Source: Pegea sp. RAD2-039
Taxonomy: Eukaryota > Chordata > Thaliacea > Salpida > Salpidae
Length of the DNA stretch: 64,000 bases
Assembly (NCBI GenBank): GCA_034620365.1
Contig: JAQGEQ010000023.1
Location: 62,001-126,000 of the forward strand
Reading direction: 5' to 3'
The notes below the pieces were generated by a model. That model was not told the DNA's origin, ran no database searches, and saw only the letters and a program-made list of their open reading frames with translations. Each line of letters opens with the position of its first letter. Within the stretch, counting starts at the first letter, position 1. Position numbers and translations under genes: made by a program. Shown piece after piece: positions 1 to 64,000 of the stretch.

Positions 1-2
1 AA

Positions 3-3000
3 TATGCTGACAACTCTGGGTGTATTGCTCTATATGAACAGAAATTAAGCGGTCTCTTTTACCTAATTGATGATAAACTAACGTTAGTATTTGATTAGTA
101 TTAAAATCGGTAAATTATTATAATTTTTCAATGATATCAAATTATCGAGTATTTTGTTGTCAACTTTCAACAAGTTTTAAGTTGAAATCAATTCTTTGTT
201 ATCTAAAACTTGTTTCTTGCTCATAACTTTAAACCACACAACAAATACTCAGTTAGTAAAGAGAAAAGAATTTGTTAAGTGATATGAAATAGATTTTAGA
301 AGTAGTACATGTTTGGAAGACATAGTTGGAATTCTACAAACAAATTTCTCAAAATTATTTCTCAAAAGCATCAATTTCTACTTTATTTATTTTCTCAATA
401 AAACCTACAGATTTGCTGGAGCAACAGACTCGACTTTATTAGATCAATACAACAGCTTGCATAGCAACAATCCTTATTATGAGCAACCAAGGACTCGAGA
501 AGATGCCTTCATCATCAAACATTTTGCTGGAAAAGTCAAATATCGAATCACAGTTCGTCTTTTTACTGTAACCACCGGCCAGTTTTGACAAATGACATTT
601 TGTTGGTAGGATTTTCATGAAAAAAATCATGACCAAGTACGTGAAGATGTAGTCCAATTATTGAGGACCAGCTGGTCCAGTTTTGTCCAAGATGTCACGT
701 CCCAATCTCCTGCAGCTATGTACAGATGGGGAATTTTAAGGGCATTTGTACGAGCTGTGTCCGCTTTTCAATTTGCCGGCAGCCACCCTGGTAAGAAGTG
801 GTCTGGTCGCTTATTTTATTCTAAAATTAAATTGGGGACAGGTATGCTGAGCAAACTGCCCCTGTTGTGGCACATTCCTGGCAAAAACTCACCAGTGATG
901 AACAGTTATGAATTTGTTCGTCGAAAGTTGTAAGTTTCACGGTCGCCGCTGTCCACATTAATCGCCCCATTTCATCCCCAGACGCGCGAGACTGACCCAT
1001 CGACTTGTGGAACCCTGCAACCATCAACAATTCAATCCTCGGCGACGTCACGTGGTCAATGGAAAAGCGAAACGAAAAGTCAACAGCATCAGTCAGCAAT
1101 ACCAGGTCGAAATCATTCAAGCGTCACGCCACATTTCACTTCCATATTTGGAGTTGTGACGTGTTTTTGTTCACAGGCATCACTAGCGTCGTTGATGACG
1201 GCTTTGGAGAGTGCAAACCCTTTCTTCGTCAGATGTATGCAACCAAACACCGCAAAGGTGAGTTTCTGTCGCTTGTGTTGCTGTTGTCATGGCAAAAAGA
1301 CTCGATCCGACAATGTGATCTTTGATCTGATTTTTGTTGTAAGATTGCGGGATGTATTGATGATGATTTGATGTTACATCAACTACGATGTTCCGGGACC
1401 TTACAGACGATCACGATTCAACAAACTCGATTTGCTGCTCACTACACTTGTAAAGAATTTTACAAAAAATACAAAGTAAAAAAGATGACATTAAAAAGAT
1501 CTCAATCTCATCTACATCCGCTTGTAGTTGTTGATGAAAAGAGAGCCTGATGATCTCAATCAAATTGATGATTATTTAAAGAGTTTTCTTCCTTCGAATT
1601 TAGTGGAAAAAGATAAACAATTATATCAGATTGGGATTGGAAAGATTTTTCTTCATAAACCTCTTTGTCGTTATTTGAGGTTAAATCTTCGAATAAAAAA
1701 AGTTATTTGTGTGGTGAAAGTTCAATCTTATGTGAGAGGATTTCTTGAAAGAAGCAGATATGTTCATATGAAGAAGGCGGCTGTTCTGATTCAATCGATA
1801 TATCGAATGTACGCAGTCAGAAAAATTTACCAACCACTACTAGAAACTGAAGTAAAAATTTGTTTTTGAAATTATTGTTGACTCCCAACTAACTGTAGAC
1901 TCCCAGCTAACTGTTGACTCCCAGCTAACTGTAGACTCCCAACTAACTGTTGACTCCCAGCTAACTGTTGAATCATCAAATATCTGTTTAACTTTTATTC
2001 GGAATTTATTTCAGGATGATTTTGAAAATGAATCCACTGGTACTGATGACACTGTCTATATGTAAGAACCCACTTTATCTTGATTCTATCTAACTTGTTT
2101 GTTGTGTTAGGAATGAAAACGAAGCAGCAATTATCATTCAAACTTGTTGGAGAAACTACAAACAGCAAAAACTTGTAGACGAATCGATAATTACCATCCA
2201 AAAAAATTGGCGTGCTTATAAAGCTCGACAAAAATACAATAAATTGAAAGAGAAAGAAAAACCAAGGTGACAACTCTGTTTTACACTTGTTAACAAACAG
2301 AACCTGTTTCATCTTCTAATTGTTTGTTTTTCTTTGATAAAAGCTTGATGAGCAAGAAATCAACGATGGTGGATTTGTTCAGCAGACACACTTCATCTTC
2401 ATCAGTTGAATTAGAGGTTGAAGAGTCACAGCAAGAAGTCAAAACAAGTTTAGTGGATATGTTTTCCAGCGTATCAAAAGATCAAAAGTCATGTAGTGCT
2501 GGTGATGTGTTCCTTAATGCTGTTGGTAGTTTGTCGAAGAAAGACAGTTACATCAAACCAGTTAATTTCACACCAAACCCTCTCAAACTACAATCGTTGT
2601 TAGAAAAATACTGTGGTAAAGGTCTTGAAGATATTGATAAAAACGTAGATGATGAAGATAAAGACATAAGTACAGATGAAGATGAATTAGTCTCTGTGGA
2701 TGATATCAAGTGTTCAGATGATGCTTTTGTTGCTTACAGTAATTTAGAGAAGGAAACAGCTTCAACATCAGCTCTTTCTGATAGCGAGTTCTCACAACTC
2801 TCTCATCTTACTGGAGAAGACTCTCTTGTGGAAGAGACTCTTAATGAAGCTCTTGCATCCAAAGCAATCCCGAGAATTGATAATGAAATCCGAAACTTTA
2901 TTTGTCAATATGTTGCTTTTCATCAAGCTGAGTATGAACGAAAGATCAAAGATTTGATCCAGCCAAAGATTAAGTTGAAGATGAGTAAGAGACGTCAACA

Positions 3001-6000
3001 AAAACTCTATAAAGTGAGTCAAAATCCTCTCATACAATCTGATCTTCATCCTGATCTTCATCACAGGAAGTGAAGAAGATTGAAATGGCACAAATGTCAG
3101 CTTTGTATATTAAAGCTGGATCCTTAGACATTGACATTGAACGAATCCCTCTACCTAATTTCGAATCTCATTACTCAAGACGAAATTCAAGTGTGACATT
3201 CTCTGAACCAAGCACAAAAGATGAAGAATCTTTCCCTAGTTCACCTCTACAATCTCCTAAGATCAAGATGATACCACGGTAAGTACCACAAACTACTTAG
3301 ATTGTTCACTTTGCCTGTCACTTGCTGTTATGTCAACTGTGATTTAAGTTTCTATTTGATATCCGCTTCAACCACGTCACTTACTCACTAACTTGCTAAT
3401 TACTTAAGTAACTAGATGAGAAATCGACCCAGACAACTTTTTATTTCGTTTTTATTTTGCATGAAGTACAACAAATTTGATCAATTTATTTTTCTTTTTT
3501 TTTATGTTTGATTTTTTGTGACCCTTTTCTACTTTTTTCATTCCTCTCGACTAGTGGTGAAGATGATGATTCAACTAATCTTCAGTCTACAAGATCCAAA
3601 AGTACATCTCTTGAAAGGTGACTTCAAAACCGAGACTTTCTTCTCTCTGTTTTGCTGCATGTTTTTTGTTATTTTAAATTTCTTCTCCTGCTTTCATCTA
3701 ATATCTCAAAATGTCATCCTCAGTGTGGCCATGTTTAGTAGAAGATCGGTTCCAGCTGAAAACTCACCAAGATCTCTTCCTAAACGCCGAAGAAGCAACT
3801 CAGCTATTGAGACTTACGCAGTCCAAGAAAATCAGTTTCAAGCTCTTAAAGATCCCATTGAAAAGAAGAGAATAGATGAGCACCAGGTGGCGTTGTTACT
3901 TTGTTACCTACTCATGTTTAAATAACTCCTTCAGCCGCAAGAAACTCCTAAAAAGTCCCGGATGGGAGCAAGATTACGCAACCTCCTAACCTACAAACAT
4001 TCCCAGAATCCAACCACTGCCAGTGATAAACCACCAACAAAAAAAGCTTCAGGTGAAACACACAGCGTCATCTAGTGGTTGTTTGATATCTTCTTCATGA
4101 TCAGGAACACCAAATTCATCTACTGATAATCTCAGTGATACTAATAATGACAATGCAATGAAAGTAAAATCCTTGGAAGCTGAGAATATCTCAGTAAAAG
4201 TCCTCATCACCTCTAATGATGAACTGAACTTCTTGGATAAGTTTATCGCTGATAGAGTTAGTTGCTATGACAACGATCTCGATCATTTGATATTGATCTT
4301 CTTGATATAGGCGATCAATTTTACTGACATGAATGAAGTTGATTCAGTTTTTTCCAACTCTATCCGTTGCTTCAGAGACATTTTACTTGACATGTTTGCT
4401 GATTCCTTACAAGAACATGATGGCGTGAAAAGCTGTTTAAGATATAAAGACATCGTTGTCAGATTTGAACAGGTTGGTTGCTGCTGGTCGCTACTGGTTG
4501 TTTTACTGGTTGTTTCTACTGGCTGTTTCTACTGGTTGTTTCTACTAGTTGTTTCTACTGGTTGTTTCTACTGGTAGTTTTACTGGTTGTTTCTACTGGT
4601 TGTTTTACTGGTTGTTGTTTCTACTGGTTGCTTCTACTGATTTTTTTACTGGTTGTTTCTACTGGTTGTTTTACTGGTTGTTGTTTCTACTGATAGTTTT
4701 ACTGGTTGTTTCTACTGGTTGTTTTACTGGTTGTTGTTTCTACTGGTAGTTTTTACTGGTTGTTTCTACTGATTGTTTTACTGGTTGTTTCTACTGGTAG
4801 TTTTTACTGGTTGTTTCTACTGATTGTTTCTACTGGTTGTTTCTACTGATTGTTTTACTGATTTTTATACTGGTTGTTTTTACTGGTTGTTTCTACTGGT
4901 TGTTTTTACTGGTTAATGATACTTGTTATTGTTTTAGGTGTTAAAAACGAAGGCAGCAAATGTGAAAAACAATAGATACGCTGTTGTATTAGGAGTAAAT
5001 GGTTTTCGGGGTTATCTTGATGAATTTGTTTCTATTCAAGAAAAGAAGAAAAAAAACAAGAAAGAAAAAGAAGAGAAGAAAATTGTAAATAATTCATCTT
5101 CATATGATCCTTCTACTAGTTGTATCTTCCAGGAAGTTCTAGGACACCGATTTCTGATCCGCCAGTGGGGTGTGACCCAGTTTTGTGAGTATTGTAGTGA
5201 TACAATGTATGCCATGGATACTGGATACTGTTGTGAGGTGTGTCAATTTGTCTGCCACAAATCTTGTGTTCGGAAAATTTCATCGAGATGTACATGCGGT
5301 AAATCAGGACCTCCTAGAAAACTAATTGGAGAAAAATTATCGAGTTTAGTTGATAGTGATAGGTAAAAGATTTGATTGTTCTCTACTATACCTAAATCGC
5401 CCCATTTCAGACTAGTGCCCCTGTTTCTTGAACGAGCTTGTTGCTATATTGAGGATCAGGAAGTGTTGTCAACATCCGGAATTTATCGAAAGTCACCACC
5501 TCGCCCGGAAGTCAACAAATTCATCGCGCTTCTAAACCGCGATTACGAATGCAACAATGTAGCTCCCTGATCATCAAATTCATCTGATTCCAACATCCGA
5601 CATCTTTCAGATCAAGTTTGAAGATCATAAACCTCACACAGTCGCTTACTGCATCAAAAACTTCCTGCGTCAGCTCCCGACTCCTGTTTGTCCTTTTGAT
5701 ATCTTCGTCAAGTTCAATCAAGCCGCGCGTGAGTGACGTCATCATCACGTCATCACTTCATCGTCATCTGCTTCCATCACAGAGTTAACAGATCGAAGTA
5801 AACGTCTCGCGTCCGCCTGGTGCACGATTGAATCATGGCCGCGTGAAAACAGATGCGTGTTTGAACGAATGCTCTTCCACTTCGTCCGTGTCTCTCATTT
5901 CCATACTGCCAATCGAATGACTACTTACAATATGGCGGTGTGCTTCGCGCCTTCGCTCTTCGTCGCTCCACCATTCTTCAAGATCCAACCGAATATGAGC

Positions 6001-6920
6001 GAGATGAAACCGATCATCGAGTCAGTTATCTTCTACTCTCTACCTCCCCCTAGTGGCTATTTTTTTCATCTTTAGTGTCTTGGCTGAAATCATCAAATGT
6101 CGAGAAGAGATTTACAACTTCCAAACAGATCTTCCGTTTACATATGATCAAGTCAAACAAAGATTAGAAGATCAACTCCAACACATCAAAAACTCGTTAA
6201 ATCCAATTGATCTTAAAGATCTTCAAAGCTCTTCCGACTTCTCTTTCAAACCTCACAAGTCAGTTCCTCTTTCTTATTTTCTGCATGGCTGATTTCTTGC
6301 TCTGTTTTGTTGATGAAGTCATCAAAAACGCTTGATGACGTCATCGTTTCATGCATGACTAACTTTTGTTCTTTTTTTTGTTTCGTTCTCGTCCTCTACA
6401 TCTGCATGTTGTTGTTGGAATCGAAGATCGAAGTCTCCAGGTAATGGCATTATATGCGGCAGTGACGTCATCATCGCTCTCACACGCTCTTCATCTTTCT
6501 CATCTTAATCTTTCTACTCAGAGCAAGGAAGGATTCTTCCCCGCAAACCTACTGGAGCTCATCCGGCCAGAATCTTGCATCTGCCACAATCAACAGTGGA
6601 CCAGTTGCGTGTGTCCTTGCGACCGGAAGAGCCCGCCCAAGACTCCTTTCGAAGGTCTTCATCATCTTCCCACTTCTCGAATCTCAAACTTCTTTTTTAG
6701 GAGTTTAAAAGTTCGACATCCTATCAACAAACGTTCCAAAACAAGAACACCTTCGAAACGTCGTCGTCGCCGTGGAATAGTGGGTCTTCAGATTCACCGG
6801 TCACCTACCAAGGCGTCCACAGAGGTTACGGAAGTTTAAGCTCCAATAAAAGATTATCAGCTTCCATCCGGAAGAAGATGCCGTCGATTGGACGCCGTCG
6901 AAGTCGTCCTGGTAACTGAT
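3..6920 (+). CDS. MYO9: Class IX unconventional myosin (motor-RhoGAP), 5' end missing
   Basis: Actin motor fused to a Rho GTPase-activating tail, expected to travel on actin and switch Rho off locally. The window opens inside the motor; exons I can place include 3-82, 411-552, 610-790, about 983-1257 (ANPFFVRCMQPN, motor end), 1344-1475 and 1528-1851. Four IQ motifs for calmodulin-type light chains follow in 1528-2266 (e.g. AAVLIQSIYRMYAVRKIY, IITIQKNWRAYKARQKY). A low-complexity acidic/serine linker spans 2344-4052. A C1 zinc domain (C-x2-C and C-x2-C pairs after HRFLIRQWG) lies in 4938-5362, and RhoGAP in about 5411-6257, with the arginine-finger context TSGIYRKS. The order motor-IQ-C1-RhoGAP is diagnostic of class IX. 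The loop-2 exon near 834-930 and the last tail exons (6366-6920) are not securely joined; the stop could be 6838 or 6920. Two introns carry minisatellites. Family call very sure; exon details moderate. Confidence 0.93.
1878..1967 (+). repeat. 18-base minisatellite, five units, in a myosin intron
   Basis: Five head-to-tail units of 18 bases, consensus TTGACTCCCAGCTAACTG. Units alternate between TTG and TAG at the start and differ by A/G in the middle, so the array probably grew by duplicating pairs of units. It lies in the intron between the IQ exon ending at 1851 and the exon starting at 2015. Confidence 0.9.
4477..4916 (+). repeat. Long TTTCTACTGGTTG-type minisatellite in a myosin intron
   Basis: About 440 bases of imperfect 12-15-base units based on TTTCTACTGGTTG and TTTTACTGGTTG. 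It fills nearly all of the intron between the exon ending about 4470 and the C1-domain exon starting at 4938. It is strongly pyrimidine/GT-biased on the + strand. The open frames running through it (valine/leucine/phenylalanine/tyrosine-rich) are by-products of the repeat, not protein. Confidence 0.92.
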
Positions 6921-7152
6921 GACGTCATCTTCAGTGCTCTTTCGACAAATTTGGCGGCAAACTTTTCAGCATCCAATCAAATTGCAGTATGTGCCTTATA
7001 TGAAAGAGCAACTCCAGCTATTTAATTTCTTCATCAAAATACTCTTCTTCTTCTTCTTTCTTCTTTTATTCAATCTTTTTCTTTTATTTACCTTCTACAA
7101 ATATTTGCAACTTCCTGTAATCAGCAGGGTTTCACTAATCTATCGAATCTGA

Positions 7153-9125
7153 TGTCAACATCAACAATTGAATCAATTATTTGTTTGTTTGAAATTCTTG
7201 CCTTTCAAGTAGAGTTTGCTGTTGTCGTTTGTTGTTGTTTTCTATTTGTCTTTTACTAAGCGTTGAAACAAATTGTTTAAAATTGAATAAACGAAGCGGT
7301 ACCTTTAGGAACCAAACAGTGAAAAATCTAATTGAAACGAATTTAATTTTAATAAAAATGCTTTTTTTTACAATTTGTCAAATTTACATTTTTCGTAAAG
7401 TCTTTTTAAAAATAGTTTTTCCAAATACCTATAAAATATGTAACAGCAAAATGAACCTTATACATGTAGCTCCTCTAGCTGATATGAGAGTTTTTACATT
7501 ACTTTCAAATCTTTTTCAGGCTCTGTAGTAGTCACAATAAAGCTCGTAAAAAATAGTTTTGTAAAATAACTTCATGAAAGTACTTTAAATAGTGAGGTCT
7601 TCTTTTAACATTTCACTGAATATGTGTTACAGCCTTTTTCAATTTTCTAGTTATTGTCCTTTATTATATATTTCCACTAATCTTAAAATTATTTAACATT
7701 TATTCTTTGCAAAACATTTTTTAAACTTTGGGGCATTTACTTACATCATTAAAATCATTAATTTTATGAATAGAAAAAAGATAAATTATGTAATTGAATA
7801 ATTACAATGCTTCATTAAAAGCAAAGGCTAGAAAGTAAATCCAGGCAGGAAAAATTACTTTTTGTTGTCCTTGATGTCACTGTCCCAAGTCACTGGACCG
7901 CGTCACCAAATATCAGATTTAAAGAGTAAGGATAGACCAGTTGTCTCTGAGTTCCAATTTAATAAAAATCTACTTTGCAGGCGAGAAGGTAAAATTTTCT
8001 TTCAAACTGATTTGAGCCAACTTTTTTCAAAATGTGGATTTGAGTTGAAAGATTAATTAACTTGATGTTGTATCATCGTTCTACTTTTCTATGAGTGATT
8101 AACATAAAAACATTTACTTACACGTATTTAATTACACTTGTTTTCAATTTATAAGATATCAGTTTTTAAACCAGTTAATTTTCTTGTACAGAAATTGAAT
8201 TATAGATTTTGATATTTTTTGTTTGTTTTCTGTTCGCTCACAACTTTTGACTTATAAACTTTAAAAAATGTAACAAATTAATAAACTGATGATTTTCTAT
8301 CTGAGGTACAAACATAGTAAGAACTAGTTGCCATTAATCTAATTACAATGTTTTCTCTAAACCATTTGCAACGATTGTATAAAATATTTTATTTAGGTTT
8401 GGTAATATTGGAAACAGCAAAAACCTAAAATAATTAAAACAATTTTTAATAAAAAACCTAATTTTAACTGGTGGCCATTTTTTCCCTTTGTGATAAAAAT
8501 TCACTCTGTTCAAGAGTAGAAGCAAAATTATTTAGATGTAATTTTATTCTTATAATTATTATTAAATAATTTAAGCAAAATTAATCAAAACATAGATATT
8601 TTTATTCTTCTATCAGTAAACTACACGTTTTTCCATCAACACTAAGTGACGCTGTCAAATTTCTTAATATAATCGCAATTTTAGTCTCAACCTTGTGCTT
8701 AGCCAACTTTCATCAATTCATATTTATCAGTTGCTTTCTGAGTTTCCAGTGTTTCTAAAGTTTTTCAATTTCTTTTTCGAATGCAATTAGTTAAGCAGTT
8801 GATTTATTTCAAAAAATTCTTTCATTTAGTAAAAAATCTCATAAATTATATTTAAAATATATTATAATTAATTAATGCTTATATATATGTAAATTTTTAT
8901 TTATAACAAGATTTGATTATTATAAATATTTCTCATTTAAAAATTTTCTCATAAACAATTATTTTTATATTAATATTTTCCTAAAAGCATATTTGAAATT
9001 TTATTTATAAATATGAAGTTTTTATATAAGTAGTCATTCAAGTTTTGTTACTATCAACTACAATTTTTGCAATAATATTTTTAAACTAATCATTTAATAA
9101 ATGAATTTTATAGAAGTTACTTAAA
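7153..9125. other. AT-rich spacer between myosin and GrpE genes
   Basis: No gene recognised. Poly-pyrimidine and AATAAA-like stretches near 7060-7400 fit the 3' untranslated end of the myosin transcript. Short open frames at 7229-7528 and 7862-8056 show no family resemblance or codon regularity. A 34-base segment at 7889-7922 is about three-quarters identical to 63918-63951. Confidence 0.6.
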
Positions 9126-10137
9126 ATGTTTACATTTGCCTTGTCATCATCTAGGGCTTCTATTCGACGTCCAAGTGTTATCAAGTTGGTCCATTTTCTT
9201 TTAATAGTTTATTTATTTATATTATCTAACATTTGACAAATTATTAGTGATCTTTTAGAAAATATTGTGAGCAAAGGAGTAAGTAAATATGAGTTATAAA
9301 TTAAAAGTAGAAATTAGCATGATAAATATGAAGAAACTGACAACATATGTCTTTATTTATTTGGGTCACATTTAAAAAAATGGGAAAGAATCTAAATTTC
9401 CTAAGTTATGAATCTATTAAACTTGTATATTAAGCAGAAACTACCTTATGTAGTATCTTGAAACTATTTGCTTTATGAGCTCAGCTACAAAAACTTCACA
9501 AACTTTATATTTTTTATAGAAGTTATCAGGCATTTATACAATCTGGCAAAAGATTACAGACTACGGATTGTGATGAAACTACATCTGTTGAAGAAGAACT
9601 AAAACTAGAAATTAAAACACTTCAAGAAACTATTTGTGAATTCAAAGTAAGTTTCTCATAAAACATTTTCATCTTTCTTATTTTGTTGGATGGAAAATTT
9701 TTTAGGACAAATATCAGAGATCTTTAGCTGAAACTGAAAATGTGAGGCAGCGAATGAAGAAGCAAATTGAAGATGCAAAAGTCTTTGGAATCCAATCTTT
9801 CTGTAAAGATCTTTTGTCAGTTGCTGATATCATGAAGATGGCGGTGAAAAGTATCCCTGAAGACAGATTGTCAAATTGTGATAGTGTTTGGAGTGGTTTG
9901 CATCAAGGAGTTGTTATGACTGATAAAGAGCTTCATTCCGTATTTGAAAGACATGGATTGACTATGATCTCAGCTGAAATTGGGGAGAAATTTGATCCAA
10001 ACCAGCATGAAGCCTTATTTGAGGTTCCATCTGATCAAATGGAAGCTGGAATGGTGGCTCACGTTGAACAAAATGGTTATCAACTGAAAGGAAGAAATAT
10101 TCGAGCTGTCAAGGTTGGAGTTTCTAAAAAGATCTGA
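9126..10137 (+). CDS. GRPEL1: GrpE-type nucleotide exchange factor, mitochondrial
   Basis: Releases ADP from mitochondrial Hsp70 during protein import and folding in the matrix. Three exons: 9126-9184, 9520-9646 and 9706-10137, giving 205 codons with matching phases. The N-terminus is rich in Ser/Arg and lacks acid residues, as in a matrix-targeting presequence. A coiled-coil helix (EEELKLEIKTLQETICEF onward) leads into the GrpE beta domain, with NQHEALFEVPSDQ, a glycine/valine-rich segment and the closing GRNIRAVKVGVSKK typical of the family. Length is normal for animal GRPEL proteins. An ortholog of GRPEL1 rather than GRPEL2 is assumed, since invertebrates usually have one copy. Confidence 0.93.
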
Positions 10138-11249
10138 TTCAATTATTGTCATGTTCATGAAGAATCCCTGAAATAGATCGTGAGAAAGTTGGAAATATTT
10201 ATTTGATCATCTTCCTCAAAACAGTTTGATTTACTTTTTCCAAATAAATTGAAATATTTGTTCAGTTTGGTGCTGATTTTCCTGAAAAATTTCAACTAAT
10301 AAAACTCACTCCATTTACCTTCACATTTTGTTTTATAATTTCAGGAAAATCTTGGATGTTTAATCTTCAGTAAGATCAGTAATTTAAGCCTCTTTGAGTT
10401 AGTCCGGCAAACTTATCAATTTTTTATATTAGTTGAGATATTTGTTTATATAAAAATCTCAAATCCATTTCAGTAGTTTTTTAATATTTTTCTAATTATG
10501 AAATTTTAGTAAAACTTTTGAAATTATTTCTGGAAATGGAAATTTGTAGTTAGATTATTAAAAGCTCTTATTTAGAAACTATTAATAATAGGCATTCAAG
10601 TGATTGGTACATTAAGTCACGTGACTATAGTAGTGAGAAAAGTATCCTTGTGTCTATAATGACAGGAATAAAATCTAGAAAAGCTGAGGGTCCAGTGATT
10701 TCAGAAATAAAGCTCAGAAAAGTGATTGTTGAGATTATTCAAAATTAAAATATTGTGAACAATTGTAGAACTTCTTATTTGTTGGACGACAAAAGTCTGA
10801 AGATCAACATCTCAAAGATTGGATTTTTTTAAATCAGCAACTTCATCTTTTCAATCTTTTTGATTTTTCGTTTCAACCTTTTTCTTTAGGAGCAAATAAT
10901 TTTCTTTTGAAAACAAAACGACTTGGAAAACATATTTTGAATAAATTAGCAAAATAAATACTCTGAAGGATTTACAGACAAATATTTTATTTCAGCGATA
11001 AATACATTTTAAGACTTGTTCAAGCTTTACTTGAAGAAATGATTTAATTAAAACAACAAGATGTTTAATTTCTATAAAAGAATTCTAATCTTACATTTAA
11101 AGGAGGTAAAAGAAATATGAGAATAAAAGTATTTTTGTTTTGGTTTTTAACTTGAATCAATAAAAATAAGAGTTTCTAAAAATAAACAAACCATATTTTA
11201 AAATATTGAGTTGCTAACAAACCAGAAGACATTTATTATTATACAATTA
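10138..11249. other. AT-rich spacer after GrpE gene
   Basis: Holds the 3' untranslated region of the GrpE gene (AATAAA near 10244) and otherwise AT-rich sequence in which I recognise no gene. Confidence 0.5.
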
Positions 11250-11319
11250 AAGATTTGGTGCAATATAGAAGTTTGTATCTTTGTAAAGAAGATTTTAACG
11301 AATAAGATTGAGAAAGAAG

Positions 11320-11375
11320 AAGTACATCACAAAACTCAGATGGTAAGTAGGAGCTTGAAGTTCTGTGATGTACTT
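11320..11375 (+). ncRNA. Candidate small-RNA hairpin, copy 1
   Basis: A 17-base arm AAGTACATCACAAAACT is followed by a 22-base loop and the complementary arm AGTTCTGTGATGTACTT, with a single mismatch (C against A). The 56-base size and single stem-loop shape are like a compact pre-miRNA. The strand is not known; the hairpin would fold from either. I recognise no known miRNA seed. Confidence 0.45.
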
Positions 11376-11713
11376 TAAAAAGATTTAATTAACTTGATAT
11401 ATACGAACTTTGATGAATAAAATAATATAAAACTTCCAATTTTCAATGTTTTAAACAAATAAATGAAACTAGAACAGAAAGACAACAAAATGTTATTTTA
11501 AAGACTAAAATAAAAACAATTCTTTTTCAACAGGGTTAAACAAATATTCAGAGAAATTAAATAATATCGAACAATACAAGTATTATCCTAGAAAACTAAT
11601 CAAATCATAAGACAATCATTATTAAACAAATAAAAGTTTCAAAAAGATTTGATGCAATAAAGAAGTTTGTATCTTTGTAAAGAAGATTTTAACGAATAAG
11701 ATTGAGAAAGAAG

Positions 11714-11769
11714 AAGTACATCACAAAACTCAGATGGTAAGTAGGAGCTTGAAGTTTTGTGATGTACTT
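11714..11769 (+). ncRNA. Candidate small-RNA hairpin, copy 2
   Basis: Same hairpin with a perfect 17-bp stem: AAGTACATCACAAAACT against AGTTTTGTGATGTACTT, 22-base loop identical to copy 1. It lies 394 bases downstream of copy 1. Confidence 0.48.
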
Positions 11770-12028
11770 TAAAAAGATTTAATTAACTTGATATATAAAA
11801 ACTTTGATGAATAAAATAATATAAAACTTTCAATTTTCAATGTTTTAAACAAATAACAATAAATGAAATTAAAACTAGATCCAAAAGATAACAATATGTT
11901 ATTTCAAAACTAATCAAATCATATAACAATCATTATTAAACAAATAAAAGATTTCAAAAAGATTTGATGCAATATAGAAGTTTGTATCTTTGTAAAGAAG
12001 ATTTTAACGAATAAGATTGAGAAAGAAG

Positions 12029-12084
12029 AAGTACATCACAAAACTCAGATGGTAAGTAGGAGCTTGAAGTTTTGTGATGTACTT
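12029..12084 (+). ncRNA. Candidate small-RNA hairpin, copy 3
   Basis: Third hairpin, again with a perfect 17-bp stem and the same 22-base loop, 315 bases after copy 2. The flanking block ends soon after it. Confidence 0.48.
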
Positions 12085-12567
12085 TAAGAAGATTTAATTA
12101 GTGTTTGTTTTTTTGTTTAATTAATAGATGTTTGTATTTTAAGTAAAGAAGATTTGAATGATTTTAAAGTTGCAGACAATAAAATAAACTATTTTAGAAA
12201 TCACAGTCTCATCAATATTGTAAATATCATAGAAAAAACAACAAAATTCAAACTCAGTTTGGTTTTTGATCATTAAACAAAGTAAATATTAAAACAGATC
12301 ACTAATTGATGTTTAAAAGATATCAAAATTGTTTCTCGACTATTATTGTTTACCCAACTTATTTAACAAATCAAAATACAAAAACTGTTTTCGAGATAAT
12401 TTTTTAAAAATGAGATAGGTTATGTAGAAAGAATGAAATTATTATCAAATTAATTTTACCTCCTTTAAAGGCCTTTCTTAGTTAATCTAAACTGTTACTT
12501 AAAACACAAGAAAAGACATAACAATCTACAGAAACTTATAGAGAGACACAAACAACATTTGAAGATC

Positions 12568-13365
12568 TTATGCCTCCATGCCAGCCATAAAGTCCCCTTT
12601 CGGTCGGAGGACTACATCTTTAAATTCTGCACTATTCAAATGCTCTTTTAGCGCGTTTTGAAGTTTTGCTGAATGTGACTCAGCAGCTGAAGCTTCTGCG
12701 TGTTTCTGTTTGATTAAATAAAAGTCATAAAATTATTGTATAGCTGTAAAAATAGGAAAGGGTATTTTTTGTGTTAAATTTTGCTCTTAAGTTTGATATA
12801 AAATAGTTTTGAAATTAATCGAATATTTGACCTGTACTAAATCAGAAACAACTCCGAGCATTTGTTTTTTGTATAAAAAGTAATCATCTATTTCACCAGA
12901 ATATTGTTCAGCCACTTCAATAGATTTATTAACATTTTGCTAAACCAAAAATGTTTCAGCGATTAGTAATAGTAGCTTTGAGCTAATTTTGAGTTATAAA
13001 AGCCTCTAACCTTATTTTGTTCATTTGTTTTTTGAATATGGACAGCTCTTTCAGCAATAATTTCTTTCAGTTTATTAACTGATTTAAGTTGATCTTCAGA
13101 AATCGCTATATAGTCATCTGTATCAAAGTCCTCAACCTCTCTACCCAGACTTTCGTCAACACGTTTCTCTATCATCAGGATCATTTTCCAAAATGAATCA
13201 AATATTGGGTCGCTAACCAAACTAAAACAGTGAAATAAATTAATTTTCTAAATATAGTTTTATGGGAATTCATTTTGTTTGCCTCACTTTTTCTACTTAT
13301 ATTTTTAACCTTAGATTTTTAGCATACTTAAAATAGAAAGGTTGATGAGCTTGCTTAGATTGCAT
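12568..13365 (-). CDS. Small coiled-coil protein of unknown family
   Basis: Four exons on the minus strand, 13328-13365, 13011-13221, 12832-12939 and 12568-12705, join in phase to 164 codons from ATG at 13365 to a stop at 12568-12570. The product is charged and helical throughout (EDQLKSVNKLKEIIAERA; KLQNALKEHLNSAEFKDV), with no signal peptide or membrane segment, and ends RPKGDFMAGMEA. The length and pattern of several short amphipathic helices recall subunits of small coiled-coil complexes (kinetochore, BLOC-1 or augmin type), but I cannot name a family. Reality of the gene is well supported by clean GT-AG sites and matching phases; function is unknown. Confidence 0.75.
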
Positions 13366-13877
13366 TAGAAAAATTTTCAGTTGTTGATAAAGTTAAAGCA
13401 ATTTTTTTAACTTGTGATATTTTATGAAAATAAATAAAACTTTTTTAAACCTAATTGATAACTGATAATGCAACAAATTTGAATTAGGAAAGGTTAAAAA
13501 AAATTATTGTTTTGTTGATACTTAAGTAGACATCTTTTACTATCATTTCATTTTTAATTATCTACTAAGTAGGCAAATTCTAAAACTACCTTTGAAGTAT
13601 CAATCTTTTAGAACTTAACTAAAAGCTTAGATGTTAGATTTTTGAGCGTTTAATTTAATAAATATTTGAAAGTATTTATAAATGTTAACTTAACAAAATT
13701 TTCTTTAAAATTCATTATTAGCTTAATACTATGTTTATACTTTATAATATTTTAATATTATAGAAATTATATAATCTAAACATCAATTAGAAAGCTTAAA
13801 AATTACAATTATTACTACCAGAAACTTTATTAAATAAAGATTTTTAAAGAATTTAAACTCCAATAGTAAAAACAAGC

Positions 13878-14291
13878 TTACTTTTTAATTCTATTAAAAA
13901 CCATGAATGAAATAGATATTAATATAATCCAGCAAATAAGAATAAATCCATATTTAGAGATTTTATCAAAATTCAATCGTTCCAAAAAGGTGGCAGCAAA
14001 ATCCAGTCTATTCGGCGTCAAAGTCAGTTTTTTAGCAGAGCTAAAAGCAACTACAGGAATAACCGCGTAGTAGCTTCTTTTAATCCAGTTAAATGCACCA
14101 ATAGAGTACATGCAGAAATTGTTCCACAAGTGAACTAAACTTGTCAGTCTAAAGCTGTTTGGAAACACTTGTCTGAAAAATGCAATCATTGCTGTAGCAG
14201 TAGTGAAATAAATTACTCCACAGGTTTGCATGCAAGCAACAGCTAAAATACTAGCTGCATTGACAGCACGGGGAATTGCTGTTGTCAACAT
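13878..14291 (-). CDS. Small multi-pass membrane protein, unrecognised
   Basis: Single open frame of 137 codons on the minus strand, starting MLTTAIPRAVNAAS. The N-terminal half is hydrophobic with small residues (AASILAVACMQTCGVIYF) and the C-terminus has a clear transmembrane helix (YGFILICWIILISISFMVF) followed by the basic tail NRIKK. Between them lies an Arg/Lys-rich segment. Two or three membrane spans are likely, and the organelle is uncertain; the pattern fits a small mitochondrial or ER membrane protein. I do not recognise the family. It lies 512 bases upstream of the coiled-coil gene on the same strand. No introns are evident, and an upstream exon cannot be excluded. Confidence 0.6.
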   Translation of the reverse strand: MLTTAIPRAVNAASILAVACMQTCGVIYFTTATAMIAFFRQVFPNSFRLTSLVHLWNNFCMYSIGAFNWIKRSYYAVIPVVAFSSAKKLTLTPNRLDFAATFLERLNFDKISKYGFILICWIILISISFMVFNRIKK

Positions 14292-15392
14292 ATTTGATAA
14301 TTGAATAATAAAATATATTTTTCAAGTCTGTATGAAGATCACGCCAATTGTTCGACTACGTTGTCAAAAAAATTTAGTTGAAAACTCAATGAATTGTTTA
14401 ATAGAAAACTTCAATAATGATGTCATAGAGGCTTTTATGAAACAGTTTGATGATGACGTCAATACACATTGAAGCATAAAAATCAAATTTATTTATTAAT
14501 ATAAAAATTTAAATAAATTTAATTTGCGAAATTTGTTGAAATAAAATTAATAATTTTGGTTTTAACATTAAAAGATGAAAACATGATTTTATTCTTTGGA
14601 GATAAATAATTATTCAAATAAAACCTCCAAAAAAAAACAATTTTTAAACTTCCTAAATCTTCATCACTTAAATATTTTTAACTGAAATCATTTCAACAAA
14701 TTTAATTTTGTCAACTTGTCACTAGATTGTTGTCAATAATTTGGTGATTTTTTAGAAGATTCTTATTTTTAAACTGACAACAAAATCATTAGATAAAATC
14801 TTGCAAATATTAATTTGATTTTTATAGTTATTTTTTTAAAAGTTGGTTTAAATCTGCTACAGAAAAATTAATTAAAACCAGTTTACGATGACGTTAGATA
14901 ACAAAATCTGTTAAACAGATGTGGTTGGTGGCAAAGGATATGTCCGCTTCTACAGCTAGACGTACCAACCACCCAAACATATATAAGGAGTTAAATAATT
15001 GTTGATGTAGATTTATTTTGCTGAAAATCATTGAAAACATGTTTTTATAAAATTTGTTATCTGAGGGTTTCTATGCAAAATTTGAATTATAAACAAAATT
15101 ATTTTTTTAAAAGCTTTTGAATATAAATTCAAAATAATCTTGAATTGAAAAAAAAACTATTCTGACAACGATAAGAAAGAAGACGAAACTTAGAAAGGCA
15201 TTTTTTATTTCAATTAACTAACAACTAATCTTTTAAAACACCAAAAACTCTAATTAATAAACAAACTAAAAACTACCTTTAATCAATACCTTTTAAGTAG
15301 GTTTTAAAACTGAACTGTTTAACAAACAAAATTAGATGTACAAAAGCACACAATATATCATTTGCGTCATCATCAACATCATCAAATTGTTC
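14292..15392. other. Spacer with a short GC-richer inverted repeat
   Basis: AT-rich DNA without a recognised gene. At 14906-14920 there is a 7-bp hairpin (ATCTGTTAAACAGAT). Directly after it, GTGGTTGGT at 14921-14929 pairs with ACCAACCAC at 14964-14972 around a 34-base loop. One TGACGTCA lies near 14454. Confidence 0.5.
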
Positions 15393-15465
15393 CAACATCT
15401 ATAGATCGGTTACAATCTAGATGGAGAATTTGTTTGTAGATTGTAATACTGATGGTAGTGAAAAA
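15393..15465 (+). ncRNA. miR-200/miR-8 family precursor candidate
   Basis: The 3' arm from 15444 reads TAATACTGATGGTAGTG. Bases 2-8 (AATACTG) are the seed of the miR-8/200/429 family, and the following GGTAGTGA resembles that family's 3' half. It pairs with the 5' arm around ATCGGTTACAATCTA (15404-15418) through a short loop, with a bulge and wobble pairs as in natural precursors. The 5' arm begins CATCT, as the star strand of miR-200 does. The hairpin lies about 120 bases past the PDCD4 stop codon on the opposite strand. Seed and fold are seen; identity as a working miRNA is inferred. Confidence 0.5.
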
Positions 15466-15584
15466 CAACAAATAATATAAACTCAACGAAAAGCAAAAAC
15501 TTAATACTTATTTCTAAGTTATTGAACGAAAACTTCACGTTTTACATGATCATAAAAATGACGGAGCTGCTAATGTGAAATATC

Positions 15585-18549
15585 TTAAGAGTCAAAAAAT
15601 CGATCAGGACTCGAATAATTTTTTAGCTTGCCTCTATCGCCTTCACTTACAAATCGCTTTCTGCTTCTGTGATGCAAATTATTCACTGATTTGTTTCTTT
15701 TAGTGATTAGTACTTACTTGTTAGGAGCTTTAATTCGTAACTTCATCTCAATTACTTTCAAATGATAACATTTATCGACAAAATGTTCTAGATGAAGATA
15801 AGCGTTGGGAACATCTATACTGATATCAGGCATCTCACCATAAACTCGTTTAAAACCCTGATGAAGAAAATTGTTGAAGTTTTGATGGGAGCAAAACAGA
15901 ATATTTCAGAAACAAGAAAAATTAATGAAACTGTAGCGACATAAAACACAATTTCAAAAGCTGCTTCCTTCAAATAATTCTTTTGTGACTTTTGTTTATT
16001 TTTAACAATTCTTTAAAAAGTTTTAAACCCACAAATAAAGTTAGAAAGCAAAGTTCACCTCGCTAATTTGATCAGTTGTTACAACTGTGGTATCAGAGAA
16101 ACGTTTCAGTAGATACACAAGCATACTGATTGCTTGTTCTGTTGCATTTTCCATCGCCATAATCACCATCTACAACATATAAGTTGTTTGAAATGTTTTC
16201 AAGCAGTTCAAGCAGAACGTTATAAGCAAAAATGATTGGTTGAAATGTTTGTATAAAGCAGCTACTGTAGTTTGTAAAGTAAGTTGAATATAGAGTGAAA
16301 TATGAGAGGAAATATTTGGAGAAATGTGATTGGTTGATTCGAGAAATCAGGTAAGAACTTGTTTGCAGTTAAATTGCAGTAAGAGGAAATCGAGCTCACG
16401 CTTGTTGGTTTCATTAAAAATTTTTTGAAGAAAACGAGATAAGAAATTGAAAAGTGACAAAAATAGTAGATAGGAAAGATTAAAAAGGAATTGAGAAGTT
16501 TGATTAGTTGATGAAATGCCTGAAGCATTTGCTGATAAAAAAAATAGTGAGAGAGCAAATCGAGTTGAATAACAGGAAGGCATACAACTAACCTCATACA
16601 CTAGCTCGTGATTAAAATGAGGAACATCCAGTTCTCTCACACATCTCATTGCTTCTTCACTGTCTCCAGATAAAATATATTCCTTCAACAGAATCATCAT
16701 CTACAAAAAGTCACTTTTCAATTCACAATTATTTGTTTTGATAAAAATATGAGAAATTTAGATTTATATGAGGGAACTTACAACTGATTTGTGTATATTG
16801 TAACAAAATTAGAAGTAGTACTTGTACACGTACAACCAACCAAACACACAACTCATTCAAGCCTGTAAATCAGCACTAACAGTAGCAGATGACAGGCAAG
16901 TAGCAGATGTCAGTTTATCAAATAAAATATGAGTTGTAATTAAAGCGAGAAAAAGACGATAAATTTTCAAGAAGTTTTATTTGCATATTCTCAAACATGA
17001 TTGGTTGCGACTATTACCTTTTTCTTTAACACTTCAAGTGGTTGAATTGCTCCAAATTCTCCCCAAATGTGCTTCACTTTGATTGGTTGAGACAGACGGT
17101 ACTTGGTTTCATGGACACATTCACTGCAAGCAATTAAACACTTCCAAGTCACTAAATAGTGTTGAAGCAACTGTCGAAGTTGAACTTACTCGGCTAATCG
17201 TGAGTCGAGAGCAGCGATTTGATCTAAGATGCTCTCATCTGTGGTCTGATCACTAATAGCTCTTGCAAGAAACTTGCCAAGTACCTAAGAAGTAGATGAA
17301 GTTTACATCAAGCAAGCAGTAGTTGTTGGCAAACAAGTTACTTCAGTAGCATCGGGAGTATCCAGCATCAATTCTTGCAGGTTTTCATTCAACACCACGA
17401 AGCCCTGGGTGATGTTTTGTGTGCTTAAGAATGGATCCTCGAATTTACGGAGAGCTCTTTCTGAAATAAACAAAATGAAATATCTACTGAAAATAATTCA
17501 AACTTTTTTCAGTTTTATTTTGAAAACAGAATTTAAATTTTATTTCAATAAAAGGAAAAATAATTTCCTGAAATTCAAAAAACTTATTAAAATTTGAAAC
17601 TAAATTTTCAATTGTTTCAAAGTTGTAAAAATCTGTTCAGTTTCAACAACAACTACAAGCTCACCTTTCCATCCAACTGTGTTTCCATTTTTCAGTATGT
17701 ATTTGGGGGTGGCAAAAGCTTTGATGAGTTCTGACGCAAGCTGCCGAAACTCATTCTTCATCTCCATTGCCATGGTAACGAGACACACAAGGATCTAGAA
17801 AGATTTAGATAGAGACGTCATCACAGGTAAAACTATTCTTACCATATGCTTCTTCCCGTCCACATTTAGAGTGCTTGAAGTAACCTGAAAAGCGAAATGT
17901 CTTCAAAGAAGTGGATGTTGTGATGAAGAGGCGACTTACGATGGCTTCTTGAATATCTGCATTCTCGAAGTATTCGCGAAGGATGGGAGTAACTTCTTGT
18001 TCAACTTGCTCATCAGTCAGGACTGGTTTCAAAGTTTTATAAGTTATCTCATCCTATAAGATTAAAAAGAACATAGAAAATGAAGATGAGAGATTTCAAT
18101 TACCAGCTCTTCGGAGTCATAATTAGGATCGTGATCATCTAAGAAGGGAGTTTGAGAGATTTCATCCCCAAGACGGCCCCATGTACCCTTTCCACCTGCC
18201 CCACCTAAATCAAGTCAAGGATATTTGAAAATCACAAAAATTTAACAAGTTCAAAAATAAACCTTTTTTAGGAAGACCTCTTCCATAAACAGATCTCGAC
18301 TTTCGGTCGCCAAGCTTGCCTCCTCTAACAGCAATATGTGAAGAGTTGCCGTTTTGATTGTGATTTAACACAAATCCTATAAATAGTTTGAGTCAGATAA
18401 GTGAGCAATTTCACAAGTAGCTACTTACCAGCTAATTCTTTTGTTTTGTTTGAATCTCTTCTAATTCTTTTTCGATTTTTTGATTGCATATGAAACGATT
18501 CAAGGTTTGAAGCTACAGAAGCAACTAGTGTTTGAGCAGAGTCTTCCAT
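15585..18549 (-). CDS. PDCD4: Programmed cell death protein 4 (tandem MA3 domains)
   Basis: Binds the helicase eIF4A through two MA3 domains and blocks cap-dependent translation; also a nuclear RNA-binding tumour suppressor in vertebrates. Thirteen minus-strand exons, from 18429-18549 down to 15585-15666, sum to 460 codons in consistent phase. The family's conserved GRGLPKKGGAGGKGTWG block follows a basic N-terminal region. MA3-1 includes PILREYFENADIQEAIV and ELIKAFATP; MA3-2 includes LLKEYILSGDSEEAMRCV and ELDVPHFNHELVYE. The C-terminus keeps the RKRFVSEGD motif near the end. Length is close to the human 469. Its 3' flank holds an antisense miR-200-like hairpin. Confidence 0.96.
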
Positions 18550-21500
18550 ATTTTAACAAATATCTAAAAGTCAACTCTAAGTTTGATGAAAAGTTCTTAA
18601 AAATTTTATAGCTTATCTTCAAATACAAAGAAGTATATACACTGCAGTAGCTGATGTATTTACAAAAACTTTGATACTAATCTATAAAAATAAGAGTTTA
18701 GAATATTAATGAGAAACACAAAAACATTTTTTCTCTTTTTTACAAACTTGAAAAAGTTAAATATAAAACTATGAAATTGTTAACAATAATAAATGATTAA
18801 ATATTGATAAATATAGTTGTATCATCTTTGTTGAAAAGCACACAAAATTTATCTAAATGGAATTTATATAATTAAATTTTATCATAATAACTCTTCAAAA
18901 TTGTTTGTTTCTAATCTAACATAAAATCCAACAAAAAACTAGACCATAAAAAATTGATGTTATTGTTGCCTTAAGCTAAATAAACTTGATATTTATGGTA
19001 GTTTAGATAAAAAACAAAAATAATAAATTTGTCACAGTCCTGTTTTGAAAAACATCATTTCAGTACCTTGATATTTACATAAAATAGATGAAAATTACCA
19101 AACTATATAATCAAATACGCCTAAACATCTAATATAAAAATTATTTTTAACCCAGGTTTAAAGAATTCCTTTCAATTAATGACTCTATCAGTTCAGTAGC
19201 AGTTAAACTAGTTTAAAATGTTTCAACCATAATATAAATAACAAGTTCAAGGTTAAAGTATGAATAGATTTTATTTTAGAAAAGCTTTCTAAAATATATA
19301 AATCTTATAGAAAATTAAAAAATCAATATAAATGTATTGAAGGAACTCTATTTGCAGCAGATGCTAGCAGCATTTAAACCACAATTACCTTTAGTTAAAA
19401 AATAAAAAAAGTTATAAAAATCACAATTAAACTAAGACGACCAAAAATTTGCAAAAATCATTAAAATTGCTACTAATTATGAGATGGCTATTCTTGTAAT
19501 AAGTAAATTGAGCATTACAGTTTCAAGTAGCCATTAGACCATTAAATATGCATCATTTTATAAAAAAAACAACAGAAATATTGAACTATTAGTGCAATTG
19601 CAATACGTTGAAGCCATCACAATAGGCCTGTAGCTACCTGTACATATACGCAACTTCTAGAATGACGCGGCCTCAAAACAAAAACAGATATCGTAATATA
19701 TCACAAGACACGCTTAAAGAAGAGAGCCAAGTATTTCTTTTTTCTCTTTGCAACTAAGCTTGCTATGATTGGTGCCTGTATCGTATGATAAGCCTCGTGA
19801 CTAAAAATTAGAGAATATTTTAGAAATTTTGCACGAACTCTTAGGCATAGAAACATAATACAAGCTACATAAGCTTAATAAGAAATAACTTTTTAAATTA
19901 CTATTTTCAACACAATATTTTTTTCTAAATAAGTTTATATGATATTATTACTTTTTTTTATTTATCAATTGTGAAAATATTTATTCCATTTACAAAAAAA
20001 TAAAGTTTACCAGAAGTTTAATCTTTGAGTATAATCGTATGTAGTTGAAATTATTTAATTTCTAATAAATACATTAATCATAGTTATATTTTAATAACAA
20101 TCAAATTACTAATCAGGGAGTTGATTTGCTGGCATTACTAAGTAACACGTCAAAAATATAATTTCCTGTTAGTAATAGAAAAATTAAAATACTTTGACGT
20201 ACAACTTTTCGTACGTACTTTACTACGTTTTATAATTTTGTTCTTGATTTTTGTGGCCTTCAATTAAACTCTACAAAACTTTTATGATAAATGAATGATT
20301 TTCATTTACCTCTCTTAGTTGCCATAAACTTGCTGCTCCAACAATTTAAAACCTGTTACTACTTTGACCTCATAGATTATAGTTATAACCATAGTTGCAA
20401 TTTCTACATACGAAACAGTTTTGATCCGTAATATCTTTTTAAAACGATCAACTGTACAAAAATTTCTAAAGATAGATTTATTTATCTATCAGTAAAAGAT
20501 TTCTAACAAATAAAGACTTTTAACAAATCCTTCTTCGAACCAAAGTTAATAGTTCAGCTATTAATAATTTTATTATTTTGAAGAAAAGATTTCAAGTTAA
20601 TTTTTAACTGTCTCTTAATTTAAATAAATAAACAAAATTTCTCGAAATTACAACTTTAGAAAATGTTTTCCTAATTAATTGAGTATCTAATTATGTCAAT
20701 TTTTAACAGTAAGTGTAAATATAAAAATATTGTTTGTATTTTGCTTCAGCTATTTCCATTAAGTTTATCTATTAAGTTCATACATTAATATAATTTTACA
20801 TATTTAAATCTCAAATATATTGTTTTCTTCTGTAATTTAATGCAGCAGTTTTTATAAATGATATCAAATAAGGCACAAAATCGTAAAGTATGATTAAATA
20901 AGCGATTGTTGATCTATCTAAAAATATATTTTTGAAAAGTTTATTAAATAATTAAACATCAATTACTTTTGCTGATGCAGTCTTCAAGGCTTAATATTGA
21001 GCCCTACAATAATAACAACTTGCCTTTGACTTCTTATTGCTGTTTAAAATTACTAATAGCTGTTATAACCTTAACTTGGATTTTTTTTCAAGATTATGAC
21101 CTTTTTATTTTTTTGAAGGTTTGTTGCTAAAAAATAAACCAATTAAAGACTTTAATAAAACCCAGTGGGTCAATAGCTTTTTAAATAGGGTGACAATGGC
21201 TCGGAACCTTCTTTTAAGCTCCATCGCTGCAGCAAAATATGTGACTTGGTTTAAAATGAAGTTACAAAAGTATGGTTTGAGTAATTTTGTTGACAAATGA
21301 CATATAATGTGACCTTTTTATTCATTTGCTATGTTCCGACTTTTGTATTACCTCTGTTGAACTGTGCAATTGGAAACTGTCTTCTTCTACTTTTTTGGAG
21401 TCATGTTGTTTTGTATTCGCCTTGATGATAATAATGACCTGCTTGGGCCAAGTATGGCTGTGCGCCAGAAAAGTCTTTAAGGTTTCTTCCTTTTTAAAGT

Positions 21501-23587
21501 CAGTTTTTCTTTTCTATCTTTCAGTTGTTTGCGGAGTAGAAAGCGCCATAAGGTGCGATCTTCTGCAAATTCTTTCCTAACTATTTGATTTAATAGCTAT
21601 ATAACTTGTTATCTGCGGCCATGTAAAATCATATACAAGTAATTATTTATAAAAAAAATGATATCGATAATATTAAAAAAATTCTGATCGATTTGTTGGT
21701 TTTTAAACCAAAACTTAGTAATCAGTATGATCAAAATTTGATACACTCAAATTTTGTCAAATCAATATTTCGTTTGTAGCACTTATTGTGATAATTTCTT
21801 ATATTTACGTTTTACGTTTTCATAGTAGGTTTAACATGACATCATAAAGTATAAGATTACAAAAGTTGTAAAGAGTTTTTGTAATTTAATTTTCATAGTA
21901 AGACAAGTTCAATAAAATCGTTTCCACTAAATAGTGCGCGGAGATTTTCTTAAACTGAAGATAAATTCATTTGTTATATCATGTTTGTGGTAAAATAGGC
22001 TGAAAGAGTAGAAGTATAATTCATTAATTTACACACTTAAATAAAACAGATATTATTTGTTGGTCTATTTATTTTAAACAAATTTCTTATCTGATGTATT
22101 TTGCCGAACAAGCTTTAGTTTAATAAATTACTTAAGCATTTAAGTACCATAAAATATTAACAACAATTGATTAGAAAAAGCGGTTAAATCAGCTATTTAA
22201 TTTTACCATAAAATCAAGTTTTTACTATTCAAGCTGTGTAGTCTAATCTTAGTTTATCATATTGTTAATTAACCTTAAAACTAACTCTTAGGCTGGTAGT
22301 AGTATTGCAATTTTTCACATCTCAGAATTACTGCTTGTCAGCACATTTGCTTAAAAGATTTACTTATCGATTTTCTAGTATTTAATATAAAAGCTAGGTT
22401 TAACCTTTTGTTTTATATTACTATGAATGCGTTTTTTAAACATGAAGTTTGAATCTGAAATTTTATATAAAAACTCTTGACAAAAATCTAACAAAAAATG
22501 TTTTGTTTCTAATTTTCTTTAAAACTATACAAGAGGTTTAGTAAACGACATTTAAAGTTTAAAAATGTATAACAAAAAGTATGAAAAACAAGAAAATTGA
22601 ATTACTAAAATACAAAGTTTGTAATGAATTTAGTATGGTAAGATTTTAACAAAGGCTAGATGCTTAATTTGATTACATTATAATTGTTTACTGCTACATC
22701 ACTATGGAGGTGGTGGGTTTAATCTAAGCTGTTGTCATCAACAGAAATAGAATAAACTTTGAATAAGTTTGTGAAAATGTAATTAAGATCTTTAAAATAA
22801 GTATGGTGAAAATTTTTAACTTGTGTGAATCAAAAATGCACTAGGTAAGCAACAGCAAGTGTTTTGCAAAGAAGTTGAACACCTAGTAATTTGCTTAAGA
22901 ATTTATATTTGATTTCAATTATAGGAATCAGATAAGTTTTTTTCTGAAGAGATATCGATTAGGTATATAGGAAATTTCATAAAAATTTTGAAAAATAGCA
23001 GTGAAGGTGGTTTTGAAAATAATTGCTTTTAAGTTGGAATTATTTGAAAAATGGAGATAAAATTTGTAAATGAGAACAAACTAGAAATATTGAGCTACTA
23101 AAGAAATTGTTTTTGTGCTGGAACATCACTTGAACCAAACAAACTCTATATTATGGGCAAGATTTGTATTGTAAAAATTAAACAGAAATTCGATGTCAAA
23201 ATGTGAGTTGATTTATGAATGTGAAACTTGAGTACAGTGTGGTAATGACAGACTCTAAATTGATACAACACAGTCATGGTATTTTCTAATGTTATCTAGC
23301 TGCAAGATGCCTCGTACTGCTTGTACCAATATTTCAAACACAGATAGTATGATAGAGAAATAAGTAAAAATCAAAATTAATTTATACTAAGATAAAATTT
23401 TTATGAAAACTTTCTATTCTTTAGAGAAGAAAAAGCAGCTTGTAGCTAGAAATATAAGACTTAAAAAATGTCATATCAAACATATGCTAAAATACAGTTA
23501 AACCTTAAAAATAAATACTGTCGCGTCATCAACAGATACAAGATGTAGTTTTGCAGACAGACACATTTAACTAAGAGACATTTGTTG
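18550..23587. other. Five-kilobase AT-rich gene-poor stretch
   Basis: Between PDCD4 and the STK11 3' end I see no confident gene. The only compositional change is an island of higher GC at about 21090-21630, listed separately. The rest is AT-rich without long open frames or tandem arrays. Confidence 0.6.
21090..21630. other. GC-elevated island with short coding-like frames
   Basis: About 540 bases are clearly richer in GC than the surrounding DNA and carry several short open frames on both strands. The minus-strand frames look the more protein-like by composition (charged, Trp/His-containing). I recognise no domain. It may be a weak gene, an old retrocopy or an eroded mobile element. Confidence 0.3.
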
Positions 23588-27611
<4,024 letters not shown>

Positions 27612-30600
27612 CTTTAATTTAGTTAAAAGTTGATATTTAAAATGTTAAATTAGATCTAAAATATAACAAAAATATGTTTAATATCAAGCACTTAGACATT
27701 TTATTTTTATTAGTTAATGAATCTAAAAGTTTTAAACAAATTTTTTCTTTAAAATTAAGTTTTTATTCATTTTAAATAAAATTGAGCCATATACTACTTT
27801 TAATAAAACTTAGATTGAATTATAGTGGAACCTAGAAGCTGTTAATAATTAGATTAGCTAAACTTCAATCAATTTAATTTCGAAATTTGATAAACAGAAT
27901 AGTATGAATCATATGAAGGTATAAAGAGGTACAAAATATTTTTACAAAGTTTAATGATTTTCATTTGACAATATAAACACTTACATAAATAAAAATAATA
28001 AAGAAACAAACAATAAGAGATGAAAAATATAAAAATATCTATAAGATTAACTATAAAATGTAATTTATTCATTACAAAAAGTAATATCTAGTTTATTAAT
28101 TTCAAGCTACTATTAGCTTATTAGTTTGATTTATATTTAGTCTTTTTGATAAAAAAATATTAAAACAACTTTGAAATATTTAAAAATGTGATCAAAACAT
28201 ATATTAAAAAGAATATAGAATAATTGGTAAATAAATACACACTATATCAAGTAAACTTAACTTTTAAATAAACTTTTTAAGCAAACACATTTCATTATTC
28301 CTCTGTAGTCATATTGTTGTTTTCAGAGTTTCTTTTTATGCAATTTGCAGCCATCATGATTTGAATAAATAAATTGCTTAAAATATAAGCATACTTGAAG
28401 ATAACTGTCAAGCAAGGATTGTTAATAAATTTTAATTAGATTATATTCCTTTAAATTCCAAAATTTTAAAGATAAGGTTAATACTTTGCTAAATACTAAA
28501 AAATTTGCTTAATTAAACTAAAGTATAAGACACTGTAAACAAATTTTAAAATCTATTAAGTTTGAAAATTTGTTTAAATACCATACAAAGCTTTTATCAA
28601 TTGCAGCTCTTGATAAAATTAGCTAAAGAAAGCTATTATCTTCATTAGAAGTTTTTATCAGTCCTTTAGTTAACAGATAATTCTAAAATTTTTACAATAT
28701 AAGGATGATTGAAAGACAAACAGTTTTATAACTTATATCTACATCATCATTAGAAAAATTATAAGCTAACTCCTTTATCAAAAAGATTATAAATTAAATT
28801 ACTTATTAGTTCAGTTAAATAATAATGTGGATCTAAAAGCATTAAAACATCTTTAAAATAAACTAATCTGAGTTTAATTATCTAGAAACTGTTTAATCTT
28901 ATAAAATAATTAAAAAGTATAGATGAGAAAACTGAATTTGTTAAAATAGATTTTCATGTTTTTAAAACACATCAATACAGAACACTAGAATACAGGAACC
29001 AAGTAACAAATTGATGATAAAAAAGCTACAAAGCACATGTATTCGGTGTGATAAGCATTTATGTAATAAAAATATATTTAATATATCTAACATTTCATTA
29101 AGGTCTACTGGCTTTATTTTTTTTATTTTTATGAGGTAAGTTATTAGCTTTAGACAAAATTTAGTTTGAAAGACATAATTAATACTTTTTATAGCAATAT
29201 ATCAAAAATTATTTAAAATAAACTATATTTAAAATTACCGAAATCTATTTTTGACTTATCTGTTCAAAGCATTAACTTCAATTTGAAATATTTAGCAATA
29301 AATAGATTTGATAGTAAAGACAATATGGACTAAAACAAATTGAATTTGAATAAAATAATACAAAAATAGTTAACCTTATTTTGAAATTCTTTTTATTATA
29401 ACTTTTGGTTTTAAAAACTAAACACAAAATAAAAATCAGCTTAGATGAGTTCTTTTCTTTAACAAATAGTTTTGGATACACCATTAATTTCTTAATTCTA
29501 CCAGTAAGCTAATAAAAAGTTTGTATCACACATTTCTTAAATAAACTAACTTAAATATAGAATATTTTAGCATTTTATATTAGTATTTCACCCTCTGCGG
29601 TTGACATTTGAAAAATAGGATGAATTAATTATATGAAAAATGAAACAATTTATTTTAAAAACCTTAATCAAGTAATTTGGCGCTATTATAGTTAAAAAAA
29701 GCTTTTATCTAATATCTAAAATCGTTTCAGCACTGTATTCTTATCTTTAGTTCTCTTTGTGTTAAACCTCATAAAGCTATACATTTAAAAGTTACTTATC
29801 TTTGATAAAAGTTCATTGAATTTTACATGTTATCAAAGTTTACTTTTTTACTTCTCACATGAAAGTACCGGAATATGATATTGGTTTCTATTATTATTCT
29901 GTCAATTCTTTAATGGTAATGAATATTATAGATGCCAAATATTTTTATTCAAATATTAATGATAACTAATAAGGAAAAATATGTTCAGCCAGGTTACTTC
30001 AGCTGTTGAAAATTTTATAAAGTAGCAATTTTAAAAAGTACAGTAGACCTTTTAGTTGTTCTTATAAAGTTATGACGATTAAATTTATCAAAAGTTAAAA
30101 TTGATAATAATTAATTAAGCAAGGTAAAAAGATCTTTTAAACAAAAACGGTATGTGTCGTGTGCGCATATCAAGTAGTAGAAAATGTAGGAAGTTAAAAC
30201 TAGTGTATTATAAAGCTACTTAAAATCGTTGGTAATTTAATTTTAGTTCTTCCCTATAAGCCTTAAGAGTTTTAACTGCAATTTATAACAATATCTTAAG
30301 AACTAAAAGTATTTTTTGGCAAGTTGTTTTGCTTAGTCAGTCTTATGCCAAGAAGTTTTTCAAATTATTGCTGCCAAGTCATGAAAAGACACTCTCTTTC
30401 ATGCATATTATTCAATGAGTCAGTTTTATTTAAACAGAGCTAGTTAAAGAGCCCCAAGCTATGCTATTAAACTTTGATAACTAGCTTTTATAGTTAAAAA
30501 AACGTTTTAAGAAAGACGAAACTAAGATATTTAATGAAGTTTTAGGTGAAACAAAATATTTCAAAACAGATACCTTTAACTTTGCTGTACCCGTTTTGAA

Positions 30601-31354
30601 CAATCGTTTAACTGAGTTCAGTATAAAGTATAGAACGGAATTGTTCATTTTTTAACTTATTTTAAAACGAGGCAAAACTTTAAATTCTAAACAGTATCAC
30701 TGAAATAAATCATTTGCTCAATTAAGTACTATCCCAAGTAGGTTAATCAGTTTTCTTAACTAGAAAGACAAATTCAGTAAGTTTTTTCGTCTTAACATTT
30801 TCACCGAAAAGTTTTACATGTTAATGTGCCAAATCGATTTAATCATTATCTACTTATGCAATTGATTTTTCGTCTTCTTATTGTTTTTATTTATTTACTA
30901 ATCAAGAAACATAAACATTTTGAGCATCACAAAGGCTTTGGATGAGTTTGTTGAAAAAGAACTAAATTATTCAACTAGTAATGTAAACTAAATAACAATT
31001 TATGAATTCAGTTTGCTTTTCCAATCAAAATTTAACAATCAAAAGTCTTAAAATGTCGTTATAACTAATAAAAGCTACTTTAGTGGCACAAACAAAATTT
31101 TTTGAATCAAATTAAATTGAATTTTATCTCGTGTAACTTAAATGTATGCTAAAATGATTATATTTATCTATCTGCTTAGAAAACATTTAATGAATACAAA
31201 GTTTTCAAAGTAATACTTCATTTAGATTAATATGATATCAAAATTACAAACTTTACGCAACAGTAGTTGACAAGAAACAAATTACTTAAAATAACAGTTT
31301 GCACTAAATATGCATCGTTTTAAAGATAAGCTCACAAATAGAAGTAATAAAAAA
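27612..31354. other. AT-rich gene-poor stretch
   Basis: Contains the presumed STK11 promoter side and the 3' flank of the dehydratase-like gene. I see no open frame with family resemblance, no tandem array and no clear hairpin. Confidence 0.6.
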
Positions 31355-32383
31355 TCAAATTTTATCTTTTATAATAGATTTTAAAGATGTCATTGAAATA
31401 TTTGCTCCGCAAATAACTATTGCAACATTTTGACTTTTATATTTTCGAGAACTTTTAACAAAAGCTGCAAGAGCAACACCTGCAGAACCTTCAACAACCT
31501 TATGATGTTTATCAAGTACTTCAAATATTGCATCAGCAATTTCTTGTTCAGTGACTGTTACCCATGAATCTACTAAAGCTTCACATATTGAAAAAGTTGG
31601 AGAGCCAAACTCTATTCCACCAGCCGAAGCATCAGATAATGTATCTTTAGATTCCATCTCAATAATTTTTCCAGCTTTTACTGATTCATACATAACAGGT
31701 GAGTTTTCAGGTAAACATCCAACTACTTTTATTGAATTATTGTGAGCTTTTAAAAAAGAAGCAATACCTGAAATTAAACCACCACCTCCTACTGTAACAA
31801 ATATAACATCTAAATTCGGTAGATCTTCTAGGATTTCCAGTGCTATTGTTCCTTGGCCATATAACACATCCATGTCAGCATATGGTGAAATAAAAACTAG
31901 CCCATTATTTTCAGCATATTTTCTGGCTTTTGTTTCAGTTTCAACACAATCAGTTCCAAACTTTTCAAGTTTTACATCAAATAGCTTTAATGTTTGCTCT
32001 TTTGTATCTGAGACATTTTCAGGAACAAACACCATTCCATTTTGGTTTAATGTAGTAAATGCTAATGCACTAGCCATACCATGGTTACCTGTTGAAGCAG
32101 TCACATATCCAGGAGTTTCTGCTTTATTTTCGATACAAGTCAACAATTTATTAAAAGCTCCTCTGACTTTAAAAGATCCAGTTTTTTGTTCGGATTCAAG
32201 CTTTAAGTAGACATTACATCCAGTACTTTTTGATATAGATAAAGAATGGAGTAAAGGTGTCTTTAAAATATAAGCTGAAATACGCTCATGAGCATCTCTT
32301 ATCATTTTATAAGATCTTTTTATATCTACTTTAGAATCCATTGTTTTGAGTAAACACCCTAAAAATTTTAACACTAGACTCAA
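31355..32383 (-). CDS. Threonine/serine dehydratase-like PLP enzyme (intronless)
   Basis: Fold-type II pyridoxal-phosphate enzyme expected to deaminate L-threonine or L-serine to a 2-oxo acid and ammonia, or to act as a serine racemase. One uninterrupted frame of 342 codons; a second ATG at 32341 (MDSKVDIKR) would give the usual family N-terminus, so the first 14 residues may be untranslated. Visible motifs: KTGSFKVRGA with the PLP lysine, ASTGNHG, GQGTIALEI, the phosphate-binding loop VGGGGLISGIA, SAGGIEFGSPTF and a late VICGANI. SAGGIEFGS and ASTGNHG look more like bacterial-type threonine/serine dehydratases than vertebrate serine racemase. Lack of introns stands out here and suggests retrocopy or transfer (inferred). 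Exact substrate unknown. Confidence 0.88.
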   Translation of the reverse strand: MSLVLKFLGCLLKTMDSKVDIKRSYKMIRDAHERISAYILKTPLLHSLSISKSTGCNVYLKLESEQKTGSFKVRGAFNKLLTCIENKAETPGYVTASTGNHGMASALAFTTLNQNGMVFVPENVSDTKEQTLKLFDVKLEKFGTDCVETETKARKYAENNGLVFISPYADMDVLYGQGTIALEILEDLPNLDVIFVTVGGGGLISGIASFLKAHNNSIKVVGCLPENSPVMYESVKAGKIIEMESKDTLSDASAGGIEFGSPTFSICEALVDSWVTVTEQEIADAIFEVLDKHHKVVEGSAGVALAAFVKSSRKYKSQNVAIVICGANISMTSLKSIIKDKI

Positions 32384-34648
32384 TCAAATCTATAAAAATA
32401 AAATAAATAATAAAAAATGTGTTATTTGAGTATATTAAAAATGATTGTTTATCCAAAAAACAATTTGTATTTGCTACTTAATAATACTATTTCAGTTTAC
32501 AATTTAAAACAATTAATTTATATCAATCTCTAATTAAACATTTTGATATTAATTTATGATCAGTTTAAAAGAATTACATCGAACAAGTTTAATCGCAAAA
32601 ATATGTTTTTAAATTCATTTTCATTTCTTATTTATCATTATATGATAATCAATTAAGTATTTAGATAACTACACCAGTAAAAAAGCACTAAAAAATTATA
32701 ACATAATGACTTGATAGTAAATAAATCAAATTCACATAAAATAGATTATATTATTGATTGCAAAATAAAAATCAATTACTAAATAGTTAAAAATAATTTC
32801 AAAAACTTGTTTTAGACTTCAATACAGCCTGATTATGACCCAATGGTTTAGTTAATGATTAATAAAATTCAAAATTAATATAAAAAGGTAAATACTATTT
32901 TCCTTAAAGCTTGCAAAGAATAAAATTAAAATATTTCTAAATAGTTTCAACTAAATACTTCTACATATAATCATAATGTCTTTAAAGGTTAATTATTATA
33001 AGAAAATATCCAATCTTATTAAAACTTAAGACGTTTAATTAAACCTTAATTATAATTAATTAATTGTTTTAAATTTAATTGTCATTAACATTTAGTTTTC
33101 TTTAAACATGTGCAGATAACTTTTAATGTAGATACTATTTTGATTCAAATTTATCACATTTCATTATTATTAATATAACAAAAAACAAAAGTATTTTTTT
33201 TTGTTTTGGCCCAATAATAACTTTTTTTGTTTTGACCCATTAATAAAATCTTTTTTGAATAAAAAGATTTCACTTTAGTCTACTTAAGCTTTTTAAGCTT
33301 TAGTGGCATCACTTCTGTTAATTAGTTTTATCTGAGCTAAGTTGATTCTTAAATATAATAATTATTTAAACAAAAGTTATGGAAATATTAATAACAAACG
33401 AAGCATTATTAAAAGATAGTACAAACGGTGCACAAATTGAGCTTGTTTTATGATAATTAATTTTATATATATCATATCATGCATTAAAAAGAAGTTTTAT
33501 TATATTCTAGTGACTCAAATAAGATTAACTAAACTATTTAATCTCTTCTATTGAAAATAGTAGTTTAGATTGAATGTACTTAATGATTTATTTTAAAAAC
33601 CGATAGTCTTAAATTAGTCGATGATTACATTTTTGAATTTATTGGACCGTTTTTTCAATGTTTTTCTCTTAGCTCAATTGTTTTTCATCGATGGAATTTA
33701 TATTTGAAAAATTTAAATATATATAAATAATTTTTGCAAACAGCCAAAATTTCGTTCTTAATTTATGATTGACCTTATACTTGTATGCTTTATTTTGTTC
33801 GTATTATACTGTTATTCGCCTAATTGAAAATAAATCTTTTTATTTTTGATTGTTTTTATTTATTTTTAAACCATCTATAATTACAAAGCTAATGTTCAAA
33901 AGATTTATCTCTGTATAATATTTTTACTCATAAGTTTTATTGTTTATAAATAAGATTTCTTTAAATTACATATTAATTTTCTTTAAAGTGTTTGTTTAGT
34001 AGTTTTTTGTTTGAATTTAGGTTTGACTAGATTGTTTTTAATCAAGGTAGAAAGCAGTCAACGTTAGATTATTTATATTGTCATTTTTGGTTAATTTTTT
34101 AATTATTTTTTTAAGTAGAATAAACTTGTATGTTTTAATATGACCTTTTATAATACATAATTAATATTTTATTAATATAAAGTTTATATTGTTTAAATTT
34201 ATTATTTTACTTTTTATAAAAGTTTTAACTTTAATATAATTTTAATATCATTTTTGTAATAAATAATTTTTCAGCAAAAATAATTGATTAAAACAAAGAA
34301 TTTTGTTTTAGACATTTATTTTTAAAACTTATCCATTTTTTTTGTATAAAATGCATTTAGTAAATTACCAAAAAGTTTATGACATTTAAACATTTTATCT
34401 ATGTGATCTTTCCATTATTTTTGTAAAAGTAGAAATACCAATTATGAAATCTAATAATCAAGGAACATTTGTATTAACAATTTAGAAGTTTTAGATTTAG
34501 TTGATATTTTATAAGTCTAAAAAAGTTATTCTATAAATATGTTGTAGTTAGATAAAACAAGTTATATTCTGCCATTTAATATCTTCTTTATTATAGACTT
34601 GACATAAATTATTATAAATAATCAATTTAAATATTCCTAAACTACTGT
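32384..34648. other. AT-rich spacer
   Basis: No gene seen. An imperfect duplication of TTTTTTGTTTTGGCCCA lies at about 33190-33245. The 5' flanks of two divergent genes lie at its ends. Confidence 0.55.
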
Positions 34649-35116
34649 ATGGCATTTTCTCAACGTTTTTGGGCATTGTGGGTAATCATTTCAGTTTTTT
34701 TCATTCTGATTTGCTTGAAATTGGAATCAAAAGATGGAACCACAATGAAGGTGGCAAACTGGTTCACCATCCTTCTTCCTTTATTTTTAGTTGATTTTTG
34801 TCAGTTTTGCCTTATTTGTCACAACATTTATAGAAGACGAAATTCAAATACTACTCATAATTTTCCACGACTTAAACAAAGTGTTGAATATTTCTGTTAT
34901 GTTGTCTGTTTAGTGCTTTTCAAAGTTCTTCTCTGTTTTAGATTGAATCAAAATTCTGATGAAAAACTTTTAAGATTATATTTTGTATTTATTCCGTTGT
35001 GGTTATTTTTAATTAGTTTTTCAGTTAAATGTTCTCATGCTTTACTTAAAGCACGTAATTGTAATTTGTTGGAAGAATTTAGAAATTTGTTTTATTTAAA
35101 TGACGCCGCACAATAA
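34649..35116 (+). CDS. TMEM60: TMEM60-like four-span membrane protein
   Basis: Single-exon frame of 155 codons. Four hydrophobic stretches are visible: FWALWVIISVFFILICL, NWFTILLPLFLVDFCQF, FCYVVCLVLFKVLLCF and LYFVFIPLWLFLISFSV. The N-terminal KLESKDGT and the FIPLW motif in the last span match the TMEM60/TMEM185 family, whose function is unknown. It is slightly longer than human TMEM60 (133). The stop codon at 35114-35116 is embedded in an AATAAA hexamer (35112-35117), and the next gene starts only 95 bases later on the same strand. Confidence 0.8.
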   Translation: MAFSQRFWALWVIISVFFILICLKLESKDGTTMKVANWFTILLPLFLVDFCQFCLICHNIYRRRNSNTTHNFPRLKQSVEYFCYVVCLVLFKVLLCFRLNQNSDEKLLRLYFVFIPLWLFLISFSVKCSHALLKARNCNLLEEFRNLFYLNDAAQ

Positions 35117-35189
35117 AAACTGAAATTAGTTTCATTATTTGCTTTTAATATCTCTTTTTTATTTACACCTCTTTATTTTTTATCTTTTT

Positions 35190-35191
35190 AG
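35190..35191 (+). promoter_or_regulatory. Acceptor AG before the small membrane gene
   Basis: A pyrimidine-rich run ending CTTTTTAG stands 20 bases before the ATG at 35212 and about 75 bases after the TMEM60-like stop. No matching upstream 5' exon is apparent, so it could serve SL trans-splicing in a two-gene operon (inferred) or a 5' UTR intron. Confidence 0.4.
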
Positions 35192-35211
35192 GCTGATAGT
35201 TATTTATAAAA

Positions 35212-35475
35212 ATGCGTTTGTTAATGCGATTGCTTTCAAAAGCAAAACCAGTAGCAGTATCAAAACCTGTCTTCAGATTTGATCAAAAAATTGAACCAAA
35301 AATCACCAATGCAAATCAATTGTTTGACTTTTACAAGTACAGGATGGTTGGATATGTCGTGGCACTTGGTATCTTAAAGTGGGCTGAATATCAATATATC
35401 AAAAGCGAAGTTGATTCAGTTCGTTCAAAAGTTCAGTTATATGATAAGCCTCATATTCCAGTTGCTCATTTATAA
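35212..35475 (+). CDS. Small single-pass, probably mitochondrial, membrane protein
   Basis: Frame of 87 codons, starting MRLLMRLLSKAKPVAVSK: Arg/Lys/Leu-rich without acid residues, as in a mitochondrial presequence or inner-membrane anchor. One transmembrane stretch (YRMVGYVVALGILKWAEY) is followed by a short charged tail. Size and layout resemble accessory subunits of respiratory complexes or ATP synthase, but I cannot assign one. A polyadenylation signal AATAAA follows the stop. It lies close behind the TMEM60-like gene, possibly co-transcribed. Confidence 0.72.
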   Translation: MRLLMRLLSKAKPVAVSKPVFRFDQKIEPKITNANQLFDFYKYRMVGYVVALGILKWAEYQYIKSEVDSVRSKVQLYDKPHIPVAHL

Positions 35476-35830
35476 CTTTTATTTTGTTTGTTGCTTTGTG
35501 AAAAGTTTTTTGATGAACAAAATAAAGTTACATGTTGATTGGTTGAAGCAATAAGTTTGTACAATTTGTTGTTTTTCACCATGTTCAATATTTCATAAAT
35601 AAAAAGATATTCAAAATTTAAAAAAATCGTTCTTTATATTTATTAGCCGATATAATTTGTGAAAGTTTTATCCAATGTAAAAGTTATTTAGATAAATGTT
35701 AGAATTCAAACATACATGTTCCATGTATTTGTAGGAACTATTAGTCACGTATTTAGAATATATCGTTTGAGAATATAATAACATTTGGAAGCTGTATGCG
35801 TGCTGCTATTTCGTTCTAAATAGTAATCGT

Positions 35831-36877
35831 CTAGCTGAATAAAATGAACGAAACATTTAGTTGAGTAAACACTCGTGAAATAACAAACCCAATAGACAGC
35901 ACCAAAATTGCCAAACTAATATAAGCTTCTATTGTAACTTTCTTAAATATTGGATGTTTATCAATCATTTCTTTAGTTATACTTCCTTTCTTATTAAGAT
36001 GAGGAAATGGAACATCTGGAACAGGAACGCCAAGAAAGTTACAAAATGGCGTCCAACCTTTTTGGAAGTCAACAATATGAAGCTGGGACTTTGGTGCTTT
36101 CTGTATATAGAGTATAAGAAGGAATTTCTTACTGTTACAAAAAGTATTTACTTGTAAAACATATTCGTTATGTTTTCTATATGCATAGATTGACATCATT
36201 TTGTTGTTAGTTGAACTTTTAAATCTATATTTTGAAATAAAAGCTCCAAATGCAGTTTGATCTAAAATATATTGATAAATCTTTAATAAAGAAGTTTGAA
36301 AAAATGAAATTTGTTTATTAAGATTTAGAAGATTTTCTTTAAGATAGTTGAATATATCCACCAATTACTTTGGAGCAATTAAAAACAAATATATTCTTTT
36401 CGACTGCTTGAATATATTTAGAATATAAATTACAGCATTTAATAGTCCATCCAGTAATTTTTCGTTGTGTAAATGAAAGAAGAGACAACAGATAAATTTG
36501 GTTGGAAGAGTAAGTCTCAAATTGCCTTTTCATGCTCTGCCACCATTCATCGTCTGGTCGTTGTCGAAATAAAATCTAAAAATTCTTCAATAAAATTTTC
36601 AACCATACAAACAATATTTTAGTACTTTAGCATCTGGAAAAGCTTTTAAAATTTCTTCCCAAAATATACAGGCTGGTATATCCGTGACAGCATCAACACC
36701 ATTTAACATTCTTTCTATATCTTTAGTGTCTCCTCCATCACACATCAGTTTCATCCAATCATCATGTAGATGTTCATAATTTTCCATAAAGTCGTAACAA
36801 TTATACCCAAGTATTCTCAAAGCTGATGCTATTGTCTTTGTACCGGTTTTAGAGAATCCAGCAAATATAACTTTCAT
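35831..36877 (-). CDS. Sulfotransferase-fold (Sulfotransfer_4-like) protein with C-terminal anchor
   Basis: Four exons (36626-36877, 36434-36575, 36152-36261, 35831-36100) sum to 257 codons in phase. It starts with the PAPS-binding-like loop FAGFSKTGTKTIASAL, then AVTDIPACIFWEEILKAFPD, DEWWQSMKRQF and GWTPFCNFLGVPVPDVPFPH. These are signature blocks of a family of sulfotransferase-like proteins common in fungi, cnidarians and tunicates, most of them uncharacterised. A transmembrane helix near the end (ISLAILVLSIGFVISRVF) suggests a membrane-bound enzyme. The reaction and substrate are unknown; sulfate transfer from PAPS is inferred from the fold only. Confidence 0.85.
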
Positions 36878-38246
36878 AATTATTGTATTTGGTGTTTAAA
36901 TTTCACAACTTATCCGAAAACCTTGGAGTATAATATTTCAAATTGAACATCTACTTTAGTAGGCTTTTACAAATACAAAAAATTTCAAAACCGATAAAAA
37001 ATTTCCTCATCAATAAAACCTGAAACATTTATACATTTTTTAAACTTTATTTTTACATTTAAATTTAATTTGTTTGAAAAGCTAATATTTAATGAATCTT
37101 ATAAATAAAAATAAACTTTAATCTAGATCTTTATGTACTTTTCTATCATATTATTCACTGACTGATCATAGACTGCTAAAATATTTTTGCTAAATAATAA
37201 TGTTATTATATTAAGTATGAACATTTTTTCATGTAGTAAAGTAGAGACTTCGCTAGAACGAGTTAATAATTAATTATAACGTGTGCTTAAGACATGATAA
37301 AATTTAAAAGGTTTTTAACGTTTTGAACTCGAAGCTATTAGTTCATCAAAAGTTTACATTTATGTGTGTTTAAATTAAACTAGGGTGAAGATCCGGCAAT
37401 AGAATGTATTAAATGCATCTCCCGGTTTCATCTCACCTGTAATGTGAACGAGAAATTTTATGATATATCTGATAACAATCAGATGAAGATATACTTGAAT
37501 TGTATGACAGTAGAATATTTTATCGCATATGTAAATGTTTAATGCAGTTTCCCTTAATCGCTGTGCATATCGATAGTTCAACCTGTAGCTAACTATGGTG
37601 TTACACGTTGTTATTAACCGCTTTTTAGAACTGAATAAAGCTTTCTTAAATAGTTATTTTCATTACATCTAGTACAACAAAAGCACTATTCTAACAGGTC
37701 AGATTAAGTCAGGTGTAAAATAAGTTCCATTTTCAAAATGCATCCAGATGTATCAGACTAGGTCCAGAATAAAGAGAGACTTTACATGATTTGTGAATCA
37801 GTTTAAAGTAATGGTTTGTTGCAAAATAGGCCAAAAATGTAGTAAGAAAATTACCTTAAAGCTTACAAAACAGGTAAAAAGGTTATAAATAAAGCATTTA
37901 AAACTTAGAGAAAGTTCTTTAACCATATCAGTAGCTTCCTAGTAATCATGCAAGGAAAAAAGGTTGAAGTAACTAAAACAGTTTTTGTGATTCCAGTTTT
38001 TCTTTAAACATTTTTCTTCCTTTGAAATCAAATTTTATAAAAAGACAGACTTTATTAGCCTAATTATACCCCTACTGAGAGACACAAAATTAATAGGATA
38101 ACTCATTCATACAAAATTATGCAAAGTATCTAAAATCAATTGAAGCCTTTTATCAATTAACATATGTTAGTATAAATAATATCAAAAAAATATTGAACTT
38201 TAAACTTTTATTATAATTGAATTTCAAAATCAAAATACAAAAACGA
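36878..38246. other. Spacer with a dispersed-repeat copy
   Basis: AT-rich. It carries one copy of the dispersed repeat at about 37490-37670, recognisable by TTTTATCGCATATGTAAATG and the end GAATAAAGCTTTCTTAAA. A second copy is at 45865-46045. The open frame at 37375-37581 overlaps this repeat and shows no protein family. Confidence 0.5.
37490..37670. repeat. Dispersed repeat, copy A
   Basis: Shares GTAT(G/A)ACAG(T/A)AGA(A/G)TATT, a CGCATATGTAAATG-like segment and the terminal GAATAAAGC(T/C)(T/C)TCTTAAA with 45865-46045; the first part recurs near 46400. It looks like a short interspersed or non-autonomous element; family not known. Confidence 0.5.
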
Positions 38247-39016
38247 TTATGATCTGTTTAAACCAAATACAGAATTGAAAAGAGGTTTGCTAGTAATTTT
38301 TCCATCTCTGTGTAAAGGGTATTTGATGGTTTTTCCAGGAGTATTAAGATTTGGAGCAATTATTTTGAAATTTTCACTTAGTGTAACATCTTTAGCAGAA
38401 TATCTATTAATTTTTTGTTTACCAAACATTCTGTTTGTGATAATAGCTACAGTTTTATGATCAGCTGAAAGTAAAACTTTACATGGTGCTGTTGTAATTA
38501 CTTTGTATGAAACAATTACTAAAAGAAAAGCTCCAAACACAGTAGCAAACGGGACGAATTGTCCCACCCAACTAGTATACAGCTTAGAGGAGAAACTGTC
38601 AACTTTTGGGTTTAATGTTTTCTCTTCTGTGTAACTTTTTGCCACATCCATGCTAACCTTAGCACTATGTATAAGCAAAGGAAACTAAAACAAAAAAAAA
38701 TTGGTTTCACATTGATATTTAATTAGTTTAAATAAATTGATGTAAGTAATTTTATAATTCAAATGTTTTTTTTTTTCATTAAAGATTTGTTATGTGAAAA
38801 ATTTAGACTTACCCCAACAAAGATAGCTAGTTTAAGGTAGTTATGATTTCCTTTATGAGTAAACAACACAAAATATTGCTTCCCATTTTTCACTGGCACC
38901 TCTTTACTCTTCCAAAAAGTTCTTATTTGTTGATTTCTAAAAATCCTATTTACATTTTCATTAGTCATGAACTTGTTACTCAACCTCGTTGAAAAATCTT
39001 TTAGCTTAAACCACAT
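38247..39016 (-). CDS. TMEM223: TMEM223, mitochondrial inner-membrane assembly factor
   Basis: Two exons, 38813-39016 and 38247-38684, give 213 codons in phase. The N-terminus is basic and Ser/Asn-rich, like a mitochondrial presequence. Two membrane spans are visible: KLAIFVGFPLLI (across the splice) and VGQFVPFATVFGAFLLVIVSY. The C-terminal matrix or intermembrane domain ends ITSKPLFNSVFGLNRS, matching the TMEM223 closing motif (TKLFDNTVGAYRSL in human). In mammals TMEM223 helps insert and translate COX1 for complex IV; the same role is assumed here. Confidence 0.82.
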
Positions 39017-42000
39017 TTTTAACTAAACAGAATTCTGAAAAAATGATAGACACTTTCAACATAAGTTGCTTAAGTATAAATAACTTTAAATAATTTTTAT
39101 ATGTAAATTCCATGACTATACCAAAATCTATCACGTCTTTGATTAGGTTTTACTTATGCCACTACAATGTTTCTATTTTTTCTGTATCAATTTTAAATTG
39201 TAATACATAAAGCTGTTGGATTTGACACTTGCAGCCATATGTCGAATAAATAAATAAACTTAATTCAAAGATATAAAATCACTAATATAATTACTTATAT
39301 AAGAAGTTACAACAATATAACTTCAGTTTAAGACCATTATATAAGTATAATACAGAAAAGGCTTTGACATCAATAAAACTTTTCAAACAAATATACATTT
39401 AACTTCAAAACAAGATGAATTATTTAAAATGAAATTCAGAAAAGCTTTTTAAATCATTTTATCATAACAACTGATTTTGCTTAGGTTTGTAAACATAAGG
39501 GGTGTTACTAATTTTCAAAAACTTGTTTTAAACAAATTATGAACTAAATAAAATCAGTAATTTAATGAAATTAATATTAATAAATACAACTAAAAATAAA
39601 ATCTTAAATTAATTAAAAATTGTTTAAAAATACATCAGCTATAATAAAAAAGGTATAAAATGGAAATAAATTCAAAAGAATAATCCTATTTTTGAAAGAT
39701 CAATTAAAACCAATGAATACTTGAAAAGTAAATTAAAATTATAATTGTTTTACAAATTAGCTTGAATTAAAAATTAGATTTTAGCAAACTTTGTTCATTA
39801 AAATTCTGGTGTTCATAGACAAAAATAAAAAGATTTATTTAAATTTTAAATGTTTTTAATAAAATGTTAAAAAAAAGTAGAAACTTTTAACAAATTGTTT
39901 TTTAATAAAAGGAAAATACAATAAAATTGCATTAATTAGATTTTTCTATCTCTTGATCAAAAAAGACCTGTATAAACAACCTTTAATAAGTAAGATACTT
40001 TGGGCTTTTTTAGTTGTGCGTAAAATAAAAAATAGAGAAAGTAGTTTATTGCAACTAGAAAAAAAACACCTTACAAAATTTTAGAAACATTTTGAGCAAT
40101 ATGAACACATTACCAATTGAAAAAATCGTAAAATCTAAATTTTCTTTAAAGACATTAGTGACGGTAGCACTGACGTCTAAGAATTTATTAGGCTTCTAAA
40201 TCTTTTGGGGCTTCAATTTTTACCAATTAAAAGTTCTTCTACTTGCCATTACTTACACATATTCATTCTTAATCAGCCTTAAAGAAGTTTAATTAACATC
40301 CATAATTTTTGTATATTGTAATTTTAAGTAACACGCGTGGTGATAACGGTTATAGATGCTGATGAAATAAATTTTATAACTAAAAGAGGTAATTAGAATT
40401 CAACTAATCAACTAAATTTCTCAAAAATATTCAAAACGGTTTTTTACAAATATTCCTCTAAAAATTTTTTTTCTGAATTAAGTTTTCTTGAAAAACGCCA
40501 ATAAAAACTTTTCTATTGATTTTCAAAGTAATTAACACCATTACAAAAACTAAAAATTAAATTATGAGCTACGCCTTTTTAAATTTAACAAAGGCTTATT
40601 TTTAAAATAAACAAATTATATAATAATAACTGATTAAATTAAATCAAAAATTACTCCCAATAGAGTTCTGCTATTAACAAATAAGATTATACTTATTTAC
40701 AGTCGTAATAACTGTGAATTATTATAGCCTTTTATATTTTATAAATTATATCAAAGGTATATTGTATACGTAAACTGAAAATATTTTGATATCATCAAAT
40801 AAAAGAAATGGAATGAAAGTTAACCACGCTTTTAAGTCTTTTTCTTAAATTCTATACATATCATTTAAGTTTGAAAGTTTAGACGAGCTTAAGAATACTT
40901 TTTTAAAAAAGTTTTTAACACTGCTAGATAAAAGGTAGACTAACTGAGGCATAAGAACTCAACTAGCTATTCGCACAAAGTAATTAAATGCAATCTGAAT
41001 AATATCTAGATTTATTTTTGTAGTTTTAAAATGTTGTTAGAGTTGATTAATAAATTGTGATGAATCCATTCATTTTGTATCAGATGATACAGCTCTTATA
41101 TCGAACACAGAACTGATAAAACCTATTTCTTTAAAATATATAATTCCAATTTTATCTATTTATTTAACGCGTAGCAGCGAGTGACAAATTCAACAGCTCT
41201 TATAAAACACAAACATAGAACAAAGAGGTAAAAGAGGTTGAAGGTCTTCGTTATCACAACTTAAGATTATTACAGAAAGAATAGAAACACTGTAGAGGCA
41301 TAGGTAAAACGTAAGTTATGAGTAAAGATGTAATGTGACAAAATAGAAGAAGAAAGTGAGGATACTAACAGTGTTACATGTTACTTGTCAAAGAAACCAC
41401 TTAAATCTTGTTTTAAAGAACTAATCTAGCGTGTTATCTTGTAAAAAAACTCTTTGAATAGACATATTGCAAACTTATAAAGTCCATAATACTCTAAATA
41501 CTTAGGAATTGGTAATCTTTTTATTTCTTCATGTTTTCTAATAAAATCTACTGATTTTATTTAATTGATTGATTTCAACTTTTTGTGAAAATTGGTATCA
41601 ATGTTTTATGATTTCAAGAAAACTTTCATTATATTGTTTACTGATTGATTTCATCTTTGTATACATTCAAAACTCAATATAAGAACAAAAGCTGAAAATA
41701 TGTAAACCACAATTTGATTGTTTTTGTTCAAAGTCCATTCCATAAGTTGGATTTTATCAAGACCTTGTTTACTTTTGACATCATGTTTTTGTTATCAAAA
41801 CATATAAAAGATTAACTTGAATACTTACATCAAGAGTTAATTGTAAATTAGTTTGCTCATAATTAGAAACTTCATATTTACCAAAGAAGAGTTATTTTAA
41901 TAGATTTTTATGAATAATCTTTTTAGGCTGAACAAGTTTCAGACAATTATCAGATGTTTTTATGCCAACAAAGATTTCATACGTGATTGACACGACTGAT

Positions 42001-42402
42001 ATTAGCTTGATAAAAACTAATTATTAATTTTGTATGCATCAGTTTGAGGTAAAAAGTAAATAAAGTTGATGTTTATGATCAACGAAATGTCAGTTATCAA
42101 TTAACTTTATTTCATAAAATATATTTTTGTTGATTATAGGTTTCAAAATTAAAGATAAAAAATAACAAAAACTGCAGCTTGAATAAAGTGTCAAATTCTC
42201 TCTTAGAGAATCTGTTTAGTTTTATTAAGTTTTAGAACGAAATTATTTTTCAGCGTTTAACTTCAGAAATGTGCTTCAACTTTTTTGAAGAACTATTTTT
42301 TCCTCTTGATACACTGAAACGATATTTTAATAAAACGAATTCTTATATCTAATATTTAAAGTTTTTTTGACCAACTTTATTTTTTGATTGTATCAAGACA
42401 CA
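39017..42402. other. AT-rich spacer upstream of the intelectin-like gene
   Basis: I see no gene, tandem array or strong hairpin here. It includes the promoter side of both divergent neighbours. Confidence 0.55.
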
Positions 42403-45400
42403 ATGAAGCTGGTTTTATACTTAACTGTTTTTGTGTTGTCCTGTCCACTCTTGGTTAATTGTATAGCTGTAGATTTGGGTGACTGCGCATGCTTATGTGG
42501 ACTTGAAACTAACGGGGGTGTATTTGGAAACAGTCTTCAAACTTCAGTGAGTTTTAAAACTTATCAATAATCAAGCTAAAGAGATTATTACAAAACAAGA
42601 AAACTTTTTAGATTGGCAGCTTTGCTGATCAAGTTCGTGGAGAGAAGGGAGATGTTGGAATGCCAGGCAAAAGTGGGCTTCAGGTTAGTCCCTTTAAAAC
42701 TATTTTACAAAACAGTAATAAGAAAATCCATTTTACCAAAAGTCAATTCAGAGATTAACTAAATGTATAAACATGTTTGAAATATTAGGGGCCACCAGGG
42801 CGACCTGGTTTACGAGGAGTTAGAGGACCTCCGGGAACTTGTAGGTCAATGTTCAATTTTTAATGAAGTTTTAATTTGTATTTTTTGCTTCAGCTACTGG
42901 CTCATCAACAAGCCAGCTGTTAGCATCTTGTTTGGCATACAGAAATTCTGGGAGTTCACAGAATGGAATTTATCAGATTAAACCTTCCAACTTCTCATCA
43001 ACTTTTGCTGTTTGTTGCCATTTGTTTTGACAAATCAAATTCTAAAGTTGATTTTCAGACCTATTGTGATATGGAAACTACTGGAGGTGGCTGGACTCTG
43101 GTGGCTTCAATTCATGAAAATAACATTAATGGTAGATGTAATGTGGGTGACTTGTGGTCAGACGACCAGGGTGCTAACGGTTCCAGTGGTTAGTTACAGT
43201 TATTAAACTTTCATCTTTCATCAAAATTAAACTTTTATTGATATTTGTTCAGTTTCAAGTAATTGGGAAAATACGAATGTATTTGGACATATTGAAAGTG
43301 CCACAAGTGAAGATTATAAAAATTCTGGTTATTTTAACCTTGAAGTAAGCTTACTTCTTCATTCATCAACTTTCAATCTCCAGTTTATTGTTATTATAAA
43401 TTGAATATTGTTTACTGCAGTCAACTGATCTTATGCTTTGGCATGTTCCAAATGATACACCGCCAAATAGATGGTCAGATGCAGCTTTCTTGAAGTACTA
43501 CACTGATAACAACTTTCTAAGCAATTATGGAGGAAACCTCCGAAGTTTATATCAACGTTATTCACCAAAGCATCTCGATGCTAATCTGACAAGTACCTTC
43601 ATCTTAAATAGATTTATATTTAAACCGACAATTTTAGATAATGCTTATGAGGGGGTGGCCACTATTCTCAACGCTGTTAATGAATCAGCCGTCGATATTA
43701 GAGGCGCGATTCCTGACTTTTTCCTTTATCAATATGACGGCTCACCAAGTCCAATGACCTCGATATCGGATGGAGGTAACGACATGTATGATAGCGGGAA
43801 CCAGGTTAATTGGTTGTCAACAGCTTCCATCAAGCTTTAACTCTTCTGTTTCAAGGTCTCTATCCGTGTTGATGAGGGAGAATGGAAGCTTTTGTCGTAT
43901 GGAGAGTCATTTACGTAAGTTCAATTACTTTCTTCTCAGATAAATTCCCCTTCATCTGATTTTTGTAGTGATTTGAATATCGGTTATGATGTGGCAACTA
44001 ATATTTATGCTCATCCTTTTGTCACTTTGTGGCATATTGAGAACCGGGACGGTTTGAAGGAAACTTTTGATTTAAAAGTAAATTATAAATCTTATTTTTT
44101 TGCAAATTGTGTACGCTTAGTTGATGCATAGGTGGAATCGGGAACAGGAGCTGATAATTCAGGATACCTAGCAAGTTATTCAGGAGACGTAATCTTGGAT
44201 AATTTTGTTCTTCATTACAAAACATTCAATGTTTATGGAGCTGACGACCCTTCGATTGTAGAAGTTTATTTTTCCATCTCGAATACTCAAGTGAAAACTG
44301 CTTTTAATCAATCACAACAACTTGGAATTGATTATGATTATTGTTTGTTGACTGAAAACTGTTTTAGGACTGGGGCTCTGTGTACACTGTAAATCCAGAG
44401 AATTTCAAGCCTCTTCAATGGAGTCGTGAAACTGATAATTTAATGAATACTATCAGGTTTAGTGGATTCCCTCAAAATATTATCGCCGGTTATACTCTTT
44501 TTTCACGGTTAGCTTTAAACACAGGAGTTGACACACTAAATTTTAGTAATTTATTAATTTCTAAAGTTCAACTTTCATCAATATAGCCGAGTCTAACATC
44601 CGGGAAGCTTTAACAATTTTACTTCGAGTCATTTCAAGATTCCCGACAATCGAAGGTCAATTTAAAGCTTAAAATTCAATCATTTTGAAATGAAAATAAT
44701 TGTTACAGGTGTGGACTGCTCAAGGTACAATGAAAGTGTCATTACTCCGGTGAAGTTTAGTGTGGGATCAGAAGAAGAAGTGATGAGAAGGACTCCTCCA
44801 ATGCAGAAGAAAGAAGTTACTCCTGGCTTCATCCAATTCCGCGCGATCGATCCTGATAACAATGCATTTGCTCTCTGCCCTGGGGTCAAGTTAGTTCTTT
44901 CGATTTGTGAATATTTCAGAATATCACTTCTTATCATTAAAACTTATTTCTCACTTCACTGTGAGATCTCACTTTAAAAGGATAAATTGTAAAATAGTAA
45001 AGTATATTTCCACTTTTTTATGAACTTCATCAAATTGAAATTAATTTCTCTATATGATCATTAAATTCTTCTTTCGAAATTATTTCTACATCAAAGGTCG
45101 GCAGCTTGTAGAACAGCATCTGTTTGTATTGGAGGTGCATCGCATTCTTCAACAGGTGCGAAGACATGCGGTGACTTCTCTGGTAAACCTCAAATATAGA
45201 ATCGATAAAATTATAAAGTTTCATTTTCTTCAGGATTTGACGGATTAAAAGAAGATAATCCGACAGATTTCGAGCCTGCTGGTTCAGCGAAAAGCCTCAA
45301 CGATTTGAAGTCTACAATTATGATCTTTACTCGAGACACAAACTCTGTTTCTCAAACTACTCCACCTCCAGTTGTTGTAAAGAAAGTCAAGTCCAAAAAG

Positions 45401-45409
45401 TCTGCCTGA
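42403..45409 (+). CDS. Intelectin-like secreted lectin with collagen-like stalk and split recognition domain
   Basis: Fifteen exons join in phase to 668 codons, about twice the length of human ITLN1 (313). A signal peptide (MKLVLYLTVFVLSCPLLVNC) is followed by Cys-rich residues, then a short Gly-X-Y stretch (GPPGRPGLRGVRGPPGT, exons 42612-42683 and 42789-42840). The fibrinogen-related/intelectin domain starts at 42894 (NGIYQIKP, YCDMETTGGGWTLVASIHEN, DYKNSGYF, MLWHVPND, LRSLYQRYSP). After this, about 270 residues unrelated to intelectin (43575-44708) intervene, with SISDGGNDMYDSGNQ as a marker. The domain then resumes (ESVITPVKFSVGSEEE, TPGFIQFRAID, ALCPGVK, VCIGGA, CGDFSGFDG, STIMIFTR). Residues binding sugar in human ITLN1 (His263, Glu274, Trp288) are not kept. 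Likely an innate-immune or tunic lectin with altered specificity (inferred). Confidence 0.9.
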
Positions 45410-45864
45410 TGTTTTTGGATAATTTAGTTGAAGACTTAAAATTGCAACTTTAATCTCCTAATAGAACTATAATAAAAATGATTGGAACCAACAATTTGTC
45501 ATGTATCTGTAGTTGATTTTAACAGATCGGGTTTAAGAGGATAATAAATTAACAGGAAAAGGTCTCTTTCTTAGCTTGGTAAACTCTCGTTTAGTTTTGA
45601 AAAATCAAATTGTTGACTTTATTCGAATCTTAATTATAGAAATGTAAATTGTATTTTTAAACTAGATGGAACTTTTTGCTTGTTGATAGTAGTAAAATTA
45701 GTAAAAAAAACGAAAATAACCTAAGCGCTTGTTGGATTTTTGAAAATTGAGCTTCTTAATTTAAATGATCTTTCAAATCTTAATTTAAAGGTATAAAATA
45801 AATGTTTTGAACAAGGTGAAAACAGGTTTGTTTGTTGCTTGTTGTGATATATCCAAACTGTATA

Positions 45865-46045
45865 ACAGAAGAGTATTCTATCGCAAAAGTAAATGTCATT
45901 CAAAAGAAAGTATTGGTACGCTACAAGGTTATGAGTCTTTTTCTGTATGCTTACACTTGGGTTGTTTACCATTGCTTACTTTTACTGTTATGCGCAATTT
46001 ATAATTGAATAAAGCTCTCTTAAAGATTTATTATCGTTACAATAT
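45865..46045. repeat. Dispersed repeat, copy B
   Basis: Matches copy A at 37490-37670 at both ends: TATAACAGAAGAGTATTCTA at the start and GAATAAAGCTCTCTTAAAG at the end, with a diverged middle. Part of the start recurs at about 46395-46435. Confidence 0.5.
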
Positions 46046-46169
46046 ATTTATCGATAATTTTTTTGTCAAATTGTTTTGACACTATTAGAGCTTAAAGTAA
46101 TAAAGAGGATTTGCTTCACTAGGTTAAGTGAATGATGGCTTAATAGACAATATGGTGATAATAAATGTA

Positions 46170-46700
46170 GAAGATGAAGAGCTAGATGAATCTGGGTCTG
46201 TTTCCCATAAAGAAATAATGACGAGCTTTGATGGTCCAAGCACCAGGAGCAGTGACGTCCAATTTATTTAAAGGAGTAGCTCCAAAGCACTACAGATAGA
46301 ACTGATTAGCGTTGATGGTAATCGTGGTACATCTAAGACATGAGAGGTTTTGTCGTTTACGATCCAATTATTTACTTGAACCGAAAGTGGTATATTAAAC
46401 AGTATAACAGAAGAGTATTTTTACCGCATACGTAAATGTCGGTGATTTTACTTGTGACTATTCTGTACTGTTCGTGAGAAACAACTCTTTTCTTAATTGA
46501 GCTTGATTTTCACCAAATTCTATTCAAGCACCATGTAAAGATACACTTTTAGAAGTAATGTACTGTCAGTAGAGACGACGGCAGAAACATCATCATTGTA
46601 ATTGACCCCTATCCTATTCTCAATCCAACTATACTCAATAGGATGTTCCAGCCCTTACCCTTTTTACTAACATTAAAAAGTGATGCCCTAGACAACTTTG
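46170..46700 (-). pseudogene. Decayed coding remnant, family unknown
   Basis: The minus strand carries several protein-like segments in different frames, e.g. KLDVTAPGAWTIKARHYFF and EHPIEYSWIENRIGVNYND. Their composition is unlike the AT-rich spacer around them. They do not form one open gene and have a few breaks. I cannot say whether the source was a host gene or a mobile element. Confidence 0.35.
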
Positions 46701-48639
46701 GCATGATAACACATACCAGCCGTCATTTGCACTTAGTAATTGAGCTCCACTGAACAAATTAACTGATGGAATTTTATATTTTCAACCGCTGCAGGATAGG
46801 GCCCTGTTTCTATCTAACAATTTGCAAGCGCATTAATGTATGTATAATTCTGATTTTTAATTAGTTTTGCATGTAATTACAAAGCACTAACATAACTTCA
46901 GGCTTCGCTTTATTTGTTGGTATTTTCTCGTAGTTCCACAACTTGCAGCTATTTCAACAGCAGGGTAATCCCTTCCATTGCCATACGTTTATAAAATCAG
47001 CTGCTGTAAGCTTGTTTCAGTTGAGCTTTGATGCTGTGCAGCCTTATTAAGAAATATTTGCTATTTTAATTCAAATAAAAACTTGAGCAAGCGTTTCTCA
47101 TAATAGAGATATTTAATCTTGAAGGCTTTAATAAGTAATAGAACGAAATTAACAAATGGTTCATATAGTTATCTGGATAAATAATTTTTTCCTAGGCCGT
47201 ATTACAAATCTATGTTACGTTTGAAGAAAATTTTTCGCTAATCAAAACTTAAATAGTCTTACCATAAACTGTCTGTGAATAAGTCATATTTTTTTTTGCT
47301 GCTATCAATTATTAAAGTTTATCAGTAATGAAAAAGCATCAATTTGAAAGTCATAGTATCATTTTAGCTTTCTAGAGTATAGAGATGCAATCATATGTCT
47401 TAAGTTATGCTCCCAAAAACTTTGTGCATTACTCTTTTAATGAAACTTATGACAGAATATAATTGTTAACCTTTTTTACTCTATTTAATCAAGCAATTGT
47501 TTTGCAATGTATAAAATAAAAAATAATTGACGTAAGGCAACTTATTTTTAGTACAGCTTTCTTCCATTTCAAGCTTTCTGATTAGCTATTTTTCGGTCTT
47601 TTAGTCACAAAGCCAAATTAAAATGTGTAGTAGTAAGCTTATCAATAAATAATGTGGTAAGTAAGTTTCATTCCTGGCGCCCAGAAAAGTATTTTTGAAT
47701 AAGTACTCTTACTATTTTAGTTTTTAAAATTTCTTAATATATTTTCGAATATATTTTGTTCAGTAAGTAATTAAAACATATTTTTTTGGAATTTTTTTGC
47801 TAACTATGGTTTATTGTAATGTCAATAGTTAAGTAACGATCATAAATTTTAATATGCTTTTATGTATAAACATTACATAAAAAACTATTTAAATAATTAA
47901 AAATTGGTTTTTAGCTAAAAAAAATTTCCTAAAAACTTGCTTATAGAGTATATCTTTGAATAAATTATCTTAAGCTTAAGAAAACTTGTAGAATAAATTC
48001 ATTTCTAAAAATTATCATGTTAATTATTATTGTAATTCTATAAAATGTATAAATTATTTTTAGCAAACAATATTTTCATAAACATAATTAAATCTTTTTA
48101 ATTTTTTGCTTCTATAATTACAGTTAATATAAAACAAACTATTTATTAAAAAACCGATTTTATAAAATATCATTTTAGATCATGTTAATCTTGAATATTT
48201 GTATTTTTTTTTTGATATTGCTTTCTTTGTAAATATTTTTGTCACTATAATTATTTATAGTTTTAAGCATTGTAACATATACGATTAAGTGATTTAAAAA
48301 CTATTTATGTTATTAAATTGATTCTGATTTATTTTTTTAAATTTATTCTTTTTTTATTAAAAAAAAACTTCTCTAAATATAAATTTTTTCATATAGAAAC
48401 TATTTCCTGGTTTTTGGATAATTTTTCTTAAAGTTAAATGAAGTTAAGAGCTAATTATTTGTTGTTTTAAGGTTGACTGTTTATTATAAGAGTGAATATT
48501 TATTATTTACCTATAATATTTGTCTATAAAAGTATATTATTCATTTTTTTAAATAATAAATTTATATTTATTTATGTTTAAAATTTAATGTTTGATGGTT
48601 TATTTTTTAAGAGATAAATTCTTTATTTCAAGTAATATA

Positions 48640-49911
48640 ATGTCTGATTCAAATAACAAAGTTTCAACTGTTGAAGAACCAGATAAATCTTTGGTAATAA
48701 AAGCTAATCCTCAACGAAAAAGATTTGGGAAATCAAAGCTAGCAAATAATAACAGAATTCCTGATGAAATATTACAAAATGATAAGTTGAATCAAGCAAT
48801 CAAAATTATACCAGAAAACTATGAGTTTGAAATCCATAAAACGATTCATAAAATTCGACAAGCAAATGCTAAAACTGTTGCTCTTCAGTTTCCAGAAGGC
48901 TTACTTCTATTTGCTTGTACTATTGCTGATATAATTGAAACATTTACAGAAGCTTCTACTGTTATAATGGGTGATGTTACATATGGAGCTTGTTGTGTTG
49001 ATGACTATAGTGCTAGAGCTCTTTCCTGTGACTTTATGGTTCATTATGGTCATAGTTGTTTGGTTCCAATTAACCATATGCCAGATATTAAAATGCTTTA
49101 TATATTTGTCCATATTCAGATTGATAACCATCATTTTATAGACACCATTAGTTTTAACTTTCAGCCTGGAACCACACTTTTATTAATTAGTACAGTTCAG
49201 TTTATAAAAGTTCTACAATTTACAAAAAAGGAATTAGAAAAGAAAAATATTAAAGTTATTATACCACAAAGTAGACCTCTGTCGGCTGGGGAAGTTTTAG
49301 GTTGTACTTCTCCTGATATGAACTCTTCAGGTGCTGATGCAATTATCTATCTTGGTGATGGTCGTTTTCATCTTGAGTCCATGATGATTGCTAATCCTTC
49401 TATTCCAGCATATGCTTATGATCCATATAAAAAGCAACTTACAATTGAAAAATATGATCATAATAAAATGAGAGATATTCGTAAGGATGCTATTGATAAA
49501 GCAGCAAAAGCTCAAGTTTGGGGCTTAATTATGGGGACACTTGGTAGGCAAGGGTCCCCTAAAGTAATTAAACATTTAAAAGATACAATGATAAGAGCTG
49601 GGAAAGATGTAATAGTGGTTTTGTTATCTGAGATTTATCCAAATAAACTCAGTTTATTTAAAGAAGTTGAAGCATGGGTTCAAGTAGCTTGTCCTAGATT
49701 ATCAATTGATTGGGGAACAGCTTTTGATAAACCTCTTTTGAATCCATATGAAGCTGGAGTTGCTTTAAAACTTTGTGAGTTTAAAAACCCTTATCCAATG
49801 GACTTTTATGCTAATGATAGCTCTGGACCTTGGACTCCAAATAATCAAGAACACAGACCATCAGTAAAAAGTTTACTTGCCCAGCGCCAAAAATTGTTGA
49901 AAGTGAAATAA
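48640..49911 (+). CDS. DPH1: Diphthamide synthase subunit DPH1 (intronless)
   Basis: With DPH2, transfers the 3-amino-3-carboxypropyl group of S-adenosylmethionine to a histidine of elongation factor 2, the first step of diphthamide. One open frame; ATG at 48640 (MSDSNNKVS) is chosen because an acceptor-like TTTCAAG stands 8 bases before it, giving 423 codons, close to the human length. Conserved blocks: [58 protein letters not shown] and [10 protein letters not shown]. The cysteines in GACCVDD, GCTSPD and ACPRL are the expected three ligands of the radical 4Fe-4S cluster. Human DPH1 has many introns; none here. PPP4R2 follows 137 bases downstream on the same strand. Confidence 0.96.
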
Positions 49912-50026
49912 TTTCTTCTTCGACTAAACTCTATGTAATATGATTAGTAACTTTCGTGTATATGTGAATATAGGATTGTTTATGTGATCTTTTATATCCT
50001 TGATAGATTTTAATCTTTTTTCTTGC

Positions 50027-50028
50027 AG
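50027..50028 (+). promoter_or_regulatory. Acceptor AG before PPP4R2
   Basis: A pyrimidine tract ending TTTTTTCTTGCAG lies 20 bases before the PPP4R2 ATG and 116 bases after the DPH1 stop. With no upstream exon seen, SL trans-splicing of a DPH1-PPP4R2 operon is a reasonable reading (inferred). Confidence 0.4.
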
Positions 50029-50048
50029 TCTCATTAAGGTAATTAACT

Positions 50049-51679
50049 ATGAAACCTAAACCAGCGTCTTTAAATATATCTGATTCTGTTGATAATCACT
50101 TACCTGGTGTAGAACAATTAGTGAAAGCAGTTGAAAGTAAGCTTCAAGTTTTTATTAACAGATCTGAAAATAGGTTTTTTCAGATTTTGAAATTGATTCT
50201 ACTAATTTTTCCAAAGAGCTTGACCAATACTTAACTCATGTTGCAAAAACAGGAGACACCTTGTAAGTAGTTTACTAAATAGATAACAATTTGTAACAAA
50301 ATTTAATAAATGAAATTGGAAATTTTGAAAATGATTTTTTCAATGATGAAATACTTGATGATGATTGGTTGACAGATTGACATGGAATAAAGTGAAGAAT
50401 GTTTTTATTCATAAATTGAAACTTGTAATGGATGATTTCTACCATCAAGCTCCATATGAAGCTGGAAAAGTGAACGCAAATTGTGAAAATGAAAAGTTTG
50501 AATACTTGAAAGAAATCTTTATCAAACAGACATCAACTTTTGAGAGGTTCACAAACTCCCAAAAACTCCCAAATCTTAATCTTCATCTTTTTTTAGCGCT
50601 CCTTTCACCTTCCAGCGCCTCTGTGAGTTGGTTCAAAATCCCAAACAAAACTACACAAAGTCTGAGAAGTTTATGAGAGCATTAGAGAAGAATTTGTTGA
50701 TTGTCAGCTCCTGGTGTTCTCTTCCGTCAAGGTAAGATTTGCTCTGAAGTGATCTTCACTAAATCTTCATCCCTACAGGAGATTAACGGATCCAGGAGCA
50801 AATGGATCCGTTGAATATAATACTCCTTCAAAAACAGAGTAAGACATCATTGATGATTTTAAAGATAATTTTAAAGATTTTTTATAGGTCTTTGAGTGTG
50901 ATGAGTTACCCTCCTCCCCGCTCAGCGCCCTTGCCGCCTTCCCCGATGTTGACGTCATCGCCTAATCTCGCGGAGAAGATCTTCGATAGCGTCCGAACAA
51001 ATCTGTCGGAAGAGCTGGAAAATGCGGATAAAGAAAATGAGTTGATGAACGGAAATGTCGAACATACGACACCTAGTGGTGATAAGGTGAACGATGATGA
51101 GAAGAAAGATAAAGAGGATGAAGACATCAGTAAGAAGTCTGGAGATGGCAAAGAGTCTCCTGAAAAGTTTGATGATCCGCTCAAAGATGAGATTTCTTCG
51201 GATGTAGAGATGAAATCTGTTGTGGAAGATCTTGTAGCAGAGAAAGATCAGAATAATCCTCCCGTGGAAGATAATCAATCGTCAGGAGATGTGTCTGTAG
51301 ATGAAAAGAAAGAAGAAAATTCAAGTGATGAAGTCAAGGGTAAGTGATGTTGTTCATCAGACTTTTTATTAAAAAAATAAATAAATTGAAACAGAACAAA
51401 GTAAAGACACATCTTCAAGTGAAGAAAAAGTAGAAAAAGATGAAGAGATAAAGTTGATGGAAGCTGGAAATGAACTGGCCAATCACGAGGTTTCTTTCTC
51501 ATCCTTCTTTTATCAAAGACTGAAACTGAATTATTTTTCAGGAAATTGAAGTTGATCAACAATCTGTTTCAAAAAGAAAACGCGAAGAAGGAGCAAATCT
51601 TTCTTCGAAGTATCAAGAGTTGATTCCAGAGTCACCTACCAAAAAATGCAAATTAGAAACAAAAGATGAAGAAGATTAA
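50049..51679 (+). CDS. PPP4R2: Protein phosphatase 4 regulatory subunit 2
   Basis: Regulatory subunit that targets PP4 catalytic subunit, with roles in DNA-damage response, centrosomes and snRNP assembly. Eight exons (50049-50136, 50184-50262, 50376-50546, 50597-50731, 50779-50838, 50888-51339, 51395-51489, 51542-51679) give 405 codons in phase. The conserved N-terminal half contains [52 protein letters not shown] and VSS, matching human PPP4R2 block by block. A proline patch ([12 protein letters not shown]) leads to a long acidic, Ser/Lys-rich disordered tail, and the end carries the basic cluster SKRKRE, a possible nuclear signal. N-terminal extension of about 25 residues compared with human. 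Confidence 0.93.
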
Positions 51680-53875
51680 GTTAGCAACAATCCAAATAAC
51701 TACTGCTTCAACCTTTGTATTTTCTGTGGCTTATCATAAATTAGAAGAATTAGAGATTAGAATAGAAATTTGAGATGATTTTTAAAGTTAAGATTTCTAC
51801 TTCTGATCTACTTCTAGTTTGAAGATGTCTTTATTTTTGTAGTATTTGTGTACAAGTTTTCTTTGTAAATTCTTCAGAATAAATTTGTTTATTCCGTTAG
51901 TTATCATGATTTTATTAAAAGAAAGAGTTTTTTTATTTCGAAAAGAAATTATTCAACGAGTTGATAGTTTTTTGTGAGTTTTTTATTTATAACTGATGTA
52001 GAAAACTGTAAATAAATTCCTTTCTGTAATTTTTTTTATTAAATTGAAATATTTTGATAAATTATTTTTTGGGTTATTCAGAAATCTGTTAAGTTTTAAT
52101 TTCTTGATAATATCAACTTTTCAAACAGAACAAGCTTCTAAATGTTATCAGTACAACTGGTTTGTTGCTTTGTAAATCTGGGGGTAAGTATTAGAATGCT
52201 GAGGTTTTATTACTCAGTAATAAATCAAAGAAACAACTAAAGACTTTAATCTATTAACCAATTATTCCTAGATTAAAAAAGCTTAATTCTCAAATAATCT
52301 TCAAGGAGATAAAAAGATTAAATTGTAGTTAACTAAAGAAGGGACTTAGTAAGTAGATAACTACTGTTATGTTGTAGGTAATAATAGCTGATTAACTAAA
52401 TGCTAAAGTTTGAAAATATTACTTTTGATTTTAACCAATCTAATGAAATCTCAAACAGATTACACAAAAGTATTTTTTACAATCTGCTTGAGTTTTCTAG
52501 ATTCTAAAATTGGAAAAAAATTAATCCAGTTATAAAAGTTCGTGATTACTAGAACGGGAAAAAAGCTTACAAAGATGTTACCAGACTTGATAATACCAGA
52601 ACCTGAATAACTCATGGCTCAACACTTTAAAATATTATTTACTAAAAGTTACTTGCATTTGTTACCAGTTTTCTGACTTAGATTTGCGGTTTAACTTTAA
52701 AATCTAAACATTTATTTAAATAATAATCTAATTTACTTCTAATAATAATAATAATAATAATAATCCTTAAGAGAGGTTTATTATGAAATTTGCACAGCAC
52801 AAATGATAACAAACACAGAACAATACTATCTTACACTGTACAGTAGATTCTTTAGGACACCTGGTCATCTAAGCTTTCTATAAATAATATTTATCTTTGA
52901 AGTAAGATGACTTTCTATAATAAAGTTCAAATATATCACACAGTTAGGCTGATGACTATTTAAATAATTTTTTTATCCGATAGATGTCAGTAACACTCTT
53001 TTTGTTATTGACAATCTAAAAGTATGTTGTACGAGATAATGTTTGCTAACTTGTTTTCATCATTTTTATTTGCTTATTATAGTGGATATAGTGCTTTTAT
53101 ATAAACTAATCTTTTCGAGTTTAATGGTTCATTATTCTTTGGTTGAATGTTGAAGCATTTTATTCGTTCTGAAAGTATTTTTAAGAATTTTATTTTTTAT
53201 GGTTTTCATAAAAACTTCAATTATTTGGTGATTGTATTTTCTTTGTTTTAATCAGTTTATTTCAGATATTTTTTTATCAATAGATTTATACCTATATTTA
53301 TTATAAGAAAATTGTTTTGAATTTAATAATTATTATTTCTTTACAATGATTTTAAAAAATTTTTTTTTATTAACCAACTAATTTTTAACCTAAAATAAAA
53401 TTTTATGATTTTTATGTAAATTTGTTGTTTTTAAAACTTTTACAAAATACTTTTTGATAATAACTCAGTGAATTTTATCAATTTTCAATAAAACTTTTCA
53501 ATTTAGATATTAAAAAAAAACTTTTTATCAAAAAATTCTTTTAGATTTCTTAAATTATTAGTAATTATTTTGTAATTATTTTAAAACTTTTTCAATATTA
53601 TTTTATATGAATAATTTCTTAAACTAAATCATTTTAAATATTTATCTCTATAGTAATTATTTTCTAATCTGTAAATAAATAAACTTCTTTATAGGTTTTT
53701 AAATGAATATTTGGTAACTTCAGTTTATTTCAACATTATTCTGACCTCATCTTATGACAAAGCTTTTTATTGTTTTGAATTTTTCAAAAAAAACTTTATA
53801 GTTTATTTGTTTTATTCATTTTTGTTTTCATTACTAATAATTTTTACTATTCTTTAGTTTATTAGTATTTTTAAA
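51680..53875. other. AT-rich spacer with a trinucleotide microsatellite
   Basis: PPP4R2 3' end (AATAAA near 51880) and the upstream side of the phosphatase gene. The run of eight AAT units at 52741-52764 is the only distinct feature I see. Confidence 0.55.
52741..52764 (+). repeat. AAT trinucleotide microsatellite
   Basis: Eight perfect AAT units directly after TTCT. Confidence 0.9.
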
Positions 53876-56800
53876 ATGTCTGAAACTGAGATTTTTATAA
53901 AGAACTTTTTTGATGTAGTAGAAAAACTTTATAATGTAGTACCTGGACTAGAAGATGGGTTTGGAGTTGATTTTTTGGTAAGTTCAACTGATTTAACTTC
54001 AATTTGATCTGTTTTAAATCTAATATCAGAATTGAATTTATTTTTAAATCAGTTTAACAATTAAATTGATTTATTATTATTATATTGAAATAGAAATGTT
54101 TAATTTAAATCATTTTTAATAAAGATTTATATTTTTTTCAGTTTTGAAATTTAAAATTACTATTTTCAAAAAAGTTTTTCAAATTTTTAAGATTGATTTC
54201 AATAATTTAAAAACATTTTTTATTCACCTTTTTGTAATTCATATTCTATATAAAGTATCAATTTAATTAAGAAAAAGTTGATAATATAAAAATGATCATT
54301 CTAAAAGAATTATTTGTGTTTTTAAAACGTTGATGTTTTCACTTGAAAGCCATTTCCTCATTTGCAATTAATGTTTCTTATTTTTTGTAATTTTTATTCT
54401 GCCTTTTGTTTGTTCAATATTTAATATTATTAAACTTGAAATATTCCAATTATTCTTTTTAAACTATCATCAATTTACTATCTGTTTAAAATCTTATATT
54501 TGACTTCATCACTACAAAAAAATCTTTTTTTTAATGTAAGCTAATAAGTTATGAATTTATGTTGCTTATATATTTTTCTTAACTCTGTTACACTTTTAGC
54601 TGTCTTTTGGTTTTTCTTCATTAATTAAAGTATTTAGGACATTTGGTTATTTCTCTGCAGTCTTATCATCATTTATTTTATTAGGTTTTGTTTGCTTTAA
54701 GGTCTTGATGATTTGTTATCAGTAGCTGCGTGTTAGATAAAATACTTTTTTTTTCATTTATTCATCAAATAGATAAATAAATATTTGGTTTGATTTTAAT
54801 ACCATCAAATTTCATAATATAAAAAATATTTTGCAAATCAGAAAATTAAAAGAAAAGCTGATGAACAGAAAAATGACCCTTCGTTTTCATGTAAAGCTGG
54901 ACAATCTGATGAAAACAGAAAGAAGAACAGATACAAAGACATACTACCTTGTAAAAACTCTCTACTTCTACTTCAAAATTTGATTTATTTCTGTTTTTAG
55001 TTGATTACACCAGAGTGAAGCTAACTGGAAACAACAATAAATCTGATTATATAAACGCCAGTTACATTCGGGTTTGATTCCATTTCTTACTTCTCTATAA
55101 TTATTCTTTAAATATTTTTTTAATTTGCAGAGAGGAACAAATGAGCAATGTTACATCGCGGCCCAAGGTCCTCTACCACACACTGTCATTGACTTTTGGA
55201 CCATGATATGGTGTTGTAGAGTAAAAGTGATTTTGATGGTTTGCAAAGAAATTGAAGTTGGTAGAAGAAAATGTGAAAAGTAACAAAATATTTTTAAATT
55301 GGTGTCAACATGTTGCATTTGTTAACATGATTTAAACATTACTTTATAATCATGTCATGAAAAATTCCCTGATATTTCTTTCTTAAAACTTCTGATGTTA
55401 CTTTGTTATAATTGACAAATTCTTTTCAATTTTTCGTTTTTTTTTTATTAAAAATCTTTTAATTTTAACTGATTTGAATTCAGTTAATAAAATTCATTTT
55501 CATTTTCTACCTGGTCATTGATATTTAGATAAAAACTTGCTATTCTGTGTCTCCAACTTTAATCAAAAACTTCATCTCTACTTTCTCTTTTTTGACTAAT
55601 AGTCTGAGTATCAGTGTTTTCACCGACCTCATCTTCATCTCTCTCTAAATAAATAATGTTCTTAAAGTTCAGTTATTACCTTAAACTTCACTTTGAACTA
55701 CTTAAGCCAGCAGGTAGATATGTATGTTATGTGTGAAGGCCCATCAATTCTTTCTAAAATGAAAAAACAATTTTATAGATTTTCAATTTTAAGCAAGCGA
55801 GCAAACCTCATAAATCCATCTTCTCTTGTATCTGAACTTTTAACAATTTCTATTTAAATAGAAAAACTTTTATTTCAAACTTCTGGTTTCTATATTCTGT
55901 AATTTGTTCAAATAATATTCAAATGTTATTTCTACTTTTTCACATTTGTTTTTTTAATCTCAATTGTATGAAATAAACCTTCAAATTGCTTGTAGATATT
56001 GGGCAGATGAAAACGACAATTGTAAAAACTTTGGAGAATTTAAAATTCAATTTGTGAGTACATCAACTAACTTTTCTCAATATTCTCACAACTTCTATTT
56101 CCTAGAAATCTCAAACTCAAGATTGCAAAGATTACGTGATTCGGAGTTTACAAATCACCTATCGAAATGTAATTTAAATAAAAAATTATCATTTTTAGTA
56201 ACCATCAATTCATTTAAATATTACTTTCTCATAAAATACTGAATAATTTGGAATATTTCAAAAATGTTTTTCACATTTTACTTCTTGTATGTTATTAGGA
56301 ATCCAGATTAATAACTCAATTACATTACACAACCTGGCCGGATCACGGCATCCCTAAAACTAGAGGATCGATCCTGCAGATGTTGTCAGCAGCAAGATCT
56401 TTGCAGTCATATCAGTAAGTAGATCTACAAGACTATATTAGAAAGATATTTTCATTTTTTTCACTTGAAATCCACAAACGTTTTTATTTTGGTCTTTTCT
56501 GTTGTGCTTTGTTTGAAAAGTTTGCCAAAATCTATTTTCTATTACCTATAAATACACTAAAACGGAAAATGGAACAATTCCAAAGTAGTTGAAAAAAATC
56601 TATTCCGAAATTCCATCAATTTCATAAAAATCTAAAAATTCCACTAAAACCCAACAGCTGTTATACACAATGACGTCATCAAGTGACGTCATAAAAGTAA
56701 ACAAAATGACGTCATAAACGCGAAATTACTGCTTGAGTGAGAAGCGAAAATAAAGTTTTGTGCGTGAGTGTGTATAATGAAATATTTATATGTAACATAT

Positions 56801-59800
56801 GTGACTTGTACAGATGTGACAAGCTTCAACCTCTGTGCATTCACTGTAGCGCTGGTTGTGGTCGGACTGGCGCTGTTTTGGCGATCGACCATTTTCGTTA
56901 TTTGATTGCTATCAAGGTTTTTAGCTGATTTTTTTCGTTCAATTTGTTAATTGAAGTTTATTTGAAGCGTCTCGAAGGTTCTGTGTTTGATGTGGTCACT
57001 GAGATGAGGAAGCAGCGGTCATCTATGGTCCAGACCAAAGTAATTTGCTTGGACTACTAATCTGTCCACATTTAATTGGTTTTTGACCAGGACCAGTACG
57101 AGTTAGTTCATTTGGCGGTCAGCGAGATGCTATCGATGTTTGGAAAAGACCCCGACCTTTTTCAGAACCATAAACCCCGTCCACCAACCACTAACAATTA
57201 TGTTAACGTCCAAATACCAGCTGTGGACAACAAGCCTCGTGGTCCACTTTCTGCACCAAATAAACCGTCCAGAAGTGGACAGTCTCGGTCTTCATTCACA
57301 GCCGCTTATGACAGCCGACCACTGTCCACTGTTAATAAGATACCACCGCCAAAGCCGGCCCTGGCCCGCAGGACTTCAGACACGACCAGCGTAGCCCTGA
57401 ATTTGCCATCTACACACAAGAAGTAAGTCTTATCATCAACTGGTCACCTCTAGTCTTAACTGGTCACTATCTTAGGTCGGACAGCGGACAACTGGACCTA
57501 CCAGGTGACCGCCAACTCGTTTTCTTTGTCCCAGCATGCAAAACTCATTTTTTAAATTTTTTTTTTTTTTTTTTTTGTCTGAATCAGCAGTGACGTCATC
57601 ACCTACGTCATCAGCTTCAATCAAAGAAAGATACAATTTGAAACCAGTTGCAAATTCAAAGAAGACTTCCACGTCATCAATGACGTCACAAGTCAACCGC
57701 TTCAACTCTGTTTCAACACTCGATTTACGCGAGAAACAATCCAAGGGTCCCGCTGCCTCATCGCTCTCGATTCATGACCTCACCAAAGTCGAACTGATGA
57801 CGTCACAATTCAATCAGTCATTCAAGCGGAACGGTGTTGATACCTCATCAACTATCGAAGAAAAGAAGCAATCAACAAAGCAAGAACCGGTTGTCAAGAA
57901 GCCACTGACGTCATCAGCGGAGAAGAAAAGCGGTTTCGCGTATAGTAACGGGGTTTATACGGAAGTAGTAGTAGGGGCACCACCGATAATTAAACCCAAA
58001 CCTTCTATTCGTAAAAAAGAGATGAAGAAAGAACCTTTAAAGATCTCTGATGCCAATAATCGTGTCTCAGATCAACAAAAACCTTCGCGCGCTTCTCTCA
58101 AGAGTCTGTTGCATAGCAACAAAGCGACTCCCGCTAAATTATCTCCTCCAAAACCAGCTAGAAGATCCCAATTGATAACTAACCCCCAACCAGCAACAAG
58201 AAGTATCCATCATCCAACAGATACTGATCAGAAGTCAACTGCTGATTACAAAACAGGTTTGTACAAACCATCTACTGCTGCCATCTAATGGTGGGTCGCT
58301 TCCATCGCTTCATCCATCTCACAGTCTTTTTTTTCAGTTAATATTTTTTTTGGTGTTTTTTTTTGTTGCAAATTTTTCTTTTCAATTTGAAACTGCTGCC
58401 AACAGATGTCACTTTACCATCTGTCGCTTTTTTGTTAACTTGTTTTTATTTCAAGGTTTCAACCAACCACCACCAGTCAAACCCAAACGTAGCTCGCGAC
58501 CAATAACCACCAAGCAACCACCTGCGACCACCAAGCAACCACCTGCGACCACCAAGCAACCACCTGCGACCACCAAGCAACCACCTGCGACCACCAAGCA
58601 ACCACCAAGCAACCACCTGCGACCACCAAGCAACCACCCGCGACCACCCGAATACCTGAAGGTGGTTTGTTTCTTCATCGAATTATTTTTACATGAAATT
58701 TTGTTTAAAGCAAAACGAAGAATTCATTCGAATTTAAGTGAAACGCGAGGAAACATTTACTCGAAGGTTGACGACGGTCACCATGCCAACCACCAACCAT
58801 CTGTCCCTAGTAAATCAAATCACCGATTTTGTTCTCATTTCTCATTTGCATATCCGCAGATTCATCTCCAGCACTCTACTCTCAGCTCAACGTCAAGGAC
58901 GTCACCACGAAGCGAGCAGGTGAGTTGATGACGTCATCATACTAGTAATAGGATTGTGAGTGACGTCATCAAGTAAGCTGCTCGCGACAGAGAGCGATTT
59001 AGAGCCCACGTTACACTGATGACGTCATCAACGGGGCTCTAAATCGCTTCTGGTCGCGTGCTGTAATCACCGACTGATGACGTCATAATAGTTAGCACGA
59101 AACCTCTAGCAGTACTTGGTACGCAGGACCTGGACCACAGCAACGGACCACAACCAAGTTACCAGAAGTAGAAGAAGTGGCTCGTAAGTTAGCGTCGCCC
59201 TTTGTGGTTGTCATGGCAACCGACAAGCTCTCAGCTACTTTTTTTACAGCTGAGATTCCTGAAAGAACTCCAGAATCGTATCAAGTTGTTGATGGTTTCC
59301 ATGGCAACCGGTACGAGTCGATACGAGTTGCTAAGCAACAACAACAACCATCAGTTGCAAGTGGTGATAGTGTCTACGCTACCATGTAAGTTGGTTGCTA
59401 AGCGAACCTCTAATTGGTTGCTAAGCGAACTTCTAATTGGTTGCTAACCAAGCTATCTGTTGCAGTTCAGAAGCAGCTAATAGCAACCAGCAAACGTCAC
59501 TTGGAAGTACCGTGAAAGCGCGCGCGATGGGCTTGTTGGAGAAGGTTTGTATTAATGACGTCATGCGCTGACATCATCAAGATCTTTTCATCTACAGACG
59601 ACCACCGCGTTTCAATTCACTACGTCATCAACCAGTAAAACTCCATCATCAGGTCTCAAACCCCTACACGCCCTCTGTACCCTTAAATCACGCGACTTTT
59701 CATCTTTGTTTGCTTTTATTACGTCACTAACATCAAAACATGCAACTTTCATCTTCTCGAAACTTCTCGAATGTTGCCAATTTGTTGCTTCTTAATTGAG

Positions 59801-61507
59801 TCATGATACTTGGTTGCTGTCGACGTTTAGTGCAATAAATTTCGCGTTTCGCGACTTGGGTGTCGCGATTGTAGCGATGTTGACATCCCCGATGGCATTC
59901 CTCGAACACGAATTTGCTAGAAATGATGACGTCACATACAGTTGATGACGTCACATACACGTTGATGACGTCACATACTAACCCCTTTTTGGCCGAATAT
60001 ATGATTACTCCTTGTTTGACGCGCGACGCGAGAGCTCTTCGACATTTCATATGATTCAAGATTGCTTTTAACTCTCTACAAGTGACGTCATAAGCATATT
60101 GTTGTCATGATGACGTCATCACTCACTGTAGCGTCATCTCGTTCCAACCAAAAGTGTGATGCATCAAATGTAGGATTTTTGAGACGTAAGCCTTGCCCTT
60201 CACTTCCAACATCTTGATCGCTTGTATCACATCCCAACTCGCGTTCACCGGATCTGTTGACGACGTCATCATACAATCGTCAATGACGTCATCACTCTTG
60301 ACTCACTTACTTCTCCTAGTAGACAGGAAATGACCTGGGCGATGTTTACGCGCATAAATCCATTTTCCGGTCGTGGGTCGCCCTGGCAACCGTTGTTGGT
60401 AACCAACCAGTTGACATCGATTGCAACCAGCTTCATTCAAGGCTTTGTTGACTTCACGAGTCTTCGGCGGGCAACTCTCACGTTTATTGGTGATGACGTC
60501 ATCACTAATGACGCTGTCATCATCAGCACAGAAGCATCGCGCTGTAGGGCGCGGGGCGCCTCGACGACCTCTAAAACGTCGTCCGCGAAGTTCACCTAGC
60601 AACTCATGAACTGCTTCGCGATGTCGTTGCGATGTGCTGACGTCATCAGGACGTGAAGAGCGCTGATGACTGCTATGAGCTTTGAGCGCGGTGATTGGTG
60701 GAATCTGAGTAAGCCCTTTTGAATCTCGCAACTGTTTCGTGACGTCACATGAGCGCTGTAGATCGACGTCATCAACGTCGAAGTCTTGCGCGTCTAACCA
60801 ATTGCGACATTTAGTGGAGACATCCAGTTTAGCTTTGACGCGAAAACGCGATGTTAGATCGCGGTAAGGATCTATTACGCGATGCGCCGCTTCCAATTGA
60901 GGTTTTAGCTCCTCCGGAGTTTGCTTCCATCTTATCTTCTTCTTTCTTCTTTTTTCTCTCTTCTTTTCGCGATCTTGTTCAAATTGAAAAGTTGAATCGT
61001 CAGAAGAACTTTCGCGTGATGACGTCATCACCTTCTGATAACGTTCATTTCTCTAAAAACATTAAAATTTAAATAACAGCTCGCGTGATCATGACGTCAT
61101 CACCTCTTTTCGCGTCAACTTCTTTTTTCGAGGGTCATCTTCCTTGTATATCTTCCAACCCCCATTTTTATGTCTTTGTTTCATCTTCTGATCTTCATCA
61201 AGTTTTTATTAATAACTTTCTACCGACTTTCCACTTTCCCTCTATGACGTCATCAACTTCAACAATGACGTCACAAATCTATTTATTGATTTAGAATCAG
61301 TTGGAAGCAAGTCAAGTGCTGTTGGAGAAGCTTATGTGCAAGAACCTTTTATTTATTCAGAACAAGATTTAAGTGAGTCTCATCTTCATCTTTAAATCTT
61401 CATCTTTAACCTTTTGATCTTCATCAGGTTACAACAACAGGTATCAACGTAAACCTCATGGGGGTCGTAAACTTCCCGAAAAATGGACTTCAAGTGGAAT
61501 CTTATAA
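53876..61507 (+). CDS. PTPN12: PTP-PEST family tyrosine phosphatase (PTPN12/18/22-like)
   Basis: Cytosolic tyrosine phosphatase with a proline-rich adaptor tail, expected to act on Cas/paxillin-type or immune-receptor signalling proteins. Catalytic exons join in phase: 53876-53977, 54842-54950, 55001-55071, 55131-55279, 55996-56053, 56106-56168, 56299-56414, 56814-56916, 56968-57039 and 57091-57422. Motifs in order: KKNRYKDILPFDYTRVKL, SDYINASYI, AAQGPL, TTWPDHGIP (WPD loop) and the P-loop HCSAGCGRTG with the catalytic cysteine, then QTKDQYELVH. The tail includes exons 57476-57504, 57588-58256 and 58456-58661 (heptapeptide repeat TTKQPPA). The last exon ends KPHGGRKLPEKWTSSGIL, the C-terminal homology motif of this family. 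Tail exons between 58670 and 59650 are not fully resolved. Which of PTPN12, 18 or 22 is ancestral cannot be told. Confidence 0.92.
58506..58650 (+). repeat. 21-base coding repeat (TTKQPPA) in the phosphatase tail
   Basis: Tandem 21-base units (ACCACCAAGCAACCACCTGC plus G) encode TTKQPPA four times in frame. A shortened unit then slips the reading frame of the repeat, so its last part is read as a different proline-rich text (SNHLRPPSNHPRPP). The exon stays open throughout. Proline-rich heptads suit SH3 binding. Confidence 0.92.
59389..59455 (+). repeat. Three intronic copies of a 23-base unit
   Basis: TTGGTTGCTAAGCGAAC occurs twice with AATTGGTTGCTAACCAAGC as a third, diverged unit, in the intron after the exon ending about 59387. 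Confidence 0.8.
59733..61184 (-). CDS. Unidentified protein gene nested antisense in a phosphatase intron
   Basis: Five minus-strand exons (61104-61184, 60311-61052, 60127-60253, 59983-60075, 59733-59916) with clean GT-AG sites add up to exactly 408 codons plus stop. The N-terminal half is strongly basic (KKREKRRKKKIRWKQTPEE), with Ser/Asp patches partly spelled by TGACGTCA palindromes. The C-terminal part is compact and helical: ASWDVIQAIKMLEVKG, AYVSKILHLMHHTFGWNEM, LKAILNHMKCRRALASRV, GVIIYSAKKG; this pattern could be a winged-helix-like fold (weak inference). No family recognised. It sits wholly within the phosphatase intron between about 59695 and 61286, on the opposite strand. Confidence 0.75.
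59928..59976 (+). repeat. Triple GATGACGTCACATAC repeat
   Basis: Three closely spaced units of about 20 bases, each with a full TGACGTCA palindrome followed by CATAC, in an intron of both overlapping genes. Confidence 0.85.
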
Positions 61508-63212
61508 AACTGTTCTTTTATTTATTACCAAAATTTGTATCTAATCTTGTCAGTGACGTTTGTGATGACGTCATACCAAACTACTCCATAACTGTCATTT
61601 TATTTCATCCAATCAAGCTTGAGAGGCACTTGCAGCTCCAATGTGCTAAATATTTCATAAATATTTTGATTATTCAGAATTTTGCACTTTTTCTTCATTC
61701 GATTTCCTTTTTTTTTCGCCGAGGCCTTGTATTCCAATTTCTCTTTTTATTTTCACTTACATCTGTTGATCTAACTTCTAGCAGTTTTCTATCCTGACAT
61801 CAATTCTATTTTATCCGTCCAGACTTGCTTTTAAATTTTAACGAAAATGGACTTTTATACGAGATTTATTTAATTTGAAATAAAATCTGATTTCAGTAAT
61901 TTCGTTTTTTTTAATTAATTTAAAATTTAAATCAGTTAACATCGTGATCTGTAAAAGATAAAAGTAAATAAAAATTTGATAAAAGTGAAGAGAAAAATTT
62001 ATTAAATTAACTTTTCATAAAATACTTTGTTCAAATTTAACTTTAAGTAAAGAGAAAGTTGTCAGAAAAAAATTGATTTATTTAAATGCGAAAAGTTTTG
62101 AATCACTTTCAAGCGATTATTTGTAAATTTCATTTTTTAATTGACCTAAAATATCAAATTTGTTCATATATTTTTAAATTTTCAAACATTTTTGAATGTC
62201 AATCAAAGATTTGAAATCATTATTTCGAATCGTTTACAAATAAGCTTAAAACAGTTTAACCAACAAAAATTCTTTTAAAACTTAAATTATTTGTTTTGTA
62301 TTCTACCAAAAAATAACTATTAAATAATTGTTATTTCTTTTACCTTGAATTAGTTAATCTAATAATTATTTTTTACAACTAGAATTGAACAATTTCTCAT
62401 TAAAAATAATTGAAAAGCTTTTTTTAGGCTGAAATTTTTTTAGTTTTTGGTTAAAGAATCTTTTTAATGTTTGAAAACTTTTTGTAAATATTTTTTTAAT
62501 AAAAAAAATTTGGTTCTTTATCGAGTTTGCATTTTTGAAAACAAATTTTTATAATCATTTAACTATCATCATAAATTAGAGATAATATAAAAGTTAAACA
62601 TTTACTTATGAAGAAAATCACTTTCAAAAATCATTCGAATTATGACAGAAGCTTTAAAAGAGAATTTAATTTTTAATAAAATAAGCAAATAGTCCAATAA
62701 AGAAATTACTTAAAAACAATATTTTGTGAATATCTAGCATTTTAAAAAATCTAAACTCTTCAAAAATTTCAAAAATCTGTATTAAATAGTGATATTTTAT
62801 TTATTTGAAAATGAACTTCAGTTCACTTAAAAAATATTTTGAATATTTTACATATGACTGATTTCACCAAATAAATTTCTTTTAATAAAATCCTGTTTCC
62901 CGTTCACTGCATCTGTAAATTCAAATTTAAATATTAATTGAGAATATTAAATATTTTAACTTATTAAAACATTTCACTAGAATTTGAAACATGCTCATTA
63001 ATTGTTGGCAAATTAAAATGTAAACAACAAATCTTTGTAAAATAATATTTACAAATCAAATTCTCTCTTTTTAGTTCGGTTATCTTTTTCTCAATAATTT
63101 TTGGTCAAATATAAGCGCTTTTAAAGAGAATATTTTAGTCTGACATGTCTTTAGAATGGAACCGTTAACCCAAAATTATATTATAGGACAAACTATCAAT
63201 TGGTAAAAAGAG
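61508..63212. other. AT-rich spacer after the phosphatase gene
   Basis: 3' untranslated region and spacer. One TGACGTCA lies near 61565; beyond about 61800 the DNA is very AT-rich and no gene is seen. Confidence 0.55.
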
Positions 63213-63653
63213 ATGGTCACAATTTATAAATCTCCATTAAAGCAGCTGGGCACACTTAGCTGTTTCAACTTACAGCAAATCGTACAATATGAAGAAGTCC
63301 TATCAATAATGTCAACATCTTTTGTAAGTAAAGGTATTGCTGCAGAAAGAAGATATGGGTTCCACCTTCACCCAGAGATTGCATTCATCACACCCCTGTG
63401 CAAAGTGTACCCAGGTGTATCTTTCTCGCATTTGCTTGTCACAAGAGTGTTTGCAGGAAGATCTCCACATCACAGTGATCAATCTTTATATGATTTGATT
63501 CGAATCTTTACATCTATCTCCCTTTTCTTTCCATCTTGGGACATCAACTTGTTTACCAAAACACAAACTAGTGCATCATCCTTTGCATCAGATAAGGGAT
63601 ATTTTAATCGAAATATAATTATATATAATAGAAATATAATTTCTGATATTTAA
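63213..63653 (+). CDS. Unassigned open frame, faint PARP-like resemblance
   Basis: Open frame of 146 codons, GC-richer than its AT-rich surroundings. The middle (ERRYGFHLHPEIAF followed by GVSFSHLLVTRVFAGRSP) faintly recalls the region of PARP/ART catalytic domains where a donor-loop segment is followed by a hydrophobic strand and V-G-R. Key NAD-binding residues are not evident. The true coding part may be only the central 60-90 codons, flanked by introns, or it may be a relic of a lost gene. The gene may continue beyond the window. Confidence 0.35.
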   Translation: MVTIYKSPLKQLGTLSCFNLQQIVQYEEVLSIMSTSFVSKGIAAERRYGFHLHPEIAFITPLCKVYPGVSFSHLLVTRVFAGRSPHHSDQSLYDLIRIFTSISLFFPSWDINLFTKTQTSASSFASDKGYFNRNIIIYNRNIISDI

Positions 63654-64000
63654 CTCGTTCAATAATTATTTATTCTGTTAATTACAAACTTTTACTTTTT
63701 AATTATCAAAAATGTTAAACTTGTTTTGAGATAATCTATCATATTTAAGATAACTGCCAGCATCATTAACGAACAAATTTGTTGCGGATCAAAGCTTTAA
63801 AGGTATTTTTGATGGTTGTTAAGCTCTTTAACTGCAATCATACTCTTTCTTGCTATTGATAGTCCAATGTTTGTTGTTGTTTTTTTTTAAATAGGTTATA
63901 GTAGCAAACAGACAGATGTAACTGGGCCGTGTTAGCAAATATCTGACCTACAATCGGGCCACTTCTATCTTACAATCAAAGCGCATGCGCAGTTAGGACG

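What the first reader, a model, noticed from the sequence alone, without database searches (positions are those of the whole stretch)
43575..44708. Intelectin domain split by about 270 extra residues
The exon chain 42403-45409 is in phase throughout, and known intelectin blocks appear both before (GGGWTLVASIHEN, SLYQRYSP) and after (GFIQFRAID, CGDFSGFDG) a long unrelated segment spread over six exons. Its markers are SISDGGNDMYDSGNQ, LWHIENRDG and LQWSRETDN. Intelectins known to me have only a short loop here. The insert looks like a folded extracellular domain and would make a new lectin architecture.
Basis: partly seen in the sequence, partly recalled or inferred. Interest (0 to 1): 0.7.

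Follow-up and report, generated by a model that had tools for sequence, protein, structure and literature searches.

The report
Tunicate lectin with inserted foreign-type domain
A sea-squirt relative carries sugar-binding immune-type proteins (intelectins) whose core is interrupted by a whole extra domain of a kind otherwise found here in bacteria and viral DNA, apparently slotted in as a ready-made cassette of exons, which suggests a new way of rebuilding a recognition protein.

Summary
At 42403-45409 (+) lies one gene model with a signal peptide, a collagen-like stretch and an intelectin domain whose halves match XEEL and human intelectin-1 (1.9e-57, 8.1e-57), with 249 residues between them against 11 in XEEL. 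All four intelectin loci found in this genome carry the insert at the same place. The insert is a domain ("X"): 11 further copies modelled on another contig lack intelectin halves, and 9 of 11 share its internal intron phases. Phase-1 introns at both borders make X a symmetric exon module, so exon shuffling is the best explanation. X has no Pfam, NCBIfam or PDB-sequence match of weight but has relatives in 35 bacterial and 32 viral-contig loci; a bacterial profile finds the window protein at 2.2e-15. The genome is a tunicate's (CesA beside GH6). The structural-calcium motif is kept, but the sugar-site Glu-His pair is lost in 4 of 4 genes, so X may have taken over binding (inferred). No structure could be predicted.

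The parts
42403..42546 (+). exon 1: signal peptide (by eye) and Cys-containing N-terminus (MKLVLYLTVFVLSCPLLVNC...)
   Evidence: paralogue starts align
42612..42683 (+). exon 2: start of collagen-like Gly-X-Y stretch
   Evidence: Pfam Collagen below cut-off (22.7 of 27.2 bits), aa 58-88
42789..42840 (+). exon 3: collagen-like GPPGRPGLRGVRGPPGT
42894..43009 (+). exon 4: start of intelectin/FReD domain
   Evidence: Fibrinogen_C 3e-8, aa 102-165
43059..43188 (+). exon 5: TYCDMETTGGGWTLVASIHENNINGRCNVGD, FReD core and structural-Ca motif
43253..43344 (+). exon 6: intelectin half 1 continued
   Evidence: 80% nucleotide identity to C26
43421..43592 (+). exon 7: end of intelectin half 1 (...SLYQRYSPKHLDANLT), phase-1 exit
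   Evidence: GTACCT...AATTTTAG; phase-1 intron at the same place in C26 and C142b and, placed by hand, C142a
43638..43804 (+). exon 8: X domain, N-terminal segment and SISDGGNDMYDSGNQ motif
43856..43914 (+). exon 9: X domain
   Evidence: 59 nt in window and C26
43969..44077 (+). exon 10: X domain (HPFVTLWHIENRDG)
44132..44290 (+). exon 11: X domain (VESGTGAD...DDPSIVEVYF)
44368..44507 (+). exon 12: X domain (DWGS...GYTLFSR), phase-2 exit
44567..44655 (+). exon 13: C-terminal segment of X (STFINIAESNIREALTILLRVISRFPTIEG), phase-1 exit; weakest exon (34% nucleotide identity to C26, no codon-position bias)
   Evidence: 89 nt also in C26, C142a and C247_5, but 98 nt in C142b
44709..44889 (+). exon 14: intelectin half 2 (VDCSRYNESVITPVKF...GFIQFRAID)
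45097..45182 (+). exon 15: intelectin half 2 (CRTASVCIGG...CGDFSG); degenerate sugar-site region
45234..45409 (+). exon 16: end of intelectin half 2, basic tail, stop

Best explanation
This is a tunicate intelectin gene into which a complete extracellular domain (X, about 242 residues) was inserted by exon shuffling as a symmetric phase 1-1 module, after which the gene duplicated to at least four copies. The product is probably a secreted oligomer: signal peptide, short collagen-like stem, and an intelectin head from which X loops out between half 1 (...YSPK) and half 2 (VDCS...). The intelectin fold keeps its structural calcium motif and serves as scaffold, while its own sugar-contacting residues have been lost; X, with invariant acidic residues (D304, D308, D311, D379, D410), most likely forms the working recognition surface, perhaps calcium-dependent, for a microbial or matrix glycan. 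Shown here: architecture in DNA, four paralogues, intron phases, homology of X, loss of the Glu-His pair. Inferred: secretion, oligomerisation, calcium binding by X, glycan binding by X, and the direction of insertion.
For: Both halves match XEEL/ITLN1. The loci found with window half 1, half 2 and XEEL queries are the same four, and all carry X at the same site. X occurs without intelectin halves on C247: 11 copies modelled; some lie by Thr-rich linkers, one by a CUB domain (PF00431, 5.8e-12). Internal intron phases 0,2,0,0 are shared by 4 of 4 intelectin copies and 9 of 11 C247 copies. Phase 2 then phase 1 at the end: the three paralogues, the window as modelled, and C247_3, _5, _11. Phase 1 at the start: C26, C142b, window and C142a by hand, C247_3, C247_5 (only), C247_9 (only). 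Purifying selection. The 4 intelectin X domains form one clade (99/96) apart from the 9 C247 copies in the tree, fitting one insertion. Bacterial profile vs window 2.2e-15, viral profile 1.2e-16, none of 2000 shuffled decoys listed at E up to 10. HENNINGRCNVGD fits HENXXXGXCTXGD (PMC9682848, passages) save T to N; XEEL CNVEHHC reads CRTASVC in the window, CRPSSIC, CDPGRVC, CFISRFC in C26, C142a, C142b.
Against: No transcript, protein or structure. Exon 13 is poorly conserved and uses an AAG acceptor; the 45-bp intron is stop-free and could be retained. The border introns of window and C142a were placed by hand after the automatic model ran through (in C142a through a stop codon). For C247_5 and _9 the two alignment runs disagree on the start, and the phase-1 end is unresolved or muddled in 8 of 11 C247 copies. 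The aligner used the window protein as query, which favours alike placements. The C-terminal ends of C142a and C142b past CGDF are not resolved. Loss of canonical sugar residues does not show that X binds sugar. Invariance of DGGxDM[YF]D in bacterial rows is by construction, since that pattern fetched them; only Y330, G377, D379 and D410 (72 of 72) are independent of it. No animal genome other than this one could be searched, so where and when X joined intelectin is unknown.
Confidence: 0.72

Rival explanations
1. X was inserted, but is a structural spacer or oligomerisation/matrix-assembly module (for example for tunic, mucus or house material), not a ligand-binding domain.
For: Some other X copies in this genome lie by Thr-rich, mucin-like linkers and one by a CUB domain; in the five bacterial proteins scanned X lies in long multidomain proteins with Ig-like, Laminin_G_3, subtilase or ALK_LTK_GRD domains.
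Against: Acidic residues D379 and D410 are invariant in 72 of 72 rows across tunicate, bacterial and viral copies, more typical of a metal or ligand site than of a spacer.
Confidence: 0.3
2. X reached an ancestor of this tunicate from a bacterium or phage by horizontal transfer, gained introns, and was then shuffled into intelectin.
For: Every relative found outside this genome is bacterial or in viral contigs, the only outside collections that gave matches to X; tunicate X shares W-x-S and LLS(K/R) features with the viral type; tunicates hold a bacterial-type CesA (abstracts listed).
Against: No eukaryotic collection could be searched; five introns inside X and three well-separated clades fit old residence in animals. 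The join of tunicate and viral rows depends on a midpoint root, and the tree program warns of long branches.
Confidence: 0.25
3. Assembly or annotation artefact: two neighbouring genes or an X gene nested in an intelectin intron.
For: Only DNA was examined.
Against: Same order, strand and frame in four loci on three contigs, with conserved exon lengths in the pair compared; no intelectin locus lacking X was found.
Confidence: 0.04

Closest known systems
Intelectins (X-type lectins): XEEL (4wmo), human intelectin-1 (4wmq)
   Same: FReD start, HENNxxGxCxxGD-type motif, half 1 and half 2 in the same order, CGDFSGFD as in intelectin-1
   Different: 249 residues between the halves instead of 11 or 9; collagen-like stem; N-x-E-H replaced by R-T-A-S; Trp after FD of intelectin-1 replaced by Gly
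Placozoan intelectin-like proteins (Trichoplax, 31 genes)
   Same: FReD-bearing secreted proteins outside vertebrates
   Different: described as about 250 residues and lacking collagen repeats (passages of PMC6321704)
Ascidian collagen-stalked intelectin-type lectin (Halocynthia; recalled, no paper seen)
   Same: collagen-like stem before the lectin domain, in a tunicate
   Different: no inserted domain that I recall
Bacterial X-domain proteins (e.g. L079 Microseira, L075 Reichenbachiella, L058 Bacteroidales)
   Same: X domain by profile (2.2e-15)
   Different: X there sits in proteins with Laminin_G_3, subtilase or Ig-like repeats, in uninterrupted ORFs, without intelectin
Viral-contig X proteins (e.g. 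L088, 283 aa)
   Same: X domain by profile (1.2e-16), including the WxS and LLS(K/R) region
   Different: mostly short ORFs with X alone; in L088 next to a gene with a virion-structural match; no match in 50,697 phage records

Membership tests
Intelectin (X-type lectin) | FReD-like N-terminal part plus intelectin-specific C-terminal part aligning with XEEL/ITLN1 | tested here: met
   1.9e-57 and 8.1e-57, two stretches in order
Intelectin (X-type lectin) | structural calcium motif HENXXXGXCTXGD | tested here: met
   HENNINGRCNVGD (T to N); HENNIKGKCSEGD in C26 (T to S); HENNPDGKCTSGD in C142a and C142b (motif from PMC9682848 passages)
Intelectin (X-type lectin) | sugar-site residues: the N-x-E-H stretch (equated by spacing with Asp279-x-Glu281-His282 of lamprey LSSL, my inference) and the Trp after CGDFSGFD (role recalled) | tested here: not met
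   CRTASVC for CNVEHHC, Gly for Trp; Glu-His pair absent in 4 of 4 genes. It is an intelectin by descent, not shown to be one by function
Intelectin (X-type lectin) | uninterrupted lectin domain | tested here: not met
   249 residues between the halves
Intelectin (X-type lectin) | calcium-dependent binding of exocyclic 1,2-diols | not testable with these tools
   needs protein
X domain (DGGNDMYD type, unnamed) | profile match to bacterial and viral relatives | tested here: met
   2.2e-15 (35 bacterial rows) and 1.2e-16 (26 viral rows); none of 2000 decoys listed
X domain (DGGNDMYD type, unnamed) | invariant residues outside the search pattern (Y330, G377, D379, D410) | tested here: met
   72 of 72 rows
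Class 1-1 shuffled exon module | phase-1 introns at both borders | tested here: met
   4 of 4 intelectin genes, two start introns placed by hand, from DNA only
Class 1-1 shuffled exon module | same borders in copies outside intelectin | tested here: inconclusive
   both borders phase 1 in C247_3 and, in one run, C247_5; others resolved at one border or none
Ficolin / other fibrinogen-domain lectins | full-length Fibrinogen_C match | tested here: not met
   only aa 102-165 match, 5-64 of 221 positions

The most novel reading that the evidence does not exclude
A surface-adhesion domain of bacterial or phage descent was domesticated in tunicates, expanded as an exon cassette, and plugged into the middle of an intelectin, whose own sugar site then decayed while the inserted domain became the recognition head: a lectin re-armed by domain insertion.
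Probability: 0.25. Interest if true: 0.8.

Novelty: new variant of a known kind. Interest (0 to 1): 0.6.

Why it matters
Intelectins are studied as guards that tell microbial from own sugars. An intelectin with a second, unnamed domain set into its head, and its usual sugar site gone, would show that the scaffold can be re-armed by exon shuffling, and it points to an undescribed domain spread over bacteria, viral contigs and a tunicate that has no entry in the Pfam and NCBIfam copies searched. The four genes make that testable.

Tried and rejected
Two separate genes, or a nested gene: rejected on four loci with the same order and frame. A 17-nt microexon (44639-44655) to keep the frame at the end of X: my first model (onwards), dropped when the exon 44567-44655 fitted paralogue phases. 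Model with the 41-bp intron 44546-44586: in frame, 668 residues, less supported. The query was itself imperfect: it kept the 45-bp intron and had two exon ends misplaced by a few bases (44549, 44588). Placozoan origin of the genome, suggested by papers with many intelectins: set aside after CesA and GH6 were found adjacent. Rotifer spliced leader (exact) and Oikopleura dioica spliced leader (up to 3 mismatches): no match, so the class of tunicate stays open. COX1: no match in the assembly. Window against Rfam at gathering scores: no match. Pfam, NCBIfam, PHROGs and PDB by sequence for X or its relatives: no match of weight. Phage records: no match with L088 X (E 1e-5) or window X (E 1). Structure prediction of bacterial (A2) or viral (A3) X: never started, machine busy at every try; so no fold search.

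Rows dropped: of 11 C247 copies modelled, 9 went into alignment A1 (C247_10 and _11 left out because an exon or intron was unresolved). Of 67 bacterial and viral loci, 61 ORFs were read (L092, L096, L100, L102, L111, L115 not read); all 61 went into the profiles (35 bacterial, 26 viral); L114 and L116 (short or divergent) were then left out of the 72-row alignment and tree. A2 has 42 rows and A3 34.

Full report
What was claimed and what is there. The sequence holds all the quoted blocks in order. Pfam sees the start of a fibrinogen-type domain (aa 102-165, 3e-8) and a sub-threshold collagen stretch; the insert alone has no Pfam match and no PDB-sequence match of weight (best E 0.12).

Four loci, not one. 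The window is part of contig C101 of a 105.7-Mb assembly. Searches of that genome with the window's half 1, half 2 and a piece of XEEL all return the same loci: C101, C26, and two on C142. These searches score only the best candidates, so more divergent copies could be missed. Spliced alignment shows that all four have both halves with the insert between them; for C142a the automatic model ran through a stop at the border, which a hand-placed phase-1 intron resolves in frame. No intelectin locus without the insert was found. Other fibrinogen-domain genes exist but were not matched by the intelectin queries. Window and C26 proteins are 60%, 47% and 52% identical in half 1, X and half 2, with non-synonymous well below synonymous differences in each, the latter near saturation. 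So the architecture is not young, and is kept.

Gene model. A 45-bp stretch (43593-43637), stop-free and a multiple of three, has intron ends and lies where C26, C142b and C142a have a phase-1 intron. At the end of X, exons 44368-44507 and 44567-44655 reproduce the phase-2 and phase-1 borders of the three paralogues and the 89-nt length seen in C26, C142a and C247_5 (98 nt in C142b). The result is 16 exons and 647 residues. Exon 13 is the least certain: 34% nucleotide identity with C26 and no codon-position bias.

The insert is a module. The genome holds further X copies on C247, where no intelectin half was matched. Eleven were modelled. Nine of 11 show the same internal intron phases 0,2,0,0 as the four intelectin copies. 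X begins after a phase-1 intron and ends before one in 4 of 4 intelectin genes. On C247 the phase-1 start was seen in C247_3 (both runs), C247_5 and C247_9, and the phase 2-then-1 end in C247_3, _5 and _11; C247_2 gave a muddled end and the rest are unresolved. A symmetric 1-1 module is what exon shuffling of extracellular domains uses (established knowledge). Some copies lie by Thr-rich linkers and one by a CUB domain (PF00431, 5.8e-12). In a tree of 72 X domains the four intelectin copies form one clade (99/96), the nine C247 copies another (97/83), which fits one insertion followed by duplication.

What X is. The 13 copies of A1 match nothing of weight in Pfam, NCBIfam or the PDB by sequence. 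A pattern-and-tblastn search found 35 bacterial loci (by record title 24 Bacteroidota, 7 Verrucomicrobiota, 2 Planctomycetota, 1 Marinimicrobia, 1 cyanobacterium) and 32 loci in viral contigs. Profiles built from 35 bacterial and 26 viral rows find the window protein at 2.2e-15 (aa 264-418) and 1.2e-16 (with pieces at aa 256-316 and 339-484, and a stray one at aa 91-133 inside the intelectin half), with none of 2000 shuffled decoys listed at E up to 10. In 72 aligned rows Y330, G377, D379 and D410 are invariant; the DGGxDM[YF]D block is too, but for the bacterial rows that is how they were fetched. X of the window has no cysteine. Five bacterial proteins scanned carry Laminin_G_3, subtilase, Ig-like or ALK_LTK_GRD domains besides X. 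The viral X of L088 is a 283-aa protein beside a gene whose best PHROGs are of unknown function and whose third is a virion structural protein (1.1e-9); phage records have no match. All this points to a secreted or surface adhesion domain; that is inference.

Organism. A GH6 domain (35 bits; cut-off 27) lies just downstream of a glycosyltransferase-2/cellulose-synthase exon (PF13632 5.8e-17, PF03552 1.1e-7). The title of PMC6523144 (search listing) states that the cellulose synthase gene is in all tunicate genomes but not in other animal genomes. The genome is therefore taken as a tunicate's. Small size and many introns of about 50 bp suggest a compact-genome lineage such as appendicularians, but the O. 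dioica spliced leader (recalled) was not found; the class is open.

How it may work. The structural-calcium motif is kept (HENNINGRCNVGD), but the stretch that reads CNVEHHC in XEEL reads CRTASVC here, and the Glu-His pair is missing in 4 of 4 genes. PMC9682848 (passages) names Asp279, Glu281 and His282 of lamprey lectin as calcium or ligand contacts; that these are the same positions is my reading of the spacing. So the head is probably a scaffold, and recognition has probably moved to X, whose invariant acidic residues could hold calcium. A collagen-like stem would make the protein multivalent. These functional steps are inferred.

Novelty. Searches for intelectin with domain architecture, tunicate, larvacean, Halocynthia, Oikopleura, Ciona, crystal structure and ascidian listed no paper on an inserted domain by title or start of abstract; of those listed I saw passages of five (PMC12013895, PMC6321704, PMC3048546, PMC8185196, PMC9682848), and subscription journals are mostly not held. 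No eukaryotic sequence collection could be searched, so database records of the same architecture in other tunicates may exist. I class it as a new variant of a known kind (intelectin) that carries an undescribed domain.

Noticed in passing
L032-L035 (contig C247, about 35-47 kb and 376-387 kb): Two clusters with 11 modelled X domains (further weaker pieces seen), some beside Thr-rich mucin-like linkers and one beside a CUB domain; possible matrix or mucus proteins of the tunicate.
   Followed up: partly
L087-L118 (viral contigs): X proteins, mostly ORFs of about 240-390 aa, in L088 next to a gene with a virion-structural match; no match in the phage records searched.
   Followed up: partly
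L052-L086: Unnamed X domain in large proteins of Bacteroidota, Verrucomicrobiota and others, no Pfam model found; a candidate new family.
   Followed up: partly
L050:5737-9740 (contig C14): Cellulose synthase next to GH6, the tunicate hallmark.
   Followed up: yes
window 48589-49908 (+): Long uninterrupted ORF resembling a diphthamide synthesis protein (DPH1/2 type, recalled).
   Followed up: no
window about 41900-42200 and L009 about 6200-6560: Upstream stretches of the window gene and its C26 paralogue translate to near-identical short ORFs although the coding parts differ by about half; a repeat or a conserved control region.
   Followed up: no
contigs C8, C12, C17, C21, C39, C80, C121, C250 of the same assembly: Other Fibrinogen_C matches in the genome (C21 below the cut-off), not found by the intelectin queries.
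   Followed up: no
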